A stretch of DNA of 64,000 bases, from positions 3,999,507 through 4,063,506 of the forward strand of contig NZ_HG315671.1 in NCBI RefSeq assembly GCF_000723205.1, read 5' to 3'. Positions 1 through 64,000 of this stretch are shown here, in pieces. Every line of letters begins with the position of its first letter. The stretch's first letter is position 1. Under the pieces are notes generated by a model, which was given only the letters and a program-made list of their open reading frames with translations, was not told the origin of the DNA and searched no databases. The stretch is from Formosa agariphila KMM 3901 (GTDB taxonomy: Bacteria > Bacteroidota > Bacteroidia > Flavobacteriales > Flavobacteriaceae). Made by a program: the position numbers and the translations under genes.

Positions 1-1
1 C

Positions 2-652
2 GTGGCCGAAATGACACCCGTTAATTTGCTTTGGGCTATTCTAGCAGGAATCATATTTGGTTTGGTAGCCATGTTATTTTCAAAATCAACACATTTTTGG
101 GCAAATCTGTTTAAAAAACTTATAAAATATCCACCCTTACGTCCAACTATTGGCGGAGTTATTTTAGCCATCATAATCTATAGTATTGGTACCACTAAAT
201 ATATCGGACTTGGCGTACCCACGATAGTAGAATCGTTTAGTTCTAACATGAATTCTTACGATTTTTTAGCTAAACTACTGTTTACTTCATTTACACTAGG
301 AGCAGGTTTTAAAGGCGGAGAAGTTACCCCCTTATTCTATATTGGAGCGACTTTAGGGAATGTTTTAATTTGGTTTATCCCATTACCAATGGGTTTATTA
401 GCAGGCATGGGCTTTGTTGCTGTTTTTGCGGGAGCAACCAATACGCCTATTGCATGTACCGTTATGGGCATTGAGTTATTTGGTATTGAAGCCGGCGTAT
501 TTATTGCTATTGCCTGTAGTGTGTCTTATTTGTTTTCAGGCCATACCGGCGTGTACACGTCACAAATTATTGGAAGTCCAAAAAATACAAGTGTAATTAA
601 AGACAAAGGATTAACCCTATCTGAAATTGACGAGAGGAAACATCAGAAGTAA
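2..652 (+). CDS. ClC-family chloride channel/antiporter, C-terminal part
   Basis: This is the C-terminal 216 residues of a voltage-gated chloride channel (ClC) family membrane protein, which moves Cl- (often in exchange for H+) across the inner membrane. The frame is open to the window edge, so the GTG at position 2 is not a true start and the N-terminal half is missing. Several hydrophobic helices are visible, and the ClC filter-type motif GFKGGEVTPLFYIGA lies near residues 104-118, matching the family GxFxP...GA pattern. The tail is short and hydrophilic, with no CBS domains, so it is a simple bacterial-type ClC. It lies upstream of gpsA on the same strand, with a 163-base gap and a promoter between, so co-transcription is not needed. 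Family call is firm; transport mode is unknown. Confidence 0.85.
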   Translation: MAEMTPVNLLWAILAGIIFGLVAMLFSKSTHFWANLFKKLIKYPPLRPTIGGVILAIIIYSIGTTKYIGLGVPTIVESFSSNMNSYDFLAKLLFTSFTLGAGFKGGEVTPLFYIGATLGNVLIWFIPLPMGLLAGMGFVAVFAGATNTPIACTVMGIELFGIEAGVFIAIACSVSYLFSGHTGVYTSQIIGSPKNTSVIKDKGLTLSEIDERKHQK

Positions 653-784
653 ATACACAAACCACAGTCAATACCCTATTTAAAGAAAATGAAATATTGG
701 CTAAACCTTAAATTATTCAAATTAAATACTACAATGACTAACCATAATAACATTTCTATAACCAAAAGAAACTAGTTTTTTACG

Positions 785-792
785 TATTTTTG
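785..792 (+). promoter_or_regulatory. Probable -7 promoter box of gpsA
   Basis: The octamer TATTTTTG matches the Bacteroidota -7 consensus TAnnTTTG and lies 23 bases before the gpsA ATG. No convincing -33 TTTG is seen, so this is a consensus match only. Confidence 0.35.
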
Positions 793-815
793 AATTATTA
801 AATGACAATGACTTT

Positions 816-1817
816 ATGAGTAATGAATTAAAATATGCTGTTTTTGGTGCTGGTAGTTGGGCTACTGCCATTGTAAAAATGCTTTGTGAAAATCTAGACG
901 AAGTGGGGTGGTATATGCGTAGCGTTTACACAAAAGAACATTTATTAAAAGAACAGCACAATCCTAATTACTTAAGTTCTGTAGAGTTTAGAACAGATCA
1001 ACTTATTTTAAGTAACAATATAGATGAAATAGTACAGTATGCAGATGTGCTAATTTTTGCCATTCCTTCTGCTTTTATGCAAAGTGAATTAGAAAAAATA
1101 ACTGTAGATATCTCTAATAAAACCGTGGTATCCGCCGTTAAAGGGATTATTCCGGAATCGGGATTATTGGTTGGCGAACATTTTCATAATGTGTACAATG
1201 TATCTTACAATAATATCGCGGTAATTGCAGGACCTTGCCATGCCGAAGAGGTTGCTTTAGAACGTTTATCGTACTTAACCATTTCTTGTGCCGACTCTAA
1301 AAAGGCGAAAGCCATTGCTAAAAACTTCTCTAGTAATTATATAAAGACTAAAATTAGCGACGATGTTATTGGAACCGAATACGCCGTAATGCTAAAAAAT
1401 ATCTATGCCATTGCTGCTGGTATTGCGCATGGATTAGGATATGGAGACAACTTTCAAAGTGTACTTATGAGTAATGCGATTCGTGAAATGAAACGCTTTA
1501 TTAAGAAAATGCATAAAATGAAACGTAACATTAATAACTCGGCATATTTAGGCGATTTATTGGTTACAGGATACTCTACATTTTCTAGAAATAGAATGTT
1601 CGGGAATATGATTGGAAAAGGCTATACCGTAAAATCTGCACAAATGGAAATGAGTATGGTTGCCGAAGGGTATTATGCCACTAAAAGCGCACAATTACTT
1701 AACGACAAAAACGACAGAAAGACAAAGTTGCCTATAATTAATGCGGTTTACGAAATTTTATACGAAGGAAAAGATCCTAAAAAGACCTTCGAGAAACTGA
1801 CCGAGAAACTAGATTAA
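816..1817 (+). CDS. gpsA: Glycerol-3-phosphate dehydrogenase [NAD(P)+]
   Basis: GpsA reduces dihydroxyacetone phosphate to sn-glycerol 3-phosphate in the cytoplasm, supplying the backbone for phospholipids. The 333-residue length is normal for the family. The N-terminal Rossmann fingerprint GAGSWATA is at residues 11-18. A second conserved block (SAVKGIIPES) follows near residue 110, then GPCHAEEVA near 140. The C-terminal helical domain contains LKNIYAIAAGIAHGLGYGDN, whose Lys is the family catalytic residue. The start is the ATG just after a TAnnTTTG promoter box. It converges on the downstream hypothetical gene with a gap of 12 bases and no obvious strong terminator between them. Nothing unusual is seen. 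Confidence 0.95.
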   Translation: MSNELKYAVFGAGSWATAIVKMLCENLDEVGWYMRSVYTKEHLLKEQHNPNYLSSVEFRTDQLILSNNIDEIVQYADVLIFAIPSAFMQSELEKITVDISNKTVVSAVKGIIPESGLLVGEHFHNVYNVSYNNIAVIAGPCHAEEVALERLSYLTISCADSKKAKAIAKNFSSNYIKTKISDDVIGTEYAVMLKNIYAIAAGIAHGLGYGDNFQSVLMSNAIREMKRFIKKMHKMKRNINNSAYLGDLLVTGYSTFSRNRMFGNMIGKGYTVKSAQMEMSMVAEGYYATKSAQLLNDKNDRKTKLPIINAVYEILYEGKDPKKTFEKLTEKLD

Positions 1818-1829
1818 TAAGTGTATTTT

Positions 1830-2225
1830 TTATTTCACTAGAACCCCTTGAACGCCCATAGTTGGAATAGGCTGATAAGCCTTCTCGTTAATCGTATTAG
1901 ATTTAAAAACGAAAGACTTATCAAACATTTTGTTATCTTCGAAAAAAGAGACTTCAAACGTATTGACTAACGCCAATACTTCGTCTTGAAGATACTCTAT
2001 TTTAGCAAAGCTTTTAGCAGGAAGCTTTTCCAACTTATGGCGCATAACAGCCGTTTTCTTATCTTTAGACAAACCTTTAGAGACGATTAAAACCATCTCT
2101 AAATCAATGTCTTTATCATTTATAATATATGCATTCCATTCGTCTACATTCAGGTCTTTATTAAACACCTTTACAGCAGCGACATAAACACCTTCAACCT
2201 TTGGAATTTCAATATCTTTTTTCAT
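1830..2225 (-). CDS. Conserved hypothetical protein downstream of pheS
   Basis: I do not recognise a named domain in this 131-residue protein. It is soluble, has no signal peptide or membrane segment, and carries alternating charged and hydrophobic stretches suggesting a small alpha/beta fold. The C-terminus is hydrophobic (IPTMGVQGVLVK). It starts 4 bases after the pheS stop codon, so it is almost certainly translated from the pheS message. That position suggests a conserved flavobacterial partner of no assigned role; a link to tRNA synthetase function is only a guess from location. Confidence 0.75.
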   Translation of the reverse strand: MKKDIEIPKVEGVYVAAVKVFNKDLNVDEWNAYIINDKDIDLEMVLIVSKGLSKDKKTAVMRHKLEKLPAKSFAKIEYLQDEVLALVNTFEVSFFEDNKMFDKSFVFKSNTINEKAYQPIPTMGVQGVLVK

Positions 2226-2229
2226 ACAA

Positions 2230-3249
2230 TTAAATTGTAGACTTAAATTGTTCTAAGAAACGCACATCATTTTCACTTAACAAACGAATGTCGTTTATTT
2301 GGTGTAATAACATCGCTATTCTATCGATTCCTACTCCAAAAGCGAATCCAGAATAAACTTTAGAATCTATTTTACAGTTTTCTAAAACATTAGGATCAAC
2401 CATACCACAACCACCAATTTCTAACCAACCAGTACCTTTAGTTATACGGTAATCAGACTCTGTTTCTAAGCCCCAATACACATCTATTTCTGCGCTTGGT
2501 TCTGTAAATGGGAAGTAAGACGGACGTAAACGAATTTTAGATTTACCGAACATTTCTGTTGTGAAATATTGAAGCGTTTGCTTTAAATCTGCGAAGCTTA
2601 CATCTTTATCTATATATAATCCTTCTACCTGGTGAAAGAAACAGTGAGAACGTGCCGAAATGGCTTCATTTCTATACACACGACCTGGAGAAATTGTACG
2701 AATTGGAGGCGCATTATTTTCCATATAACGCACTTGCACAGAACTTGTATGTGTTCTTAATAATACATCGGGATCAGTTTGAATAAAAAACGTATCCTGC
2801 ATGTCTCTTGCGGGGTGATATTCCGGTAAGTTTAAAGCCGTAAAATTATGCCAATCGTCTTCAATTTCTGGACCTTCACTAACGTTAAATCCTATGGTTG
2901 AAAAAATATCAATTATTTGATTCTTTACAATTGAAATCGGATGACGCGCACCAATAGAAATCGGTTCTCCCGGACGAGACAAATCGCCGTAAATTCCTTT
3001 CGCTTCCTCATCCCCTTCCAACTCTGCTTTCAACGCATCTACACGCTCTTGTGCTGTGTTTTTAAGCTGATTAATAGCTTGACCAAATTCTTTCTTTTGG
3101 TCGTTAGCTACGTTTTTAAATTCAGCAAAATAATCGTTTAACAATCCTTTTTTACCTAAGTATTTAATACGAAATGTTTCCACTTCCTCTTTAGATTGTG
3201 CTTTAAACGCTTCTGCTTCAGCAATAAGTTCTTTTATTTTATCAATCAT
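2230..3249 (-). CDS. pheS: Phenylalanine--tRNA ligase alpha subunit
   Basis: PheS is the catalytic alpha chain of the alpha2beta2 phenylalanyl-tRNA synthetase, charging tRNA-Phe in the cytoplasm. The 339 residues match the usual size. An N-terminal coiled coil (about residues 1-90) is followed by the class II aminoacylation core. Motif 2 is seen as RVYRNEAISARSHCFFHQVE and motif 3 as GFAFGVGIDRIAML near the C-terminus. The pheT beta subunit is not adjacent, which is common in this phylum. It sits between two small conserved hypothetical genes on the same strand: 37 bases after the upstream one and 4 bases before the downstream one. This looks like one operon reading away from cvpA. Confidence 0.96.
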   Translation of the reverse strand: MIDKIKELIAEAEAFKAQSKEEVETFRIKYLGKKGLLNDYFAEFKNVANDQKKEFGQAINQLKNTAQERVDALKAELEGDEEAKGIYGDLSRPGEPISIGARHPISIVKNQIIDIFSTIGFNVSEGPEIEDDWHNFTALNLPEYHPARDMQDTFFIQTDPDVLLRTHTSSVQVRYMENNAPPIRTISPGRVYRNEAISARSHCFFHQVEGLYIDKDVSFADLKQTLQYFTTEMFGKSKIRLRPSYFPFTEPSAEIDVYWGLETESDYRITKGTGWLEIGGCGMVDPNVLENCKIDSKVYSGFAFGVGIDRIAMLLHQINDIRLLSENDVRFLEQFKSTI

Positions 3250-3286
3250 GATATTCCTTCAAAAATGAGTGCAAATTTAATAATTC

Positions 3287-3712
3287 TTACTGTATATATT
3301 CGGTTTCAACGAAATAGTTTACAATAGCTTCTTTCATTAAAATACTTTGTTCACCGGCTTTTAAAGTTGGCAACTGTTCTTTTATGGTATAATGTGGCCA
3401 ACCGTCGTCGTCTACAAAATCAAATTCATAGTAACCATAGGGCACCAATAATTTACAAATGGCAATGTGCATTAAATCTAATTTCTGATCTTTTTTAAAT
3501 GTGCGATCAAACTGCCCTAATTCCTGTAAGCCAATTAAATAAATAATGGCATCTAGGTCTAAAGTATCGCCATCTGCAAATTGGTTAGATAATTTAGTTA
3601 CGACATCATTCCATCGTGTTTTTAATTCTTCGTCTCTAGACATATAGTTTTCTATTACGCTTAAGTGGCGTGCTGCAAAGTTAAAAAATAGCCTTTCATT
3701 TCTCGTAAACAT
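3287..3712 (-). CDS. Conserved hypothetical protein upstream of pheS
   Basis: This 141-residue acidic, soluble protein matches no family I can name. It has no signal peptide. The sequence is mostly helical in character, with an aromatic-rich middle (PYGYYEFDFVDDDGWPHYT). It is the first gene of the leftward group with pheS and is divergent from the cvpA-family gene, with a 59-base intergenic region holding promoters for both directions. Its steady association with pheS and cvpA suggests a housekeeping role, but no function is assigned. Confidence 0.7.
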   Translation of the reverse strand: MFTRNERLFFNFAARHLSVIENYMSRDEELKTRWNDVVTKLSNQFADGDTLDLDAIIYLIGLQELGQFDRTFKKDQKLDLMHIAICKLLVPYGYYEFDFVDDDGWPHYTIKEQLPTLKAGEQSILMKEAIVNYFVETEYIQ

Positions 3713-3744
3713 CTTATAAAATATGACAAATTCATTTTAAATAT

Positions 3745-3752
3745 TATATTTG
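3745..3752 (+). promoter_or_regulatory. Probable -7 promoter box of the CvpA-family gene
   Basis: TATATTTG is an exact match to the Bacteroidota TAnnTTTG box, 19 bases before the ATG of the CvpA-family gene in a divergent intergenic region. Confidence 0.45.
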
Positions 3753-3771
3753 ACAAAACAACCTATTCATT

Positions 3772-4296
3772 ATGACTTTATTAGATATTATTCTCGCTGT
3801 AATTCTTTTATTCGGATTAATTCGAGGATTCATGAACGGCCTTTTTGTGGAAATTGCTTCTCTTCTAGCACTAATTATTGGAGTTTTTGGCGCTATTCAC
3901 TTTAGTAGTTTTACCGCTTCACTTTTTGAAGATAAAGTAGATTGGGATGAAAATTACGTTAGTATTGTTGCCTTTGCCGTAACTTTTGTGGTTATTGTTT
4001 TAGCTATTGGTTTAGCAGGCAAAGCACTTACTAAACTTGCAGATTTTGCCTTTTTAGGTATTGTAAATAAAATTTTAGGCGGTGTTTTTGGAATGCTTAA
4101 AATAGGATTAATGGCAAGTGTTGCTTTAAATATTTTTGTAACACTAAACGACACGGTTCCTTTTGTAGATAAAAAAGATTTAGATAAATCTATTTTATAC
4201 AAACCTGTAATCGCTATTTCGACTAAATTATATCCTGCAATTAAGGAAAAAGTAGACACCAAAAAGAAAGATATTATTACTAAAAAACTAGGTTAA
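3772..4296 (+). CDS. CvpA family membrane protein
   Basis: A 174-residue integral membrane protein of the CvpA (colicin V production) family. Four hydrophobic segments are visible (about residues 3-20, 25-45, 62-85 and 100-125), beginning with the family-typical LLDIILAVILLFGLIRGFMNG. The C-terminal 40 residues are Lys-rich and cytosolic. CvpA proteins are linked to envelope stress and biofilm phenotypes, but their biochemical role is unsettled. Its stop codon overlaps that of the convergent reductase gene by 3 bases (4293-4296), so there is no intergenic terminator. Family call is firm; function is not. Confidence 0.88.
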   Translation: MTLLDIILAVILLFGLIRGFMNGLFVEIASLLALIIGVFGAIHFSSFTASLFEDKVDWDENYVSIVAFAVTFVVIVLAIGLAGKALTKLADFAFLGIVNKILGGVFGMLKIGLMASVALNIFVTLNDTVPFVDKKDLDKSILYKPVIAISTKLYPAIKEKVDTKKKDIITKKLG

Positions 4297-6497
4297 TAAC
4301 AGTCTAATTTAAGCTGACCTCTATTTTTATATACACTTAGCGGCTCTTCTAAATAGCGTTTACAAATGGCTTCTAAAACAACTAGAACGTCTTTTTGCAT
4401 GGCTATAGACCCACAAATTAGAATTACACCTTTTTGTTTTAAAACTTGTGCCACTTGTTCTGCATCGCGTTCTAAAAGGTGTTGCACATAAACTTTCTTA
4501 CCCGCTTGTTGCGAGTATCCAATTTCTAGTTTCTGAAGTCGTTTTAACTTTAAACCTTCCTCAATAATAGGTTTATAAATTTCGAAAGAAGATTCTTGTC
4601 TTCCGCCCCAATACAATTGCACATTTTGGCCTGAAGTATTGTTATTAATCATCCCTAAAAACGGCGCTATTCCTGTACCATTAGCAATCATTAATACATG
4701 TTTTGTATGTTTAGACAAGCGAAATTCTTTGTTTTTTACCAAGCGTGCTTTTATAACATCATTAGTATTTAAATCATTTAAATAATTAGAACACAACCCT
4801 AATTCTTGACGTTTTACACTTAAAAACACGGTATCGTTTACCTTCCCGACAGAATATAAGCGTTCTACACTATTTGGTTCTGGCTGAATGGCTAATAAAT
4901 CGCCCGATTTAAATCGCGTTAATCCTAGTTTAGATTTTAGTGCAATGGTAAAAGTATCGTCTGGATTCTGATTTGCAATAGTTTTATGACTTACGGTAAA
5001 ACTGCGTTTCCGTTTTTTATTTTCTAATAAACTTTCTCCTTCTAGTTTAATCTGCAACCCTACTTTTTTCGACCATAAATTAATCCATTGTGTGTAGGCT
5101 TCGAAAGATTTATTATGAATGGTGAAGGGCTTTAAAAGTTGAACCGCATTAATATCTGTTTGTAATAACGTATCGACATCGAAAGCATACTTACAGAAGT
5201 CTGGATACGCTAAAGAGCCAAATCCAACGACTGAAAAACTATAGGCATGATCCGATTGAATGGATTTAAATTTAGCTTCAAACTTATTCGCATTTTCTGG
5301 TGCTTCTCCTTGTCCATACGTCGCTGTAATTACAACTAAATGTTCGCAGGATTTATACGTTGAAAACGCATTCAATTCAGCAATAAAACTAGACTCGCCT
5401 AACTTTAATAATTGCTTGTGCAACATGTTCGCATAGTGCACTGTGCTCCCATTTTCCGACCCAATTAAAATGACGAATTTCGCAGCATCTTTTTTAAATT
5501 TATTTTTGAGTTTAGCCTTACGACGTTTTAAAGTCATTACAAATCCGGAATACACAAAAAACAAAATATTAAGACAAGCAATAGCTAAAACTAAGGCCCA
5601 AAGTATACTGCCCTGACCTGTATGTAAATTGACACTTAATCGAGATGCAATAGCGATAAACGGATACTTAGATTCGCTTAGAATATCGCCAGTATATTGA
5701 TTGACCAACACCTCTCGATTTTGTAATTGAAGCGTGTAATAATCTTCTACATCTTCAGAAAACGGAAATTCTATACTTCGGACTTCAGATAACTTGGTGT
5801 CACTAAAAATAGATTGATCTTTTAACGCGCGTTTTGGAGTTTCAGAAATTTCATCATAATTAACGTTGTGCGTAAGGTTTTCTTTTGGCAATAAATCGAA
5901 ACGATATAAAGACAAATACACACCAGTAAGCGTAAGTATAATAATAGGAATTAGAGACAAACGACCTAAGACAACATGATAATATTGCGCAAAATTTTCG
6001 TTTACAATTTTGCTAAAAAAGCGTTTAAAACTGCGCTGTCTTTTAACGATTAAAACCGTTCCAGAAACAGCGATTAAGAAAAGTAAAAACGACGTAATTC
6101 CTATAAAAATACGTCCTGTAGTTTTTAAGAATAACGATCTATGAAAGTTTGTTGTCCATTGAAATAATGGCGATTTTTCGATAATATCGCCAATTTTTTC
6201 ACCTGTACGAGGATCGATATAGAATGTTTCTGCATCTCCGTCTTCAGTAATTACCGATGTTGAAACAAAATCATTTGCATCGACATCGACGTTTAAAATT
6301 TCAATATAATTTGCCTTTAAATTTTGAATCGTTTCTGCAAGCGATACTTCATTAAAATCGTCGACACGGTAAGGTTGCACCTGATTAGAAATAGGTTCGA
6401 ATGCTAAAATAATACCCGTTAACGAGGCTAATATTATAAAAACAAACGAAGATACAGCCAGCGCAAGGTGGCTATATCTCCATATTGAAATTGTCAT
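4293..6497 (-). CDS. PepSY-TM / flavodoxin / FAD-NAD(P)H reductase fusion
   Basis: A 734-residue inner-membrane reductase that joins three modules. The N-terminal part (about 1-330) is a PepSY-associated four-helix membrane domain, with helices near 10-30, 135-155, 185-205 and 295-320. A flavodoxin-like FMN domain follows (from about 345, ILIGSENGSTVHYANML). The last part is a ferredoxin-NADP-reductase-type domain with FAD region RLYSVGKV and nucleotide-binding ANGTGIAPFLGM, ending in a typical C-terminal tyrosine. The layout resembles a sulfite-reductase flavoprotein fused to a membrane anchor. In this heme-uptake setting it probably passes cytosolic NAD(P)H electrons to periplasmic ferric iron or heme. 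It is the last gene of a leftward operon, 14 bases after DUF2271. Substrate is inferred from context. Confidence 0.88.
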   Translation of the reverse strand: MTISIWRYSHLALAVSSFVFIILASLTGIILAFEPISNQVQPYRVDDFNEVSLAETIQNLKANYIEILNVDVDANDFVSTSVITEDGDAETFYIDPRTGEKIGDIIEKSPLFQWTTNFHRSLFLKTTGRIFIGITSFLLFLIAVSGTVLIVKRQRSFKRFFSKIVNENFAQYYHVVLGRLSLIPIIILTLTGVYLSLYRFDLLPKENLTHNVNYDEISETPKRALKDQSIFSDTKLSEVRSIEFPFSEDVEDYYTLQLQNREVLVNQYTGDILSESKYPFIAIASRLSVNLHTGQGSILWALVLAIACLNILFFVYSGFVMTLKRRKAKLKNKFKKDAAKFVILIGSENGSTVHYANMLHKQLLKLGESSFIAELNAFSTYKSCEHLVVITATYGQGEAPENANKFEAKFKSIQSDHAYSFSVVGFGSLAYPDFCKYAFDVDTLLQTDINAVQLLKPFTIHNKSFEAYTQWINLWSKKVGLQIKLEGESLLENKKRKRSFTVSHKTIANQNPDDTFTIALKSKLGLTRFKSGDLLAIQPEPNSVERLYSVGKVNDTVFLSVKRQELGLCSNYLNDLNTNDVIKARLVKNKEFRLSKHTKHVLMIANGTGIAPFLGMINNNTSGQNVQLYWGGRQESSFEIYKPIIEEGLKLKRLQKLEIGYSQQAGKKVYVQHLLERDAEQVAQVLKQKGVILICGSIAMQKDVLVVLEAICKRYLEEPLSVYKNRGQLKLDCY

Positions 6498-6511
6498 GCT
6501 TTAATTATTTT

Positions 6512-7006
6512 TTAGTTAGGAATCATACGTATGTAACGTATAAAGCCTGTGCCTTCAACTTTACTTTTTACACTTGCAGATGTTAATTCAAACTCAACAT
6601 CTTGTTTGTAATATTCTTGATCTTCTACAGCAGATTCAAAACGGATACTATAACCTGAATCGATTTTAGAATCTTCTATTTCAATGACATTAATACTACG
6701 TTGTCCGCCTGCTACAGTAGCTCCTGTGATGGCATCAATATTATTACGTTTTTTTCCGTAGAAGTCAAACCAAGAAGTTAGATCGTTGTACCACTCATCA
6801 TCATCACCTTGCATATACAAGGTTTTTTCGTATTCGCCTTTAGGATCAATTAACGAGATGGCAACGTAAGCTCCTTCTCCCGTATAATTAGTCATTTGCA
6901 ACATACATTTATATTTAGTTGAAGCTGCAACTGGTTTGAATGAATAAAAACTAAACATAACAAATGCCAATGCACAAATAGTTTTTAGTATTGAAAATTT
7001 AGACAT
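6512..7006 (-). CDS. DUF2271-like periplasmic protein
   Basis: A 164-residue exported protein with an N-terminal signal peptide (hydrophobic core about residues 9-24, cleavage likely near VAAS). The mature part looks like a small beta-sandwich. It contains the pattern of DUF2271 proteins: a strand-rich start YKCMLQMTNYTGEGAYVAIS, a central DAITGATVAGGQ and a C-terminal GTGFIRYIRMIPN. DUF2271 proteins often sit with PepSY membrane reductases in Bacteroidota and Proteobacteria. Here it lies 14 bases before the PepSY-flavodoxin reductase and 5 bases after the ankyrin gene, so it is likely a periplasmic partner of the reductase. Its activity is unknown. Confidence 0.8.
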   Translation of the reverse strand: MSKFSILKTICALAFVMFSFYSFKPVAASTKYKCMLQMTNYTGEGAYVAISLIDPKGEYEKTLYMQGDDDEWYNDLTSWFDFYGKKRNNIDAITGATVAGGQRSINVIEIEDSKIDSGYSIRFESAVEDQEYYKQDVEFELTSASVKSKVEGTGFIRYIRMIPN

Positions 7007-7011
7007 GGTAA

Positions 7012-8514
7012 TTATTTTAAAAAGTTAATGTTTACGTTGTTTGCCTTTAAAAGCTCATTTTCACTCGCTAAATCGAAAGCCGTTTCTTCAAAATCGGTTT
7101 TTATACTTTTATCTGCACCGTTATCAATTAAATACTTTAAAACAACATCGTCTTTAGAAGACATTGCCGATTTTAGTAACGGTGAAATTCCTTCAGCATT
7201 AACCGCATTGATATCAACTTCAGATTGTGTTGCAAGTTTAAGTAATTCAAATTCATTTTGGTCTAAAGCTAAATGATATAGCGTATTTCCGTTAGATTGA
7301 GGTTTAGTAATATCTAATCCTTTAGACTTTAATAGTGCTAATTTCGCTTTAAAATCTGCTGCACTACTTGGCGAATACGATTTAAACAAATATGGTGTTA
7401 AGTTGTTACCGCTAGCATCTAAAGCATTTACATCTGCACCGTTATCAATTAAATAAGATACAACTTCTGTCGTGTTATTTTCAACAGCTAAAGCTAAAGC
7501 AGATTCTCCTTTTTTATTTTTAGCATTAATATCTTTAACTTCTTTTTTAAGTAAAGTTACAATAGCCAATTCATTACTTGACGCTGCATTTAAAAATGGT
7601 GTATTTCCATTTTGATCGGCTTGATTAACATCTACTCCTTTATTTAAGAAATAGTTAATTACTGCTGCATCTTTACTTTTACCTGCTAAACCATGTAAAG
7701 GAGTTAATCCGTTTTTAGTTGTAATATTAGCTTTTAACCCTTTACTTTCTAAATATTTAAAAACGTCCAGGCCATTAGACGGTCCACGACCACCTTTACT
7801 TGCAGCAATCATTGCGTTACCACCTTCTTTATTTAACGTTTTGTAATCTACACCTTTTGCGATTAATTGGTCAAGCATATCTGTGTTTCCAGACTTGGCT
7901 ACGTAATAAAAGATACCATTTCCATCGGCATCTTTAGTATTTAAATCTAATCCTTTTGCTGTAAAATAATCTATCGTACTAAAATCTTTGGCACGCTGCG
8001 ACACTAACAATAAGGCATTCGCCCCGTGGTGATCTAAGTCGGTTAGTTTCGCTCCGTTAGCTAAACATAAATCGTAAACCTTAGTATCTTTTTGTCCTGT
8101 TGCTGCTGCAAAGTTTAACAATGAATACCCATGATTATCTAAAATATCGGTTTTAGCACCATGCTTAATAAGGTACTCCATAAGCTCTACATTTCCTTTA
8201 TTTGCTGCCCAGAAAATGTAAGTACGCCCATCGTGAGTTAACTTATTAACATCGTTTCCATCCTTTTTTAGAAGATGATAAACATTAGCATTTGATGCAC
8301 CTTGAAGAATAGCTGTGGCAACGGCATCGAAACTTCTTTCGTTAAGTTGCGCTGGGTCATTGCCTTCTTTAATTTTTTGTTCTATGGTTTGAACTGTAGG
8401 GTTGGTTCCCCAAAAGTCACGGTTTAAAAACACATTAGATTCTTGTGCTTGGACCAATGTTCCTAGTGCTAAAAATGCACCTAAAATTCCATTTCTAAAT
8501 ACTGATTTTTTCAT
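7012..8514 (-). CDS. Exported ankyrin-repeat protein
   Basis: A 500-residue protein with a signal peptide (residues 1-23, ending VQAQ) followed by about a dozen ankyrin repeats filling nearly the whole chain. Typical repeat pieces are DGRTYIFWAANKGNVELMEYLIKHG, shortened here as LMEYLIKHGA, and TEVVSYLIDNGADVNALD. No enzymatic domain is visible. Ankyrin solenoids bind other proteins, so it may scaffold the periplasmic part of this uptake system. It lies 2 bases after the DUF6607 gene and 5 bases before DUF2271, in one operon divergent from the heme receptor. A secreted ankyrin protein in a heme island is unusual; the scaffold role is inference. Confidence 0.88.
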   Translation of the reverse strand: MKKSVFRNGILGAFLALGTLVQAQESNVFLNRDFWGTNPTVQTIEQKIKEGNDPAQLNERSFDAVATAILQGASNANVYHLLKKDGNDVNKLTHDGRTYIFWAANKGNVELMEYLIKHGAKTDILDNHGYSLLNFAAATGQKDTKVYDLCLANGAKLTDLDHHGANALLLVSQRAKDFSTIDYFTAKGLDLNTKDADGNGIFYYVAKSGNTDMLDQLIAKGVDYKTLNKEGGNAMIAASKGGRGPSNGLDVFKYLESKGLKANITTKNGLTPLHGLAGKSKDAAVINYFLNKGVDVNQADQNGNTPFLNAASSNELAIVTLLKKEVKDINAKNKKGESALALAVENNTTEVVSYLIDNGADVNALDASGNNLTPYLFKSYSPSSAADFKAKLALLKSKGLDITKPQSNGNTLYHLALDQNEFELLKLATQSEVDINAVNAEGISPLLKSAMSSKDDVVLKYLIDNGADKSIKTDFEETAFDLASENELLKANNVNINFLK

Positions 8515-8516
8515 GT

Positions 8517-9428
8517 TTATTTTTTTACGAAAGATTCTATAATAGCGTTAATATCTTCCTCATTTTGATAGTCTTCCTCGGAAAACAAATACTTATATAA
8601 TTGTTTATTGTCTACTTTTTCTTCTAAAGATAAATTTTTATCTCTTGCAAAAACTTCATCCCACTTTGTACGAACTAAAGCCCATTTATCACTGGTTTTT
8701 TTCCAATAATCTTGTGCTGCAACACATTTACTATCGTCTACTTTAGTGTATGTATTGTATCCTTTTTCTTGTGCAATAATCACATCTGCTTTTCCAGCTT
8801 CGCGAAGTACTTTATCGTTATCTTGATCGTGAATCCAACCTGTTTTTGTAATTTCTTGACGGTTACGTCTTAGTGTAATATTATAATCGCTACGTTTTGT
8901 ATACTCACGTCTTGGTAAGGGCGCTGTAGTAGTGTTCTCCCAATAGCTTTTTCCATCGACATGTACCCAAGATGAAGAGCCTTCGTAACGCGGACTATCA
9001 TCTACTTGAAATACTTTCTGAGACCATTGTCCTTTTACCTCACTTTTAGGCAGATTTACATACGTCCATTCGTTATCGCCGTTATACGTATATAAGTCGG
9101 TGTTTTCAAATTCCCAATCTTGTCTCCAATGTTTAACAATATGCGGATGTGCAGGGTCACCAACAATTAATAAATGTTGTAGTGCAATTTTATCTTTAGA
9201 ATCTTCTACTAATTCTACCCACTCTAGACCTTTGTCATGCTTTACTTCTGAAGGCACATAAGTAGAGTCATTAACATAATTGAAGGTCTCGGCAAAATTA
9301 AAATTCACTTCGTAACATCCACACATAGCTTTTATCGCTTCTTGATCTTGCTTTTTTTGTTTCTGAGCAATGGTAGTATTCACTAAACATATAGTTACAC
9401 AGAAAGTTAGCAATATAGTTTTTTTCAT
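8517..9428 (-). CDS. DUF6607 family exported protein
   Basis: A 303-residue protein with a signal peptide (residues 1-21, ending TIAQ) and a mature domain that I assign to DUF6607 from the ordered motifs MCGCYEVNFNFAETF, GLEWVELVED and VKHWRQDWEFE. The CGCYEV segment carries two cysteines close to the mature N-terminus. The family is common in Bacteroidota next to heme and iron receptors; no activity is known to me. It is the first gene of the leftward operon, and its ATG lies 96 bases from the divergent TonB receptor start. The shared dyad operator lies between them, so both directions may be controlled together. Confidence 0.8.
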   Translation of the reverse strand: MKKTILLTFCVTICLVNTTIAQKQKKQDQEAIKAMCGCYEVNFNFAETFNYVNDSTYVPSEVKHDKGLEWVELVEDSKDKIALQHLLIVGDPAHPHIVKHWRQDWEFENTDLYTYNGDNEWTYVNLPKSEVKGQWSQKVFQVDDSPRYEGSSSWVHVDGKSYWENTTTAPLPRREYTKRSDYNITLRRNRQEITKTGWIHDQDNDKVLREAGKADVIIAQEKGYNTYTKVDDSKCVAAQDYWKKTSDKWALVRTKWDEVFARDKNLSLEEKVDNKQLYKYLFSEEDYQNEEDINAIIESFVKK

Positions 9429-9470
9429 AGTTTTTGGTTGGGTTTTAATTTTTAATTAAAAAAATTAATC

Positions 9471-9493
9471 TTATTTAGACTCAATTAAAATAA
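9471..9493 (+). promoter_or_regulatory. Putative iron/heme operator dyad between DUF6607 and receptor
   Basis: A 23-bp dyad: left arm TTATTTAGACT, one central base, right arm AATTAAAATAA, 8 of 11 positions complementary. It is nested inside an 11-bp perfect inverted repeat (9466-9476 and 9488-9498). It ends 5 bases before the receptor -7 box, covering the -33 region. The same layout is seen upstream of the second TonB receptor and near the AraC gene. Confidence 0.55.
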
Positions 9494-9498
9494 GATTA

Positions 9499-9506
9499 TA
9501 TATTTG
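9499..9506 (+). promoter_or_regulatory. Probable -7 box of the heme receptor gene
   Basis: TATATTTG matches the TAnnTTTG consensus exactly and lies 18 bases upstream of the receptor ATG, directly after the dyad operator. Confidence 0.5.
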
Positions 9507-9524
9507 CTACAAATCTAAAAAAGA

Positions 9525-11657
9525 ATGAGTCTAAATAAAAATAATATTTTACTTTTTTTAATCCTCCCTTTTAGTGCCTTATTGACTGCTCAGGAAAACA
9601 TAAAAGACTCTTTATCTACAGAAACACTAGACGAAGTTGTTATTACAGGTCAATACAATCCGCAATCCATAAAAAAATCTGTTCATAATGTTATTGTAAT
9701 TAACCGTGAACAAATTGAAAATCAGGCTGCCAATAATCTGGCCGATGTTTTAAATTTCAATTTAAACTTAAACATTATACCTAATGCGCAAACAGGAAAA
9801 TCTACGATATCATTCTTTGGATTAGATGCGCAATATTTCAATATTCTAGTAGATAACATTCCTCTAGTAAGTGATAATGGCCTAGGGAACAACATCGATT
9901 TAACGCAGATAAATCTAGATAACGTAGAGCGCATTGAAATTGTTGAAGGTGCGATGGGCGTAGATTACGGCGCAAATGCTGTTTCTGGGGTAATAAATAT
10001 TATCACCAAAAAAAGTATTTCTAATTCATGGAACATACAAACATTTGTTCAAGAAGAAACGGTAAATGACGAATACAATTGGTCTGAAGAAGGTAGACAC
10101 ATTCAAGCGCTAAATATTGCACATAATATTAACGACAAATGGTTGGCCCGCGTTGGTTTTAATAGAAATGATTTTAGAGGATTTAAAAACGATAAACAAG
10201 GTAAAGATTACTACACTAACAATGGATTAAGAGGTTACGAATGGCTACCAAAGTCACAATTAACAATTAATGCGTTCGTGTATTATAATACTGATAACTT
10301 TAAAGTTTCATATAAATTCAACTACTTTAATGAAAAATTATACTATTATGATAGTTCGGTAAGAGCCAATATTGATGTACAAAATCAGACGAGTAACCCC
10401 TCGGCAACCGATAAAATTTACACAACCAATCGGTTTGTAAAGAATCTTAATCTTTCTGGCCAAATTAATTCTGGAGCCAATTACAGTGCTGACTTCTCTT
10501 ATCAACAACAAGAACGCGACTTAAACATTTTTAATTATTACATTATAACCGAAGACAAGACGGATGAAACTGATGAGAAATATCAATCTAGCAAAGTATT
10601 TTTCTCGAAAGGAACAATCAATAATTTAGTCCAAAGTGATTTTTATAATTTTCAATTAGGCTACGAAGGCAAATATATTGAAGGGTATGACACCCAAGCT
10701 TCAGGTTCTGAAACCCAACACGCAAAAACGCAAACACAAAGTAATATTGCACTATTTACTTCGGCAGAATTAAATCTTACAAACAAGTTTTCTATTCGAC
10801 CAGGTGTTCGTTACGAATACAATTCAAAATTCGACTCTAAATTTTTAGGCGCCTTAAGCATGAGATTACTTTTAAATAAAGGATTCGAGCTTAGAGGAGA
10901 TATAGGAACCTCTTACAGAACTCCTAATTTTGAAGAACTCTACTACTATTTTGTAGATTCTAATCACGATGTTCAAGGCAATGAAAATTTAAAACCTGAA
11001 GATGGTTACACCGGTTTTATTAATCTAAAAAAGAAAAGTTGGGTGAACGATATGGCTTTTACAAATGCGCTAAAGGTAAGTTATATAGACGTAACCAATA
11101 AAATAGATTTAGCCATTGTAAACGAGTCGCCTTTACAATACCAATATATAAATATAGACGGTTATAAACTTTGGGGATTAACGTCCGACAATCGCTTTCA
11201 AGCCAAACAATGGACTTTTAATTTAGGAGCAACACTTCAAGGAATTTCTAGGATATTAAATAATGAAGTTAATGCTAACGATGAATTTCTTTACGCTTTT
11301 CAATTAAATACCAGCGCCACATATAATATTGAAAAATGGAACACTGCCGTTAGCTTACTCTTCAAATACAACGGGCAACAAGAAACCTATTTAGCTACGG
11401 GCATAGATGCTAATGGCGATGCGCTGTTTACAAAATCGACTACCGATGGATATGGTTGGATGGATGCTTCCATTAAAAAATCATTCTTTAAAAATAAATT
11501 CGAAACTACATTAGGTGGACGCAATCTACTTAACGTAATTAACGTTGACACGTTCGGAACAACTAGTAGCGGCACACACGCTACGAACAGTAATGCATTA
11601 CTACTAGGCTACGGACGTTCTTTTTACTTAAAACTTTTATATAAACTAAACATTTAA
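9525..11657 (+). CDS. TonB-dependent outer-membrane receptor, probably for heme (HmuR-like)
   Basis: A 710-residue TonB-dependent receptor. A signal peptide (about 1-22, ending LTAQ) is followed by a TonB-box-like ETLDEVVITG, a plug domain (about 45-160, with NVERIEIVEGAMGVDYGANAV compressed here as ERIEIVEGAMGVDYG) and a C-terminal 22-strand barrel. A YRTPNFEELYY...GNENLKPE stretch at about 470-490 resembles the FRAP/NPNL region of heme receptors. There is no N-terminal carboxypeptidase-like domain. It is followed 15 bases later by a HmuY-like lipoprotein, the usual partner that takes heme to HmuR-type receptors. Barrel strands extend to the normal C-terminus, so it is full length. Heme as substrate is inferred from the partner gene. 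Confidence 0.9.
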   Translation: MSLNKNNILLFLILPFSALLTAQENIKDSLSTETLDEVVITGQYNPQSIKKSVHNVIVINREQIENQAANNLADVLNFNLNLNIIPNAQTGKSTISFFGLDAQYFNILVDNIPLVSDNGLGNNIDLTQINLDNVERIEIVEGAMGVDYGANAVSGVINIITKKSISNSWNIQTFVQEETVNDEYNWSEEGRHIQALNIAHNINDKWLARVGFNRNDFRGFKNDKQGKDYYTNNGLRGYEWLPKSQLTINAFVYYNTDNFKVSYKFNYFNEKLYYYDSSVRANIDVQNQTSNPSATDKIYTTNRFVKNLNLSGQINSGANYSADFSYQQQERDLNIFNYYIITEDKTDETDEKYQSSKVFFSKGTINNLVQSDFYNFQLGYEGKYIEGYDTQASGSETQHAKTQTQSNIALFTSAELNLTNKFSIRPGVRYEYNSKFDSKFLGALSMRLLLNKGFELRGDIGTSYRTPNFEELYYYFVDSNHDVQGNENLKPEDGYTGFINLKKKSWVNDMAFTNALKVSYIDVTNKIDLAIVNESPLQYQYINIDGYKLWGLTSDNRFQAKQWTFNLGATLQGISRILNNEVNANDEFLYAFQLNTSATYNIEKWNTAVSLLFKYNGQQETYLATGIDANGDALFTKSTTDGYGWMDASIKKSFFKNKFETTLGGRNLLNVINVDTFGTTSSGTHATNSNALLLGYGRSFYLKLLYKLNI

Positions 11658-11672
11658 AAACCCAATTTAATT

Positions 11673-12755
11673 ATGAAAATCAACAAAATTTTAACTCTTT
11701 TTACCTGCCTAAGTATATTAGGATTATCAAGCTGCTCAAGTAACGACGATAACTCAACCGATCTTATAGAAATCGTAATTGACGGCGCTACCGTAACTCC
11801 AAATCTTGGTGGAGCAAACGAACCAAACCAAGTCTATGTCGATTTAAGTACCAATACAACAACTGAAATTGCTCGTGATTCTTGGGATTTAGGTTTTTCC
11901 TCTGGGACAGAATTTAGAGTTGTGTTAAACGGTTCTATTTATATGGCAACTGCAGCTTTATCTGCTACAGATATTGATGCCGTTACTGAAGACAACACTG
12001 AAGTACTAACGTTACAAGAGCAAGTGGCTGTAGGTACATATGCTGCAGAAAATATAGCATTTGTAGATGCTCCTAATGGAGATTTATCGGGCACTGCTAT
12101 TGCTGAAGTTACAGAAGACAATAACAATGTTTACCTTTTAAACTTAGGATTCGGACTTTCTAATGAATCAGCTGCTACAGGAAGTGTTGCCGTTACAGGT
12201 GAATCTAGAGGTTGGAAAAAAATAAAAATTACAAAATCTGGGAATGATTATGTTTTACAATATGCTGATTTAAATGCTACCACACATCAAGAAATTACAA
12301 TTTCAAAAAATAGTGATTACAATTTTACATTCTTTAGTTTTAATACTGAAACTGTAGTAGATGTAGAACCTAAGAAATCTGAATGGGATTTAAACTTTAC
12401 CGTTTTTACTAATGAGATTCAGGGATATGGTTCTTACGGCTATACAGATTTTGTTGCAAATAATTTAAAAGCCGATGCTAAAGCATATTTAATTAATAAT
12501 GAAGAAGCAACGTTAACTTACGATACGTTTACATTAGACGATGTTAATTCTACACTATTCGAAAATGACCAACGTAATATTGGTAGTAGCTGGAGAAATG
12601 GTGGGGGTCCAAGTTCTTTACCGTCGCTTAAGGATTCGGTATTTTACATCGTTCAAGATGCTAATGGTAACTATTATAAGCTTAAATTTTTAGCTTTAAC
12701 TAACGAATCTGGAGTTCGTGGTTATCCTGAATTTGTGTATAGTTTATTACAATAA
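11673..12755 (+). CDS. HmuY-family heme-binding lipoprotein
   Basis: A 360-residue surface or periplasmic lipoprotein. The signal sequence ends with lipobox LSSC, giving a lipidated Cys21, followed by a short Ser/Asp-rich linker. The mature part shows the HmuY pattern: an early DSWDLGFSSGTEFRVVLNG block, the phrase SEWDLNFTVFTNEI later, and a C-terminal strand GYPEFVYSLL. HmuY proteins bind heme and deliver it to a TonB receptor, here encoded 15 bases upstream. The protein is longer than Porphyromonas HmuY (about 216 residues), as is common in Flavobacteriaceae. Methionine or histidine heme ligands cannot be assigned by eye. Confidence 0.85.
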   Translation: MKINKILTLFTCLSILGLSSCSSNDDNSTDLIEIVIDGATVTPNLGGANEPNQVYVDLSTNTTTEIARDSWDLGFSSGTEFRVVLNGSIYMATAALSATDIDAVTEDNTEVLTLQEQVAVGTYAAENIAFVDAPNGDLSGTAIAEVTEDNNNVYLLNLGFGLSNESAATGSVAVTGESRGWKKIKITKSGNDYVLQYADLNATTHQEITISKNSDYNFTFFSFNTETVVDVEPKKSEWDLNFTVFTNEIQGYGSYGYTDFVANNLKADAKAYLINNEEATLTYDTFTLDDVNSTLFENDQRNIGSSWRNGGGPSSLPSLKDSVFYIVQDANGNYYKLKFLALTNESGVRGYPEFVYSLLQ

Positions 12756-12775
12756 ATCCATTCTATACAGATTAA

Positions 12776-12800
12776 AAAAGCCACTCTAGGAGTGGCTTTT
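12776..12800 (+). terminator. Rho-independent terminator after the HmuY gene
   Basis: A perfect 11-bp stem AAAAGCCACTC / GAGTGGCTTTT with a 3-base loop, followed by a T-rich run. The A-run on the other side lets it also serve the converging carbonic anhydrase gene. Confidence 0.85.
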
Positions 12801-12826
12801 GTTGTTTTTAATAAAATAGATTTTAA

Positions 12827-13453
12827 TTAATCTAAATGATAAATCTGTCTGATGTTCTCTAAAATAGCATCGAAATCAATTTTTAAATCGATTAATTTTC
12901 CAGTATGAATATCGAATACCCATCCGTGAACTTGCATCGCTCTATTACGTATCGCTTTTTGAACAGCAGATGTTTTAATAAGGTTAACACATTGTTCTTG
13001 AACGTTTAGTTCGATTAACTTATTATACCTTTTATCTTCATCTTCAATAGCATTTAATTCGTCTGCATGAATTCGGTATACATCTCTAATGTTTCTTAAC
13101 CATGGGTTTAATAAACCTAAATCTGCCGATTGCATAGCGGCTTTAACACCACCACAACCATAATGACCACAAACCACAACGTGATTTACTTTTAAGTGAT
13201 CTACGGCATAATCTACAACAGACATCACATTTAAATCGGTATTAGGCACCATATTCGCAATGTTTCTATGTACAAAAACTTGTCCCAATTCTAATCCCAT
13301 TAAACCTTCTGCATCTACACGGCTGTCTGAACACCCGATATATAAAAATTCTGGGGTTTGCCCGTGACGTAAATCTTCGAAATAGTTTTCGTTAGTAGCT
13401 AACTTATCTTTAATCCACTTTTCGTTATTCTTAAATACATTTTTTAATACCAT
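12827..13453 (-). CDS. Beta-class carbonic anhydrase
   Basis: A 208-residue beta-carbonic anhydrase that interconverts CO2 and bicarbonate in the cytoplasm. The zinc site is complete: Cys41, Asp43 and Arg45 in CSDSRVDAEG, and His97 and Cys100 in VVCGHYGCGG. Length and motif spacing are normal. There is no signal peptide. It follows the SulP transporter gene on the same strand with a 188-base gap, so it may have its own promoter. Together they suggest bicarbonate uptake coupled to CO2/bicarbonate interconversion. It converges on the HmuY gene across a shared terminator. Confidence 0.95.
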   Translation of the reverse strand: MVLKNVFKNNEKWIKDKLATNENYFEDLRHGQTPEFLYIGCSDSRVDAEGLMGLELGQVFVHRNIANMVPNTDLNVMSVVDYAVDHLKVNHVVVCGHYGCGGVKAAMQSADLGLLNPWLRNIRDVYRIHADELNAIEDEDKRYNKLIELNVQEQCVNLIKTSAVQKAIRNRAMQVHGWVFDIHTGKLIDLKIDFDAILENIRQIYHLD

Positions 13454-13641
13454 AACTTATATTTTTATAATTCTATTAAATTTAATCAAGAGATTTTATT
13501 TTAAATCCCTTCTTTTATGGCCGACTTAACAACCTTTATTTAGTTTGTTTTAATACTTTTTAAACTCTAGAATACTCTAATTAAATACTCCTAAAAGTAT
13601 ATTATTTTGCACATTTATGTGCTTTAAATCGCATATAATGT

Positions 13642-15234
13642 TTAGCTTAAACTGATATTAGACTTAGGACGTTCTTTAAAGAATGCGATATAACTCTCTG
13701 GGTTCTCTACCACACCACGCTTAGAAATTAAAGTAATATCGATGTTTCTTTCTTTTGCTTTGTGAGTAAAATCTTCAAGTATTTCTATAATATCATAATC
13801 CAAATAACGTGTTTTTAAGAGGTTCAATTCTAAACTCGAATTATCTGGTAAACGATCTAATTCTTTTAAAATAGCTCCTTTATTAAAGAAAGTTACCTCT
13901 TCTGCTAAAGTCATTTTCACTTTTGGTTTTCCATTACTTTTATCTTCCATATTTAGGAAGTGTGAGTTTTGATAGCTCTTTAACAGAATAATTACAATCC
14001 CTACACCAAGTCCCATACCAATACCAACTAATAAATCGGTAAATACAATACCAATTATAGTCACAAAAAATGGTACTGATTGTTTCCAACCTAAATCAAT
14101 CATTTGTTTAAATAAAACAGGTTTCGCTAATTTATAACCTACAATTAATAGTATTGCCGCTAAAACAGCCAACGGAATCATATTTAACAACGTAGGAATT
14201 AAAATAACAGAGATTAATAATAAGAATCCATGTAAAATAGTTGATAATTTACTTTTACCTCCAGATTGCACATTAGCTGAACTTCTAACAATAACTTGGG
14301 TGATTGGCAAACCTCCAATTAAACCAGACACGATGTTACCAATACCCTGAGCTAACAACTCTCTATTGGTTGGCGTGACATTTTTATCTGGATCAATTTT
14401 ATCTGATGCTTCTACACATAATAGCGTTTCTAAACTAGCAACTAAAGCTATTGTAAAGGCTACAATCCACACACCATGGTCGGTGATTGCACTAAAATTT
14501 GGAAAACTAAATTGATTAAAAAAGGAAGTTGCATCTTCTGGCACAGGTACATTAACCATATGGCTTTGGCCTATAGATAATATATCGTGACCTTTGGTTA
14601 AATTATAATAAACAATTCCTAAAACTACAGCGACAAAAGGCCCTTGAATAACCGTAAAGATTTTACTCTTTTTAGCTAACACATTATCCCATAATAAAAG
14701 AATAGCTAAACTAATCGCCCCAATTAAAGCGGCTCCAGGATGGACATTATTAATAATATTAAACAGTTCTGAAAAGGTATTACCTCCATCTATCTCGAAG
14801 AATTCGAAATCCCAAGACGATTGCTCGTCATATCCAAAAAAGTTTGGAATTTGCTTTAAAATAATAATAATTCCTATACCAGTTAGCATCCCCTTAATAA
14901 CTGAAGACGGGAAATAATATGCTATAACACCGGCCTTTAAAACTCCAAAAATAATTTGAATGATACCTGCTAAAACTACTGCTACTAAAAAATTCTGATA
15001 ACCTCCTAACGTACCAATGGCAGTTAAAACAATTGCAGCTAATCCTGCTGCAGGTCCGCTCACTCCAATTTTAGAGCCACTTAAAAATCCTACTACTATA
15101 CCTCCTATTATCCCTGCAATAACTCCAGAGAACAACGGCGCTCCACTCGCCAAAGCAATACCTAAACACAAAGGTAAAGCCACGAAAAACACGACAATAC
15201 TTGCCGGAAAATCATTTTTCAATGTTTTAAACAT
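13642..15234 (-). CDS. SulP family anion transporter (probable bicarbonate transporter)
   Basis: A 530-residue SulP/SLC26-type inner-membrane transporter. The hydrophobic part (about residues 1-410) holds 10-14 membrane segments, beginning FPASIVVFFVALPLCLGIALASGAP, here noted as VVFFVALPLCLGIALASG. The family-typical GIIGGIVVGFLSGSKIGVSGP region follows. A C-terminal STAS-like domain occupies about 440-530. SulP proteins move sulfate, bicarbonate or other anions. Linkage to carbonic anhydrase points to bicarbonate, as in BicA-type transporters, but this is inference. A small exported-type protein gene lies just upstream. Confidence 0.92.
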   Translation of the reverse strand: MFKTLKNDFPASIVVFFVALPLCLGIALASGAPLFSGVIAGIIGGIVVGFLSGSKIGVSGPAAGLAAIVLTAIGTLGGYQNFLVAVVLAGIIQIIFGVLKAGVIAYYFPSSVIKGMLTGIGIIIILKQIPNFFGYDEQSSWDFEFFEIDGGNTFSELFNIINNVHPGAALIGAISLAILLLWDNVLAKKSKIFTVIQGPFVAVVLGIVYYNLTKGHDILSIGQSHMVNVPVPEDATSFFNQFSFPNFSAITDHGVWIVAFTIALVASLETLLCVEASDKIDPDKNVTPTNRELLAQGIGNIVSGLIGGLPITQVIVRSSANVQSGGKSKLSTILHGFLLLISVILIPTLLNMIPLAVLAAILLIVGYKLAKPVLFKQMIDLGWKQSVPFFVTIIGIVFTDLLVGIGMGLGVGIVIILLKSYQNSHFLNMEDKSNGKPKVKMTLAEEVTFFNKGAILKELDRLPDNSSLELNLLKTRYLDYDIIEILEDFTHKAKERNIDITLISKRGVVENPESYIAFFKERPKSNISLS

Positions 15235-15305
15235 AATAAAAATTTGCTTTAATATTTAAAATAAATATGCAGTCTGACTACTTAAAATCAGACCATTAAA
15301 ACGTA

Positions 15306-15605
15306 TTATACTATGCTTACTTCTGGGGGTGGGGAAAAGTTATCTAATTCGAATTGAGAATTAATATTAAGGTAAAAACTAAACGTATTATCATGGTCTG
15401 AGTAACCAATTAAGTCGTTTAAACCTGGATGCGATTTAAGTTCTAATTCATAAAGCTTAACCGTTTCCTTACTATTCTCTTCTTCAGCAATGTTATAAAA
15501 CATGGATACATCTACATCTTTATCTAGAATAGATATGACCGTTGGTGCCGAAATTAGCATCGCAAAAATCATAGTAAGAAATAAAGAAATAAAGGTTTTA
15601 TACAT
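15306..15605 (-). CDS. Small exported or membrane-anchored hypothetical protein
   Basis: A 99-residue protein with a strongly hydrophobic N-terminus (residues 5-25, FISLFLTMIFAMLISAPTV) that could be a signal peptide or anchor, and an acidic mature part ending SPPPEVSIV. I recognise no family. It is 71 bases upstream of the SulP gene and 43 bases downstream of batE, on the same strand as both. It could be a small accessory of the transporter or the tail of the Bat transcript. Codon use looks like its neighbours. Confidence 0.6.
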   Translation of the reverse strand: MYKTFISLFLTMIFAMLISAPTVISILDKDVDVSMFYNIAEEENSKETVKLYELELKSHPGLNDLIGYSDHDNTFSFYLNINSQFELDNFSPPPEVSIV

Positions 15606-15648
15606 ATAATATTTTCATTGAAGAACTATAAGTTTACTGCAAATATAA

Positions 15649-16398
15649 CTATAAGACTTTAATATCTGCACTAGAAATCCAACCTGTTTTTCCGTCGGAG
15701 AGTTTTATTTTTTTCCAGTTATTTACAGTATCAAGAACTTGCACCTTTGTTCCTTCATGTAGCTTAAAAGCCTCTGGACTACTTAGGTTAGGCTCATTTT
15801 TAACTTGGCTTTCTTGAGCAAAAATAATAGCTGGATTATCTTTTTTATGTTGATTATAATTGTGAAATGCAAAAAATAAAGTGAAACAACCTACAATTAA
15901 AATGATGATACTGCTTGAAAAAGCCGCACGTTTCTTATTTGTGTATTCTGCGAAATAGTAACTAATAAATAAGACTACAAATAGAATAAATAAGATTACG
16001 GTTGTTATAGCCCAACCATCGAAACTCATAACATTTGTAATGTTTTTTAAGAGTTTAGAAATACCTACTTCTGGAACTACATCTATAGCATCTATGGTCA
16101 TGTTTCTCGCATAAGCGATATTGTTTTTTATCTCTTTATCTCGAGGCGCTAACTGTAATGCTTTTTCAAAATAATAAATACTCGGGCCTACATGATTTAA
16201 CTTGTAATGGGCATTTCCTAAATTAAAAAACACCTCGCTAGACTGCATGTTGCTATCTAGTATGGCTTGATATTTATCTATAGCCTCAGCATATTTACCT
16301 TCATTATAAAGTGTGTTACCCTGCTCGAAAAGAGATTGCTCTTGAGCAAAAGTAAAATTACTTAACAAAATCATTAGTATGTATAAAACTGCTTTCAT
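15649..16398 (-). CDS. batE: BatE: TPR and SH3-domain membrane protein
   Basis: A 249-residue protein of the Bacteroidota aerotolerance (Bat) operon. It has a signal peptide (1-18, ending TFAQ) and tetratricopeptide repeats (about 25-100, with AEAIDKYQAILDSN and PSIYYFEKALQLAP). Two membrane helices follow (about 130-150 and 160-180), and a C-terminal SH3b-like domain (185-249, GWISSADIKVL). It probably acts in a membrane complex with BatA, BatB, BatC and BatD. The gene starts 1 base after the batD stop codon, so it is translationally linked. The biochemical role of Bat proteins is not established. Confidence 0.87.
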   Translation of the reverse strand: MKAVLYILMILLSNFTFAQEQSLFEQGNTLYNEGKYAEAIDKYQAILDSNMQSSEVFFNLGNAHYKLNHVGPSIYYFEKALQLAPRDKEIKNNIAYARNMTIDAIDVVPEVGISKLLKNITNVMSFDGWAITTVILFILFVVLFISYYFAEYTNKKRAAFSSSIIILIVGCFTLFFAFHNYNQHKKDNPAIIFAQESQVKNEPNLSSPEAFKLHEGTKVQVLDTVNNWKKIKLSDGKTGWISSADIKVL

Positions 16399-16399
16399 A

Positions 16400-18172
16400 T
16401 TAACGTATTTGTTTATCTATTAAAGAAATGGTACTTGCTGCCTTATCGTAATCTTGTTGCATGCTAACTTTCGTAGATGGCGTGTAACGTGCCAATTCAC
16501 AACTTTCAAGTATGGATGAAAAATCGGAAACCACTGTTTGGTCGACCTCTTTAGCAAGTAAAAGGTTCTGTATTTTATCTTTACTTAAATCGCCAGTTTC
16601 AATATTAAGTTTTGCTTTTAAATAATTATGAAGCGCTTTTTCTAAAGCAACATAAAAAGCTTCTTTTTGACCTAAAGCTTTTTTAGCCTCACTCAAATAC
16701 TTCTTAGCCAACTTATCTGCTTTTCTTATTTTATTTCCGGTAACATCTGCATCTCTAACCGCTTTTTGTTTTCTAAAGACCATAGCTAATGGAATCATTA
16801 AAAATGGCACCAATAAAGAGCTCCAAAATAATTTCGACTTAAAGAAATGAGACGGTTTATTACTCTCTAGTGTGGTTTTGGTTTTAATAAATGCAAATTG
16901 GTCGTTGTTTAAAACTACAGGTTGTTTATTCTCTCCGCTAACAGATGGTTGAGATTCAGCAATGGCATTATTAGGTCCTTGGGTAACATCTACCACAATC
17001 TCTTCTGAAGAAATACGTTTATACGATTCTGTTTTTAAATCGAAATATGAAAACGAGATGCTTGGTATAGGATATTTTCCTTTAAACTGAGGCACTACCG
17101 TATAATTATCGGAAATGCGCCCTTGCATACCTCTTAAATTTGTAGTTACTTTTTCGTTATGTTCTGGCTCGTAAACCTCTAAAGAACTTGGTAAAACCAC
17201 TTTTGGTAATTCAAATAATTTCAAGTTTCCGTTTCCAGAAACCTCAACATTTAAGTTTAAAGACTCCGATGCTTTTAACTCGGTTTTAGTGGTTGTAACT
17301 TTAAAATCATAGTCTCCTACCGCACCTGTAAAATCGTCTGGTCTGCCTTTTTCAGGAAGTTGTTTTACATTAATAGTACGCTCTCCAGCAGAAACCGTTT
17401 TATGAACTTGTGTCATTAATCGGCCTCCAAAAATATCACGTCTATTTGTTGGTACATCTACTGTTATATCTAAACTTAAAGGTTCTATTTTAAGTTTTCC
17501 TGTTTTTTGAGGATACAATACCGTTTTACGCAATTCTACATAACGGTAAGATTCTCCTTTATACGTTCCGTTCTTTACTTGTAACCCTTTTACATCTATA
17601 TTCTGGCTCCAGAAATCGCTATACTTCGGATTGTCTATTTCGCGCCAATTACTAACCCCAGTATTTGGCGATACATACAGTTTGTAAACCACTGTAATCG
17701 CTTCATTTAAATACGGATTTGTTTTAGAAACCTCGGCTACCAAATGAATATTCTCTGACGCCACATAATCGGCATTGTTACCATCTTGAGGTTTGCTTAC
17801 CGCAGAAGTTACTGTGATTTTAGTTGGAATAGTTTTATACACTTCGCCGTCGACCTCAATAGAGGCCTGACTTAACGTAAAAGTTCCTTGACTTGTAGGT
17901 GCTAAAAAGTAAGAGTATTTTTTAGAAAATTGAGACACCCCATTTACCCATGATTTACTTACAGATTGATTTGGTCCTCCAACAACTTTAAAATTTGCAA
18001 AACTAGGTGGATTAAAATTATCTCCATCTCTATTCATTTCAAAGTCTACTCTTAAACGCTCATTAATTCCAAGTTTAGTTTTACTCACTTTAGCCTCAAA
18101 CTTAACCTGTGCAAAGGTTACGCTAGAAACTAGTAAAACTAAAACTATACTTATATGTTTAATCCTTTTCAT
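16400..18172 (-). CDS. batD: BatD family protein
   Basis: A protein of about 590 residues, exported and membrane anchored. The best start is the ATG at 18172, which gives a clean signal peptide (MKRIKHISIVLVLLVSSVTF, then AQ). An ATG 4 codons earlier (18184) is possible; a longer frame to 18247 overlaps batC and is unlikely. The periplasmic part holds repeated beta-sandwich domains typical of BatD (for example FEAKVSKTKLGINERLRVDF, shortened to KLGINERLRVDF). A membrane helix near 445-465 is followed by a Lys-rich cytosolic helical tail. It lies 25 bases after batC and 1 base before batE. It likely scaffolds the VWA proteins BatA and BatB; the role is inferred from the operon. Confidence 0.87.
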   Translation of the reverse strand: MKRIKHISIVLVLLVSSVTFAQVKFEAKVSKTKLGINERLRVDFEMNRDGDNFNPPSFANFKVVGGPNQSVSKSWVNGVSQFSKKYSYFLAPTSQGTFTLSQASIEVDGEVYKTIPTKITVTSAVSKPQDGNNADYVASENIHLVAEVSKTNPYLNEAITVVYKLYVSPNTGVSNWREIDNPKYSDFWSQNIDVKGLQVKNGTYKGESYRYVELRKTVLYPQKTGKLKIEPLSLDITVDVPTNRRDIFGGRLMTQVHKTVSAGERTINVKQLPEKGRPDDFTGAVGDYDFKVTTTKTELKASESLNLNVEVSGNGNLKLFELPKVVLPSSLEVYEPEHNEKVTTNLRGMQGRISDNYTVVPQFKGKYPIPSISFSYFDLKTESYKRISSEEIVVDVTQGPNNAIAESQPSVSGENKQPVVLNNDQFAFIKTKTTLESNKPSHFFKSKLFWSSLLVPFLMIPLAMVFRKQKAVRDADVTGNKIRKADKLAKKYLSEAKKALGQKEAFYVALEKALHNYLKAKLNIETGDLSKDKIQNLLLAKEVDQTVVSDFSSILESCELARYTPSTKVSMQQDYDKAASTISLIDKQIR

Positions 18173-18197
18173 GTTTAAATTCATTCTCAAAACAAAA

Positions 18198-19130
18198 TTA
18201 CCAATCTTTATCGGTTTGAATGCGTTCCCCTTTTTGTTTCTCTGCATTCATTTTTTCTTGAACTTTTTGTTCTTGATTATTCATCGCTTCTAGCAAGTTT
18301 TTAATTTGCTGTGGCGACATTTGCCCTTGCTGAGGCTTTGGCTGCTGGGGCTGTTCTTTTTTATCTTGATCGCCTTCACCTTGATCTTGCTTATCGTCTT
18401 TAGGCTTACCATCTTCATTCTCCTCTTCGTCGCCTTTATCTTGATCTTGATCACCTTCATCTTCTTTATCCTGATCCTTATCGTCGCCTTCGTCCTGTTT
18501 ATCTTGGTCTTTTTGGTCCTCCTGATCTTGGTTTTGATCTTCGTTTTCGTCTTGATTATCTTGATTCTGATCTTTATTATCTTCTTGATCGTCCTCGTTA
18601 TTTTCGTTTTGCTCTTCCTGCTCTTTAGCGCATTCTTTAGCTAGACCAAAATTATATCGCGTTTCTTCGTCTGTAGGATCATTTCGCAATGCATTTTTAT
18701 ACGCTTCAACAGCTTCTTTACATTGTTTATTCTGCATTAAAATATTTCCGATATTATGAAACGCTTTATGTTTTTCACTTCTATCTGTAGACTTATTTGC
18801 TGCTTCTTGTAATCGAAATAATGACTCTTCTAAATTTCCTTTTTTAAAATACGACGTTCCTAAATTATATATTCCAGAAACATTCGATTCTGCTTCAGAA
18901 ATAGCTTTTCTATATTCCATTTCGGCAGCTATATAATCCTCTTCTAACACCTTCGCATTACCTTCAAAAACAAAATTATTAGATAATCTTTCTGCTTCAA
19001 CAAGCGCTTCATTGTCGTCTTGTGCATAAGACGATACTGTAAAAAATGCAATAAAAATTAATACAATAGGTTTCATAACAAATACTCCAAAATCACTGAA
19101 TATTACTATTTTTTTAGCGTTTTCTATCAT
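18198..19130 (-). CDS. batC: BatC: TPR protein with long acidic tail
   Basis: A 310-residue exported TPR protein. The start at 19130 overlaps the batB stop in an ATGA, favouring translational coupling. An internal ATG at 19076 gives a simpler signal peptide (MKPIVLIFIAFFTVSSYAQ) and is an alternative. TPR-like repeats occupy about 45-165 (GIYNLGTSYFKKGN, KAFHNIGNILMQNKQCKEA). Residues about 170-260 are an extreme low-complexity stretch of Asp, Glu, Gln, Asn and Lys. The C-terminus is a Gln-rich helix. The acidic run is encoded by near-repeats of GATCAAGAT type, prone to length change. It probably bridges BatA/B in the periplasm. Confidence 0.87.
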   Translation of the reverse strand: MIENAKKIVIFSDFGVFVMKPIVLIFIAFFTVSSYAQDDNEALVEAERLSNNFVFEGNAKVLEEDYIAAEMEYRKAISEAESNVSGIYNLGTSYFKKGNLEESLFRLQEAANKSTDRSEKHKAFHNIGNILMQNKQCKEAVEAYKNALRNDPTDEETRYNFGLAKECAKEQEEQNENNEDDQEDNKDQNQDNQDENEDQNQDQEDQKDQDKQDEGDDKDQDKEDEGDQDQDKGDEEENEDGKPKDDKQDQGEGDQDKKEQPQQPKPQQGQMSPQQIKNLLEAMNNQEQKVQEKMNAEKQKGERIQTDKDW

Positions 19131-20164
19131 AAGTTTTCGTTAAATAAGTTTAACTTCTTTAACCACCCTGTCTTACGATCTAACAAGAAAATATCTAAAA
19201 ACAGAAGTAAAATTGCTAATCCGATAAACCACTGAAATTGAGATTTAAAATCGGCTATTTGCTTAGCTTCAAATTCTGTTTTATCCATACCGTTTAAAAT
19301 ATCGCGAATTTCTTCTACCACCGTATTTGTATGTCTACCATTAATATAAACACCATTGGCTTCGTTCGCTATATTTTTAAGTGTTTCTTCATTTAATCGT
19401 GTTATAACAGTTTCTCCATTGTTATCTTTTTTATAATTCATAACAATGCCATTACGTTTAATAGGTATTGGTCCACCTTTTACATCTCCAACACCAACAG
19501 TAAAGATTCTAATACCTTCTTCGGCGGCCTCTTCTGCAACCTGTGCAGCAACTTCGCTATGGTCTTCCCCGTCTGAAATGATAATAAGCACACGATTTGT
19601 TTGCTCAGCATCGTCGTAATATGTTTTTGCCAAATTAATAGCTTCATTAATTGCGGTTCCTTGAGACGACATCATGTCTGTATTCATATTCTGAAGGAAC
19701 ATTTTTGCCGAAGCATAATCTGTAGTAATTGGCAATTGCGGAAATGCTTTTCCTGCGTAAGCGATAATTCCCACACGGTCGCTTGCCAGATTATTAATAA
19801 TCTGAGTTACCAATTGTTTTGCCTTTTCTAATCTGTTTGGTGCAATATCTTCGGCTAGCATACTTTTAGAGACATCTACAGCAAAAACAATATCTACACC
19901 TTCTCGCTTAACCGTTTCTAACTTTGTCCCGACTTTAGGATTTACTAATGCAATTGCCAAAGATGCAAAAGCCAGACATATAATTACTAATTTTAAAACC
20001 GATTTAAATACCGAACGATTTGGACTTAATCGTTTTAAAAGTGCTTTATCGGCGAATTTTTTTTGAGCATGGCGTTTCCATAACTGAAGCATCAAATAGA
20101 TGACGATAATCACCGGAACGACACACAGTGCCCAAAACCATATTTTTTCTTCTAATTGAAACAT
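19127..20164 (-). CDS. batB: BatB: VWA-domain membrane protein
   Basis: A 345-residue inner-membrane protein with helices at about 7-25 and 55-75, a von Willebrand factor A domain (about 90-290) and a C-terminal helix (about 310-330). The metal-ion-dependent adhesion site is intact: DVSKS in IVFAVDVSKSMLAEDIAPNR, read as AVDVSKSML, and a later SDGEDHSE. It overlaps batC by 4 bases and starts 3 bases after batA. VWA proteins of this kind pair with MoxR ATPases, here encoded at the head of the operon. Confidence 0.92.
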   Translation of the reverse strand: MFQLEEKIWFWALCVVPVIIVIYLMLQLWKRHAQKKFADKALLKRLSPNRSVFKSVLKLVIICLAFASLAIALVNPKVGTKLETVKREGVDIVFAVDVSKSMLAEDIAPNRLEKAKQLVTQIINNLASDRVGIIAYAGKAFPQLPITTDYASAKMFLQNMNTDMMSSQGTAINEAINLAKTYYDDAEQTNRVLIIISDGEDHSEVAAQVAEEAAEEGIRIFTVGVGDVKGGPIPIKRNGIVMNYKKDNNGETVITRLNEETLKNIANEANGVYINGRHTNTVVEEIRDILNGMDKTEFEAKQIADFKSQFQWFIGLAILLLFLDIFLLDRKTGWLKKLNLFNENL

Positions 20165-20167
20165 CTA

Positions 20168-21172
20168 TTATATAAAACTTTTAAATATTGTAGAACGTAG
20201 TAAAATTTCAAGTAACAATAGCATACCTGACAACAGTAATAATGGGCGGTATTTCTCTTCGTAATTATAAAATTTAAACTCTTCTATATCTGTTTTTTCC
20301 AGTTTATTAATTTCTCCGTAAATTTCTTCTAGTTTCTGATTATCGGTAGCTCTAAAATACTGCCCTCCAGTTACGTTAGCAATCTCTTCTAAAAGCGCCT
20401 CGTCTATCTCTACTTGAACACGACCGTATTGAAATGTTCCATTTGGCAAAATTCCTATTGGAGATAATGCCATACCGTTAGAACCTAATCCAATTGTATA
20501 GGTTTTAATACCAAATTCCACGGCCATTTCACTAGCAATTTTAGGGTCTATAAAACCGGAGTTATTAACTCCATCGGTAAGTAAAATAATTACTTTACTT
20601 TTTGCTTTACTGTCTTTTAATCGATTTACAGCAGTTGCTAATCCCATACCAATTGCAGTACCACCTTCTATAATATTATTATACTTAATATCTTCTAGAG
20701 AACGGATAACAATTCCTTTATCACTAGTAATTGGAGTTCTTGTATAACTCTCTCCGGCATATTCTACCAAACCAATTCTGTCGTTTGGACGCTCTTTAAT
20801 AAAATCGGCAGCAACCTCTTTTAAAGCCTCTAAACGGTTAGGTTTTAAATCTTTTGCCAACATACTTGCCGAAACATCTATTGCCATTACAATATCGATA
20901 CCTTTTGTAGTATTTGTTCTAGACGACACATCTACAGTTCTAGGTCTTGCCAAAGCGGTAATTAATAACGCTAATGCCAACAAACGTAAAGCAAATAAGA
21001 GATGTTTTAATTTTGGCAACCACGAATTAGTTACTTTAAACCCCTTAATACTTGACATTTTAAGCTCGGCATTTTGCTTATTCTGCTTAAAAAGATACCA
21101 TACCAATGCTATTGGTAACAATGCTAGCAACCAGAATACTTCTTTGTTTAAAAATTCTATACCCTCAAACAT
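20168..21172 (-). CDS. batA: BatA: VWA-domain membrane protein
   Basis: A 334-residue inner-membrane VWA protein. Helices lie at about 10-25, 58-75 and 308-328. The MIDAS motif is AIDVSASML, with the second site TDGVNNSG. Its ATG overlaps the stop of the preceding 561-residue protein gene by one base (TAATG), indicating coupled translation. It is a paralog of BatB next door. With MoxR as a possible remodelling ATPase, it likely forms part of a membrane complex related to oxidative or envelope stress; this is inferred from family. Confidence 0.92.
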   Translation of the reverse strand: MFEGIEFLNKEVFWLLALLPIALVWYLFKQNKQNAELKMSSIKGFKVTNSWLPKLKHLLFALRLLALALLITALARPRTVDVSSRTNTTKGIDIVMAIDVSASMLAKDLKPNRLEALKEVAADFIKERPNDRIGLVEYAGESYTRTPITSDKGIVIRSLEDIKYNNIIEGGTAIGMGLATAVNRLKDSKAKSKVIILLTDGVNNSGFIDPKIASEMAVEFGIKTYTIGLGSNGMALSPIGILPNGTFQYGRVQVEIDEALLEEIANVTGGQYFRATDNQKLEEIYGEINKLEKTDIEEFKFYNYEEKYRPLLLLSGMLLLLEILLRSTIFKSFI

Positions 21173-22857
21173 TATTCTGCTTTATTTAGTTCTACGGAAT
21201 TTACAATACGCTCTGCCATTTCTTCGGCATACACATCGTCGTTTTTCCATGTAATTATAATTTCTTGTAATACATTATTTGCTGTAAAATGAAGCATGAT
21301 ATAATGTCCAGCGATATAGTTATCTGAATTCGCCAAAGGAATATGTCCGTTTCCATACGTTTTTAAACCTTCTGCCCCATTTGGTGTTGTAAACTTATCG
21401 CGTTTCACCGTTATATCTGTTACTTTATTAAGCTCGAATTGCTGTATAGCACGTTCTGAAGCTTCATTTAAGTCTATTGCTGCTGGTTTTTGCTGTGGCT
21501 GCTGACCACCTTGTTGTGCTTGTGGATTTTCTGGCGCAAATTTTTGTGTAGTAACATTTACACTAAACGCATCAGACATGGTGCCGAAACCAAACTTAGT
21601 AACCTGAATTTTTTCTTTCAATTCATCTGGAACAGGACTTTCTAAACGCATTAACACTTCTGGTGTTGTTATGGTAATTGGAGGAAAACCATAAGAACTT
21701 TTTACCCACTGTCCTTCTAATAACTGTTTAGTATCGTGACGTAAAATAGTGTCTTTGGTATAATTGAAGCCATATTTCATAGCAAATCCTGCAAATATTA
21801 AAGCAATTAAACCAAGTCCGGCAGCTATAGAAATCATGATTTTCTTACGCTTCTTTTTACGCGCTTGTTCTTCTTTATACTGCTGGTTTAATAACTTTTC
21901 TTCTTCATCTGGTTCTGGAAGGACTTCCTTAACATGATCAATTTCTAATGCAATAGTTTTTTTATCTAATGCAGCTAACTCGACGTCTGGAGCAGATTTA
22001 GCGAACTTTACTAAATCGGCACGTTTTAAAATACTTTCAATATTTTTAATAGTCTCTTTACTAAAATCTATTTGATTACCTTCTTTTAGTAATTGTAAAC
22101 GGCTTATTAATTGATCGGTGGTACTTTCTAGAGCCTTATCGTAAACCTTTTCATCTAAATATTTACGAAGTACTAATGTCAATTCAGAATAATATTCTTT
22201 AATTTCTGAATGTGCTAAAAACTGACTATCATCTAATTTCTGAAGTGCTAATTTTGCACGTTCATAAGGTGGTAATAATGCAATCTCTTCTTCCTCTGTC
22301 AATGGTTTTTTACGCCATAAAAACCAGTATAAAATAGCACCTAATATGATTAGTCCTAATAAAATATAAAGTGGTAATCTCCACCAGTTATTATTCTTTT
22401 TCTCGACTTGTATGTACGACTTTACATCGTAAAGTCCTTGCTTGGTAGAGTCTACAACAATGTCTCTAATTTCAACCTTTAAAGAATCGGTCTGAAATGT
22501 TTGATCGCCAATTACAATTTTCTGAATCGGAATAGCATACTGTCCAGAATCGAATTGCGTTAAACCATATTTCTTAATTAAGTTGAATTTAGCATCACGC
22601 TTAGTTGTATCTACAGGATACGAATGTATCATTTCTAAAGGCGCAAAAGTTTGTCCTTCTGGAAACACGACTAGCTTAGTAGAATCTACCTCAACTTCAA
22701 TTTTATATGTAATTTGCGCGCCTACTTTTACTGAAGTAGAATCGATTCCTGATGTTATATCTTGTGCATACGAATAGCTCGAGAATATGCTGAATACAAT
22801 TAGTAAACATAAGCTATTCTTGAAGCGATTCGATATTGGGAATTTAAAAATTTTCAT
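21172..22857 (-). CDS. Bat-operon exported membrane protein of unknown family
   Basis: A 561-residue protein found between the DUF58 gene and batA. A signal peptide (about 1-31, ending YAQ) is followed by a beta-rich periplasmic domain (about 35-150). A membrane helix (about 160-182, PLYILLGLIILGAILYWFLW) and a charged cytosolic helical region (about 185-335) come next. A second helix is at about 340-360, then a periplasmic C-terminal domain. A Gln/Pro-rich linker (QQGGQQPQQKPA) is at about 455. The N-terminal domain resembles BatD-type sandwich domains. The order DUF58 - this protein - batA is standard in Bacteroidota Bat operons. Role unknown. Confidence 0.8.
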   Translation of the reverse strand: MKIFKFPISNRFKNSLCLLIVFSIFSSYSYAQDITSGIDSTSVKVGAQITYKIEVEVDSTKLVVFPEGQTFAPLEMIHSYPVDTTKRDAKFNLIKKYGLTQFDSGQYAIPIQKIVIGDQTFQTDSLKVEIRDIVVDSTKQGLYDVKSYIQVEKKNNNWWRLPLYILLGLIILGAILYWFLWRKKPLTEEEEIALLPPYERAKLALQKLDDSQFLAHSEIKEYYSELTLVLRKYLDEKVYDKALESTTDQLISRLQLLKEGNQIDFSKETIKNIESILKRADLVKFAKSAPDVELAALDKKTIALEIDHVKEVLPEPDEEEKLLNQQYKEEQARKKKRKKIMISIAAGLGLIALIFAGFAMKYGFNYTKDTILRHDTKQLLEGQWVKSSYGFPPITITTPEVLMRLESPVPDELKEKIQVTKFGFGTMSDAFSVNVTTQKFAPENPQAQQGGQQPQQKPAAIDLNEASERAIQQFELNKVTDITVKRDKFTTPNGAEGLKTYGNGHIPLANSDNYIAGHYIMLHFTANNVLQEIIITWKNDDVYAEEMAERIVNSVELNKAE

Positions 22858-22873
22858 AAGTTATTTAAGATTA

Positions 22874-23737
22874 TCATCTGCGTTTAAAATAGCCAAGTAA
22901 TTTTTTCACATAACTTTCGTCTACACGACAATCTATAGTTCCAGCTCCAGATTTTGCAAAACTGTCTTTATAATAGTTTACTTTTTCTTGATAATATTTA
23001 CTGTAATTTGTTCTTACCGTTTTAGACGATGTATTGACTAACATTAACTCGCCAGTTTCCTCGTCTTGCATATGTACCATACCTAAATTTGGAATACTTT
23101 CCTCACTCTTATCGTACACGCGAATTCCTGTAACATCGTGACGTTTAGCTGCGATTTTTAAAGTCTGCTTATAATCGTCTGAAATGAAATCTGACAGCAC
23201 AAAAACAATTGCACGTTTTTTGGAGACACTCGATAAAAACTTAAACGCTTCAGCAACATTAGTTTGTTTACTTTTTGGCTTAAATTCTATAAGTTCACGA
23301 ATTATACGCAATACATGCGAACGGCTTTTCTTTGGCGGAATGTAAAGTTCGATGGTATCTGAAAACAACACCAATCCAATTTTATCATTGTTTTGGGTTG
23401 CCGAAAATGCTAATGTTGCGGCTATTTCTGTAACTACTTCATTTTTAAATTGCTGTTCTGTCCCGAACCATTCCGATCCAGAAACATCAACCATAAGCAT
23501 CATAGTTAACTCACGCTCCTCTTCGAACACTTTTATATAAGGCTCGTTGTAACGCGCGGTAACATTCCAATCTATATTTCTAACATCGTCTCCAAATTGA
23601 TATTGACGCACTTCACTAAACGTCATACCACGACCTTTGAAGGTAGAATGATATTCTCCTCCAAAAATGTGATTAGACAGTCGGCGTGTCTTAATCTCAA
23701 TTTTTCGTACTTTTTTAAGTAATTCTTTAGTATCCAT
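22874..23737 (-). CDS. DUF58 domain protein of the moxR-Bat operon
   Basis: A 287-residue cytosolic protein with the DUF58 signature near the middle of the N-terminal half (GRGMTFSEVRQYQFGDDVRNIDWNVTAR, of which EVRQYQFGDDVRNIDWN is the core). A VWA-like fold follows with MLMVDVSGSEWFG. It has no signal peptide. DUF58 proteins are constant partners of MoxR ATPases and presumably substrates or adaptors. It is separated from moxR by a 105-base stretch carrying REP-like hairpins, the only sizeable gap inside this operon, and lies 16 bases before the 561-residue protein gene. Confidence 0.92.
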   Translation of the reverse strand: MDTKELLKKVRKIEIKTRRLSNHIFGGEYHSTFKGRGMTFSEVRQYQFGDDVRNIDWNVTARYNEPYIKVFEEERELTMMLMVDVSGSEWFGTEQQFKNEVVTEIAATLAFSATQNNDKIGLVLFSDTIELYIPPKKSRSHVLRIIRELIEFKPKSKQTNVAEAFKFLSSVSKKRAIVFVLSDFISDDYKQTLKIAAKRHDVTGIRVYDKSEESIPNLGMVHMQDEETGELMLVNTSSKTVRTNYSKYYQEKVNYYKDSFAKSGAGTIDCRVDESYVKKLLGYFKRR

Positions 23738-23740
23738 TTT

Positions 23741-23840
23741 TCCTCTTTCCCAACCCTCTCTCCATTGGAGAAAAGATTTTAAAATTTAAAATTTTATTCA
23801 CCCTTTTAAAGCCCTTCTTTCTATGAAGGGTTTAGGATGG
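23741..23840. repeat. REP-like palindromic intergenic element between moxR and DUF58
   Basis: Two GC-richer hairpins flank an AT-rich palindrome. One is TCTCC-ATT-GGAGA (23759-23771), inside a CCCAACCCTCTCTCC context. The other is CCCTTC-(7 nt)-GAAGGG (23812-23830), followed by TTTAGGATGGG. The phrases AACCCTCTCTCC and CCTAAACCCTTC are of the kind I associate with flavobacterial dispersed intergenic repeats. Only one copy is in this window, so its repeat status is inferred. Confidence 0.5.
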
Positions 23841-23842
23841 GA

Positions 23843-24844
23843 TTATGGTACTTCTATTTCATTTACAATCTTAGTAATGATATCTTCAGACGTTACATTT
23901 TCGGCTTCAGCTTCATAAGTAATTCCAATTCTATGACGTAACACATCGTAAACAACGGCACGAACATCTTCAGGAATAACATAACCACGACGCTTAATGA
24001 AGGCATAACATTTAGCAGCTGTAGCTAGGTTAATACTTCCACGAGGCGATGCTCCAAAAGAAATTAACGGCTTTAAATCTGCTAATCTATATTTTTCTGG
24101 GTAACGTGTTGCGAAAATAATATCAAGTATATATTTCTCAATTTTCTCGTCCATATACACTTCACGAACTGCAGCTTGCGCTCTTATAATTTGCTCTACA
24201 GATACCACAGGATTTACGGTTTCGTAAGTTCCTCTTAAGTTAGCACGAACAATAAGTTGCTCTTCATCTAACTTAGGATAATCGATAACAGTTTTCAACA
24301 TAAAACGGTCGACTTGCGCTTCTGGTAACGGATACGTTCCTTCCTGCTCTACTGGGTTTTGTGTTGCCATTACCAAAAATGGCTTATCTAAAATAAAGGT
24401 TTCATCTCCAATAGTTACTTGTTTCTCCTGCATCGCTTCCAGTAAAGCCGATTGTACTTTTGCCGGCGCTCTGTTAATCTCATCTGCAAGTACAAAGTTT
24501 GCAAAAATTGGACCTTTTTTAATCGAGAAATCGTTCTCTTTAATGTTATAAATTAATGTACCAACAACATCTGCAGGTAATAAATCTGGAGTAAACTGTA
24601 CACGGCTAAAACTACCATCGATAGCCTTAGACAATGTATTAATCGCTAATGTTTTTGCTAATCCAGGAACCCCTTCTAAAAGGATATGCCCTTGTCCTAA
24701 TAACCCAATAAGTAAACGTTCTACCATGTGTTTTTGCCCAACGATTACTTTGTTCATCTCTAACGTAAGTAAATCTACAAAAGCACTTTCTCTTTCAATC
24801 TTTTCGTTGATTGACTTAATATCAACTGTACTGGTACTATCCAT
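23843..24844 (-). CDS. moxR: MoxR-family AAA+ ATPase
   Basis: A 333-residue MoxR ATPase, the first gene of the Bat operon. Walker A is GVPGLAKT (58-65) and Walker B is VLADEINRAP near residue 125. ATQNPVEQEGTYPLPEAQVDRF, read as NPVEQEGTYPLPEAQVDRF, carries sensor 1 and the arginine-finger region. The lid domain is C-terminal. MoxR proteins act as chaperone-like ATPases that activate VWA proteins, matching BatA and BatB downstream. Upstream is a 249-base AT-rich gap shared with a divergent SDR gene, so the operon promoter should lie there; I could not pick a clear TAnnTTTG. Confidence 0.95.
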   Translation of the reverse strand: MDSTSTVDIKSINEKIERESAFVDLLTLEMNKVIVGQKHMVERLLIGLLGQGHILLEGVPGLAKTLAINTLSKAIDGSFSRVQFTPDLLPADVVGTLIYNIKENDFSIKKGPIFANFVLADEINRAPAKVQSALLEAMQEKQVTIGDETFILDKPFLVMATQNPVEQEGTYPLPEAQVDRFMLKTVIDYPKLDEEQLIVRANLRGTYETVNPVVSVEQIIRAQAAVREVYMDEKIEKYILDIIFATRYPEKYRLADLKPLISFGASPRGSINLATAAKCYAFIKRRGYVIPEDVRAVVYDVLRHRIGITYEAEAENVTSEDIITKIVNEIEVP

Positions 24845-25093
24845 ATTCTTTGTTTTAAAACTCTATTTTATTCAGCATTTTAACGCCTTGCAAATTGTTA
24901 AAATTTTCCGTGTATAGCTGTTAATAATTGGTTAAAAATTAAACATTATACAATAATTAAGATTTAAGGTGATAAAAACAAAATATATCAATTAAAAACC
25001 TTGACATTTATACAATAAACAACACAAACATCCCATTTATTAAAGTGTATTAAGTATTTTTATAGTTGAATTTACACCTATTAACAGCATAAA

Positions 25094-25846
25094 ATGAATA
25101 CTAAAATAGCATTAATTACAGGAGCTACAAGTGGAATTGGCCGTTCTACTGCTCACGAATTTGCAAAACACCATATAAAACTAGTCTTATGCGGACGCCG
25201 AAAAGACCGTTTAGACATTGTAAAAAAGGCCCTAGAAAAAGACACCGATGTACACACCTTGTGTTTTGATGTTCGAAATAAACAAGCCACTATGGATGCT
25301 ATTAATTCTTTACCCGAAGAATTCTCTAACATCGATATTTTAATTAATAATGCAGGTAATGCTCACGGTTTAGACCCTTTTCAGGATGGAGATACCGAAG
25401 ATTGGGATGCTATGATCGACATAAACGTAAAAGGACTTTTATATGTTAGTAAAGCCATAACACCTAAGATGATAGCTCGTAAATCTGGACATATTATTAA
25501 TATAGGTTCTTCTGCCGGAAAAGAAGTTTACCCAAAAGGTAATGTATACTGCGCAAGTAAACATGCTGTTTTAGCCATAACCGAAGGTATGCGTATAGAC
25601 ATGAATCCGCATGGTATAAAAGTAGGAGCAATAAATCCTGGTTTAGTTGAAACAGAATTTTCTCAGGTGCGTTTTAAAGGCGACCCAATAGCTAATACAG
25701 TATACAAAGGCTTTAATGCTTTGCAACCCGAAGACATTGCCGAAATTATTTACTTTGTAATTAGCAGACCTTACCATGTTAATATTGCAGATTTACTCGT
25801 GTTCCCTACCGCTCAAGCCAATTCAACGATAGTAAAAAAGGATTAA
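25094..25846 (+). CDS. SDR-family NADP-dependent oxidoreductase (YdfG-like)
   Basis: A 250-residue classical short-chain dehydrogenase. The nucleotide-binding motif TGATSGIG is at residues 9-16, NNAG near 86, a catalytic Ser in IGSSAG and the YxxxK pair in YCASK. The overall pattern (DVRNKQ, NAGNAHGLDPFQ, MIDINVKGLLYVSKA) is closest to YdfG-type 3-hydroxy acid / serine dehydrogenases. The enzyme is cytosolic. Its stop is only 2 bases before the next gene, so the two are co-transcribed. Physiological substrate is unknown. Confidence 0.88.
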   Translation: MNTKIALITGATSGIGRSTAHEFAKHHIKLVLCGRRKDRLDIVKKALEKDTDVHTLCFDVRNKQATMDAINSLPEEFSNIDILINNAGNAHGLDPFQDGDTEDWDAMIDINVKGLLYVSKAITPKMIARKSGHIINIGSSAGKEVYPKGNVYCASKHAVLAITEGMRIDMNPHGIKVGAINPGLVETEFSQVRFKGDPIANTVYKGFNALQPEDIAEIIYFVISRPYHVNIADLLVFPTAQANSTIVKKD

Positions 25847-25848
25847 AA

Positions 25849-26982
25849 ATGATTAATAAACGTCTTCTTATAAAAAACCTATTAGCGCATAACGACGAAA
25901 ATAGTTTTTACGATAAAAAGCGTAAAATTAATATTAGCGAAAAAGAAGGGAAAGCTAAGTTTTTAAAGCATGTGTGTGCACTCTCTAACAGCAACCCTAA
26001 AAACAATTCGTTTATTGTAATTGGAGTTGAAGATGATACGAATGAAATTATAGGCGTAGACTTCTTCGACGATAGTAAAATTCAGAATTTAATAAACGCA
26101 TACCTCACTAATCCGCCTATAGTTCAATACGAGAACATTCCGTTTCCGCATTTACCAGGTCATAAGGTGGTTGGGTTAGTTACCATACGATCGAATAACA
26201 AAATTACATCCCTCCGAAAAAATATTTGGAAATATTACGGCGGTTCGGTATTTTTTAGAGACGGGAGCATTAGCATGCCTAAAGCTTTCGACATTGAACT
26301 TAAAGATGTAAACTCTAAGATTGTTGAAGCCATAGAAAATCATGCGCAAAACAACATAGAATACACCTTAAATGGCGTGTTCGACTTTATGAATTCTAGA
26401 AAGGATTACAATCCTGAATATCTTGTTTTTAAAGAATACTTTGTGGTGTGTTGGGCCGGACAACGAAAAATCGTAAAAAATAACATTTACTATTCTAGAG
26501 TAGATATTGAACTGATTAACGAACAGGTTAGATTGTTTTTTTCAACCTTAGACGAAGTTTCAATTAGCATTACCGAAGACTCTTTTAACATTATTGAGTA
26601 TGTCCATTTAGGACTTCAACAATCTTATAATTACTACCCTTTAGAAGAAACTATTATCAGTTTTAAAGACAATGCGAGCTACCAAATAAACACCAAATTA
26701 TTGTTTGAGCCACCGCAATATGACAAGAAGGTATTGCACCATATTTACAACAGCAATAATACTATTCTCGAAAAATTAAAAAAAGGATTTTCACTTAATA
26801 AATCCGAAGAAAAAGATATTAAAAACTTACCCGCAACTTACCTGTTATGCTACCTTAATGATTTCCCTGAATCTTTGAATAAACTTGAAGAAGCCAAGCC
26901 CTACCTTAAATCCTACACCTTAGAAGTTTATCTCCTTTACAAAGAAGCAATGCGCATCCTAAGAAAAGTAAAATACAGTTAG
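25849..26982 (+). CDS. AlbA_2-domain (Schlafen-like) ATP-binding protein
   Basis: A 377-residue protein whose first half resembles the AlbA_2 / divergent Schlafen domain: SEKEGKAKFLKHVCALSNS, then FIVIGVEDDTNEIIGVDFFD and a following VVGLVTIRS strand. The C-terminal half (about 160-377) has no domain I recognise and is rich in Asn, Tyr and Lys. AlbA_2 proteins are thought to bind nucleotides or nucleic acids and may act as regulators. It begins 2 bases after the SDR gene. There is no signal peptide. The function is unassigned. Confidence 0.75.
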   Translation: MINKRLLIKNLLAHNDENSFYDKKRKINISEKEGKAKFLKHVCALSNSNPKNNSFIVIGVEDDTNEIIGVDFFDDSKIQNLINAYLTNPPIVQYENIPFPHLPGHKVVGLVTIRSNNKITSLRKNIWKYYGGSVFFRDGSISMPKAFDIELKDVNSKIVEAIENHAQNNIEYTLNGVFDFMNSRKDYNPEYLVFKEYFVVCWAGQRKIVKNNIYYSRVDIELINEQVRLFFSTLDEVSISITEDSFNIIEYVHLGLQQSYNYYPLEETIISFKDNASYQINTKLLFEPPQYDKKVLHHIYNSNNTILEKLKKGFSLNKSEEKDIKNLPATYLLCYLNDFPESLNKLEEAKPYLKSYTLEVYLLYKEAMRILRKVKYS

Positions 26983-27160
26983 AATTTAACTATACATTAT
27001 TACATACCATTTATGTAATTTTTAGTACCAACTATATAAATAAGATAAATCAATCCCTATTAAGCAATATATTTGTTGTGCTATTAGTCATTATCATAAT
27101 ATTAACCTTATTTCTCCCAATAAAGATTGGCATTGAAATTAAGGTTATTTATTAGAAAAG

Positions 27161-27185
27161 AAACCACCTATTTTATAGGTGGTTT
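27161..27185 (+). terminator. Terminator between AlbA_2 gene and HhH gene
   Basis: A perfect 11-bp stem AAACCACCTAT / ATAGGTGGTTT with a TTT loop, followed by a run of T. It lies between converging genes. The 227-base gap also contains an AT-rich stretch with no ATG-initiated gene. Confidence 0.85.
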
Positions 27186-27209
27186 TCTTTTTTTATGTTC
27201 TAAACAGAA

Positions 27210-27722
27210 TTATTTTCCGCCTTCTAAAATATCTTGCCATTCTAACAGTTTTTTCCATTGTCCTTCGTAAGCTAATTTTGCTTGCTCTGGCCATGTCCCT
27301 GGATTATGAACCTTAAAGGCTTCGCCTCCTCCATTTAACACCTCTTGACATTTAGCTACCGATGTTTCAGAAAGTGCTTTCCAAGTTGTAATACCTGCAT
27401 TAAAAAATAATTGTTCAATTTTTGGACCAATACCTTCAATAATTTTTAAATCGTTTTCTTTAATTAGTTTTCCAAAGATGGCTTTAGCTTCTGCTGCATT
27501 AAAGACTAATAATGGTGCACTCATGGCGGCTGCCATTCTACTATCTTGCATTTTTAACGCACCTAGTTTAGAGTTACACGCTTTTAAATCGGTTTCTAAT
27601 TTTGAGATTTTACTTGTATACAATGTTTCGTCTACCTCTTTAACGCTCGATTTTCCAAGAAAATACCCTAACAAAGCACAAAGTAGGCCTACAATTGCTG
27701 GAATTAATATACACATATTCAT
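27210..27722 (-). CDS. Membrane-anchored helix-hairpin-helix protein
   Basis: A 170-residue protein with an N-terminal membrane anchor (about 4-23, CILIPAIVGLLCALLGYFLG), a helical or coiled-coil region (30-60) and a helix-hairpin-helix-like domain (about 90-125, LKIIEGIGPKIEQLFFNAGI). Such domains usually bind DNA, but versions with the EGIGPKIE motif also occur in membrane and ribosomal-type proteins without proof of DNA binding. It lies 29 bases after an OmpA-family gene on the same strand, a pairing that suggests an envelope role. Function is unknown. Confidence 0.75.
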   Translation of the reverse strand: MNMCILIPAIVGLLCALLGYFLGKSSVKEVDETLYTSKISKLETDLKACNSKLGALKMQDSRMAAAMSAPLLVFNAAEAKAIFGKLIKENDLKIIEGIGPKIEQLFFNAGITTWKALSETSVAKCQEVLNGGGEAFKVHNPGTWPEQAKLAYEGQWKKLLEWQDILEGGK

Positions 27723-27751
27723 AATTTATATTTTTTAAGTTTAAACGTTTT

Positions 27752-28669
27752 TTAATTTAATATTACTATAGTTCTTCTATTCTTAGCACGACCGTCTTCT
27801 GTATCATTATCTGCGATAGGCTCTGTTTGCCCTTTAGAAAGTGTTGTAATTTTACTTTCAGGAATATGATTTCTTATAAAGTAAGATTTTGCAAAATCTG
27901 CACGCTCCTGCCCTAAGACCACATTACTATCTGCATTACCAGTATTATCTGTATGACCTACTATGGTTGTTGTAGCACCTTCAACTTTATCTAAATACCT
28001 AGAGATTTTAGCCACTTTTTCACGTTGTTCTGCAGATAAACTTATAGATGCTTTTGCGGTATCGAAATACATAACTAATGGATTCGCTTCAATTTCATCT
28101 TTAATTAATTGTAAGGCATCTAGATGCGAATTATCGCTTTCATCACGTGTAGAAATGGAGTAGTTTTCTGGCCCGTAATACACACTATCTTGATCAGGAA
28201 TCATGCTATCTTGCAATGTTCCAAACGTGTCAATCTGTTGAGAAGAAATACCTTTTGAAACATAGTAATTTTTAACAGCATTTGCTCTTGCCAAACCTAA
28301 ATTTGGAAATGCAGAGTTATTAGTTTCTTCACTGGTGTAAAGTCCCGTAATCCCTATAGTTTTTAAAGGATTGGCGTCTAAATAGACTTTAAGACTATCG
28401 ATTGCATTTTCTACACTACTAGAAATGGGTGTAAGAATAGTAATTCCCGACGCTTTAAAATTAATGTTATCGTTAACATTAAGTTTTAAATCTCCATTAG
28501 AATCATTTAATAGAAACGGGTTCATAGTGGCCGCTTTAGGTTCTACAACCACAGGTTCTGCTACAATTTCTTCCTGGACACAACATGTTGTACAGAGGTT
28601 ACAATACAAAATTGTTCCAAGAATGATGGTTAACAAAATACCCAATAGGTAAACTGCTTTTTTGCTCAT
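27752..28669 (-). CDS. OmpA-family peptidoglycan-binding protein
   Basis: A 305-residue envelope protein with an N-terminal membrane segment (about 5-22) followed by a Cys-rich piece (CNLCTTCCVQEE) and a Pro/Val linker. There are two OmpA-like modules: a degenerate one at about 70-165 and a canonical C-terminal one at about 195-305. The latter has the peptidoglycan contact region IVGHTDNTGNADSN and GRAKNRRTIVIL. The Cys-rich juxtamembrane segment is unusual. The protein likely links the inner membrane to the cell wall. It is co-directional with the helix-hairpin-helix gene downstream. Confidence 0.88.
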   Translation of the reverse strand: MSKKAVYLLGILLTIILGTILYCNLCTTCCVQEEIVAEPVVVEPKAATMNPFLLNDSNGDLKLNVNDNINFKASGITILTPISSSVENAIDSLKVYLDANPLKTIGITGLYTSEETNNSAFPNLGLARANAVKNYYVSKGISSQQIDTFGTLQDSMIPDQDSVYYGPENYSISTRDESDNSHLDALQLIKDEIEANPLVMYFDTAKASISLSAEQREKVAKISRYLDKVEGATTTIVGHTDNTGNADSNVVLGQERADFAKSYFIRNHIPESKITTLSKGQTEPIADNDTEDGRAKNRRTIVILN

Positions 28670-28858
28670 TGGTTAAAGGTTTTTAAATTAGTGACCCTTA
28701 AGGTATTGAATTTTTATGTAAGTTTTTTCAATAAAAAAAAAGTAAATACTTAACTGCATATTTTTAGACCATAAATTGAATAAAAAAATGCATTAGAAAC
28801 TAAAAAAGCACCTTTCATATTACTGAAAAACGCTTCTCTTTTAAATAGATATACTCAT

Positions 28859-30415
28859 CTATAATTCAAATTTTATACCTTGAGCAAGTGGTAAATTTGT
28901 CGTGTAATTTATTGTATTTGTTTGTCTACGCATATACACTTTCCAAGCATCGGAACCTGACTCTCGTCCGCCACCAGTTTCCTTTTCGCCTCCAAATGCA
29001 CCACCAATCTCAGCACCGGACGTCCCTATATTTACATTTGCAATTCCACAATCGGAACCATTTACAGATAAGAATTGTTCTGCTTCTCTAAGATTATTTG
29101 TCATAATTGCCGACGACAAGCCTTGTGCCACAGCATTTTGAATTTCGATAGCATTACTAACATCTCCAGAATATCTAAGCAAATATAGTATAGGCGCAAA
29201 AGTTTCATGCTGAACCATTTTATAATGAGGTTGAGCTTCTACTATTGCTGGTTTTACATAACATCCACCTTCGTAACCTTGTCCTTCAAGAACACCTCCA
29301 ACTACAACACTCTTTCCGCCTTCTTTTTCTACAGCAACCAAAGCATTTTCATACATTTTGACGGCTGCTAAATCGATAAGTGGCCCAACATGATTCGTTT
29401 CATCTAATGGATTTCCAATTTTTAGTTGGTTGTAGGCTTTAACTAGAGCTTCTCTAACTTGATCATACATGCTTTCATGAATAATTAAACGTCGTGTAGA
29501 CGTACAGCGCTGTCCACAAGTACCAACAGCTCCAAAAACCGCCCCAATAACAGTCATTTTTATATCGGCATCTGGCGTAACAATTATGGCATTATTTCCG
29601 CCTAACTCTAAAAGCGATTTACCTAATCGTGCCGCCACATCTTGAGCCACAATTTTTCCCATTCTTGTGGAACCTGTTGCCGAAATTAAAGGCACTCGCA
29701 CATCTTTTGTTAATAAACCACCAACATGCTGATCGCCATATATAACATTCGATATGCCCTCTGGAAGATTATTATCCGCAAATACTTCGGCAGCAATATT
29801 TTGACAAGCAACACCTGTTAATGGTGTTTTTTCACTCGGTTTCCAAATACACACATCGCCACAAACCCAAGCCAAAGCTGTGTTCCAAGCCCAAACAGCT
29901 ACAGGAAAATTGAAAGCTGAGATAATACCTACAATACCTAACGGATGGTATTGCTCGTACATACGATGTCCAGGACGTTCGGAGTGCATGGTTAACCCGT
30001 GAAGTTGCCTTGATAATCCCACGGCAAAATCGCAGATATCTATCATTTCTTGAACTTCCCCTAATCCTTCTTGATAACTTTTACCCATCTCGTAAGACAC
30101 GAGCTTCCCTAAAGCCTCTTTTCTCTCACGTAATTTATTACCAAACTGACGTACAATTTCTCCTCGCAAAGGTGCTGGAGTTGTCCGCCAAACTTTAAAT
30201 GCATTTTGTGCAGTTTCAACAACTTTTTCGTAATCGTCTTTAGTAGTAATTTTTACAGAACCAATATATTCTCCATCAACCGGAGAATAACTTTTAATAC
30301 TTACATCACTACTTGAAAAGTTGTTTTTTCCAGTAGACGTTCCTTCATTTGTATTTTTAACGCCTAATTCTTTTAGAACGTTTTTAATTTTGAATTTAGC
30401 AGCAACCGATTTCAT
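28859..30415 (-). CDS. amaB: Aldehyde dehydrogenase, ALDH7 (antiquitin/AmaB) type
   Basis: A 518-residue NAD-dependent aldehyde dehydrogenase of the ALDH7 family, which oxidises alpha-aminoadipate semialdehyde (piperideine-6-carboxylate) in lysine breakdown. The catalytic Glu is in LLELGGNNAI and the catalytic Cys in GTCGQRCTSTRRLIIHE, an antiquitin hallmark. The substrate-binding end GAEIGGAFGGEKETGGGRESG is also typical (read GGAFGGEKETGGGRESG). It is monocistronic, with no lysine-catabolism neighbour in the window. The gene symbol rests on family similarity, so substrate is likely but not proven. Confidence 0.88.
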   Translation of the reverse strand: MKSVAAKFKIKNVLKELGVKNTNEGTSTGKNNFSSSDVSIKSYSPVDGEYIGSVKITTKDDYEKVVETAQNAFKVWRTTPAPLRGEIVRQFGNKLRERKEALGKLVSYEMGKSYQEGLGEVQEMIDICDFAVGLSRQLHGLTMHSERPGHRMYEQYHPLGIVGIISAFNFPVAVWAWNTALAWVCGDVCIWKPSEKTPLTGVACQNIAAEVFADNNLPEGISNVIYGDQHVGGLLTKDVRVPLISATGSTRMGKIVAQDVAARLGKSLLELGGNNAIIVTPDADIKMTVIGAVFGAVGTCGQRCTSTRRLIIHESMYDQVREALVKAYNQLKIGNPLDETNHVGPLIDLAAVKMYENALVAVEKEGGKSVVVGGVLEGQGYEGGCYVKPAIVEAQPHYKMVQHETFAPILYLLRYSGDVSNAIEIQNAVAQGLSSAIMTNNLREAEQFLSVNGSDCGIANVNIGTSGAEIGGAFGGEKETGGGRESGSDAWKVYMRRQTNTINYTTNLPLAQGIKFEL

Positions 30416-30735
30416 TTTGTAGTTTTTATAAATTACACCATCTATTTCTACTAAGATACTAATTTAAAAACGCTTTATATCAGACAGATACAATAAATAA
30501 AAGCTAACATTTTTAACGTGAAGTGCTCAGTAAATATTTGAGAATCTATACTAACTACATACTATAATTTGATGTAGAAACATCTTGATTTTTATACATA
30601 CCACTCCAAGAGAACGGACTGTTCTTAGAGTCTAAAAAAGCTTACCAAAACGATTAAAGATAGACACTTCGGAAGTGCTAGAGAGATATTCCTTTCTCCT
30701 ATTTTAAAATTATCAGTAAAGATGAAATCTCTAGA
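30416..30735. other. 320-base intergenic region upstream of the ALDH gene
   Basis: AT-rich with no gene found. It holds two small imperfect hairpins: ACTCCAAGAGAAC paired with GTTCTTAGAGT around 30603-30631, and CACTT-CGG-AAGTG near 30665. They could act as weak terminators for the lipoprotein gene transcribed into this gap, or be remnants. The ALDH promoter is presumably near 30450. Confidence 0.4.
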
Positions 30736-31287
30736 TTAACGCAAAGTAGCCCCTTTTGCTGCCCACCACGGACGAATTTCTATTTCTAATCGGCCAGCTT
30801 TCACCATTGGATCTGCATTGGCTAGACTATCGGCTATCTTTTGAGTTGGGACATTATAAATGGTTACACCTCTAACCTCTCCATCATCACCAAAACCACC
30901 AGAAATATCTGCATAGCCCAAATCGTACATTTTCTTTAAATAGTCTAAATGTGCTTCTTGCAATTGTTGCGCCTCTTCTTCATTCTGAGTTCTTACAGCT
31001 CCTCCTTTTAAAAATGCTATAAAATACTGTTGCATTAAAACAGTGTCTTTTGTTTTTTTATCTACAAAATCGTAGGTCTCGAAACCTTTGGCTGTTAATT
31101 CGGCTTTAATTTCATTGTAACTTTTAGGCGCTGTTTTAATTTCGTCATCTAAAATTATAGAATCTGCTTTCACGGTCCCTTCTACCGTATCGACTGGCTT
31201 AATCGATGTATTTATAGGGGTTTGATTTGTTTCGTTCTTACAGCTTAATACTACTACGAAGCTTAATAACACAATAATATATTTCAT
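30736..31287 (-). CDS. Lipoprotein with YCII-related domain
   Basis: A 183-residue lipoprotein. The start at 31287 overlaps the CYTH stop by one base (TAATG) and gives a lipobox ending at Cys16 (VVLSC); an ATG three codons upstream is less likely. Residues about 60-183 resemble the YCII-related (dimeric alpha/beta barrel) domain: HLDYLKKMYDLGYADISGGF, then GFGDDGEVRGVTIY and DPMVKAGRLEIEIRPWW. YCII-like proteins are normally cytosolic, so a lipidated one is uncommon. The gene is the third of a tightly overlapping leftward trio. Function is unknown. Confidence 0.78.
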   Translation of the reverse strand: MKYIIVLLSFVVVLSCKNETNQTPINTSIKPVDTVEGTVKADSIILDDEIKTAPKSYNEIKAELTAKGFETYDFVDKKTKDTVLMQQYFIAFLKGGAVRTQNEEEAQQLQEAHLDYLKKMYDLGYADISGGFGDDGEVRGVTIYNVPTQKIADSLANADPMVKAGRLEIEIRPWWAAKGATLR

Positions 31288-31757
31288 TATTTCCAAGTTT
31301 TATAAGGTTGTTTACTGAGTTGCGAATTATAATATCTCACCTCTCCAGTAACTTCTTTTCCTAACCAAAGTGGCTTAGAAATGATTTCTGTAGGATGACT
31401 CAATTCTATTTCGGCAACTATTAATCCGGCATTATCTCCAAAGAATTCGTCAACTTCAAATACATGTTGATTCATTTTAATTTCATAACGAATTTTATCT
31501 ATAACACCGTCTTCACATAATTTAAGAAGTGCTTCTGCATCTGATTTTTCGATAGCTTTCTCCCATTCGAAACGCTCTAAACCATCTTTAGTCGATTGGC
31601 CTTTTACGGTTAAAAATCCTTCATTTCCTTTTACACGCACACGAACCGTTCGTGCTTTATGTGTATTTAAAAATCCCTGTACGATTTTAGTATGTTTATA
31701 AGCTTCAGCTTTAAAAGCATCAGACTTTACTAAAAATTTACGTTCTATTTCTATCAT
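31287..31757 (-). CDS. CYTH domain protein (probable inorganic triphosphatase)
   Basis: A 156-residue single-domain CYTH protein. The metal-binding EIERK motif is at residues 3-7, and the barrel shows paired charged strands (TVRVRVKGNEGFLTVKG, and FEVDEFFGDNAGLIVAEIEL). Members hydrolyse inorganic triphosphate or cyclise ATP; short bacterial forms like this are mostly tripolyphosphatases. It overlaps the upstream NAD(P)-binding protein gene by 20 bases and the downstream lipoprotein gene by 1 base. The cytosolic location is expected. Substrate is inferred from family. Confidence 0.88.
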   Translation of the reverse strand: MIEIERKFLVKSDAFKAEAYKHTKIVQGFLNTHKARTVRVRVKGNEGFLTVKGQSTKDGLERFEWEKAIEKSDAEALLKLCEDGVIDKIRYEIKMNQHVFEVDEFFGDNAGLIVAEIELSHPTEIISKPLWLGKEVTGEVRYYNSQLSKQPYKTWK

Positions 31758-32415
31758 ATTTTATTGCAATCTCTTTTATTTTTTCTGAAGGAATACGCTC
31801 TAATTCATATGTATGTTCTGCCAACCAAAGCATGGCAGACACAATGGTTTCAGATTCTATAGGTTTGTATTTATTCAATTTACCAATAAATAAAGGCGAT
31901 AGCAATCTCATTAAAATCTTTCCTAAATATTCCCCTAATCTAAACTCGTTTCGACCACCAACTATTAAAGATGGTTGAAGCATATAGGTATTTTTAATTT
32001 TTAAAGATAACACAACAGCTTCCATTTCACCTTTAGTTCTATTATAAAAAACTTTACTTTTGGCATCTGCACCTAATGCCGAGATACATATAAAGGTCTC
32101 TATATTATTTTTTAGACATAGGTTGGCTGCAGCAAGCGGAATTCCATAATCAATGTTATGATATATGGCTTTATTTGGTGTTTTAGACTTCGTGGTTCCA
32201 ATACAGCAAAACACCACGTCGGCTAGAAACAACGTTTTGTAGTTATCTAACTCGAATAAATCGATAAGGTATTCTGTAATTTTAGCGTGTTTAATGCCAC
32301 AAGTGGATCTACTAAATAACACGATTCGGCTATAACTCCTATCTTTTAAAAGTGCTTGCAACAAGTTCCCTCCTGTTAAACCCGTTGCACCCAATACGAT
32401 AGCTGTTTTACCCAT
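31738..32415 (-). CDS. NAD(P)H-binding oxidoreductase (atypical SDR)
   Basis: A 225-residue atypical short-chain dehydrogenase. The N-terminal VLGATGLTGGNLLQALL carries the Rossmann GxxGxxG variant, followed by FCCIGTTKSKTPNK and CISALGADAKSKVFYNRTKGE with a YxxxK-like YNRTK. The pattern is like HTATIP2/oxidoreductase proteins. It is the first gene of the overlapping trio and is divergent from dinB across a 91-base gap. The role is unknown. Confidence 0.82.
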   Translation of the reverse strand: MGKTAIVLGATGLTGGNLLQALLKDRSYSRIVLFSRSTCGIKHAKITEYLIDLFELDNYKTLFLADVVFCCIGTTKSKTPNKAIYHNIDYGIPLAAANLCLKNNIETFICISALGADAKSKVFYNRTKGEMEAVVLSLKIKNTYMLQPSLIVGGRNEFRLGEYLGKILMRLLSPLFIGKLNKYKPIESETIVSAMLWLAEHTYELERIPSEKIKEIAIKYDRNRT

Positions 32416-32444
32416 AAGTTTATATTTTCTTGAATAAAGTTATT

Positions 32445-32452
32445 TAAATTTG
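32445..32452 (+). promoter_or_regulatory. Probable -7 box of dinB
   Basis: TAAATTTG matches TAnnTTTG, 54 bases before the dinB ATG. No SOS-type operator is recognised. Confidence 0.35.
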
Positions 32453-32506
32453 TTGAATAGTATACAAAACACATTGCAATAAACCATAGCAATGTACCAC
32501 TAAATT

Positions 32507-33607
32507 ATGGAGTCAGATATTCCGTTAAGAAAAATAATTCATGTTGATATGGATGCATTTTACGCATCTGTAGAACAAATGGATTTTCCCGAACTTAAAG
32601 GAAAAGCTATAGCTGTTGGCGGCAGTGAACAACGTGGAGTTGTAAGTGCTGCGAGTTATGAAGCTAGAAAATTTGGAGTTAAAAGTGCAATGAGTGGTGC
32701 TCAAGCCAAACGTAATTGCCCTGAGTTAATTTTTGTAAAACCCAGATTTGACCGCTATAAAGACATATCTAAACAGATACGGAAAATATTTTTTGATTAT
32801 ACCGATTTGGTTGAACCACTTTCGCTCGATGAAGCTTATTTAGATGTAACCGTAAATAAAAAAGGAAACCCTAGCGCTTCGCTTATTGCTGAAGAAATTA
32901 GAAGCAGAATCTTAAAAGAAGTGGGGCTTACGGCATCTGCAGGAATATCTATTAATAAATTTATTGCTAAAGTTGCTAGCGATTACAACAAACCAAACGG
33001 ACAAAAAACTGTAAATCCTGAAGATGTATTACCTTTTTTGGAAGCATTAGATATTCGGAAATTTTACGGCGTTGGAAAAGTAACTGCCGAAAAAATGTAT
33101 CAACTAGGCATTTATACAGGAAAAGACTTAAAATTAAAATCGCTTGAATATTTAGATTCCCATTTCGGAAAATCTGGACAGTACTATTATCATGTGGTTC
33201 GAGGCATTCATAATAGTGAGGTAAAACCCAATCGCATTAGAAAATCGCTTGCTGCCGAACGTACTTTTAGCGAAAATTTATCTAGCGAAATCTTCATGTT
33301 AGAAAAACTAGAACTTATTGCCGAAGAAGTTTCTAAACGATTAAAGAGAAACAAAGTAGCAGGAAAGACCATTACACTAAAAATTAAGTACAGCGATTTC
33401 ACATTGCAAACACGAAGTAAAACCCTACTCTATTTTATTAGTGATGCCCACCTTATTATGGACACGGTTAAAACGTTACTAATACAAGAAGAATTAAGCA
33501 ATTCTGTAAGGCTATTAGGCATTTCTATTTCCAATTTAAACACAGAAAAGCAAGATAAAAAACTAGAACAGAAAAGTGTAAGCGTACAATTGCAATTTAA
33601 ATTCTAG
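32507..33607 (+). CDS. dinB: DNA polymerase IV (Y family)
   Basis: A 366-residue translesion DNA polymerase. Catalytic residues are in IIHVDMDAFYASVEQ (first Asp pair) and LSLDEAYLDVT (Asp-Glu pair). The helix-hairpin-helix KFYGVGKVTAEKMYQLGI and the little-finger domain at the C-terminus are present. It lacks an obvious beta-clamp QL[S/D]LF at the extreme end, though VSVQLQFKF is terminal. It is monocistronic, divergent from the SDR-like gene and followed by the second iron-receptor locus. Confidence 0.93.
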   Translation: MESDIPLRKIIHVDMDAFYASVEQMDFPELKGKAIAVGGSEQRGVVSAASYEARKFGVKSAMSGAQAKRNCPELIFVKPRFDRYKDISKQIRKIFFDYTDLVEPLSLDEAYLDVTVNKKGNPSASLIAEEIRSRILKEVGLTASAGISINKFIAKVASDYNKPNGQKTVNPEDVLPFLEALDIRKFYGVGKVTAEKMYQLGIYTGKDLKLKSLEYLDSHFGKSGQYYYHVVRGIHNSEVKPNRIRKSLAAERTFSENLSSEIFMLEKLELIAEEVSKRLKRNKVAGKTITLKIKYSDFTLQTRSKTLLYFISDAHLIMDTVKTLLIQEELSNSVRLLGISISNLNTEKQDKKLEQKSVSVQLQFKF

Positions 33608-33705
33608 ATTAAGCAAAGTTACCATACAATTGCTATTATTCATATTAAAGCGTAAAGTCTAAATTAACAATTCTTAAAAAATAGTCATTTCGAATATTGA
33701 ATTAT

Positions 33706-33728
33706 TAATTTAGAATAATTCTTATTAA
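33706..33728 (+). promoter_or_regulatory. Second, weaker dyad upstream of TonB receptor 2
   Basis: Arms TAATTTAGAAT and ATTCTTATTAA around one base. It matches the operator arms at 9 of 11 and 8 of 11 positions. It lies 76 bases upstream of the promoter-proximal operator start and may allow cooperative binding; AT-rich chance similarity is possible. Confidence 0.3.
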
Positions 33729-33781
33729 AGAATATCCACCAAATAAGTATAGATTTAAAATTATTCACAATTCTTTTATTT

Positions 33782-33804
33782 TTATTTGTACTAAGTCTAA
33801 ATAA
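33782..33804 (+). promoter_or_regulatory. Putative iron/heme operator dyad of TonB receptor 2
   Basis: Arms TTATTTGTACT and AGTCTAAATAA around one base, 9 of 11 positions complementary. The right half continues as AGGTTAA, aligning with the reverse complement of the left half of the dyad at the HmuR-like receptor. It ends 3 bases before the -7 box. Confidence 0.55.
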
Positions 33805-33807
33805 GGT

Positions 33808-33815
33808 TAATTTTG
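33808..33815 (+). promoter_or_regulatory. Probable -7 box of TonB receptor 2
   Basis: TAATTTTG matches TAnnTTTG, 17 bases upstream of the receptor ATG and directly after the dyad operator. Confidence 0.5.
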
Positions 33816-33832
33816 CGTTAAAATTTACACAA

Positions 33833-36259
33833 ATGGTCTTAAACAAAGGACACTTTACTTTTTTACTTTTCTTAATAAGCTGTGTCGCTTTTTCTCAAAA
33901 AGGGGAATTAAACGGAAATGTTGTTTTCGATACTAACGAACCTGTTCTTGGAGCCCATATAATATTAATAGGTATCGATTTAAAAAAAGAAACTGTAACT
34001 GGTATTAATGGTGACTACAGTTTTAAAAATATTCCTTTTGGTACATATAACATTCAGATGCATTCTTTAAATGCAAATTCTGTTACTATAGAAGTAGTAC
34101 ATGATTCTTCTAAAGACATACATAACACGGTAATAAAATTTTCTGAATACCAAGATTTAGCAGAAATCCTAGTAAAATCTAAAACTACTAAGGAAAAAAT
34201 TGAAGACGAAGGGTTTGCTGTTAACGTTATAGAAACTAAAGAAGCTGGTTTAAGAAATGTGCAAACTAACGAATTACTAAGAACAAGTGCAGGTGTGAAT
34301 ATCCGCCAAAACGGAGGGTTAGGATCAGATGTTCAATACAGTTTAAACGGATTATCTGGAAGTGCTGTTCGTATTTTTATAGACGGTATACCTATTTCTG
34401 TTTACGGTTCTTCTTTTAGTTTAAATAGTATACCGCCTTCAATGATTAAACGGATTGAAGTTTATAAAGGTGTTGTACCTGGATATTTAGCAGACGATGC
34501 ATTGGGTGGGGCAATAAATATTGTACTTCATAAAGGCGCTAAAAATAATTTAAACGCATCAATTTCATACGGTTCATTTAACACGTTACAGACAAGCCTT
34601 AATGGTTTATATCGTTTCGACAAGTCTGGTTTTACAGTAAAGGCTTCGGGTTTTTATAACAGTTCGGATAACGATTATAAGGTTTCAGGTAGAAGTGTTG
34701 TGGTTACTGGATTAGGTGGTGTACAAACTCCTATTACTGCAAGACGGTTTAACGATGCGTATAGATCTGTTGGAGGAATGGCTCAAATTGGGTTTACAGA
34801 TGTAAAATGGGCAGACCAATTCTTTATTGGCTTAACAGGATCAGACGATTATAAAGAAGTACAACATGGTGCTTTTATGACCATTACGCCTTATAAAGAC
34901 AGGTTTCTGGAATCTGATGCTGCACTTGGAAGTTTAACATACCAAAAGAAAGATTTATTTACTAAAGGTCTAGATATAAATGTACATGGTGTTTACGGAA
35001 CCAGAAACCGAGTGGTCAACGATACTATGCCTTGGGCGTATAGTTGGGCAGGAGAAAGAGCTATCGATTATAAAGGAGATGAGTTTAAATACATCTGGAA
35101 TTCTCAACAAGAAGGCGGCCCTACATTAGCAACAATTAAAAGAAATGTTGCATCTGTAAGATCAGGAATATCATACACTATAAACGATAATCATAAGGTA
35201 TTAGTAAATCATGTTTACAGTGGTATTGATAGAGAAGATAGCGATGCTTTACAATCGTTATTAGAGAGTACGTTTGTTGGTACTAGAGATTTAAATAAAA
35301 ACATTACATCTTTTACTTACGAGCTAAACGCTTTTGATGACCGATTAAAGGCTAATATTTTTTGGAAATATTATCAACAAAAAACAACCAATTCAGATCC
35401 AGATATAGAGAACGATGCCAATGGCAATCCTCAAATTGTAGACGTAGTAACTATTAGTGACAATAAAGATAACGGATACGGATTTGCACTTTCATACGAC
35501 GTGATTCCTAATGTTTCGTTATTAGTTTCGGCAGAAAAAGCAATACGTTTACCAGATGAAACCGAAGTATTTGGTAACGATGGAGATAATGTGGTAGCCA
35601 ACCCAAGTATACAACCAGAAAAAAGTAAAAACTATAATTTAGGATTTAGACTAGGTACATTTAATATTGAAAAACACGCATTTAGTATTTCTACCAATTT
35701 CTTTATTCGAGATATGACAGACCGTATTGGTTTACCTATTGAAACATCATTAAACGTTGATGATGAAACAATACTCTATGTGAATCAAGGAAACGCAAAA
35801 TCTAAAGGAGTAGATGCTCAATTAGATTATACCTATAATAATAATTTTGGATTTAATTTTAACATTTCCAATTTCGACTTAACTACAGAAACAGCACTTG
35901 GAACCGAAATAAACATACCTAACACACCATTTTTTACAATGAATAGTAGTTTCCGATATTCATTTCAAGATATATTCCAGAAAAAATCACAATTAAATCT
36001 GTATTACGTCATGAACTTTACAGATAAATTTTCATACTTAACAGATCAAGGTTCTAATACGGTTGGAAATGAATTCTTTGAAGTCCCACAACAATTTGCT
36101 CAAGATTTTGGTGCTAGCTATGCCTTTCCTAATAATAAACTTGTTGTAAGCTTTGATATCAAGAATATATTTGATGAAGCTGTATACGATAATTTATCTG
36201 TACAAAAGCCAGGGCGCGCATTTTACTTAAAACTGAATTATACAATCAATAAATTTTAG
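33833..36259 (+). CDS. TonB-dependent receptor with carboxypeptidase-like N-domain
   Basis: An 808-residue outer-membrane receptor. A signal peptide (1-21, ending AFSQ) is followed by a carboxypeptidase-regulatory-like beta-sandwich (about 24-105, with NEPVLGAHIILIGID and GDYSFKNIPFGTYNI). The plug (about 120-240) contains RIEVYKGVVPGYLADDALGG, and a barrel follows to the C-terminus. The partner gene 23 bases downstream encodes a DUF4374 lipoprotein, a pairing seen in Bacteroidota ferric-siderophore or iron uptake loci. The protein appears full length. Substrate is not determinable by eye; iron or siderophore is favoured by partner and operator. Confidence 0.9.
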   Translation: MVLNKGHFTFLLFLISCVAFSQKGELNGNVVFDTNEPVLGAHIILIGIDLKKETVTGINGDYSFKNIPFGTYNIQMHSLNANSVTIEVVHDSSKDIHNTVIKFSEYQDLAEILVKSKTTKEKIEDEGFAVNVIETKEAGLRNVQTNELLRTSAGVNIRQNGGLGSDVQYSLNGLSGSAVRIFIDGIPISVYGSSFSLNSIPPSMIKRIEVYKGVVPGYLADDALGGAINIVLHKGAKNNLNASISYGSFNTLQTSLNGLYRFDKSGFTVKASGFYNSSDNDYKVSGRSVVVTGLGGVQTPITARRFNDAYRSVGGMAQIGFTDVKWADQFFIGLTGSDDYKEVQHGAFMTITPYKDRFLESDAALGSLTYQKKDLFTKGLDINVHGVYGTRNRVVNDTMPWAYSWAGERAIDYKGDEFKYIWNSQQEGGPTLATIKRNVASVRSGISYTINDNHKVLVNHVYSGIDREDSDALQSLLESTFVGTRDLNKNITSFTYELNAFDDRLKANIFWKYYQQKTTNSDPDIENDANGNPQIVDVVTISDNKDNGYGFALSYDVIPNVSLLVSAEKAIRLPDETEVFGNDGDNVVANPSIQPEKSKNYNLGFRLGTFNIEKHAFSISTNFFIRDMTDRIGLPIETSLNVDDETILYVNQGNAKSKGVDAQLDYTYNNNFGFNFNISNFDLTTETALGTEINIPNTPFFTMNSSFRYSFQDIFQKKSQLNLYYVMNFTDKFSYLTDQGSNTVGNEFFEVPQQFAQDFGASYAFPNNKLVVSFDIKNIFDEAVYDNLSVQKPGRAFYLKLNYTINKF

Positions 36260-36282
36260 AAACAAAAATTAATAATTGAAAT

Positions 36283-37647
36283 ATGAAACGTAACTTTTTA
36301 AATTACAGAATCATTACAGGAATAGCCTTAACGCTAGGATTAATAACTTCATGTAGCAGTGATGACAGCGACCCAGTAGATCCAAATCCAACACCTACAG
36401 ATTCAAGATGGATAACTGTAACCGGAGCTAGAATGGGTGAAACTCCAGGAGATGGAAATGGCGGAACATTAGTTTACGCTATAAGTACCGAAGACGCTAA
36501 AGACCCTTCAGTAATAGTAAATCCATTTGAAAATGGTTTTATCGCACCGTCAAACAGAACAGCGAGATTACAAGCTTCTGAAGATGGTAACACTTTATTC
36601 AATATCAGCTACGCCGGAGATACGGGTGGAAATTATACAAAATACGATGTAGAAGGCGGTAATGCATACATCCAAAACGGAACAGCTGTAAATATTTCTC
36701 AATACGTAGGAACAGCTCCTAGATGGATTAAATTATTTGATGGAGACCAAACAGGTTGTGCAGTTTATGTAGATGTTGCAGACCCTACTATTGATGATAA
36801 TGGTACTCCAAACGACGTGTCAGACGATACTTATGTTCGTACCGAAGCTACAATGGGCGTAGTAACTTTAGATTTAGTAGACTCTAAAATTAAAGAGGTA
36901 AAAGAACACCTTATCCCATTAAGTGCAGAAGAAGAAGCTGCTGGATACTATATCTCTAGAATTGATATGCCTACTTTAAACGAAGCTCAAGATAAACTTT
37001 ATATTGGTGCCCGATTAAGTAAAGTAGATCCTGCAACAACAGAAAGCGATAGTGATTACGAAATTTTAGGATCTAAAACTATTGTACTAGATTACCCTTC
37101 ATTAGAAAATCCTACTATTATTACTTCTACTGTAGGACATGGTAACACTAACGGATACCGTAGTATTAACTCTTGGGAGTATAACGGAAGCGTATACCAA
37201 GCAAACCAAAGCGACCCAGAAGGTTCTCACATCTTAAAAATTGATGCTAACAATCAATATGACGATTCTTATGTTTTCAATTTAGATGATGCCTTAGGGA
37301 TTGAGGGCGCATATATACTTGCATGGAGACCTGCAGCAAATGGAAAAGCTGTTATAGCATACCGTCACGAAGGTTCTGCTGAAGGTGTTGCTGGAGCTCA
37401 AGGATATTTTGCACTTGCTGATTTAAATACTAGAACAGCTCAATTAATTACTGATATTCCTTACGATCCTGACTTCTACTTATTCCAATACCAAGGTTTT
37501 GTAGTTCAAGGTACAGAAATCTACTTAACAGAAGCTCCTGTAGGGAAAAACGGAAATATTTATATTGTTGAAACTGAAAGTGGTGATGTTACTAAAGGTG
37601 CTCAACTAGAAAATGCAGAAGGAAGTCACTTTATAGGTGTATTCTAA
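36283..37647 (+). CDS. DUF4374 lipoprotein partner of TonB receptor 2
   Basis: A 454-residue lipoprotein with lipobox ITSC (Cys24) and a Ser/Asp/Pro linker. The mature part has the feel of a beta-propeller: repeated strands and turns such as SEDGNTLFNISYAGDTGG, LNEAQDKLYIGARLS and IAYRHEGSAEG. This matches DUF4374 proteins, which accompany TonB receptors in Bacteroidota. Probable role: surface or periplasmic ligand binding for the iron-uptake receptor. A two-hairpin terminator region follows before the converging pyk gene. Confidence 0.82.
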   Translation: MKRNFLNYRIITGIALTLGLITSCSSDDSDPVDPNPTPTDSRWITVTGARMGETPGDGNGGTLVYAISTEDAKDPSVIVNPFENGFIAPSNRTARLQASEDGNTLFNISYAGDTGGNYTKYDVEGGNAYIQNGTAVNISQYVGTAPRWIKLFDGDQTGCAVYVDVADPTIDDNGTPNDVSDDTYVRTEATMGVVTLDLVDSKIKEVKEHLIPLSAEEEAAGYYISRIDMPTLNEAQDKLYIGARLSKVDPATTESDSDYEILGSKTIVLDYPSLENPTIITSTVGHGNTNGYRSINSWEYNGSVYQANQSDPEGSHILKIDANNQYDDSYVFNLDDALGIEGAYILAWRPAANGKAVIAYRHEGSAEGVAGAQGYFALADLNTRTAQLITDIPYDPDFYLFQYQGFVVQGTEIYLTEAPVGKNGNIYIVETESGDVTKGAQLENAEGSHFIGVF

Positions 37648-37672
37648 ACCAAATTTACCAATAGATATATAA

Positions 37673-37700
37673 AAAAGACTGTCTTTTTAGGCAGTCTTTT
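37673..37700 (+). terminator. Terminator after the DUF4374 gene
   Basis: Stem AAAAGACTG / CAGTCTTTT with a 10-base loop and flanking A and T runs. It is the first of two hairpins between DUF4374 and pyk. Confidence 0.75.
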
Positions 37701-37746
37701 GTTAGGATAAATACTCTATTATTTTATTGCAAAATTAGTCAAAAGT

Positions 37747-37778
37747 AAAGCCTCATTAACGAATGTTAATGAGGCTTT
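37747..37778. terminator. Bidirectional terminator between DUF4374 and pyk
   Basis: A perfect 14-bp stem AAAGCCTCATTAAC / GTTAATGAGGCTTT with loop GAAT, followed by T residues. It is the strongest hairpin in the interval, 25 bases past the pyk stop, so it should serve pyk on the minus strand as well. Confidence 0.85.
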
Positions 37779-37803
37779 TTTATGATTTAGGTAACTACAG
37801 CGA

Positions 37804-39237
37804 TTATAACTTAATCTCTGACACACGTAACGTGTTTACCATTCCTTTTTCTTGAATAGGCATTGCTGCTAAACTAATTAACATGTTACCTTCTTCTAAA
37901 TAGCCTTTATCGCAAGCCAATTTATTTACATCTTCAATGGTTTCGTCTGTACTAACAAACTTATCGTAGTAAAACGCTTTAACTCCCCACAATAGATTTA
38001 ATTGCGTTAAGATACGTCTATTAGACGTGAATACTAGAATGTGAGCAGAAGGTCTCCATGCAGAAATTTGAAACGCTGTATACCCACTATTTGTTAATGT
38101 AGATATCGCTTGTGCATTAATTTCGTTTGCCATGTTAGCGGCGTGGAAACAAATTGATTTTGTAATATAACGTTTAGTACGAATATGTGGTGGAGATTGT
38201 GGCACTTTAATAAGTGGTGAATCTTCTACACTTTTAATAATATTCGACATTTGTTTAATAACCTGAATTGGATATTGCCCAACAGAAGTTTCTCCAGAAA
38301 GCATTACGGCATCGGCACCATCCATTACAGAATTGGCAACATCGTTTACTTCAGCACGCGTTGGTGTTAAACTATCTATCATAGTTTCCATCATTTGCGT
38401 TGCAATAATTACAGGGATTCTTGCTTTTTTAGCACATAGTACTAATTGCTTCTGAATTAGCGGTACTTCCTCTGCAGGAATTTCAACTCCTAAATCACCA
38501 CGAGCAACCATTAAACCGTCGCAATACGCAACAATTTTATCGATATTTTCTACCGCTTCTGGTTTTTCAATTTTGGCAATAATTGGAATTTTTTCTTCAC
38601 TATGTTCTTTAATAAGCTCTTGTAATTGCATTAAATCTTCTGCATGACGCACAAAAGATAAAGCCATCCAGTCTACTTGTAAAGAACATGCAAAAATAGC
38701 ATCTTCTATATCTTTTTCTGTAAGCGCAGGTTGAGAGATATTCGTATTTGGAAGGTTTACACCTTTTTTAGATTTTAAAGGACCTCCTTGAATAACCTTT
38801 GCTGTAACTTCGTCTACGTTATTACTTGAAACAACTTCAAAAATTAATTTTCCATCGTCTAGAAGTACACGTTCTCCGGGTTTAGCATCTTGAGGGAATT
38901 GTTTGTAAGTCATGTAAACACGCTCCTTTGTGCCTTCAAATCTTTCGCCAGTAGCAAAAATAATCTCGTCTCCAGGGTTTACAAAAACCTCTCCTTTCAT
39001 TACACCTACACGAAGTTTTGGACCTTGTAAGTCTCCTAATATTGCAGCGTTGTAACCGAATTCTTCATTTAACTCACGAATCATTTTAACTCGTTCTGTT
39101 ACATCAGCATAATCAGCATGAGAAAAATTAATTCTAAATACGTCAGCGCCTTCGTCTAACATACCCTTTAAAACTTCTTTCGTACTCGTGGCTGGCCCTA
39201 GGGTTGCCACTATTTTGGTCTTCTTTCTTTTCAACAT
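37804..39237 (-). CDS. pyk: Pyruvate kinase
   Basis: A 477-residue pyruvate kinase, converting phosphoenolpyruvate and ADP to pyruvate and ATP. Conserved blocks are present: RINFSHADY at the N-terminus, IIAKIEKPEAVENI with the catalytic Lys, GLMVARGDLGVEIP, and MDGADAVMLSGETSVGQYP. A C-terminal allosteric-type domain completes the chain. Its ATG overlaps the preceding IPExxxVDY gene stop by one base, so translation is coupled. It converges on the DUF4374 gene. Confidence 0.96.
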   Translation of the reverse strand: MLKRKKTKIVATLGPATSTKEVLKGMLDEGADVFRINFSHADYADVTERVKMIRELNEEFGYNAAILGDLQGPKLRVGVMKGEVFVNPGDEIIFATGERFEGTKERVYMTYKQFPQDAKPGERVLLDDGKLIFEVVSSNNVDEVTAKVIQGGPLKSKKGVNLPNTNISQPALTEKDIEDAIFACSLQVDWMALSFVRHAEDLMQLQELIKEHSEEKIPIIAKIEKPEAVENIDKIVAYCDGLMVARGDLGVEIPAEEVPLIQKQLVLCAKKARIPVIIATQMMETMIDSLTPTRAEVNDVANSVMDGADAVMLSGETSVGQYPIQVIKQMSNIIKSVEDSPLIKVPQSPPHIRTKRYITKSICFHAANMANEINAQAISTLTNSGYTAFQISAWRPSAHILVFTSNRRILTQLNLLWGVKAFYYDKFVSTDETIEDVNKLACDKGYLEEGNMLISLAAMPIQEKGMVNTLRVSEIKL

Positions 39238-39728
39238 TAATTAAAAATTAAATTGTCTTTAGATTTTATCTGATCCACATTTACCGTGTAAGTTGTAATA
39301 ACTTGAGGTATTTGTTGGATTTTATTCACTATTAATTGTTCAGTAATTTGCAAGTCTTCTTTAGTTATCTTCATTAAATAATCTACATTTTTTAACTCTG
39401 GAACTAAGTTATAAGACTTTATAATTTTTTCTTGATTTGTAAACAATGAGCCGGAGCTTTGTAAGCTATCTTCTTCGCGTTTACATATATTGGACACCAA
39501 ATTATATGTGATTAAATTTGCGTCGTCCTTCCATTCAAAAATGGAATAAGCAGCTGAAAAATATTTATAATCAATATCTTGAGCTCTTCTTGTAAGACTT
39601 AAATTTAGATGACTATTTAAATAATATGCTAATCTATAATCCTCTAATCTACTGTGTATGGCAATTAAAATATAATCGACGTCTTCAAAAAAGTCCTCAA
39701 GATTAAGTTTATGAATGGCCATAATCAT
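39237..39728 (-). CDS. IPExxxVDY family protein
   Basis: A 163-residue soluble protein of the IPExxxVDY family, named for a motif seen here as VPELKNVDY at about residues 113-121. The family is restricted to Bacteroidota and nearly always encoded just before pyruvate kinase, as here with an overlapping TAATG. It is probably co-translated with pyk; a regulatory or assembly role is suggested by location but unproven. The start is ATG at 39728, with an alternative ATG two codons in. It lies 129 bases downstream of rnc on the same strand. Confidence 0.85.
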   Translation of the reverse strand: MIMAIHKLNLEDFFEDVDYILIAIHSRLEDYRLAYYLNSHLNLSLTRRAQDIDYKYFSAAYSIFEWKDDANLITYNLVSNICKREEDSLQSSGSLFTNQEKIIKSYNLVPELKNVDYLMKITKEDLQITEQLIVNKIQQIPQVITTYTVNVDQIKSKDNLIFN

Positions 39729-39857
39729 TACGTTATTGTTGTAAATATAACATATATAAGTTTTAAAAAATCACCTTTTAACTATAAGTTAGTGTTATAT
39801 TTTCACGAAAACGTTTTAGTTTGAGGGAATTTTTAGAAAAAAAAGAAATAACCTAAA

Positions 39858-40598
39858 TTAGTTCGCTTTTGATATTTCGTTTTGAAATGCAAAGAACGCA
39901 CGCTTTGAAGCTTTTTCTTCGGCTTTCTTTTTTGATGTAGCTCTTGCCTTGGCTACAACTTTTTTGTCTATCATTAATTTAACAGCAAAGTGTCTTACAT
40001 CATCTACCCCAGTATCGTCATAAACGTTATAATCGAACGTTTTCTTTTCTTTTTGGCACCATTCTATTAGTAAACTTTTATAGCTTATAACTTTACCTTC
40101 TAAGGTTTCTATATCTACAAAAGGTATAATAATACGCTTATAAATAAACTTTTCGCAGTATTTAAAACCACGATCTAGATAAATTGCACCTACTAAAGCT
40201 TCGAATAAATTACCATGAATGTTGTCTCCAAATTGACCTTTTGGGATTTTACTTTCAACTAAATCTATTAATTTTAAATCCTTCCCTAATTCATTTAAAT
40301 GTTCGCGACTTACAATTTTAGAACGCATTTTTGTAAGATAACCTTCATCTCCTGCAGGAGCTTCGGTATATAAATACGATGCAATAACAGAGCCTAACAT
40401 GGCATCTCCTAAAAATTCTAAACGTTCGTAATTTATGGCATTACCCTTTTTGTCCCTAATATTCATAGAGCGATGGGTAAAAGCTGTCTTGTAAAAGCTT
40501 TCGTTTTTAGGTTTGAAACCTAAAATTTTGGTAAGAGAAACAAAAAAATTCCCGTTATTATTAAAACGGGAATTTAATATGTTACGAATGTATTTCAT
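39858..40598 (-). CDS. rnc: Ribonuclease III
   Basis: A 246-residue double-strand-specific endoribonuclease that processes rRNA precursors and structured mRNAs. The signature ERLEFLGDAML is near residues 60-70, the second acidic cluster is HGNLFEALVGAIYLDRG, and the C-terminal dsRNA-binding domain ends KKKAEEKASKRAFFAF. It follows fabF by 6 bases in the acpP-fabF-rnc order usual for bacteria. The N-terminus is slightly extended relative to E. coli RNase III (226 residues), as is normal in Bacteroidota. Confidence 0.95.
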   Translation of the reverse strand: MKYIRNILNSRFNNNGNFFVSLTKILGFKPKNESFYKTAFTHRSMNIRDKKGNAINYERLEFLGDAMLGSVIASYLYTEAPAGDEGYLTKMRSKIVSREHLNELGKDLKLIDLVESKIPKGQFGDNIHGNLFEALVGAIYLDRGFKYCEKFIYKRIIIPFVDIETLEGKVISYKSLLIEWCQKEKKTFDYNVYDDTGVDDVRHFAVKLMIDKKVVAKARATSKKKAEEKASKRAFFAFQNEISKAN

Positions 40599-40604
40599 TC
40601 GAGA

Positions 40605-41858
40605 TTAATCTTCTAATTTTCTGAATAACACACAGGCGTTGTGACCGCCAAATCCAAAAGTATTACTCATTACCACTTTAACATCGCGTTTTTGCGGTTT
40701 GTTAAGTGTTAAATTTAATTCTGAATCAATGTTTTCATCAAAAACTTCATGGTTAATAGTTGGTGGCACAATACCATGTTCCATTGCTAAAATAGCAGCA
40801 ATAGATTCTATAGCACCCGCAGCACCTAACAAGTGACCCGTCATAGATTTTGTTGAATTGATGTTGATGTTTTTAGCGTGCGCACCAAAAACTTCAGAGA
40901 TTGCTTTTAACTCGGCTACATCACCAAGAGGAGTAGAAGTTCCATGTGTATTAATATGGTCTACATCTTCTGGTTTTAAGCCTGCATTTTCCAAACAATT
41001 TCTCATTACAGCCATAACGCCTATACCTTCTGGATGTGGTGCCGTCATATGATAAGCATCTGATGACATTCCTCCACCCATAACTTCTGCATAAATTTTA
41101 GCGCCTCTTGCTTTTGCATGTTCGTACTCTTCAAGAACTATTGCCCCTGCACCTTCTCCTAATACAAAACCATCTCTGGTTGCATCAAAAGGTCTAGATG
41201 CTGTTTCTGGACTTTCGTTTCTTGTCGATAAGGCATGCATGGCATTAAAGCCTCCCATTCCTGCAATGGTTACGGCAGCTTCACTTCCTCCTGTTACAAT
41301 AACATCGCATTGACCTAAACGAATATAGTTTAGTGCGTCTATCATAGCGTTTGCAGAAGATGCGCAAGCCGAAACTGTAGTATAGTTAGGTCCCATAAAT
41401 CCATGTTTAATAGATATGTTACCCGGTGCTATATCTGCAATCATTTTAGGTATAAAAAATGGGTTGAATCGTGGAGAACCGTCTCCCGCAGCGAAGTTTA
41501 ACACCTCGTTTTGGAAGGTTTCTAAACCACCAATTCCTGCACCCCAAATAACACCTACTCGTAATTTGTTAACAACATTTAAATCTAACTTAGCATCTAA
41601 GATAGCTTCGTCTGAAGCTACCATAGCGTACTGAGTAAATCTATCCATTTTACGAGCCTCTTTTCTATCAAGAAAATCGGTAGGATTAAAGTTTTTTAAT
41701 TCGCAAGCGAATTTAGTTTTGAACTTTTCAGTATCAAAATATGTTATAGGAGCAGCACCACTTTTACCACTAATTAGAGCATCCCAATATTCATCTTTGG
41801 TATTTCCAATTGGCGTAAGTGCCCCTAAACCCGTAACTACTACTCGCTTTAGTTCCAT
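40605..41858 (-). CDS. fabF: 3-oxoacyl-ACP synthase II
   Basis: A 417-residue beta-ketoacyl-ACP synthase II that elongates fatty acids. The catalytic triad is complete: Cys165 in VSACASS, His in INTHGTSTPLGD and His in KSMTGHLLGAAGAIE. Length is normal. The gene follows acpP by 13 bases and precedes rnc by 6 bases, forming one operon. Acyl carrier protein from the neighbouring gene is its substrate carrier. Confidence 0.96.
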   Translation of the reverse strand: MELKRVVVTGLGALTPIGNTKDEYWDALISGKSGAAPITYFDTEKFKTKFACELKNFNPTDFLDRKEARKMDRFTQYAMVASDEAILDAKLDLNVVNKLRVGVIWGAGIGGLETFQNEVLNFAAGDGSPRFNPFFIPKMIADIAPGNISIKHGFMGPNYTTVSACASSANAMIDALNYIRLGQCDVIVTGGSEAAVTIAGMGGFNAMHALSTRNESPETASRPFDATRDGFVLGEGAGAIVLEEYEHAKARGAKIYAEVMGGGMSSDAYHMTAPHPEGIGVMAVMRNCLENAGLKPEDVDHINTHGTSTPLGDVAELKAISEVFGAHAKNININSTKSMTGHLLGAAGAIESIAAILAMEHGIVPPTINHEVFDENIDSELNLTLNKPQKRDVKVVMSNTFGFGGHNACVLFRKLED

Positions 41859-41871
41859 AAAAATCTTTTCC

Positions 41872-42105
41872 TTATTTTGCAGCTTCTATGTATGATATAG
41901 CTTGACCAACTGTTGCAATGTTTTCTGCTTGATCATCTGGAATTTGGATATCGAATTCTTTTTCGAATTCCATAATTAATTCTACAGTGTCTAATGAATC
42001 TGCTCCTAAGTCGTTTGTGAAGCTAGCTTCAGTTACAACTTCGTTCTCATCAACACCTAATTTGTCTACGATAATCGCTTTTACTCTTGATGCAATGTCT
42101 GACAT
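41872..42105 (-). CDS. acpP: Acyl carrier protein
   Basis: A 77-residue acyl carrier protein. Ser37 in [10 protein letters not shown] is the 4'-phosphopantetheine attachment site. The chain is acidic and helical as expected. It is the first gene of acpP-fabF-rnc. Upstream on the minus strand, TATTTTTG at 42136-42143 fits a -7 box. The divergent purN gene lies across a 234-base gap. Confidence 0.96.
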
Positions 42106-42135
42106 AATCTTTAATTTTAAGTTTTAAATAAGGTG

Positions 42136-42143
42136 CAAAAATA
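42136..42143 (-). promoter_or_regulatory. Probable -7 box of the acpP operon
   Basis: Reads TATTTTTG on the minus strand, matching TAnnTTTG, 30 bases before the acpP ATG. Confidence 0.42.
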
Positions 42144-42218
42144 AAAAACTTTATTTTAAAACACGCTTTTAGTTTGAAAATAGTGAATGTAAATTAACAA
42201 ATTTAAACTGAAGTAATT

Positions 42219-42226
42219 TAATTTTG
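42219..42226 (+). promoter_or_regulatory. Possible -7 box of purN with a long leader
   Basis: TAATTTTG matches TAnnTTTG, 113 bases before purN. The leader between holds two short hairpins, CTCG...CGAG (42248-42264) and CACTA-TTTCG-TAGTG (42284-42298). Whether they regulate anything is unknown. Confidence 0.3.
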
Positions 42227-42339
42227 CACGAAAAGTATTTTGTATTCCTCGTTTTATAATCGAGAAACAGATGTCGTTTTAGTCACTATTTCGTAGTGTT
42301 TACAACGCTTTTAATACTTTTAAACAAAAAATAAAACGC

Positions 42340-42903
42340 ATGAAACGTATTGTAATTTTTGCTTCTGGATCTGGCTCGAATGCTGAAAACTTAATTAATT
42401 ATTTTAAAACAAAAGCTGATGCTTCGGTAACATTAGTTCTTACTAATAATCCACAGGCCAAAGTACTAGACCGTTGTAAAAAACTAGAAATAAGCGCATT
42501 ATCTTTTAATCGCATCGCTTTCACTAAAACAAATGATGTTTTAAACATTTTGCATAGTGCTAATCCAGATTTAATTGTTCTAGCAGGATTTTTATGGAAG
42601 TTTCCCGAAACCATTCTAAATGCTTTTCCAAATAAGGTTATTAATGTCCACCCTGCCCTACTACCAAAATTTGGAGGAAAAGGCATGTACGGCATGAATG
42701 TGCATGATGCTGTTGTTACTAATAAAGAAACAGAAACGGGCATTACAATACATTATGTAAATGAAAATTACGACGAAGGCACAACCATTTTCCAAGCCAC
42801 TTGTCCTGTTTTAGCTACAGATACTGCCGAAGATGTTGCTAATAAAATTCATGAATTAGAAATGGAACATTTTCCTATAGTTGTTGAAAAACTTTTAAAG
42901 TAA
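42340..42903 (+). CDS. purN: Phosphoribosylglycinamide formyltransferase
   Basis: A 187-residue GAR transformylase, adding a formyl group from 10-formyl-tetrahydrofolate in purine synthesis. Typical motifs are FASGSGSNAENLI at the N-terminus, NVHPALLPKFGGKGMYG with the catalytic Asn/His, and ETGITIHYVNENYDEG with the catalytic Asp. Size is near E. coli PurN (212). It is followed 17 bases later by the RNase H gene on the same strand, so the two probably share a message. Confidence 0.94.
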   Translation: MKRIVIFASGSGSNAENLINYFKTKADASVTLVLTNNPQAKVLDRCKKLEISALSFNRIAFTKTNDVLNILHSANPDLIVLAGFLWKFPETILNAFPNKVINVHPALLPKFGGKGMYGMNVHDAVVTNKETETGITIHYVNENYDEGTTIFQATCPVLATDTAEDVANKIHELEMEHFPIVVEKLLK

Positions 42904-42920
42904 AGACATATAAAAATTAA

Positions 42921-43556
42921 ATGTCAAAAAAAAAGAAATACTACACGGTCTGGAAGGGCCATAAACCTGGAGTTTACAATACTTGGAATGCTTGCAAAGC
43001 ACAAACCAAGGATTATCCTAGTGCCGTTTACAAATCGTTTCCAAGCTTAGAAGCTGCAACACACGCATTAAATAGTAATCCTAAAGATTTTATTGGTAAC
43101 AAATCGTTTACAAGCGGATTGACGTCTGAGCAGTTAAAAAAAATAGGGCGACCTAATTACAATTCTATTTCGGTAGACGCTGCATCAAGTGGTAATCCAG
43201 GTATTATGGAATATCGAGGCGTAGATACCAAAACAAAAAAGCAGATTTTTATTCAAGGCCCATTTCAACAAGGCACAAATAATATAGGTGAATTTTTAGC
43301 CATTGTTCACGGCTTGGCATTGCTTAAAAAAAACAATAGCAATCTTTTAATTTATACCGATTCTAGAACAGCAATGAGTTGGGTGAAAAAGAAAAATTGC
43401 AATACCAAACTAGAACGCACAGATAAAAATAAAGATGTATTCAATTTAATTGATCGTGCTGTAAGTTGGCTTAAAAATAACGACTACCAAACTACAATTG
43501 TAAAATGGGAAACTAAAGCTTGGGGAGAAATCCCTGCGGATTTCGGAAGAAAATAA
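42921..43556 (+). CDS. Viroplasmin-type ribonuclease H
   Basis: A 211-residue RNase H with an N-terminal viroplasmin-like RNA:DNA-hybrid-binding domain (about 5-48, YYTVWKGHKPGVYNTWNACK). A catalytic domain follows from about residue 80. Active-site acids visible are Asp86 (SVDAASSGNPG), Glu124 (NIGEFLAIVHG) and Asp147 (IYTDSRTAMSW). A C-terminal acid is probably in GEIPADFGRK. This domain pairing is the usual RNase HI of Bacteroidota. It follows purN by 17 bases. Confidence 0.9.
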   Translation: MSKKKKYYTVWKGHKPGVYNTWNACKAQTKDYPSAVYKSFPSLEAATHALNSNPKDFIGNKSFTSGLTSEQLKKIGRPNYNSISVDAASSGNPGIMEYRGVDTKTKKQIFIQGPFQQGTNNIGEFLAIVHGLALLKKNNSNLLIYTDSRTAMSWVKKKNCNTKLERTDKNKDVFNLIDRAVSWLKNNDYQTTIVKWETKAWGEIPADFGRK

Positions 43557-43634
43557 TGATAATCACCTCATTACCAGCATATGGTTTGTGTTTATTTTAA
43601 TATTAATATATTACCGGTATTCGTACATAAAGCC

Positions 43635-43642
43635 TATATTTG
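43635..43642 (+). promoter_or_regulatory. Probable -7 box of the PfkB kinase gene
   Basis: TATATTTG is an exact TAnnTTTG match, 22 bases before the PfkB gene ATG. Confidence 0.45.
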
Positions 43643-43664
43643 CCAAAAAATTTGACATCTCTTT

Positions 43665-44591
43665 ATGAGCCAATTAGTAATCGTTGGGACCGTAGCTTTT
43701 GATGCTATTGAAACCCCTTTTGGAAAAACCGATAAAATTCTAGGCGGAGCAGCCACTTACATCGGACTATCTGCCTCGCAGTTTAATTTAGATAGCGCAA
43801 TTGTTTCTGTAGTAGGAAACGATTTCCCGCAAGACTACCTAGAATTATTATCTAATAGAAACATTGACATTTCTGGATTAGAAATTGTAAAAGACGGAAA
43901 AACATTCTTTTGGAGTGGCCGTTATCATTACGATATGAATTCTAGAGATACCTTAGTTACAGAACTTAATGTATTAGCAGATTTCAACCCAATAGTTCCT
44001 GAAGCATACAAAAATGCTGAAGTGGTAATGTTAGGAAACTTACATCCTTTAGTCCAACTTGGTGTATTAGACCAAATGACGACAAAGCCAAAATTAGCAA
44101 TATTAGACACCATGGATTTCTGGATGGATAATGCTTTAGAAGATTTACATAAAGTAATTGCTAGAATAGACGTACTAACTATAAACGACGAAGAAGCAAG
44201 ACAATTAACAGGAGAATATTCTTTAGTTAATGCAGCACAAAAAATCTTTAAATTAGGACCACAATTTGTGGTCATTAAAAAAGGAGAACATGGTGCTTTA
44301 TTATTTCATAAAGATGAAATCTTCTCTGCACCTGCGTTACCTTTAAAAAGTGTATTCGACCCAACAGGAGCTGGAGACACTTTTGCTGGAGGATTTGCAG
44401 GGTTTTTAGCAAATTCTGGAAATTACACTTTCGAAAACATGAAAACAGCCATCATTTACGGCTCGGCATTGGCCTCATTTTGTGTAGAGGAATTTGGAAC
44501 AGCAAGCTTGGAGAAAGTCACCTCAGAACAACTAAACTCCCGACTGCAACAGTTTAAGGAGTTAACAACATTCAATATCGATTTATCATAA
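43665..44591 (+). CDS. PfkB-family sugar/nucleoside kinase
   Basis: A 308-residue ribokinase-fold kinase. The N-terminal GGAATYIGLSAS region and the C-terminal catalytic signature DPTGAGDTFAGGFAG (Asp general base, anion hole) are intact. The substrate cannot be read from sequence; PfkB members phosphorylate sugars, nucleosides or cofactors. The gene sits just before the amidophosphoribosyltransferase gene, but a strong terminator lies between, so they are separate units. Confidence 0.9.
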   Translation: MSQLVIVGTVAFDAIETPFGKTDKILGGAATYIGLSASQFNLDSAIVSVVGNDFPQDYLELLSNRNIDISGLEIVKDGKTFFWSGRYHYDMNSRDTLVTELNVLADFNPIVPEAYKNAEVVMLGNLHPLVQLGVLDQMTTKPKLAILDTMDFWMDNALEDLHKVIARIDVLTINDEEARQLTGEYSLVNAAQKIFKLGPQFVVIKKGEHGALLFHKDEIFSAPALPLKSVFDPTGAGDTFAGGFAGFLANSGNYTFENMKTAIIYGSALASFCVEEFGTASLEKVTSEQLNSRLQQFKELTTFNIDLS

Positions 44592-44598
44592 AAAAAAC

Positions 44599-44619
44599 AC
44601 GCGCTTTATAAAGGCGCGT
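44599..44619 (+). terminator. Terminator after the PfkB kinase gene
   Basis: GC-rich stem ACGCGC / GCGCGT with an internal TTTATAAA loop region, flanked by A- and T-runs. Confidence 0.85.
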
Positions 44620-44649
44620 TTTTTTAATTAATTTTTTATAATATATACA

Positions 44650-46545
44650 ATGAGCGATGCTTTAAAACATGAATGCGGTATAGCATTTATTAGACTTTTG
44701 AAACCATTAGAATACTATAAAGAAAAATATGGTACTGCATTTTATGGTGTAAATAAAATGTATTTAATGATGGAAAAACAGCACAATCGCGGTCAAGACG
44801 GTGCTGGATTTGCAAGTATTAAATTAGACACTCATCCTGGTGAACGTTATATTAGCAGAGTTCGATCTAATGCTCAACAACCAATACAAGACATATTTGC
44901 TCAAATTAACGAAAGAATTAATCAGGAGTTAATAGAGAACCCTGAATATGCCGACGATGTTGCACTTCAAAAAAGACATATTCCTTATATAGGCGAAGTT
45001 CTTTTAGGACATGTTCGTTATGGAACTTTTGGAAAAAACAGTGTTGAAAGTGTACACCCGTTTTTAAGACAAAACAACTGGATGCACAGAAACTTAATTC
45101 TTGCAGGAAACTTTAATATGACTAATGTTACCGAGTTATTCGATAACTTAATTCGTATTGGGCAGCATCCAAAAGAAAAAGCAGATACCATTACTATAAT
45201 GGAGAAAATTGGTAATTTTTTAGATGATGCAGTTGCAAAAAAATATAAACAATTAAAAGCAGAAGGCTATTCTAAAACAGAATGTTCGCCTTTAATTGCC
45301 GAACGTTTAAATGTTGGTAAAATTTTAAAAAGAGCTGGTAAAAACTTCGATGGAGGGTATGCTATGGTGGGTATGTTAGGTCATGGTGACGCTTTTGTGT
45401 TCCGTGATCCTGCAGGAATTAGACCGGCATATTATTACCAAGATGACGAAGTTGTTGTTGTCGCTTCAGAACGTCCAGTAATTCAAACTGTTTTTAATGT
45501 AGATTTCGATAAAGTTAAAGAATTAGATCCTGGTCACGCTATTATCACTAAAAAATCTGGAAAGGTAAAAATTGAAAAGATTTTAGAACCTACAGAACGT
45601 AAAGCGTGTTCTTTCGAGCGTATTTATTTCTCTAGAGGGAGTGATGCAGAAATCTATCAAGAACGTAAAACATTAGGAAAATTATTAATGCCTAAAGTTC
45701 TTGAAACCATTAATTACGACACCAAAAACTCGGTATTCTCTTATATCCCTAACACGGCAGAATCATCATTTTTTGGAATGATAGAATCTGTTGAAGACTA
45801 TTTAAATAAAAGAAAGACCAAAGCCATAATTGAAGGCAAAAATCTATCTGAAGAACAAGTTACAGAGATATTAAAAGAACGTCCGAGAATTGAAAAAATC
45901 GCTATTAAAGATGCTAAACTTCGTACGTTTATCACAGAAGATAGTAGTAGAGACGATTTAGTAGAACATGTTTACGATGTTACCTATGGCGTTATTAAAA
46001 AAACAGATAACATTGTTATTATAGACGATAGTATTGTTCGTGGTACAACACTTAAGAAAAGTATTATTAGAATGCTAGACCGTTTACACCCTAAACGTAT
46101 AGTTGTAGTATCGTCTGCACCACAAATTCGTTACCCAGACTGTTACGGAATCGACATGGCTAATTTAGAAGGTCTTGTTGCCTTTAGAGCAATGTTAAGC
46201 TTACTAAAAGAAAATAATAAGTATCATTTAATTGAAGAAGTTTACAATAAATGTAAGTCTCAATTAGAATTAAAAGATAAGCAAGTTAAAAACTTTGTAA
46301 AAGATTTATATGATCAATTTACAGATGATGAGATTTCTGCTAGAATAGCAGTACTTATTTCTGATGATACTATTAAAGCAGAAGTACATACTATTTTCCA
46401 AAGTGTTGAAAATTTAAATAAAGCATGTCCAAAGAATTTGGGAGACTGGTATTTTACAGGAAACTATCCAACTCCTGGAGGAAACCGTGTTGTTAACAGA
46501 GCATTTATTAATTTTTTCGAAGGAAACAACCAACGCGCTTATTAA
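44650..46545 (+). CDS. Amidophosphoribosyltransferase-like protein (long form)
   Basis: A 631-residue two-domain protein related to PurF, which makes 5-phosphoribosylamine from PRPP and glutamine. The N-terminal class II amidotransferase begins after a short propeptide-like segment at Cys9 (KHECGIAFI), with HNRGQDGAGFAS and GHVRYGTFG. The C-terminal phosphoribosyltransferase site is VIIDDSIVRGTTLKKS. At 631 residues it is longer than E. coli PurF (505), with insertions around 370-410 and a C-terminal extension; this long form is common in Bacteroidota and may coexist with a standard PurF elsewhere. Thus the purF symbol is not assigned. Confidence 0.87.
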   Translation: MSDALKHECGIAFIRLLKPLEYYKEKYGTAFYGVNKMYLMMEKQHNRGQDGAGFASIKLDTHPGERYISRVRSNAQQPIQDIFAQINERINQELIENPEYADDVALQKRHIPYIGEVLLGHVRYGTFGKNSVESVHPFLRQNNWMHRNLILAGNFNMTNVTELFDNLIRIGQHPKEKADTITIMEKIGNFLDDAVAKKYKQLKAEGYSKTECSPLIAERLNVGKILKRAGKNFDGGYAMVGMLGHGDAFVFRDPAGIRPAYYYQDDEVVVVASERPVIQTVFNVDFDKVKELDPGHAIITKKSGKVKIEKILEPTERKACSFERIYFSRGSDAEIYQERKTLGKLLMPKVLETINYDTKNSVFSYIPNTAESSFFGMIESVEDYLNKRKTKAIIEGKNLSEEQVTEILKERPRIEKIAIKDAKLRTFITEDSSRDDLVEHVYDVTYGVIKKTDNIVIIDDSIVRGTTLKKSIIRMLDRLHPKRIVVVSSAPQIRYPDCYGIDMANLEGLVAFRAMLSLLKENNKYHLIEEVYNKCKSQLELKDKQVKNFVKDLYDQFTDDEISARIAVLISDDTIKAEVHTIFQSVENLNKACPKNLGDWYFTGNYPTPGGNRVVNRAFINFFEGNNQRAY

Positions 46546-46704
46546 CAACTTGTTACAACCCATTTTTCGTAGTGCAAAAACTACAAAAAATCGATTCATC
46601 TAGTTTTAACGTAGTTAATCTAAAAGATTATTCGATAATGTAAAAAAAATCTAATTTGGCAGAACCATAACATAAGTAGGTTAAGTTCATGGTAGATTTG
46701 GGGC

Positions 46705-46734
46705 AAAAAAGGTGAACTAACGTTCACCTTTTTT
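46705..46734 (+). terminator. Terminator after the amidophosphoribosyltransferase gene
   Basis: A 13-bp stem ending GGTGAAC / GTTCACC with a 4-base loop and long A/T flanks. It lies 160 bases past the stop codon; the preceding stretch holds no gene. Confidence 0.8.
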
Positions 46735-46988
46735 ATTTAATAAAATCTTCACTTCAAAATTTCGTAACTCAACCATCTTATGGTTCCCACTCACCCCAAT
46801 AGATACCGAGTCGTTTTTTCTACAAATTAAAACACCTCACACTAATATCTAATTACATATTATACTATGTAAACTTTGCACCAATTATATTAACGAGAGT
46901 TAAAATAATATACTTCTTTACCTACAACTTCAACAATATTATTACGAGTACACCTAAATATACACTCTATTACCCGAAACATATACAC
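46735..46988. other. AT-rich non-coding stretch before the first secreted paralog
   Basis: Together with 46546-46704 this makes a 569-base gene-free gap up to the paralog ATG at 47115. No ORF with a plausible start is seen. The last 100 bases before the -7 box form the conserved promoter module annotated separately. Confidence 0.5.
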
Positions 46989-47088
46989 AATTAACCCTAC
47001 AACACTAAGGCTTTAAATTAACGGTTAAAATAACATACAAAGTTGCCAATATCGATGTTTTCCACCTCCTAGAACCCGCATATATTTG
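46989..47088 (+). promoter_or_regulatory. Conserved promoter module, paralog copy 1
   Basis: Ordered boxes: AATTAACCC at the 5' end, GGTTAAAATA at +34, GCCAATATCGATGTTTT at +56, then exactly 19 bases and the -7 box TATATTTG (47081-47088). All spacings equal those of copies 2 and 3. The leader then carries GTTAATCG. Confidence 0.65.
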
Positions 47089-47114
47089 CAGTGTTAATCG
47101 TTAAGAACAACATC

Positions 47115-47723
47115 ATGAATAAAATTATAACACTTAGTATTTGCCTATTAGTAATTACATCTAGTTTCGCATCTAATTTTTCTGACCTTACTTTTTCTAA
47201 AGACGGTGATAAATCTAAAATGGAAATTACGCTAACATTAAAAGATGTAAAAGCTGGGCAAAAATTATCTATAAAAGACGAAAAAGGAGTTTTCTTATTT
47301 AACAAAACAATTATAGAATCTGGTGTATTTTATAACAGATTCGACTTATCGGCTTTACCAAATGGAACATACCATTTCGAACACGAAAAAGAACATTACG
47401 TTAAGCATATTCCTTTTACTGTATTTAATGGTGAAGTGGATTTTGATAGTGCAAAGGCAACTGTTGTTTACAAGCCAAGTTTACGTGTAAAAAACAATAT
47501 TTTATACTTATCTAAATTAGATTTAAACAAAGACGTTGTAGGTGTAGAAATTTATTACACTCCTACTACCGATAAAAATTACAGATTATTACACTCAGAA
47601 GACATTAAGGATACAGTAAAAATTGAACGTACTTACCGTTTATCTGGACAACATAAAGGAAATTACAAAGTTGTAGTCAACGCCAACAATGGTGAGACTT
47701 ACGTAGAGTATTTTAAAATATAG
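47115..47723 (+). CDS. Secreted two-sandwich protein, paralog 1
   Basis: A 202-residue exported protein of a three-member local family. The start at 47115 is chosen because an upstream in-frame GTG (47091) lies 3 bases past the -7 box and would be at or before the transcript start. The signal peptide is about 1-19 (ending FAS). The mature part seems to hold two beta-sandwich units. The first has LSIKDEKGVFLFNKTI and FDLSALPNGTYHFEHEKE; the second ends GNYKVVVNANNGETYVEYFK. Both resemble the folds of type IX secretion sorting domains, but no genuine cargo precedes them. Function unknown. A terminator follows. Confidence 0.8.
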   Translation: MNKIITLSICLLVITSSFASNFSDLTFSKDGDKSKMEITLTLKDVKAGQKLSIKDEKGVFLFNKTIIESGVFYNRFDLSALPNGTYHFEHEKEHYVKHIPFTVFNGEVDFDSAKATVVYKPSLRVKNNILYLSKLDLNKDVVGVEIYYTPTTDKNYRLLHSEDIKDTVKIERTYRLSGQHKGNYKVVVNANNGETYVEYFKI

Positions 47724-47773
47724 TTTTTAAATAAATAGTATTTTATACTATTAAATTTAGTTAGTTTGTTTGT

Positions 47774-47800
47774 AAGAGTGGAGCTGGTTACTTCACTCTT
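47774..47800 (+). terminator. Terminator after secreted paralog 1
   Basis: Stem AAGAGTGGAG / CTTCACTCTT with one G-T pair, 7-base loop and a T-run. The AGAGTG seed recurs in the three following terminators. Confidence 0.8.
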
Positions 47801-47808
47801 TTTTTATG

Positions 47809-47844
47809 CCTTTTACTCATGTTATCTTTAATATGAGTAAAAGG
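47809..47844. terminator. Second hairpin after paralog 1
   Basis: Perfect 12-bp stem CCTTTTACTCAT / ATGAGTAAAAGG with a 12-base loop, followed by TATTTGTTTTTT. It may be a back-up terminator. Confidence 0.55.
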
Positions 47845-48174
47845 TATTTGTTTTTTAATTAAGACCATGATTCAATCTTATTACTCGAAATAAGAAAGCT
47901 TACTACACCAATCTATATACTCTTAAGAATCTATTTTTAGTAAAGATTACATTTGCTTTTAACAAGGAAAAAAAATAATCATTTACTTAAATGAGATAAA
48001 TTAATTTTAACCCTTGTATTTTTTTTAAATAAAAAGGAAAAACCATTAAAAAAAATAATTCCGAAATACATCTACAACAGATAAATTCTATCTTTAGGCT
48101 ACGATCAATAATGTATGTATTGAACTTTTTCTAACAAAAAAAACGTAATCTACTAACACTTACAAAAACAATAA

Positions 48175-51117
48175 ATGAAACAAAAAATTCTATTTATTAC
48201 ACTTTTTACAATTAGCAATTTTCTATTAGCACAAGATTATTTTCCAGAAAGCAAAGGTGTAAAATCTAATAATCATAACTACACAGCTTTTACGAATGCT
48301 AAAATTTATATTACCCCAACTACAGTTATAGAATCTGGAACTTTATTAATTAAGGATGGTCAAATAATTTCAGCTTCAGACCAAACTGTTCTCCCTAAAA
48401 ATACAGTAGTTATCGATTCTAAAAACAAAACTATATATCCATCTTTTATAGATATATACTCAGATTTTGGAATTGAGAAACCAAAACGTAATGGAAGAGG
48501 TCGTTCTTCTCAATACGATGCCACAAGAGATGGTTTTTATTGGAATGATCATATTATGCCTGAAACTAACGCAATAGAAAAATTTGTGTTTGATGACAAG
48601 AAAGCTGAAGAATTACTAAAACTTGGTTTTGGAGTAGTAAATACACACTTACAAGATGGTATTGCGCGAGGAACAGGTGTTTTAGTGGCCTTAAATAAAA
48701 ATAGTAGCAATGCTGATCGTATTTTAAATGACCGTTCAGCTCAATATTTCTCGTTTACAAAAAGTGCTATAAAATCACAATCTTATCCAACATCCTTAAT
48801 GGGAGCAACCGCGTTATTAAGGCAGTTTTATAACGATGCCGACTGGTATGCAAAAGGTAATATTAATGTTACAGACCGCTCACTAGAAGCTTTAAATTCT
48901 AATAAAGATTTAGTACAAATATTCGAAGGTGGATCTAAGAGTAACGTTTTAAGAGCCGATAAAATTGGTGATGCTTTTGGTATACAATACAGTATTCTTG
49001 GAGGTGGAGATGAATACGAAATGATTCCAGCTATAAAAGCAACTCATGCTAAACTTATTTTACCCCTTAATTTTCCAGATGCTTATGATGTTTCCGACCC
49101 TTTTAGCGAGTCTTTTCTTTCTTTATCAGATATGCGCCATTGGAATCAAGCACCATCAAATCCAAAAATATTAGCCGAAAATGGAGTTGTATTCTCATTT
49201 ACTTTAAATAATTTAAAAGAAACTAAAGACTTTAAAGAAAAACTAAATAAAGCTATTAATTATGGTTTATCTAAAACCAAAGCTTTAGAAGCATTAACAA
49301 CAATTCCTGCAGAAATATTAGGACAATCTAATAGAATTGGAGCTTTAAAGAAGGGCATGGAAGCTAATTTTATTATTACTTCTGGAGACTATTTTGACAA
49401 AGAAACAATTGTATACGAGAATTGGGTACAAGGAAAAAAGAATCTAATTAAAACAGCAAACACTAACGATATTAGAGGAAATTATACTGTCACTTTAAAC
49501 TCGAAAGTATTCAATCTTTCAATTAAAGGAACTGCAGATAGCCCAAAAGCTACTGTAAAACAAGACTCCACAGTATTAACCTCTAAATTTAACTTTGAAA
49601 ATAATTGGTTGAATTTATCTTTCGCAGATAATTCTTCTGAGACTTATAGATTTTCTTCGCTTATCACTTCTCATAAAAAAGATTTTAATGGCAAGGTTGT
49701 AACCATACATGGGGAACAAGATTTTATTGCGACACTAACAGCTCCATATTCAAGTGAAAAAGATAAGGACGAGGCTTCACCAAAAATAGAGCTGACTCCT
49801 GTAACTTACCCAAATCTTGGTTATGGAAATTTAGAACTTCCTAAACAACAAACCATTTTATTTAAAAATGCAACTGTTTGGACGGGTGAAGATGACGGAA
49901 TTTTAACAAATACAGATGTCTTAGTCAAAGACGGTAAAATAGCTAAAATTGGTAAAGACCTCTCTGCAGGAAAAGCCAAAGTAATCGATGCTACTGGAAA
50001 ACATTTAACTGCCGGAATTATTGATGAACACAGCCATATTGCTGCATTGGCAATAAACGAATCTGGTCATAATTCTTCTGCAGAAGTCACTATGGAAGAC
50101 GTAGTCGACCCAGATGATATAAGTATATACTATGCACTTGGTGGAGGTGTTACCTCTCTACAATTACTGCATGGATCTGCAAACCCTATTGGAGGACGTT
50201 CAGCAATATTAAAGTTAAAATGGGGTGAAACAGCCGAAAACATGATATATGATAATTCACCTAAATTTATAAAGTTTGCCTTAGGTGAAAATGTAAAACA
50301 AAGTAATTGGGGAAGTAATAATAGATTTCCACAAACAAGAATGGGTGTAGAACAAGTCTTTATTAATTATTTTCAACGTGCTAAAGAATACGGGGAAAAG
50401 AAAAAAAGCGGTGTACCATATCGTTACGATGAAGAAATGGAAACTTTACTCGAGATTTTAAACGGAGAACGTTTTATTAGCTGCCATTCTTATGTACAAA
50501 GTGAAATTAATATGCTCATGAAAGTAGCAGAAAAATTTAATTTTAAAATAAACACATTCACACACATTTTAGAAGGTTATAAGGTCGCCGATAAAATGGC
50601 TGAACATGGAGTTGGAGCTGCCACCTTTAGCGATTGGTGGGCTTATAAATTTGAAGTTAATGACGCTATACCATACAATGCAGCTATAATGCAACAACAA
50701 GGTGTTACTGTTGCTATTAATAGTGATGATCAAGAAATGATTAGACGCCTGAATCAAGAAGCTGCAAAAACAGTAAAGTATGGAGGGATGACCGAATTAG
50801 AAGCTTGGAAAATGGTTACTATTAATCCTGCAAAATTATTACATATAGACGATAGAGTTGGTAGTATAAAAAAGGGAAAAGATGCTGACCTAGTACTATG
50901 GAGCGACCACCCAATGTCTATTTATTCTAAAGCAGAAAAAACACTAATTGAAGGGGCTATTTATTTTGATATCGAAAAAGATAAGCAACAACGTAAAGAC
51001 ATTGCTAAAGAACGCGCTAAACTTGTTGATTTAATGCTTCAAGAAAAATCTAAAGGTAAAAAAACACAGAAACCTAAAGGAAAAAGTAAAGAAGAAATGA
51101 CTTGCGAATCACTTTAA
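48175..51117 (+). CDS. Exported tandem amidohydrolase (one module degenerate)
   Basis: A 980-residue protein with a signal peptide (1-19, ending LLAQ) and two amidohydrolase modules. The N-terminal module (about 35-430) keeps the fold but has lost the metal-binding HxH, reading YPSFIDIYSDFG. The C-terminal module (about 560-950) keeps it in GIIDEHSHIAAL, plus later ISCHSYVQ, FTHILEGYK and AINSDDQE, so it is probably the active one. Closest in pattern to imidazolonepropionase-like amidohydrolases of Bacteroidota. The C-terminus is Lys-rich. The gene is followed 12 bases later by a second amidohydrolase gene. Substrate unknown. Confidence 0.85.
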   Translation: MKQKILFITLFTISNFLLAQDYFPESKGVKSNNHNYTAFTNAKIYITPTTVIESGTLLIKDGQIISASDQTVLPKNTVVIDSKNKTIYPSFIDIYSDFGIEKPKRNGRGRSSQYDATRDGFYWNDHIMPETNAIEKFVFDDKKAEELLKLGFGVVNTHLQDGIARGTGVLVALNKNSSNADRILNDRSAQYFSFTKSAIKSQSYPTSLMGATALLRQFYNDADWYAKGNINVTDRSLEALNSNKDLVQIFEGGSKSNVLRADKIGDAFGIQYSILGGGDEYEMIPAIKATHAKLILPLNFPDAYDVSDPFSESFLSLSDMRHWNQAPSNPKILAENGVVFSFTLNNLKETKDFKEKLNKAINYGLSKTKALEALTTIPAEILGQSNRIGALKKGMEANFIITSGDYFDKETIVYENWVQGKKNLIKTANTNDIRGNYTVTLNSKVFNLSIKGTADSPKATVKQDSTVLTSKFNFENNWLNLSFADNSSETYRFSSLITSHKKDFNGKVVTIHGEQDFIATLTAPYSSEKDKDEASPKIELTPVTYPNLGYGNLELPKQQTILFKNATVWTGEDDGILTNTDVLVKDGKIAKIGKDLSAGKAKVIDATGKHLTAGIIDEHSHIAALAINESGHNSSAEVTMEDVVDPDDISIYYALGGGVTSLQLLHGSANPIGGRSAILKLKWGETAENMIYDNSPKFIKFALGENVKQSNWGSNNRFPQTRMGVEQVFINYFQRAKEYGEKKKSGVPYRYDEEMETLLEILNGERFISCHSYVQSEINMLMKVAEKFNFKINTFTHILEGYKVADKMAEHGVGAATFSDWWAYKFEVNDAIPYNAAIMQQQGVTVAINSDDQEMIRRLNQEAAKTVKYGGMTELEAWKMVTINPAKLLHIDDRVGSIKKGKDADLVLWSDHPMSIYSKAEKTLIEGAIYFDIEKDKQQRKDIAKERAKLVDLMLQEKSKGKKTQKPKGKSKEEMTCESL

Positions 51118-51129
51118 TAAAAAAAGAAA

Positions 51130-52428
51130 ATGAATATATATAATAAATTAATAGTGTTTGCTAGTTTACTATACGGGTCTCTTACCTATGCGCAGCAAAC
51201 ACCAGCACAAACACAAACCGAAGCTATAGTTATAGAAGGGGCTACTGCACATTTAGGAAATGGAACCATAATAGAAAACTCTCTTATTATGTTTGAAGCA
51301 GGCACCTTAACATTTGTTGGAGATTCCAAAATGAAAATAGCCAGAAAAGGCAAAAAAATAAACGCTACAGGTAAACATATTTACCCTGGGTTTATTGCTC
51401 CAACAAAGGCTTTAGGATTAACAGAAATTGATGCTGTTAGAGCTAGTAGAGACGAAGATGAAATAGGAGAATACATTCCACATGTACGCAGTTTAATTGC
51501 TTACAACACCGAATCTAAAGTTGTAGAAAGTATGCGTCCTAATGGTGTTTTACTTGCTCAAATAACTCCTCAAGGAGGAGATATTTCAGGGACCTCATCT
51601 ATTGTACAACTAGACGCTTGGAATTGGGAAGATGCCGCAATTAAAGTAGATGATGGAATTCATTTACATTGGCCAAACAGTTTTAAACAGGGTAGCAGAA
51701 GAACAGGCGACCATAACACATTTAAACCTAACGAAAACTACCAAGAGTCAATAGCTGAAATTTTAACTTTCATCAAAAACTCAAAAGCATATAGCCAAAC
51801 AGTTTCTAAAGAAGAAAACGCACCATTTAAAGCCATGCAAGGATTGTTTACAGGTTCTCAGAAACTATATATATATGTAAATAAAGAGAAGGAAATAATA
51901 GACGCTATAACTTTAATTAAAAACGAAGGTATAGATAACATCGTTATTGTAGGTGGTTATGAAGCTTACAAAATAACCGATTTTCTAAAACAGAATAATA
52001 TACCTGTTTTAGTACAGGCAACTCACAATAGACCTCAATTTGAAGATGAAGATTACGATTTACCTTATAAACTACCTAAGTTGTTAACTGATGCTGGTAT
52101 TTTAGTAGGCATTCAAAACGCTTCTGCAGACAACTTCCAAACCCGAAATTTACCATTTTACGCTGGACAGGTTGCCGGACAAGGCTTAGATAAAGAAATG
52201 GCTCTATCCCTAATTACAGGTAATACAGCAAAAATTTTAGGGATAGACGACAAATACGGCACCTTAGAGGTTGGAAAAAGCGCTACTTTATTTATTTCTG
52301 AAGGAGACGCCTTAGATATGAGAACGAACCAACTAATAAAAGCATTTATAGATGGTCGAGACATTTCTTTAGAAACACATCAAACCGAACTATGGAAACG
52401 TTATATGGAAAAATATAACGCAGAATAA
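51130..52428 (+). CDS. Exported amidohydrolase-like protein lacking the HxH motif
   Basis: A 432-residue exported protein (signal peptide 1-21, ending TYAQ) with the amidohydrolase fold. Where the family has PGFIDxHxH it reads HIYPGFIAPTKALGL, so the first metal ligands are absent. The C-terminal phrase LGIDDKYGTLEVGKSATLFI is typical of the family. It probably partners the larger upstream protein as a non-catalytic or altered-site subunit; this is inference. It shares an operon with it and ends at an AGAGTG-type terminator. Confidence 0.83.
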   Translation: MNIYNKLIVFASLLYGSLTYAQQTPAQTQTEAIVIEGATAHLGNGTIIENSLIMFEAGTLTFVGDSKMKIARKGKKINATGKHIYPGFIAPTKALGLTEIDAVRASRDEDEIGEYIPHVRSLIAYNTESKVVESMRPNGVLLAQITPQGGDISGTSSIVQLDAWNWEDAAIKVDDGIHLHWPNSFKQGSRRTGDHNTFKPNENYQESIAEILTFIKNSKAYSQTVSKEENAPFKAMQGLFTGSQKLYIYVNKEKEIIDAITLIKNEGIDNIVIVGGYEAYKITDFLKQNNIPVLVQATHNRPQFEDEDYDLPYKLPKLLTDAGILVGIQNASADNFQTRNLPFYAGQVAGQGLDKEMALSLITGNTAKILGIDDKYGTLEVGKSATLFISEGDALDMRTNQLIKAFIDGRDISLETHQTELWKRYMEKYNAE

Positions 52429-52452
52429 AAATTTATAAACAAATTATATAGT

Positions 52453-52477
52453 AAGAGTGAGACATGGTCTCACTCTT
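52453..52477 (+). terminator. Terminator of the amidohydrolase operon
   Basis: A perfect 11-bp stem AAGAGTGAGAC / GTCTCACTCTT with an ATG loop and a T-run of about ten. Confidence 0.9.
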
Positions 52478-52574
52478 TTTTTTTAAACATATACCTCTTT
52501 TAATCACCAGAGAAAATAAGAGTTTACAGCATTAAAACATGACACATAACAGAAATTAACTCAATTCTATTCTA

Positions 52575-52674
52575 AATTACCCCTACAATCTATTTAATGC
52601 GAATCTGCTGGTAAAATAGTATATAAACTAGCCAAAATCGATGTTTTAGAACGTCTTATAACTACCTATCTTTG
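52575..52674 (+). promoter_or_regulatory. Conserved promoter module, paralog copy 2
   Basis: Same order and spacing as copy 1: AATTACCCC, then GGTAAAATA, GCCAAAATCGATGTTTT, 19 bases, and TATCTTTG at 52667-52674. The leader carries GTTAATCG. Confidence 0.65.
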
Positions 52675-52704
52675 AATATGTTAATCGATAAAATAAATGA
52701 AATT

Positions 52705-53298
52705 ATGAAAAAAGTAATGACACTTAGTATGTGCTTACTAGTAACGCTTACTAGTTTAGCATCAGGTTTAGAACACAACATGTCATCAAATTTTGATGAT
52801 AAGGAAATTACATTAACATTAAACAATGTAAAAGAAGGACAGAATTTATCTATTAAAGATAATTATGGTTTTGTACTATATAAGAAGGTATTTGAAAAAT
52901 CTGGAAATGCAAATCAAAAGTTCGACTTATCGGCTTTACCAAACGGAACATATTATTTCGAGCATGAAAAAGATTACGAAATTAAAGTTATACCGTTTCA
53001 TGTAAAATCTGGTGAGGTAACTTACGACACTGTAAACGAAAAAATTATTCACAAGCCTGTAGTACGTTTAACAGACAACAAAGTTTACTTATCTAAATTA
53101 GAATTAGATAAAGAAGATGTAGCCGTTTCATTATACTATGCAGACGATTATAATGAGTTTAAAGTTGTGCATACTGAAAATTTTGAAGACACTGCTAATA
53201 TTCAAAGAGTATATAGTTTATCTAAAAAGAATTCAGGAAATTATAAAATGATTATCAATGCAAACGGAAGAGAATATATCGAATACTTTAGCATGTAA
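52705..53298 (+). CDS. Secreted two-sandwich protein, paralog 2
   Basis: A 197-residue exported protein, homologous to those at 47115 and 53778. An in-frame TTG (52672) lies inside the -7 box and an ATG (52678) lies 3 bases past it, so the ATG at 52705 is preferred; it gives a normal signal peptide (1-19, MKKVMTLSMCLLVTLTSLAS). Shared segments include ITLTLNNVKEGQNLSIKD, FDLSALPNGTYYFEHEKD and VYLSKLELDKEDV, ending GNYKMIINANGREYIEYFSM. No cysteine-rich or enzymatic motif. Function unknown. It has its own promoter module and terminator. Confidence 0.8.
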   Translation: MKKVMTLSMCLLVTLTSLASGLEHNMSSNFDDKEITLTLNNVKEGQNLSIKDNYGFVLYKKVFEKSGNANQKFDLSALPNGTYYFEHEKDYEIKVIPFHVKSGEVTYDTVNEKIIHKPVVRLTDNKVYLSKLELDKEDVAVSLYYADDYNEFKVVHTENFEDTANIQRVYSLSKKNSGNYKMIINANGREYIEYFSM

Positions 53299-53648
53299 AG
53301 TAAACATCCTTTTAAACATTAATTAGAGTGAACTTATTATATAGGTTCACTCTTTTTTATGCCTTTATTTTGAAGCTTATTCACACCAGAAGCTGCATTC
53401 ATAATATCATCTAAAAAAAATTATTGGAGAGGTAGCGAAACAATTTATACCAATAAAAATCTAATACGATTAAGATTATAGTATAGCAGAACAGATGAGC
53501 TTATTATTTAAAATTTAGTGTAAGAAAAACGACCTTATAACATTAAACTAATATTCATTTAATCTTATGGTTAATTTTGCGAACCTTCATAAAAAAGACC
53601 ATACACTTCAAGCCTTGTTATATCTAAGATTATCTTAATTATATACCA
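53299..53648. other. Gene-free stretch between paralogs 2 and 3
   Basis: About 350 bases, AT-rich. It holds the terminator at 53325-53353 and no ORF. The TTTTGC near 53573 could be a spurious -7 match with no gene after it. Confidence 0.45.
53325..53353 (+). terminator. Terminator after secreted paralog 2
   Basis: Stem AGAGTGAAC / GTTCACTCT with an 11-base loop and a T-run, same seed as its neighbours. Confidence 0.8.
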
Positions 53649-53748
53649 AATTACCCCAAACATTTCATAACTCTAATTTAACGGTTAAAATAGAATATAA
53701 AGTAGCCAATATCGATGTTTTAAAACACGACCTACCACGCTATCTTTG
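53649..53748 (+). promoter_or_regulatory. Conserved promoter module, paralog copy 3
   Basis: AATTACCCC, then GGTTAAAATA, GCCAATATCGATGTTTT, 19 bases, and TATCTTTG at 53741-53748. Alignment with copies 1 and 2 needs no gaps over 100 bases. The leader carries GTTAATCG. Confidence 0.65.
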
Positions 53749-53777
53749 AGTAAGTTAATCGCTAAAAAATTTGAATT

Positions 53778-54386
53778 ATGAAAAAAGTAATCACACACAG
53801 TATTTGCATGTTAGTCATGATTACTAACATCGCAACAAGTTTCGCTAGTAACCTTTCTATTTTAAATGAAGAAAGAGATCGCATGGAAATTACGTTAACT
53901 CTAGATTATGTAAAAGCAGGACAGCAATTATCTATAAAAGATATAAACGGATTAGTACTTTATAATAAAATCATTGAAAAAGAAGGCATTTTCAGTAACA
54001 GGTTTGACTTAACAGCTTTGCCGAATGGAAGGTATTTTTTCGAACATGAAAAAGATTATCAAATTAAAATTATACCGTTCGATGTCTCGTCTAACAAAGT
54101 AACATTCGATACAACATGTGAACAAGTTATCTTTAAACCGGTATTACATGTTAAAGACAATTTATTATACGTTTCTAAATTAGATTTAAATCGAGAAGAT
54201 ATAAACATCGCTATTTTTCATGATGGTAACTCTAACAGTGGTGACTACAATTTAGTACACGCCGAAAATTTTACAAATACCATGAAATTAGAGCGTATTT
54301 ATAGCCTAACTAACACTAGAAAAGGAAACTACAAAGTTGTTGTTAATGCAAACAACAGAGAATACATCGAATATTTTTCAATCTAA
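53778..54386 (+). CDS. Secreted two-sandwich protein, paralog 3
   Basis: A 202-residue exported protein, third copy of the family. The signal peptide covers about 1-24 (MKKVITHSICMLVMITNIAT start, ending FAS). Shared blocks are MEITLTLDYVKAGQQLSIKD, FDLTALPNGRYFFEHEKD and LYVSKLDLNREDI, ending GNYKVVVNANNREYIEYFSI. Middle residues differ most between copies, suggesting divergence of a binding face. Own promoter module and terminator; function unknown. Confidence 0.8.
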   Translation: MKKVITHSICMLVMITNIATSFASNLSILNEERDRMEITLTLDYVKAGQQLSIKDINGLVLYNKIIEKEGIFSNRFDLTALPNGRYFFEHEKDYQIKIIPFDVSSNKVTFDTTCEQVIFKPVLHVKDNLLYVSKLDLNREDINIAIFHDGNSNSGDYNLVHAENFTNTMKLERIYSLTNTRKGNYKVVVNANNREYIEYFSI

Positions 54387-54420
54387 ACCATCTAAACCCT
54401 ATAATTAACCAACCTAAAAA

Positions 54421-54445
54421 GAGTGAGCACTAAGTGTTCACTCTT
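54421..54445 (+). terminator. Terminator after secreted paralog 3
   Basis: Stem AGAGTGAGCAC / GTGTTCACTCT with one G-T pair, a TAA loop, and flanking A/T runs. It sits 10 bases before the stop of the converging enoyl-CoA hydratase gene, so it may serve both. Confidence 0.85.
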
Positions 54446-54454
54446 TTTTTATGT

Positions 54455-55234
54455 TTATTTTCCAGTAAATTCGGCTTTTCGTTTTTCTAAAAAGGCTGTT
54501 GTTCCTTCTTTAAAATCTTCGGTTCCGAAACATTTACCAAATCCTTTTATTTCTTTTTTATAACCGTTAACTCCAGATTTAAATCCAGCATTTACAGATT
54601 TAATTGCTTCACCAATAGCTTTTGGTGAATTCTTCTTGATTTTATTAGCAATGCCAACACAAAACTCTAACAACTCTTCCTGTGGAACGACGTAATTTAC
54701 CAGACCGTAACTTAAAGCCTGTTCCGAATTAATCATTCCAGCTGTCATAATCATTTCCATAGCCCGCCCTTTACCCACAATTTGTGGTAAACGTTGTGTA
54801 CCACCATATCCCGGTATAACTCCTAAAGACACTTCTGGCAGCCCCATTTTAGCATTATCACTAGCCACTCTAAAATGACATGCCATAGCTAGTTCTAATC
54901 CGCCACCTAAAGCAAAACCATTTACAGCCGCAATAACTGGTGTCGATAAATCTTGTACAAAATTGAATAACAATTCCTGTCCTTTTTCTGCTAGTTTAGC
55001 ACCTTTAGCAACATCGAAATTAGAAAATTCACTAATATCTGCTCCTGCAACAAAAGCTTTTTCTCCGCTTCCTGTAATTATAATTACGCGTGTTTCAATG
55101 TCTTTGTCGGCCGCTTTAAACGCTTTATGCAACTCTTTTATAGTATCTATATTTAATGCATTAAGTTTTTTCGGTCTATTAATGGTAATTGTCGTGATAC
55201 CACCTTGAAATTCTGATAAAATATTAAAAATCAT
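54455..55234 (-). CDS. Enoyl-CoA hydratase/isomerase (crotonase family)
   Basis: A 259-residue crotonase-fold enzyme, likely hydrating trans-2-enoyl-CoA in fatty-acid or butanoyl-CoA metabolism. The CoA oxyanion-hole segment AFVAGADISEF and GFALGGGLELAMACHFRVAS are present, and LPEVSLGVIPGYGGTQRL carries the second catalytic Glu. It starts 3 bases after the broken sensor kinase remnant, in the same leftward group as hemJ-like and MATE genes. Exact substrate unknown. Confidence 0.93.
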   Translation of the reverse strand: MIFNILSEFQGGITTITINRPKKLNALNIDTIKELHKAFKAADKDIETRVIIITGSGEKAFVAGADISEFSNFDVAKGAKLAEKGQELLFNFVQDLSTPVIAAVNGFALGGGLELAMACHFRVASDNAKMGLPEVSLGVIPGYGGTQRLPQIVGKGRAMEMIMTAGMINSEQALSYGLVNYVVPQEELLEFCVGIANKIKKNSPKAIGEAIKSVNAGFKSGVNGYKKEIKGFGKCFGTEDFKEGTTAFLEKRKAEFTGK

Positions 55235-55237
55235 AAT

Positions 55238-55666
55238 TTATGTTTTAGGAAAGGTAACAATAAATGTAGTGCCTTTATTTAGTTGTGTCATAAAAGTAAT
55301 GTTACCATTATAAGATTCAACTATATTTTTTACCATAGCTAAACCAAGACCGGTGCCACTAGATTTTGTTGTAAACTTAGGTTCGAACACCTTCGTTTCA
55401 TTCTTTTCTTCAATTCCAATTCCGTTATCAGATACCGTTATCTTTACAACATTATCATGCAAAGATACATGTGCTACTATTTTAGGAACACGATCTTCTG
55501 GAATGGCTTGAATAGCATTTTTAACCAGATTAGTAACAATTCTTATCAATTGCGTTTTATCGAATGTTGCAATAATTTCTTCCCGTTCGGCAAGAAAAAC
55601 AATATAGTCTTTATTAAAAATATCTAAAGCAAGTCGAACAGTATTTACCACATTAAGCGTTTCGTT
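55238..55666 (-). pseudogene. Sensor histidine kinase, C-terminal ATPase part cut off by a stop codon
   Basis: This frame continues directly, without frameshift, from the N-terminal kinase part after a single TAA (55667-55669). It encodes the HATPase_c domain: N box NLVKNAIQAIPE, G1 DNGIGIEE and G2 GTGLGLAMVKNIVE. The first in-frame alternative start is a GTG at 55651 that yields 137 residues. One base change (TAA to CAA, Gln) would restore a kinase of 483 residues. Alone it lacks the phosphoacceptor His. It could be expressed by readthrough or reinitiation, but loss of function or a sequencing error is more likely. Confidence 0.8.
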
Positions 55667-56689
55667 TTACTGAGCTGGCATATTTGCAAAATTAGAGAAT
55701 GCCGATGCTATAGACGACATGGTATCGATTTGCTGAATTAACGTTTCGGAATACTCTTCTACTTTTTGATGAATATTAGGATCGTCTGGACTAAACTTAC
55801 GTTGAAAATTCTGAACACTTAATCGCATAGGTGTCAACGGATTTTTAATTTCGTGTGCGACTTGTTTTGCCATTTCACGCCAAGCTTCTTCACGCTCACT
55901 TTTTGCTAATTGCTGTGCGCTATCTTCCAATTGGTCAATCATACTATTATACGATTGCACTAAAGTAGAAATTTCTTCACTAGCATCTTCAACCTCAATA
56001 CGGGCATTACGTTTTTCTAAAGTAGTTGAGTTAATTTTATCGCTAATAGTCTTAATCGATTTGGTAATATAATTTGCCAAAAAGAAGGCTATGGCCGAAG
56101 CAAGCACTAGCATAAATAAATATGCATAACTAATACGCTCTAAAAATTCGTCTAATTCTTTAGCTAAAAAATCGTCATCTTCAAGATATGGTAAATTTAA
56201 AATGGCCAACGGTTTAAATTTATTATCCGTGATATAGGAATACGATGATTGAAACACAACATGATTCTCATTTCGCTGTTCTACATAGGTATGTTTTGCT
56301 GTATTAGACAGTGCATTTAAAACATTTGCCTTAATACATTTTGGCACAGAATCTTGTGCGAATCCGGCACGAGAAGAAGTTAAAATAGATCCATCTAAAT
56401 CGTAAATATTAATTTCTAAGTTATGAATATTCGCAATTTCGTAAATCTTATCTTTAAAAATGTAAGGGATTTTTTCAGTTTTAACCTCGAAAGAAGTCTG
56501 TTTGATTACAAAATTAATATGTGCTTTTATATTCTTTTCTTTACGCTCTAAGCGTTGCTGGTGGTAATCGATAGCTTCTTCTCCATATTGATAAATGGCA
56601 ACACCTACAATTAAAATTGAAGCCAATACCACTACAAATAACATAGCGATAAAAATACGGAGCCGTAAAGAAATTTTTTTAAGTTTCAT
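55667..56689 (-). CDS. Sensor histidine kinase, N-terminal part (interrupted gene)
   Basis: The 340-residue N-terminal part of a membrane sensor kinase. There are two transmembrane helices (about 12-32 and 188-210) with a periplasmic sensor region between. A HAMP domain follows (about 210-260), then a HisKA domain with phosphoacceptor His279 in KQVAHEIKNPLTPMRLS. It ends at SNFANMPAQ followed by TAA, where related proteins would continue into the catalytic domain. The rest is present downstream in the same frame. The protein as made cannot bind ATP. It is 34 bases after the hemJ-like gene. A cognate response regulator is not adjacent. Confidence 0.85.
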   Translation of the reverse strand: MKLKKISLRLRIFIAMLFVVVLASILIVGVAIYQYGEEAIDYHQQRLERKEKNIKAHINFVIKQTSFEVKTEKIPYIFKDKIYEIANIHNLEINIYDLDGSILTSSRAGFAQDSVPKCIKANVLNALSNTAKHTYVEQRNENHVVFQSSYSYITDNKFKPLAILNLPYLEDDDFLAKELDEFLERISYAYLFMLVLASAIAFFLANYITKSIKTISDKINSTTLEKRNARIEVEDASEEISTLVQSYNSMIDQLEDSAQQLAKSEREEAWREMAKQVAHEIKNPLTPMRLSVQNFQRKFSPDDPNIHQKVEEYSETLIQQIDTMSSIASAFSNFANMPAQ

Positions 56690-56723
56690 GAATTAGTATG
56701 CCCTCAATAATCAAGCCAATGAT

Positions 56724-57272
56724 CTAGGCATTGGGGTTTTTAGCACGAATACGTTTATAAACCTTAAAACCTAACATAATTAGTACACCCAACACAAAGA
56801 TTCCGACGATACCAAAGATCCAATCGAAACTACTTTTTAAGATTACCAAAAACACAACGGCAAAAAGTATAAAGGTCGCTCCTTCGTTCCATAGCCTCAT
56901 ATAACTAGAGGTTTTTCTAACATCATCGCGTTGTAATTGTTTAAAATACTGATGTGTTTTTAAATGATAACCAATTAATAAAACCACAAATCCCAATTTT
57001 ACATGCATCCATGGTTGTAGCAACCATTCAGGCATAAGAATAAGTAACCAAATTGCAAAAATTGTAGCTAAAATAGCAGATGGCCAAGTAATAATATACC
57101 ACAAGCGCTTCGTCATTAACTTTAATTGTTCGCCCAAAATTTCTTTATCCGGAGACGGTTTATGAAAAGATTCTATTTGATATACAAACAATCGTGGAAT
57201 ATAAAAAAGACCTGCAAACCAGGTGATAACAAAAATAAGATGAAGCGATTTTATATAGTTGTAATATTCCAT
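56724..57272 (-). CDS. hemJ: CopD-family membrane protein, probable HemJ protoporphyrinogen oxidase
   Basis: A 182-residue integral membrane protein with four to five helices. It matches HemJ, the oxygen-independent protoporphyrinogen IX oxidase: SLHLIFVITWFAGLFYIPRL near the start (conserved His), LMTKRLWYIITWPSAI, WMHVKLGFVVLLIGYH and a C-terminal YMRLWNEGATFILF. In Bacteroidota this family is often labelled CopD. It lies between the MATE gene (9 bases upstream) and the sensor kinase; hemH is one gene further up, supporting a heme role. Confidence 0.78.
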   Translation of the reverse strand: MEYYNYIKSLHLIFVITWFAGLFYIPRLFVYQIESFHKPSPDKEILGEQLKLMTKRLWYIITWPSAILATIFAIWLLILMPEWLLQPWMHVKLGFVVLLIGYHLKTHQYFKQLQRDDVRKTSSYMRLWNEGATFILFAVVFLVILKSSFDWIFGIVGIFVLGVLIMLGFKVYKRIRAKNPNA

Positions 57273-57281
57273 ATTTATATG

Positions 57282-58643
57282 TTAAGCCGTCTTTGTACTT
57301 CTTTTAACTAAATCTGTTTTAATTTCACGGTTTAAAAAATAACCTGTGACGATGGTCGATAACACATCGGAAATTGGAAACGACATCCAAACACCTAATT
57401 CTCCAAAAAACTTCGGTAAAATTAAAATTAAAGGAATAAAGAAAAAACCTTGACGCGTTAATGTTAGTAATAATGCAGGCTTAGCTTTACCAATGGCCTG
57501 AAAATAGGCTGCTCCTATTAATTGCAACGCAATAATTGGGGTGGCGGCAAAAACCCAACGCATAGCAGATGGTGTTTGCTTTAACACTTCGGGATCCTGT
57601 GTAAACATTTTTGTGATGGTTTCTGGAAAAGCCATGAGTAAAATAAAAACTATAGTTGCTAGAATCGCTGCATATTTAATAGCTGTATAAATAGATTCAC
57701 GAACACGATCGTATTGTTCGGCACCATAATTATACCCAGCAATAGGCAAGAATCCTTGTGTGACTCCAAATACAGGAAATAAAGCAAACATAAGCATACG
57801 CCCAACAATGGCATAAGCAGTAACAGACACTTCTCCTCCTAAATGGAATAATATGTTATTCATAAATAAATAAGTAACACTTACAACCGCTTGACGGGCT
57901 AACGTTACAAAACCAAGTGATCCTATTTCAGAAATAGTTTCCCATTTTAATCGTAAGTACGACCAGTCGATTTTTAAAGTAGAATTATCTGAAAAGAAAT
58001 ACCATAGCACAAACACAAATCCAATAAAATTTGAACCTGTTGTTGCCCAAGCCGCTCCAGCCATTCCCATATCTAGCGTATGGATGAATATATAATCGAA
58101 AATAAGATTCCCTACAGAAGGAATCATCATAGAGTACATTGCAAATTTAGGATTCCCCTCTGCACGCATAACATTGTTACCCATCATAGAAAACCCTAAG
58201 AAAGGAACCCCATACATAACAATATTATAATACGTTTTAGCGGGCTCAAAAATATCGCCTTTACCACCAAAGGCTGAAATAATTTCGTCATTAAAAAATA
58301 ACCCCAAGGTTACAAAAGAAGTGATAAGTATGAGCGTTAAGGTAATCTGGTTTCCAAAAACATCTAAAGCTTTTTCTTTATTATTAGCTCCTAACGCTCT
58401 AGAAATAATAGATGACCCACCTATACCAATAGACATCCCTAAGGCTGCTATAAAAAAGGATACAGGCAAAACCACATTTATGGCTGCAATTGCAATAGAG
58501 CCAATCCAGTTTCCAACGAAAATAGTATCTACAAGTACATTTAGGGACATGACTAAAATCCCAATAGATGCAGGTACAGACTGCTTAATTAAAAGTTGAC
58601 TAATGGGTTTTGTTCCTAAATCTACAGATACTTTTTCTCTCAT
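57282..58643 (-). CDS. MATE-family multidrug/metabolite efflux transporter
   Basis: A 453-residue inner-membrane transporter with about 12 helices in two homologous halves, as expected for the MATE family. Typical blocks are KQSVPASIGILVMSLNVLVD near residue 18, GNWIGSIAIAAINVVLP and GVTQGFLPIAGYNYGA in the middle. Exports drugs or metabolites with Na+ or H+. It lies 18 bases after ferrochelatase and 9 bases before the hemJ-like gene, so it shares the heme-gene transcript. A porphyrin-export role is only a possibility. Confidence 0.92.
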   Translation of the reverse strand: MREKVSVDLGTKPISQLLIKQSVPASIGILVMSLNVLVDTIFVGNWIGSIAIAAINVVLPVSFFIAALGMSIGIGGSSIISRALGANNKEKALDVFGNQITLTLILITSFVTLGLFFNDEIISAFGGKGDIFEPAKTYYNIVMYGVPFLGFSMMGNNVMRAEGNPKFAMYSMMIPSVGNLIFDYIFIHTLDMGMAGAAWATTGSNFIGFVFVLWYFFSDNSTLKIDWSYLRLKWETISEIGSLGFVTLARQAVVSVTYLFMNNILFHLGGEVSVTAYAIVGRMLMFALFPVFGVTQGFLPIAGYNYGAEQYDRVRESIYTAIKYAAILATIVFILLMAFPETITKMFTQDPEVLKQTPSAMRWVFAATPIIALQLIGAAYFQAIGKAKPALLLTLTRQGFFFIPLILILPKFFGELGVWMSFPISDVLSTIVTGYFLNREIKTDLVKRSTKTA

Positions 58644-58661
58644 ACTTATGCAATAATAACC

Positions 58662-59678
58662 TTATTTAGCCCAATTGTTTATCCATTTCCCTAACAACGC
58701 AGACCAAGAATCGTCATCGTTTAAACAAGGTACTGTGGTAAATTCTTTTCCGCCTACTTCATGAAAAAGTTCTTGACCTTCCATTGCAATTTCTTCTAAT
58801 GTCTCCAAACAATCGCTAACAAAAGCAGGTGTTATTATTGCCATATTTTTAACTCCAGCTAATCCCAATCTTTCAATGGTTCTATCTGTATACGGTTGTA
58901 ACCACGGATCAAACCCTAATCTAGATTGAAACGAGGTTGAAAATGCTCCTTCTTCTAAACCAAGTTTTTCTGCAACCAATCGCGTAACCTCTAAACATTG
59001 GTGTTTATAACAAAATTCGTGTGCTTTAGACGGGGTTACACAACAAGACCCATCTATTTTACAATGCGATTTTGTAACGTCACTTTTTCTAATGTGTCGC
59101 TCTGGAATACCATGATAAGAAAACAATATATGATCGTATGTTTTTCCACCAAGATGACGCTTTACAGAGTCACTTAACACTTCAATATAATCTGGTTTAT
59201 TATAGAAAGCAGGTAAATGATCTATTTTAACATTCGGAAAATGTTCTTGGCGTAGCTCTTCAGTTAAAACTAAAATAGTTTCTGTAGTTGCCATAGCAAA
59301 TTGAGGGTACAATGGAATTAAGAAAACCTCATCTACACCTTGATCTACCAACTCCTGAATTCCCTTTTTAATGGTCATAGAACCATAACGCATAGCTAAT
59401 GCTACAGGATAATCTACTTCCTTTTGCACTTTAGCTTTAAGGCGTTCCGAAATCACTATTAATGGAGACCCTTCGTCCCACCATATTTTTTTATATGCAG
59501 CAGCAGAAGCTTTTGGTCGTGTTTTTAAAATTATACCTTTTACTAGTGCTGTTCTAGCTATTAGAGGAATATCTATAACACGTTCGTCCATTAGAAACTC
59601 TCCTAAATATTTTTTTACATCCTGCGGACTAGGACTCTCTGGAGAGCCTAAGTTAACAAGTAAAACTCCTTTTTTCAT
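58662..59678 (-). CDS. hemH: Ferrochelatase
   Basis: A 338-residue ferrochelatase inserting Fe2+ into protoporphyrin IX, the last step of heme synthesis. The start at 59678 gives MKKGVLLVNLGSPESP, the family N-terminus; an ATG five codons upstream would precede the likely -7 box. The active-site His is in LFSYHGIPERH and the C-terminal acidic site in ITPAFVSDCLETLEEI. A Cys-rich segment (CKIDGSCC ... CYKHQC) is typical of Bacteroidota forms. It heads a leftward run with MATE and hemJ-like genes. Confidence 0.95.
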   Translation of the reverse strand: MKKGVLLVNLGSPESPSPQDVKKYLGEFLMDERVIDIPLIARTALVKGIILKTRPKASAAAYKKIWWDEGSPLIVISERLKAKVQKEVDYPVALAMRYGSMTIKKGIQELVDQGVDEVFLIPLYPQFAMATTETILVLTEELRQEHFPNVKIDHLPAFYNKPDYIEVLSDSVKRHLGGKTYDHILFSYHGIPERHIRKSDVTKSHCKIDGSCCVTPSKAHEFCYKHQCLEVTRLVAEKLGLEEGAFSTSFQSRLGFDPWLQPYTDRTIERLGLAGVKNMAIITPAFVSDCLETLEEIAMEGQELFHEVGGKEFTTVPCLNDDDSWSALLGKWINNWAK

Positions 59679-59682
59679 TTTA

Positions 59683-59690
59683 CAAAAGTA
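59683..59690 (-). promoter_or_regulatory. Possible -7 box of hemH, nearly leaderless
   Basis: Reads TACTTTTG on the minus strand, matching TAnnTTTG, only 4 bases before the hemH ATG. If used, the message would be close to leaderless. Confidence 0.3.
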
Positions 59691-59786
59691 CAATAGAAAT
59701 TACGATCCTACCACATTCTAATCATAGTATTATCTTATCAACTATTCAATCAAATTGATTATTAGGACTCTTGTATATCAAAAAAA

Positions 59787-59948
59787 TTACATACTCTTAA
59801 TTCTATTTTTTTCTTGCTGATGATGTATCGAACGGTCTTCATTAGCATTACAATCTTGAAAAATGCCACAAGATTTACCTAATCGTACTAACGATTTAGT
59901 ATTCGAATCTTTCGACCAAGCTTCTATTTCTGGAGATAAATATGTCAT
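59787..59948 (-). CDS. Small 53-residue protein, tandem copy B
   Basis: A 53-codon gene beginning ATG and ending TAA. The protein starts MTYLSPEIEAWSKDSNTKS and continues with LVRLGKSCGIFQDCNANE, then a His/Gln/Lys-rich tail. It shares 32 of the first 37 residues with copy A 205 bases upstream, while the tails differ. Many codons of identical residues differ at the third base (GCT/GCA, AAT/AAC, CAA/CAG), which indicates selection on protein sequence. Two Cys are six apart (CGIFQDC). No signal peptide or membrane helix. I know no family. Role unknown; could be a metal- or redox-active regulator or a peptide precursor. Confidence 0.75.
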   Translation of the reverse strand: MTYLSPEIEAWSKDSNTKSLVRLGKSCGIFQDCNANEDRSIHHQQEKNRIKSM

Positions 59949-60153
59949 AACAATCAACTTTTTTACATCTGTAAAACTAAAGGAAGAAGTTTATTACAGC
60001 GTTAAGACGATGTTACATACGGAATAAGAAATGATAGGACAACACGTTTAAAATTCTTAATAAGATAACATGCACCACATGATACATTATAATCTTATAA
60101 CTCTGAATTAAAAATTAGATGATTGAAAAATTACACTTCGTAATTTAATACCC

Positions 60154-60315
60154 TTATTGTTTTTTAGATGAAGATTCTTTTTGCTGTTTCTTAACGGGAA
60201 TAACTTCGTTTGCATTACAATCCTGAAAAATGCCACAAGACACTCCGGGTCTTACTAACGATTTTGATTCAGATTGTTTCGACCAAGCTTCTATTTCTGG
60301 AGATAAATATGTCAT
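60154..60315 (-). CDS. Small 53-residue protein, tandem copy A
   Basis: A 53-codon gene, also ATG to TAA. It reads MTYLSPEIEAWSKQSESKS, then LVRPGVSCGIFQDCNANE, then a Lys/Gln/Ser-rich tail (VIPVKKQQKESSSKKQ). It lies 39 bases after the ThuA gene on the same strand, so it may be co-transcribed with the AraC-ThuA pair. TATATTTA at 60337-60344 could be its own -7 box. Same length as copy B despite a different tail. Function unknown. Confidence 0.75.
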   Translation of the reverse strand: MTYLSPEIEAWSKQSESKSLVRPGVSCGIFQDCNANEVIPVKKQQKESSSKKQ

Positions 60316-60336
60316 ACTAAAAGATTTAAGACATCT

Positions 60337-60344
60337 TAAATATA
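60337..60344 (-). promoter_or_regulatory. Possible -7 box of small gene copy A
   Basis: Reads TATATTTA on the minus strand, one base off TAnnTTTG, 21 bases before the ATG. Confidence 0.28.
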
Positions 60345-60354
60345 GTGAATAAAA

Positions 60355-61056
60355 TTAGTCTAAACAATACCGTATGCCTCCTAAAAGATGCATTCTAAAG
60401 TTTGGGTCTGAATAAGCCTCAATGGTATGACCGAGCCCCGTATAAAACGAACGTCCGCCATCAAATTCCTGACACCACGCTATAGGATGATAATCCCCAT
60501 TTTCTCCACCTGCATAAGAGGTTTCATCTAGCATAATAAGCGGATTTATAGCGTCGCTTATGTTTTTAAAATTATACCATTCATCAAAATGTTTCCAATT
60601 GGCATCTAAATGTTGTGTTGCTTCATGATTGGTGTTCACAATCTTTAAATTTGCCTGAGATTGCTCTGGATGACTAATAAAATATGCACCAACAAGCTTA
60701 CCATACCATGGCCAGTCGTACTCGGTATCTGTAGCAGAATGCACACCTAGAAAACTTCCTCCATTATTAATAAATGCTTTAAAAGCGTCTTGTTGTTTTT
60801 CATTTAAAACATTACCCGTAGTATTTAAAAAGATTACAAGTTTATATCTCAATAAATTTTCTGAGTTAAATACCTCTGAATTTTCTGTATGTGTAATCGC
60901 AAAACCATGTTCTGTACCCAATGCTGTTAATGTTTTTACACCAACTTCAATAGATTTATGCCTAAATCCTTCTGTTTTAGAGAACACCAACACTTGATCT
61001 ATATTCTGAGCAACAACAGAACCACAAGAAAACAGCAAAACGATTAATAATTTCAT
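60355..61056 (-). CDS. Exported ThuA-domain protein
   Basis: A 233-residue exported protein with a signal peptide (1-17, ending VVAQ) and a single ThuA (glutamine-amidotransferase-like) domain. Features include VLVFSKTEGFRHKSIEVG, a GGSFLGVHSATDTEYDWPWYG loop (read GVHSATDTEYDWPWYG) and GRSFYTGLGHTIEAY. ThuA domains occur in sugar-utilisation proteins, but the enzymatic role is poorly defined. It begins 2 bases after the AraC regulator gene, so the two are co-transcribed. The link to heme neighbours is unclear. Confidence 0.87.
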   Translation of the reverse strand: MKLLIVLLFSCGSVVAQNIDQVLVFSKTEGFRHKSIEVGVKTLTALGTEHGFAITHTENSEVFNSENLLRYKLVIFLNTTGNVLNEKQQDAFKAFINNGGSFLGVHSATDTEYDWPWYGKLVGAYFISHPEQSQANLKIVNTNHEATQHLDANWKHFDEWYNFKNISDAINPLIMLDETSYAGGENGDYHPIAWCQEFDGGRSFYTGLGHTIEAYSDPNFRMHLLGGIRYCLD

Positions 61057-61058
61057 AC

Positions 61059-61943
61059 CTAATTAATTGATTGTAAATATTTTTTTGGAGTAGTTCCGTA
61101 CTTCTTCTTAAAGGCAGCAATAAAGTGACTTGAAGTACTATAGCCCACTTTTAACCCCACTTCATTTACATTAAAACCTCCTGTTTCTAGCAGCTTTCTA
61201 GCTTCTTCCATTTTATAGTCGAATAAAAAACTAAAAACCGAATCTCCATAAATTTGTTTAAATCCTTCTTTAAGTTTCTTAAGACTTAAACCAATCTCGT
61301 CTGCCAATTCCTGTAAACTAGGCGGCTCTGCCATTCTAGAAATAATAATATCTTTTGCTTTTCTAATTTTAATCACATTGGTTTCGTCTACTAAAAACGG
61401 ACATTGTTCAACATTAGCATCTTCACTCCTATTAAAATACAAGCTCAACAACTCGAAAGTCTTTCCTTTAAAATAAAGATTTTTAATAGATTCGTTTAAA
61501 TTGTAATGCATGATTTGCGTTAAAACAATAGCCATAGACGGAGAAATTTTCCCGTCTTTATAATATTTCTTATCCTTATTATCATCGCTTAAAAACGTAA
61601 CATAATCGGCTTCCTGAGAAAACAAGCCATGAAACTCTTTAATAGAAATTAAAATAGTAACCAACCATGAGTTAGGATTAACCTCTAAATGAATTGGTAA
61701 ATCTTGCTGCGGATTATAAAGTAGCAATGAATTCTCTTCGTTAATATTTAACGTATAGCTTCCTTTATTGAATTTGAATGCTGAAGAACCTTTTAAACAA
61801 AAATGAAATTGAATAACACTACTGTCTATATGTTTCTCTACAACATCTACTCCAAGACCTTCATTTTGATAGGTTAAGACAGAAAAACCCTGATCTATAA
61901 TGGTTTCCTTAAATGTTCCTTCAGCGTTATTTTTTTGTTCCAT
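61059..61943 (-). CDS. AraC-family transcriptional regulator
   Basis: A 294-residue regulator. The start at 61943 (MEQKNNAEGTFKE) is preferred; an upstream ATG at 61979 lies inside the dyad operator. The N-terminal half is a sensor domain of unknown ligand (about 1-190). The C-terminal double helix-turn-helix covers about 205-294 (LQELADEIGLSLKKLKEGFK and VGYSTSSHFIAAFKKKYGTTP). The layout is like PchR-type iron/siderophore regulators. It is divergent from hemA and upstream of the ThuA gene. It is a plausible controller of the heme and iron genes here, by inference. Confidence 0.88.
   Translation of the reverse strand: MEQKNNAEGTFKETIIDQGFSVLTYQNEGLGVDVVEKHIDSSVIQFHFCLKGSSAFKFNKGSYTLNINEENSLLLYNPQQDLPIHLEVNPNSWLVTILISIKEFHGLFSQEADYVTFLSDDNKDKKYYKDGKISPSMAIVLTQIMHYNLNESIKNLYFKGKTFELLSLYFNRSEDANVEQCPFLVDETNVIKIRKAKDIIISRMAEPPSLQELADEIGLSLKKLKEGFKQIYGDSVFSFLFDYKMEEARKLLETGGFNVNEVGLKVGYSTSSHFIAAFKKKYGTTPKKYLQSIN
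61911..61936. repeat. 26-bp near-repeat, copy in the AraC 5' coding end
   Basis: 23 of 26 bases match 62078-62103 in the AraC-hemA intergenic region, including TTCAGCGTTA. This copy encodes the NNAEGTF residues of the AraC protein on the minus strand. Confidence 0.55.
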
Positions 61944-61965
61944 TTTTCTAAAATTTAAATCGCAT

Positions 61966-61988
61966 TTATTTAGATTCACTCTAAACTA
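61966..61988 (-). promoter_or_regulatory. Putative iron/heme operator dyad near the AraC gene
   Basis: Plus-strand arms TTATTTAGATT and ACTCTAAACTA around one base, 8 of 11 complementary. It resembles the dyads at both TonB receptors and lies 22 bases before the AraC start, on the hemA side. Confidence 0.45.
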
Positions 61989-62077
61989 ATTACAACAATA
62001 ACGTTGTAAGCCCCGTAAAAGTATAATATTTATTAGATTTGATTCGATAATTGAATTAAAAAACCCGAAACGACACT

Positions 62078-62103
62078 AAAAGTTCTTTCAGCGTTACTTT
62101 TTT
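62078..62103. repeat. 26-bp near-repeat, intergenic copy upstream of hemA
   Basis: Partner of 61911-61936 with three mismatches. On the minus strand it reads like a decayed AraC N-terminus (SNAERTF against NNAEGTF) but has no start and soon hits stops. Confidence 0.5.
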
Positions 62104-62117
62104 ACAATTAGGCACTA

Positions 62118-62125
62118 TACATTTG
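62118..62125 (+). promoter_or_regulatory. Probable -7 box of hemA
   Basis: TACATTTG matches TAnnTTTG, 26 bases before the hemA ATG. Confidence 0.45.
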
Positions 62126-62151
62126 TTCTGAATTTCCAACTAATATAATAA

Positions 62152-63411
62152 ATGAATCAAAATCACGGATCTAGAGGCACTTACTTTTACGCCATTGGAT
62201 TAAGTTATAAAAAAGCAGACGCTGAGATTAGAGGACATTTTAGTCTTGATGAAGAATCAAAACTAAATCTTTTAAACCAAGCGAAAGAAAATGGTATTGA
62301 TAGCTTGATTGTAACTTCTACTTGTAACAGAACCGAGATTTATGGTTTTGCAGAGCATCCATTTCAACTTATTAAATTATTGTGCGATAACACTAAAGGA
62401 ACTGTTGATGAATTTCAGCAAGTGGCCTATGTTTATAAAAGTAGCGAAGCAGTTTCTCATATGTTTCGCGTGGGTTCTGGATTGGATAGTCAGATTCTAG
62501 GAGATTTCGAAATTATCAGTCAGCTTAAAAAAAGTGCAAGAGTCTCTAAAAAATTAGGTTTGCTTAACACCTTTTTAGAGCGCCTAGTAAGTATGGTTAC
62601 TCAAGCGAGTAAACGTATTAAAACCGAAACCGAAATTTCTTCGGGTGCAACATCTGTATCTTTTGCATCTGTACATTATATATTAAATAACGTTCCTGAA
62701 GTTTCTAATAAAAATATTTTACTTTTTGGAACTGGAAAAATTGGTAGAAACACCTGCGAGAATTTAGTTAAACACACTAAAAATGAGCAAATCACTTTAA
62801 TTAACAGAACAAAAGATAAGGCAGAACGAATTGCTGGAAAATTTAATCTTTTAGTTAAAGATTACGCCAACTTACAAGAAGAAATAAATAATTCTGATGT
62901 TTTAGTCGTTGCTACCGGAGCCCAAAACCCAACGGTAGACAAGCATTTAATACAGACTAAAAAGCCTTTACTAATTTTAGACTTATCGATTCCGAAGAAC
63001 GTTCATGAAAATGTTACGGAATTAGAAGGTGTGTCTTTAATTCATCTAGACCACTTGTCTCAGATTACCGACGAAACTTTAGAAAAAAGAAAAACACATA
63101 TTCCTGTTGCCGAAACCATAATTGAAGACGTTAAAAAAGAATTTAACGATTGGTTAGAAACACGAAAGTTTGCCCCTACAATAAAAGCATTAAAGAATAA
63201 ATTATTAGACTTTAAATCGGCTGAACTAGATGTGCAACGTAAAAAAATATCTGATTTTAACGAAGCACAAGCTGAGCTGATAAGCAATAATATTATTCAG
63301 AAGATAACAAATCATTTTGCGCATCACTTAAAAGATGAAGATTTTTCGACTAACGAAAGTCTTGAACTTATAAAAAAAGTGTTTCAGCTAGAAACATCAT
63401 CAAATGCATAA
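62152..63411 (+). CDS. hemA: Glutamyl-tRNA reductase
   Basis: A 419-residue enzyme that reduces glutamyl-tRNA(Glu) to glutamate-1-semialdehyde, the first step of the C5 heme pathway. The catalytic Cys58 is in VTSTCNRTEIYG, the NADPH-binding part begins LLFGTGKIGRNTCENL, and a C-terminal dimerisation helix ends the chain. It overlaps hemC by 8 bases, so translation is coupled. The divergent AraC gene, dyad and -7 box upstream suggest regulated synthesis. Confidence 0.96.
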   Translation: MNQNHGSRGTYFYAIGLSYKKADAEIRGHFSLDEESKLNLLNQAKENGIDSLIVTSTCNRTEIYGFAEHPFQLIKLLCDNTKGTVDEFQQVAYVYKSSEAVSHMFRVGSGLDSQILGDFEIISQLKKSARVSKKLGLLNTFLERLVSMVTQASKRIKTETEISSGATSVSFASVHYILNNVPEVSNKNILLFGTGKIGRNTCENLVKHTKNEQITLINRTKDKAERIAGKFNLLVKDYANLQEEINNSDVLVVATGAQNPTVDKHLIQTKKPLLILDLSIPKNVHENVTELEGVSLIHLDHLSQITDETLEKRKTHIPVAETIIEDVKKEFNDWLETRKFAPTIKALKNKLLDFKSAELDVQRKKISDFNEAQAELISNNIIQKITNHFAHHLKDEDFSTNESLELIKKVFQLETSSNA

Positions 63412-64000
63412 AACTATTCGCATTGGCACAAGAGACAGTCAGTTAGCTCTTTGGCAAGCACATACCGTTCAACAACGACTTGAAGATTTAGGATATGCTA
63501 CAGAAATTGTTGCTGTAAAATCTACAGGCGATTTAATCTTAGATAAACCGCTTTACGAATTAGGGATTACTGGTATTTTTACCAAAACCTTAGATGTTGC
63601 TATGTTAAATGGTACCGTAGATATTGCTGTGCATTCTATGAAAGATGTACCAACCTTATTACCACAAGGTATAATTCAGACTGCTGTTTTAGAACGCGCC
63701 AATGTAAACGACATCTTAGTACATAAAGGCTTAGATTTTTTGAATGCAGAAGGCACTGTAGCCACTGGTAGTTTAAGACGAAAGGCGCAATGGTTAAACA
63801 GATACCCAAATCATAAAGTTGATGATTTAAGAGGAAACGTAATTACGCGACTTCAAAAATTAGAAGACAACCCTTGGAATGCTGCTGTATTTGCAAAGGC
63901 TGGCTTAGAACGTATAAATGTTCTTCCAGAACACTACATCGAGTTAGACTGGATGATTCCTGCTCCGGCTCAAGGCGCTATGGTTGTTGTAACTTTAGAA
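63404..64000 (+). CDS. hemC: Hydroxymethylbilane synthase, N-terminal part
   Basis: The first 199 residues of porphobilinogen deaminase, running off the window end without a stop. The start ATG lies inside the hemA end. Conserved pieces are IGTRDSQLALWQAHTV at the N-terminus, VKSTGD, HSMKDVPT, GSLRRKAQW and PAPAQGAM near the edge. It makes hydroxymethylbilane from four porphobilinogens. The dipyrromethane-cofactor Cys lies further on and is not in the window. Confidence 0.94.
   Translation, partial: MHKTIRIGTRDSQLALWQAHTVQQRLEDLGYATEIVAVKSTGDLILDKPLYELGITGIFTKTLDVAMLNGTVDIAVHSMKDVPTLLPQGIIQTAVLERANVNDILVHKGLDFLNAEGTVATGSLRRKAQWLNRYPNHKVDDLRGNVITRLQKLEDNPWNAAVFAKAGLERINVLPEHYIELDWMIPAPAQGAMVVVTLE

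Follow-up and report, generated by a model that had tools for sequence, protein, structure and literature searches.

Cyanobacterial IF7 and CP12 are short, largely unfolded partners of enzymes or regulators, with chains of about 50–80 residues. For small proteins at large, the part of the description of the global smORF catalogue (GMSC) cited here states that the vast majority of conserved small-protein families have no Pfam domain (PMC11364881). We analysed a stretch of 64,000 nucleotides from Formosa agariphila KMM 3901, a member of the Flavobacteriaceae (contig NZ_HG315671.1, positions 3,999,507 to 4,063,506; hereafter the window), which carries a tandem pair of genes of an undescribed small-protein family that we label S. 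By description, S can be likened to IF7 and CP12: its chain is within the range of about 50–80 residues, it is predicted to have little fold alone and it carries short conserved linear motifs. With precursors of RiPPs and redox cofactors, such as the mycofactocin precursor MftA, it shares a short chain and a conserved Cys-Gly-hydrophobic-aromatic core; unlike MftA, its core is internal, no maturase is seen alongside and four maturase classes are rare or missing in the carrier genomes tested. S also resembles the AgrD cyclic-lactone peptides in having a Cys that is separated by four residues from a following acidic one, but its tail is not conserved, and AgrB was not found in any of 19 genomes by a search with a weak control. 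Lastly, S is like the GMSC families, as that part of the source describes them, in being shorter than 100 codons, conserved and without a Pfam domain (PMC11364881), and differs from them in general in that it was found in one bacterial family only and has a nearly frozen core. S is an undescribed example of a conserved small protein without annotation.

Both minus-strand reading frames of 53 codons named in the original prediction are present in the window, each giving 53 residues from an ATG, and the genes run from ferrochelatase through S, S and ThuA to AraC, as it had described (Table 1). Copy 2 has an alternative in-frame TTG start at 59957, from which a protein of 56 residues would be made; in the HemH frame, an in-frame ATG lies at 59678. 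The two copies are identical at 32 of 37 residues of their N-terminal end and, again as claimed, unlike in their tails (3 of 16 tail residues in common). The further claim that the identical residues often use different codons was overstated, since this holds for 6 of the 32; the selection at the protein level that went with it stands, with a dS of 0.53 and a dN of 0.11 over 37 codons, that is, a dN/dS of about 0.21. The pair are the only good matches in their genome (E 3.9e-31 and 4.7e-18), the third-best match (E 0.33) lying inside an open frame of 1049 residues. Among the Formosa loci seen, the tandem arrangement is unique to this genome, three others (L133–L135) having one copy at the same site, and the pair is a local duplication.

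Table 1. Features of the S locus, numbered from the first nucleotide of the window.
Feature	Coordinates	Strand	Evidence and remarks
S copy 1	60154..60315	-	53 aa from ATG; ORF, profile match 97.8 bits, E 1.4e-27, dN/dS
S copy 2	59787..59948	-	53 aa from ATG; ORF, profile match 95.1 bits, E 9.4e-27
Copy 1, N-terminal motif M-x-[YF]-L-x-[PK]-x-I-[EA]-A-L, residues 1-13	60277..60315	-	column counts, 149 sequences
Copy 1, core SL[VA][RK]x3SCGIFQ[DE], residues 19-32, near-invariant Cys27	60220..60261	-	column counts (149 sequences), alignment A2
Copy 2, N-terminal motif, residues 1-13	59910..59948	-	alignment A1
Copy 2, core block, residues 19-32	59853..59894	-	alignment A1
ThuA-domain protein, upstream of S	60355..61056	-	Pfam PF06283, E 7.3e-76
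AraC-family regulator	61059..61979	-	Pfam PF12833; same site occupied in genomes without S
Ferrochelatase HemH	58662..59693	-	Pfam PF00762, E 3.4e-98; listed ORF start is TTG

A search profile built from 28 relatives (alignment A1) was used to scan 397 genomes belonging to the same family. At E<=0.01 it matched in 94 of these genomes and at E<=8e-9 in 92, the two weakest matches (E 0.003 and 0.004) being counted as noise; 62 of the 237 sampled genera have a match, or 60 without these two, and so do 90 of the 330 genomes that are at least 90% complete. S is a single-copy gene in 88 of the 92 carriers, and the other four have tandem sets of 2, 2, 3 and 4 copies. In samples of the order (246 genomes) and of the phylum (296 genomes), each of which includes some genomes of the family, no match better than E 3.4e-4 was found outside the family, in agreement with the original prediction of a lineage-specific small protein family. 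A homologue search and a dN/dS estimate, as it had proposed, gave matches in 92 of 397 genomes of the family and a dN/dS of about 0.2. Inside the family, four genomes of the genus g127, in which S is otherwise absent, gave weak matches (E 0.0018–0.08). The best of these, around positions 1489-1563 of locus L065 in genome G510 (E 0.0018), has the letters SCGFFQD, lies in an open frame where our script found no ATG start, and is either a diverged relative or a chance match. A named collection contains 198 stretches that encode a relative; the best 80 of these, which were kept, come from Formosa, Algibacter, Tamlana, Mariniflexile, Polaribacter, Tenacibaculum, Hyunsoonleella, Flaviramulus, Yeosuana, Ochrovirga and others. 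Neither window copy matched Pfam or NCBIfam at E<=10. Four S proteins gave no match in PADLOC at E<=1, and in PHROGs one of the four gave two weak matches (E 0.056 and 0.15); the PDB returned four unrelated chains (E 0.74–0.98), and no S match was seen in viral contigs, plasmids or phages. The letters SCGIFQ occur in none of the papers searched, and there was nothing on family S among the matches listed for Flavobacteriaceae and small proteins.

We assessed conservation in 150 distinct S proteins, from which identical repeats had been removed, as had sequences whose match has no ATG close by (L065 and L210 among them). M1, L4, L20 and G28 are invariant in all 150, and I8, S19, S26, C27, I29, F30 and Q31 are each shared by 90% or more of them; these counts are independent of the G[IT]F anchor. 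Columns were counted in the 149 sequences that have this anchor, one tandem copy of L075 that has none being left out, and the counts of G28, I29 and F30 in this set therefore lean on the anchor. In the 149 sequences the pattern M-x-[YF]-L-x-[PK]-x-I-[EA]-A-L is joined through a linker of variable length to S-L-[VAI]-[RK]-x3-S-C-G-I-F-Q-[DE], with C27 and Q31 each in 147, S26 in 146 and D or E at position 32 in 142. The second Cys of CGIFQDC occurs in 100 of them; no set of metal ligands is conserved beside the single near-invariant cysteine. Judged by these alignments, the SCGIFQ core is nearly frozen. The tail is variable among relatives. Calculated on the two conserved blocks (27 codons), with the tail left out, the median dN/dS is 0.20 for the 2590 pairs of relatives with a dS of 0.05–1. 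By its conservation, S is a real, undescribed small-protein family of Flavobacteriaceae. Tandem sets of four, three and two S genes lie between Crp- and glyA-type genes in L073 (4883-5677), L074 (4839-5429) and L075 (5043-5456). In two tandem copies the Cys is replaced by Asn or Asp (SSNGIFK, TDGIFK) and in a third the whole core is gone; copies thus seem to drift once they are redundant.

The structure of S was modelled with AlphaFold2 from the 150-row alignment. The mean pLDDT was 68.8 and the pTM 0.25, with helices predicted at residues 6-14 and 42-51 and a mean pLDDT of 83 for residues 1-10. Hence no confident fold is predicted for S alone, bearing in mind that a poor model is no proof of disorder. 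The model suggests that the chain takes shape on a partner.

We then compared the genomic address of S between groups. Of the 92 carriers, counting the window, 49 have S in the heme locus, 35 in a GntR/molybdenum-cofactor (MoCo) locus, 3 in a Crp/glyA locus, 3 in a nudix-like locus and 2 in other places (the tally was summed from two locus sets, with four duplicate genomes removed and the window added). The best 80 of the 198 named loci comprise 54 heme, 22 TIGR00266-like/DUF4442-like, 1 nudix-like, 1 Crp/glyA and 2 other loci; the group of 22 is missing from the 92 sampled carriers, and the GntR/MoCo group from these 80. Among the neighbours, one representative each of AraC, ThuA, HemH, GntR, Crp and the sigma factor was compared with Pfam, and the other gene names are presumptive, being given by the look of the sequence. 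In the 54 heme loci among the best 80, S directly follows AraC in 41, with a gap of 9–81 nt in 38 of these, and stands behind ThuA in 13; the ThuA gene may be present or absent at the S site of relatives, on either side of S. A search of 30 genomes gave an AraC relative in 29, namely in 22 of the 23 that lack S and in all 7 that have it elsewhere. In the 22 AraC loci without S, AraC and hemH are adjacent in 11 (gaps of 15–232 nt), separated by ThuA in 2 and by about 560 nt in 1, and no hemH was seen within 1.5 kb of AraC in 8. Where S lies elsewhere, hemH comes directly after AraC in L312; the distance is about 530–540 nt for L313 and L314, and more than 1 kb for L297; it was not seen near AraC in the other three of these seven carriers. 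The AraC relatives of L312–L314 are only 38–44% identical to that of the window. A quick tree was made of 57 AraC proteins, from 28 chosen of the 54 named heme-locus loci, the window, 21 of the 22 loci in genomes without S and the 7 with S elsewhere. On this tree, presence of S at the heme site needs three changes, of which the starred branches force only one, and 21 of the 54 inner branches are unsupported; a single origin of S at the heme site is possible. In the hemA/AraC/hemH locus (58662-63411 in the window, and relatives), the AraC gene beside hemA is itself widely kept, and may encode a regulator of the heme pathway.

These observations bear on the proposal, made in the original prediction, that the family is metal- or heme-responsive. 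In the fuller form considered here, AraC and S would control or assist HemH and HemA, and the cysteines would bind heme, iron or an Fe-S cluster. The 49 carriers with S in the hemA/AraC/hemH locus, and the position of S directly after AraC or behind ThuA in the named heme loci, speak for it. However, S is elsewhere in 43 of the 92 carriers, the AraC relative and the AraC-hemH neighbourhood occur in genomes without S, and the second Cys is missing from about a third of the sequences. The linkage of S to heme genes being inconstant, we rejected heme or iron homeostasis as the main reading and consider it very unlikely. Since the address varies between groups, the place beside heme genes is probably no clue to function; with S found elsewhere and AraC-hemH found without S, the heme neighbourhood appears to be a place where S has landed and has then been inherited in one group. 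On these comparisons, we take S to be an independent gene and not a constant component of heme metabolism.

Promoter-like signals of its own precede S. The GntR/MoCo-type group was represented by 35 sequences, namely 34 distinct sequences from that locus and L107, which is of the same sequence type in another context. A bipartite element, AAC-N16-CGTT, stands before S in this group, for example in L101, L098 and L083. It precedes S in 19 of the 35 (shuffled sequences: mean 0.18, maximum 3), an exact match being absent in 16; with a spacer of 16–18 it is found in 20, and in 18 of these it ends 21–32 nt before the ATG, a steady distance. None of 21 sequences from the Polaribacter/Tenacibaculum group has the element, and CAAC-N14..18-CGTT occurs within 350 nt in none of the 115 other sequences, against 19 of the 35. 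Instead, 17 of the 21 Polaribacter/Tenacibaculum sequences have TAnnTTTG within 90 nt of the start (shuffled sequences: mean 1.8, maximum 6), which we take to be the Bacteroidota -7 element. The element of the GntR/MoCo-type group has the layout of ECF promoters: it fits the EcfG promoter, which the part of the published account cited here gives as GGAAC-N16-CGTT with an almost invariant AAC (PMC7083833).

A sigma-factor gene adjoins S divergently in nine loci (L076, L080, L082, L083, L089, L095, L104, L105 and L110), with a further gene behind it; Pfam regions 2 and 4 were tested for one of the sigma genes, and the product of the following gene has no Pfam match in L076. No motif of the AAC-N16-CGTT type was seen on the sigma side in the nine loci. 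CAACAW-N14-CGTT was counted throughout three genomes, which have 26, 32 and 30 sites against 31, 31 and 23 for the reversed pattern; there is no enrichment, therefore no regulon is seen, and an ECF regulon was rejected. We examined 40 of these 88 sites (26 of 26 in G227, 14 of 32 in G236 and 0 of 30 in G201). Four sites of G227 lie outside long ORFs: one is that of S, whose start is 30 nt on, another has an ORF of 77 residues 127 nt on and two have none. Of the five such sites in G236, three are followed by ORFs of 187–223 residues 33–62 nt on, and two are not; the three could be real targets. No target set common to the genomes was found among the 40 stretches. ECF control of S itself is likely in the GntR/MoCo-type group, where an ECF sigma factor, read from the promoter-like motif that was found, would probably switch S on. 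With such control, S would be a stress- or envelope-response effector in that group.

The strongest rival to an independent gene for an adaptor or regulator, developed below, is a precursor of a modified peptide, either a redox cofactor or a signal, and we grant it a modest chance. A maturase encoded at a distance would read the N-terminal YxxPxI and modify the Cys-Gly-Ile-Phe-Gln core, the tail being a follower. The two-block layout, with YxxPxI at the N-terminus and a nearly frozen core, would suit this, as would the tandem copies with diverging cores in three other genomes and the absence of a confident fold in the model; S is here presumed comparable to leader motifs and to precursors with a conserved core such as that of mycofactocin. 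The original prediction had spoken of a precursor with a conserved leader and a variable tail. The tail does vary, but conservation in the middle block equals or exceeds that of the N-terminal stretch, and candidate maturases are rare in the carriers tested: MNIO (PF05114) was found in 1 of 35 carriers and in 2 of 34 genomes without S, PqqD/RRE (PF05402) in 1 of 15 carriers, YcaO (PF02624) in 0 of 15 and SPASM (PF13186) in 2 of 15. AgrB (PF04647) was not found in any of 19 genomes, a set that included 15 carriers; the control was weak and matched in 1 of 14 genomes, below the cut-off. Nor, by look, does a maturase-like gene recur beside S. The RiPP routes tested and an AgrD-like lactone were rejected, the five protein classes occurring in at most 2 of the 15–35 carriers searched per class, and the modified-peptide reading is weakened by the rarity of these classes, although a maturase of another class may act on S. 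There is a small chance that S forms the scaffold for a peptide system of a new kind, present across one bacterial family, in which the SCGIFQD core would become a conserved thiol-bearing cofactor or signal independently of the maturases tested, and an enzyme or receptor would read the nearly frozen core through the N-terminal helix.

A self-acting or competition peptide, such as a small bacteriocin, a toxin or a part of a toxin-antitoxin pair, might be expected to be small, to form tandem duplicates with diverging tails and to change its genome address, as S does. Yet, by look, no antitoxin gene, immunity gene or transporter recurs beside S, the PADLOC, PHROGs and mobile-element searches gave at most the two weak matches reported above, and a single copy in 88 of 92 carriers with a nearly frozen core is unlike an arms race; we hold such a role to be improbable. 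That the frames are chance products of a recent DNA duplication, or mark a structured RNA, has next to no likelihood. The window pair is indeed a local duplication where related loci have one copy, but the constraint across 150 distinct sequences acts at the protein level, and no Rfam match was found at E<=1 in 59600-60500 of the window; conservation and dN/dS refute chance ORFs.

The reading that we prefer, and to which we give a little less than an even chance, is that S acts independently as a small adaptor or regulator, docking on a conserved partner by way of SL[VA][RK]x3SCGIFQ[DE] and its cysteine. Docking is proposed because S is conserved without a confident fold. Binding to a conserved cellular partner encoded elsewhere would involve both the N-terminal helix ([YF]LxPxIExL) and SL[VA][RK]x3SCGIFQ[DE], the single near-invariant cysteine would act as a reactive or contact residue, and the tail would be free to vary. 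This reading has as its basis the observed conservation, purifying selection and varying location of S, from which we infer translation and all function; no partner was found in our searches. A protein of about 50 residues that is present in 92 of 397 sampled genomes of one family, has no Pfam or NCBIfam model and has a core conserved to a degree comparable with an active site probably touches something important, and the bacteria that carry it matter for algal carbon recycling. S is of more than usual interest because a frozen core is combined with a varying address. As the address varies while the sequence stays, guesses from neighbouring genes, the heme guess included, would mislead. The frozen core and the single near-invariant cysteine make S a clean target for pull-down and mutation.

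Elsewhere in the window, three proteins of about 205 residues that look related by eye are encoded on the plus strand over 7 kb (47091-47723, 52672-53298 and 53778-54386). By eye, too, they have signal-peptide-like starts and a common LSALPNGTYYFEHEKDY-like stretch.
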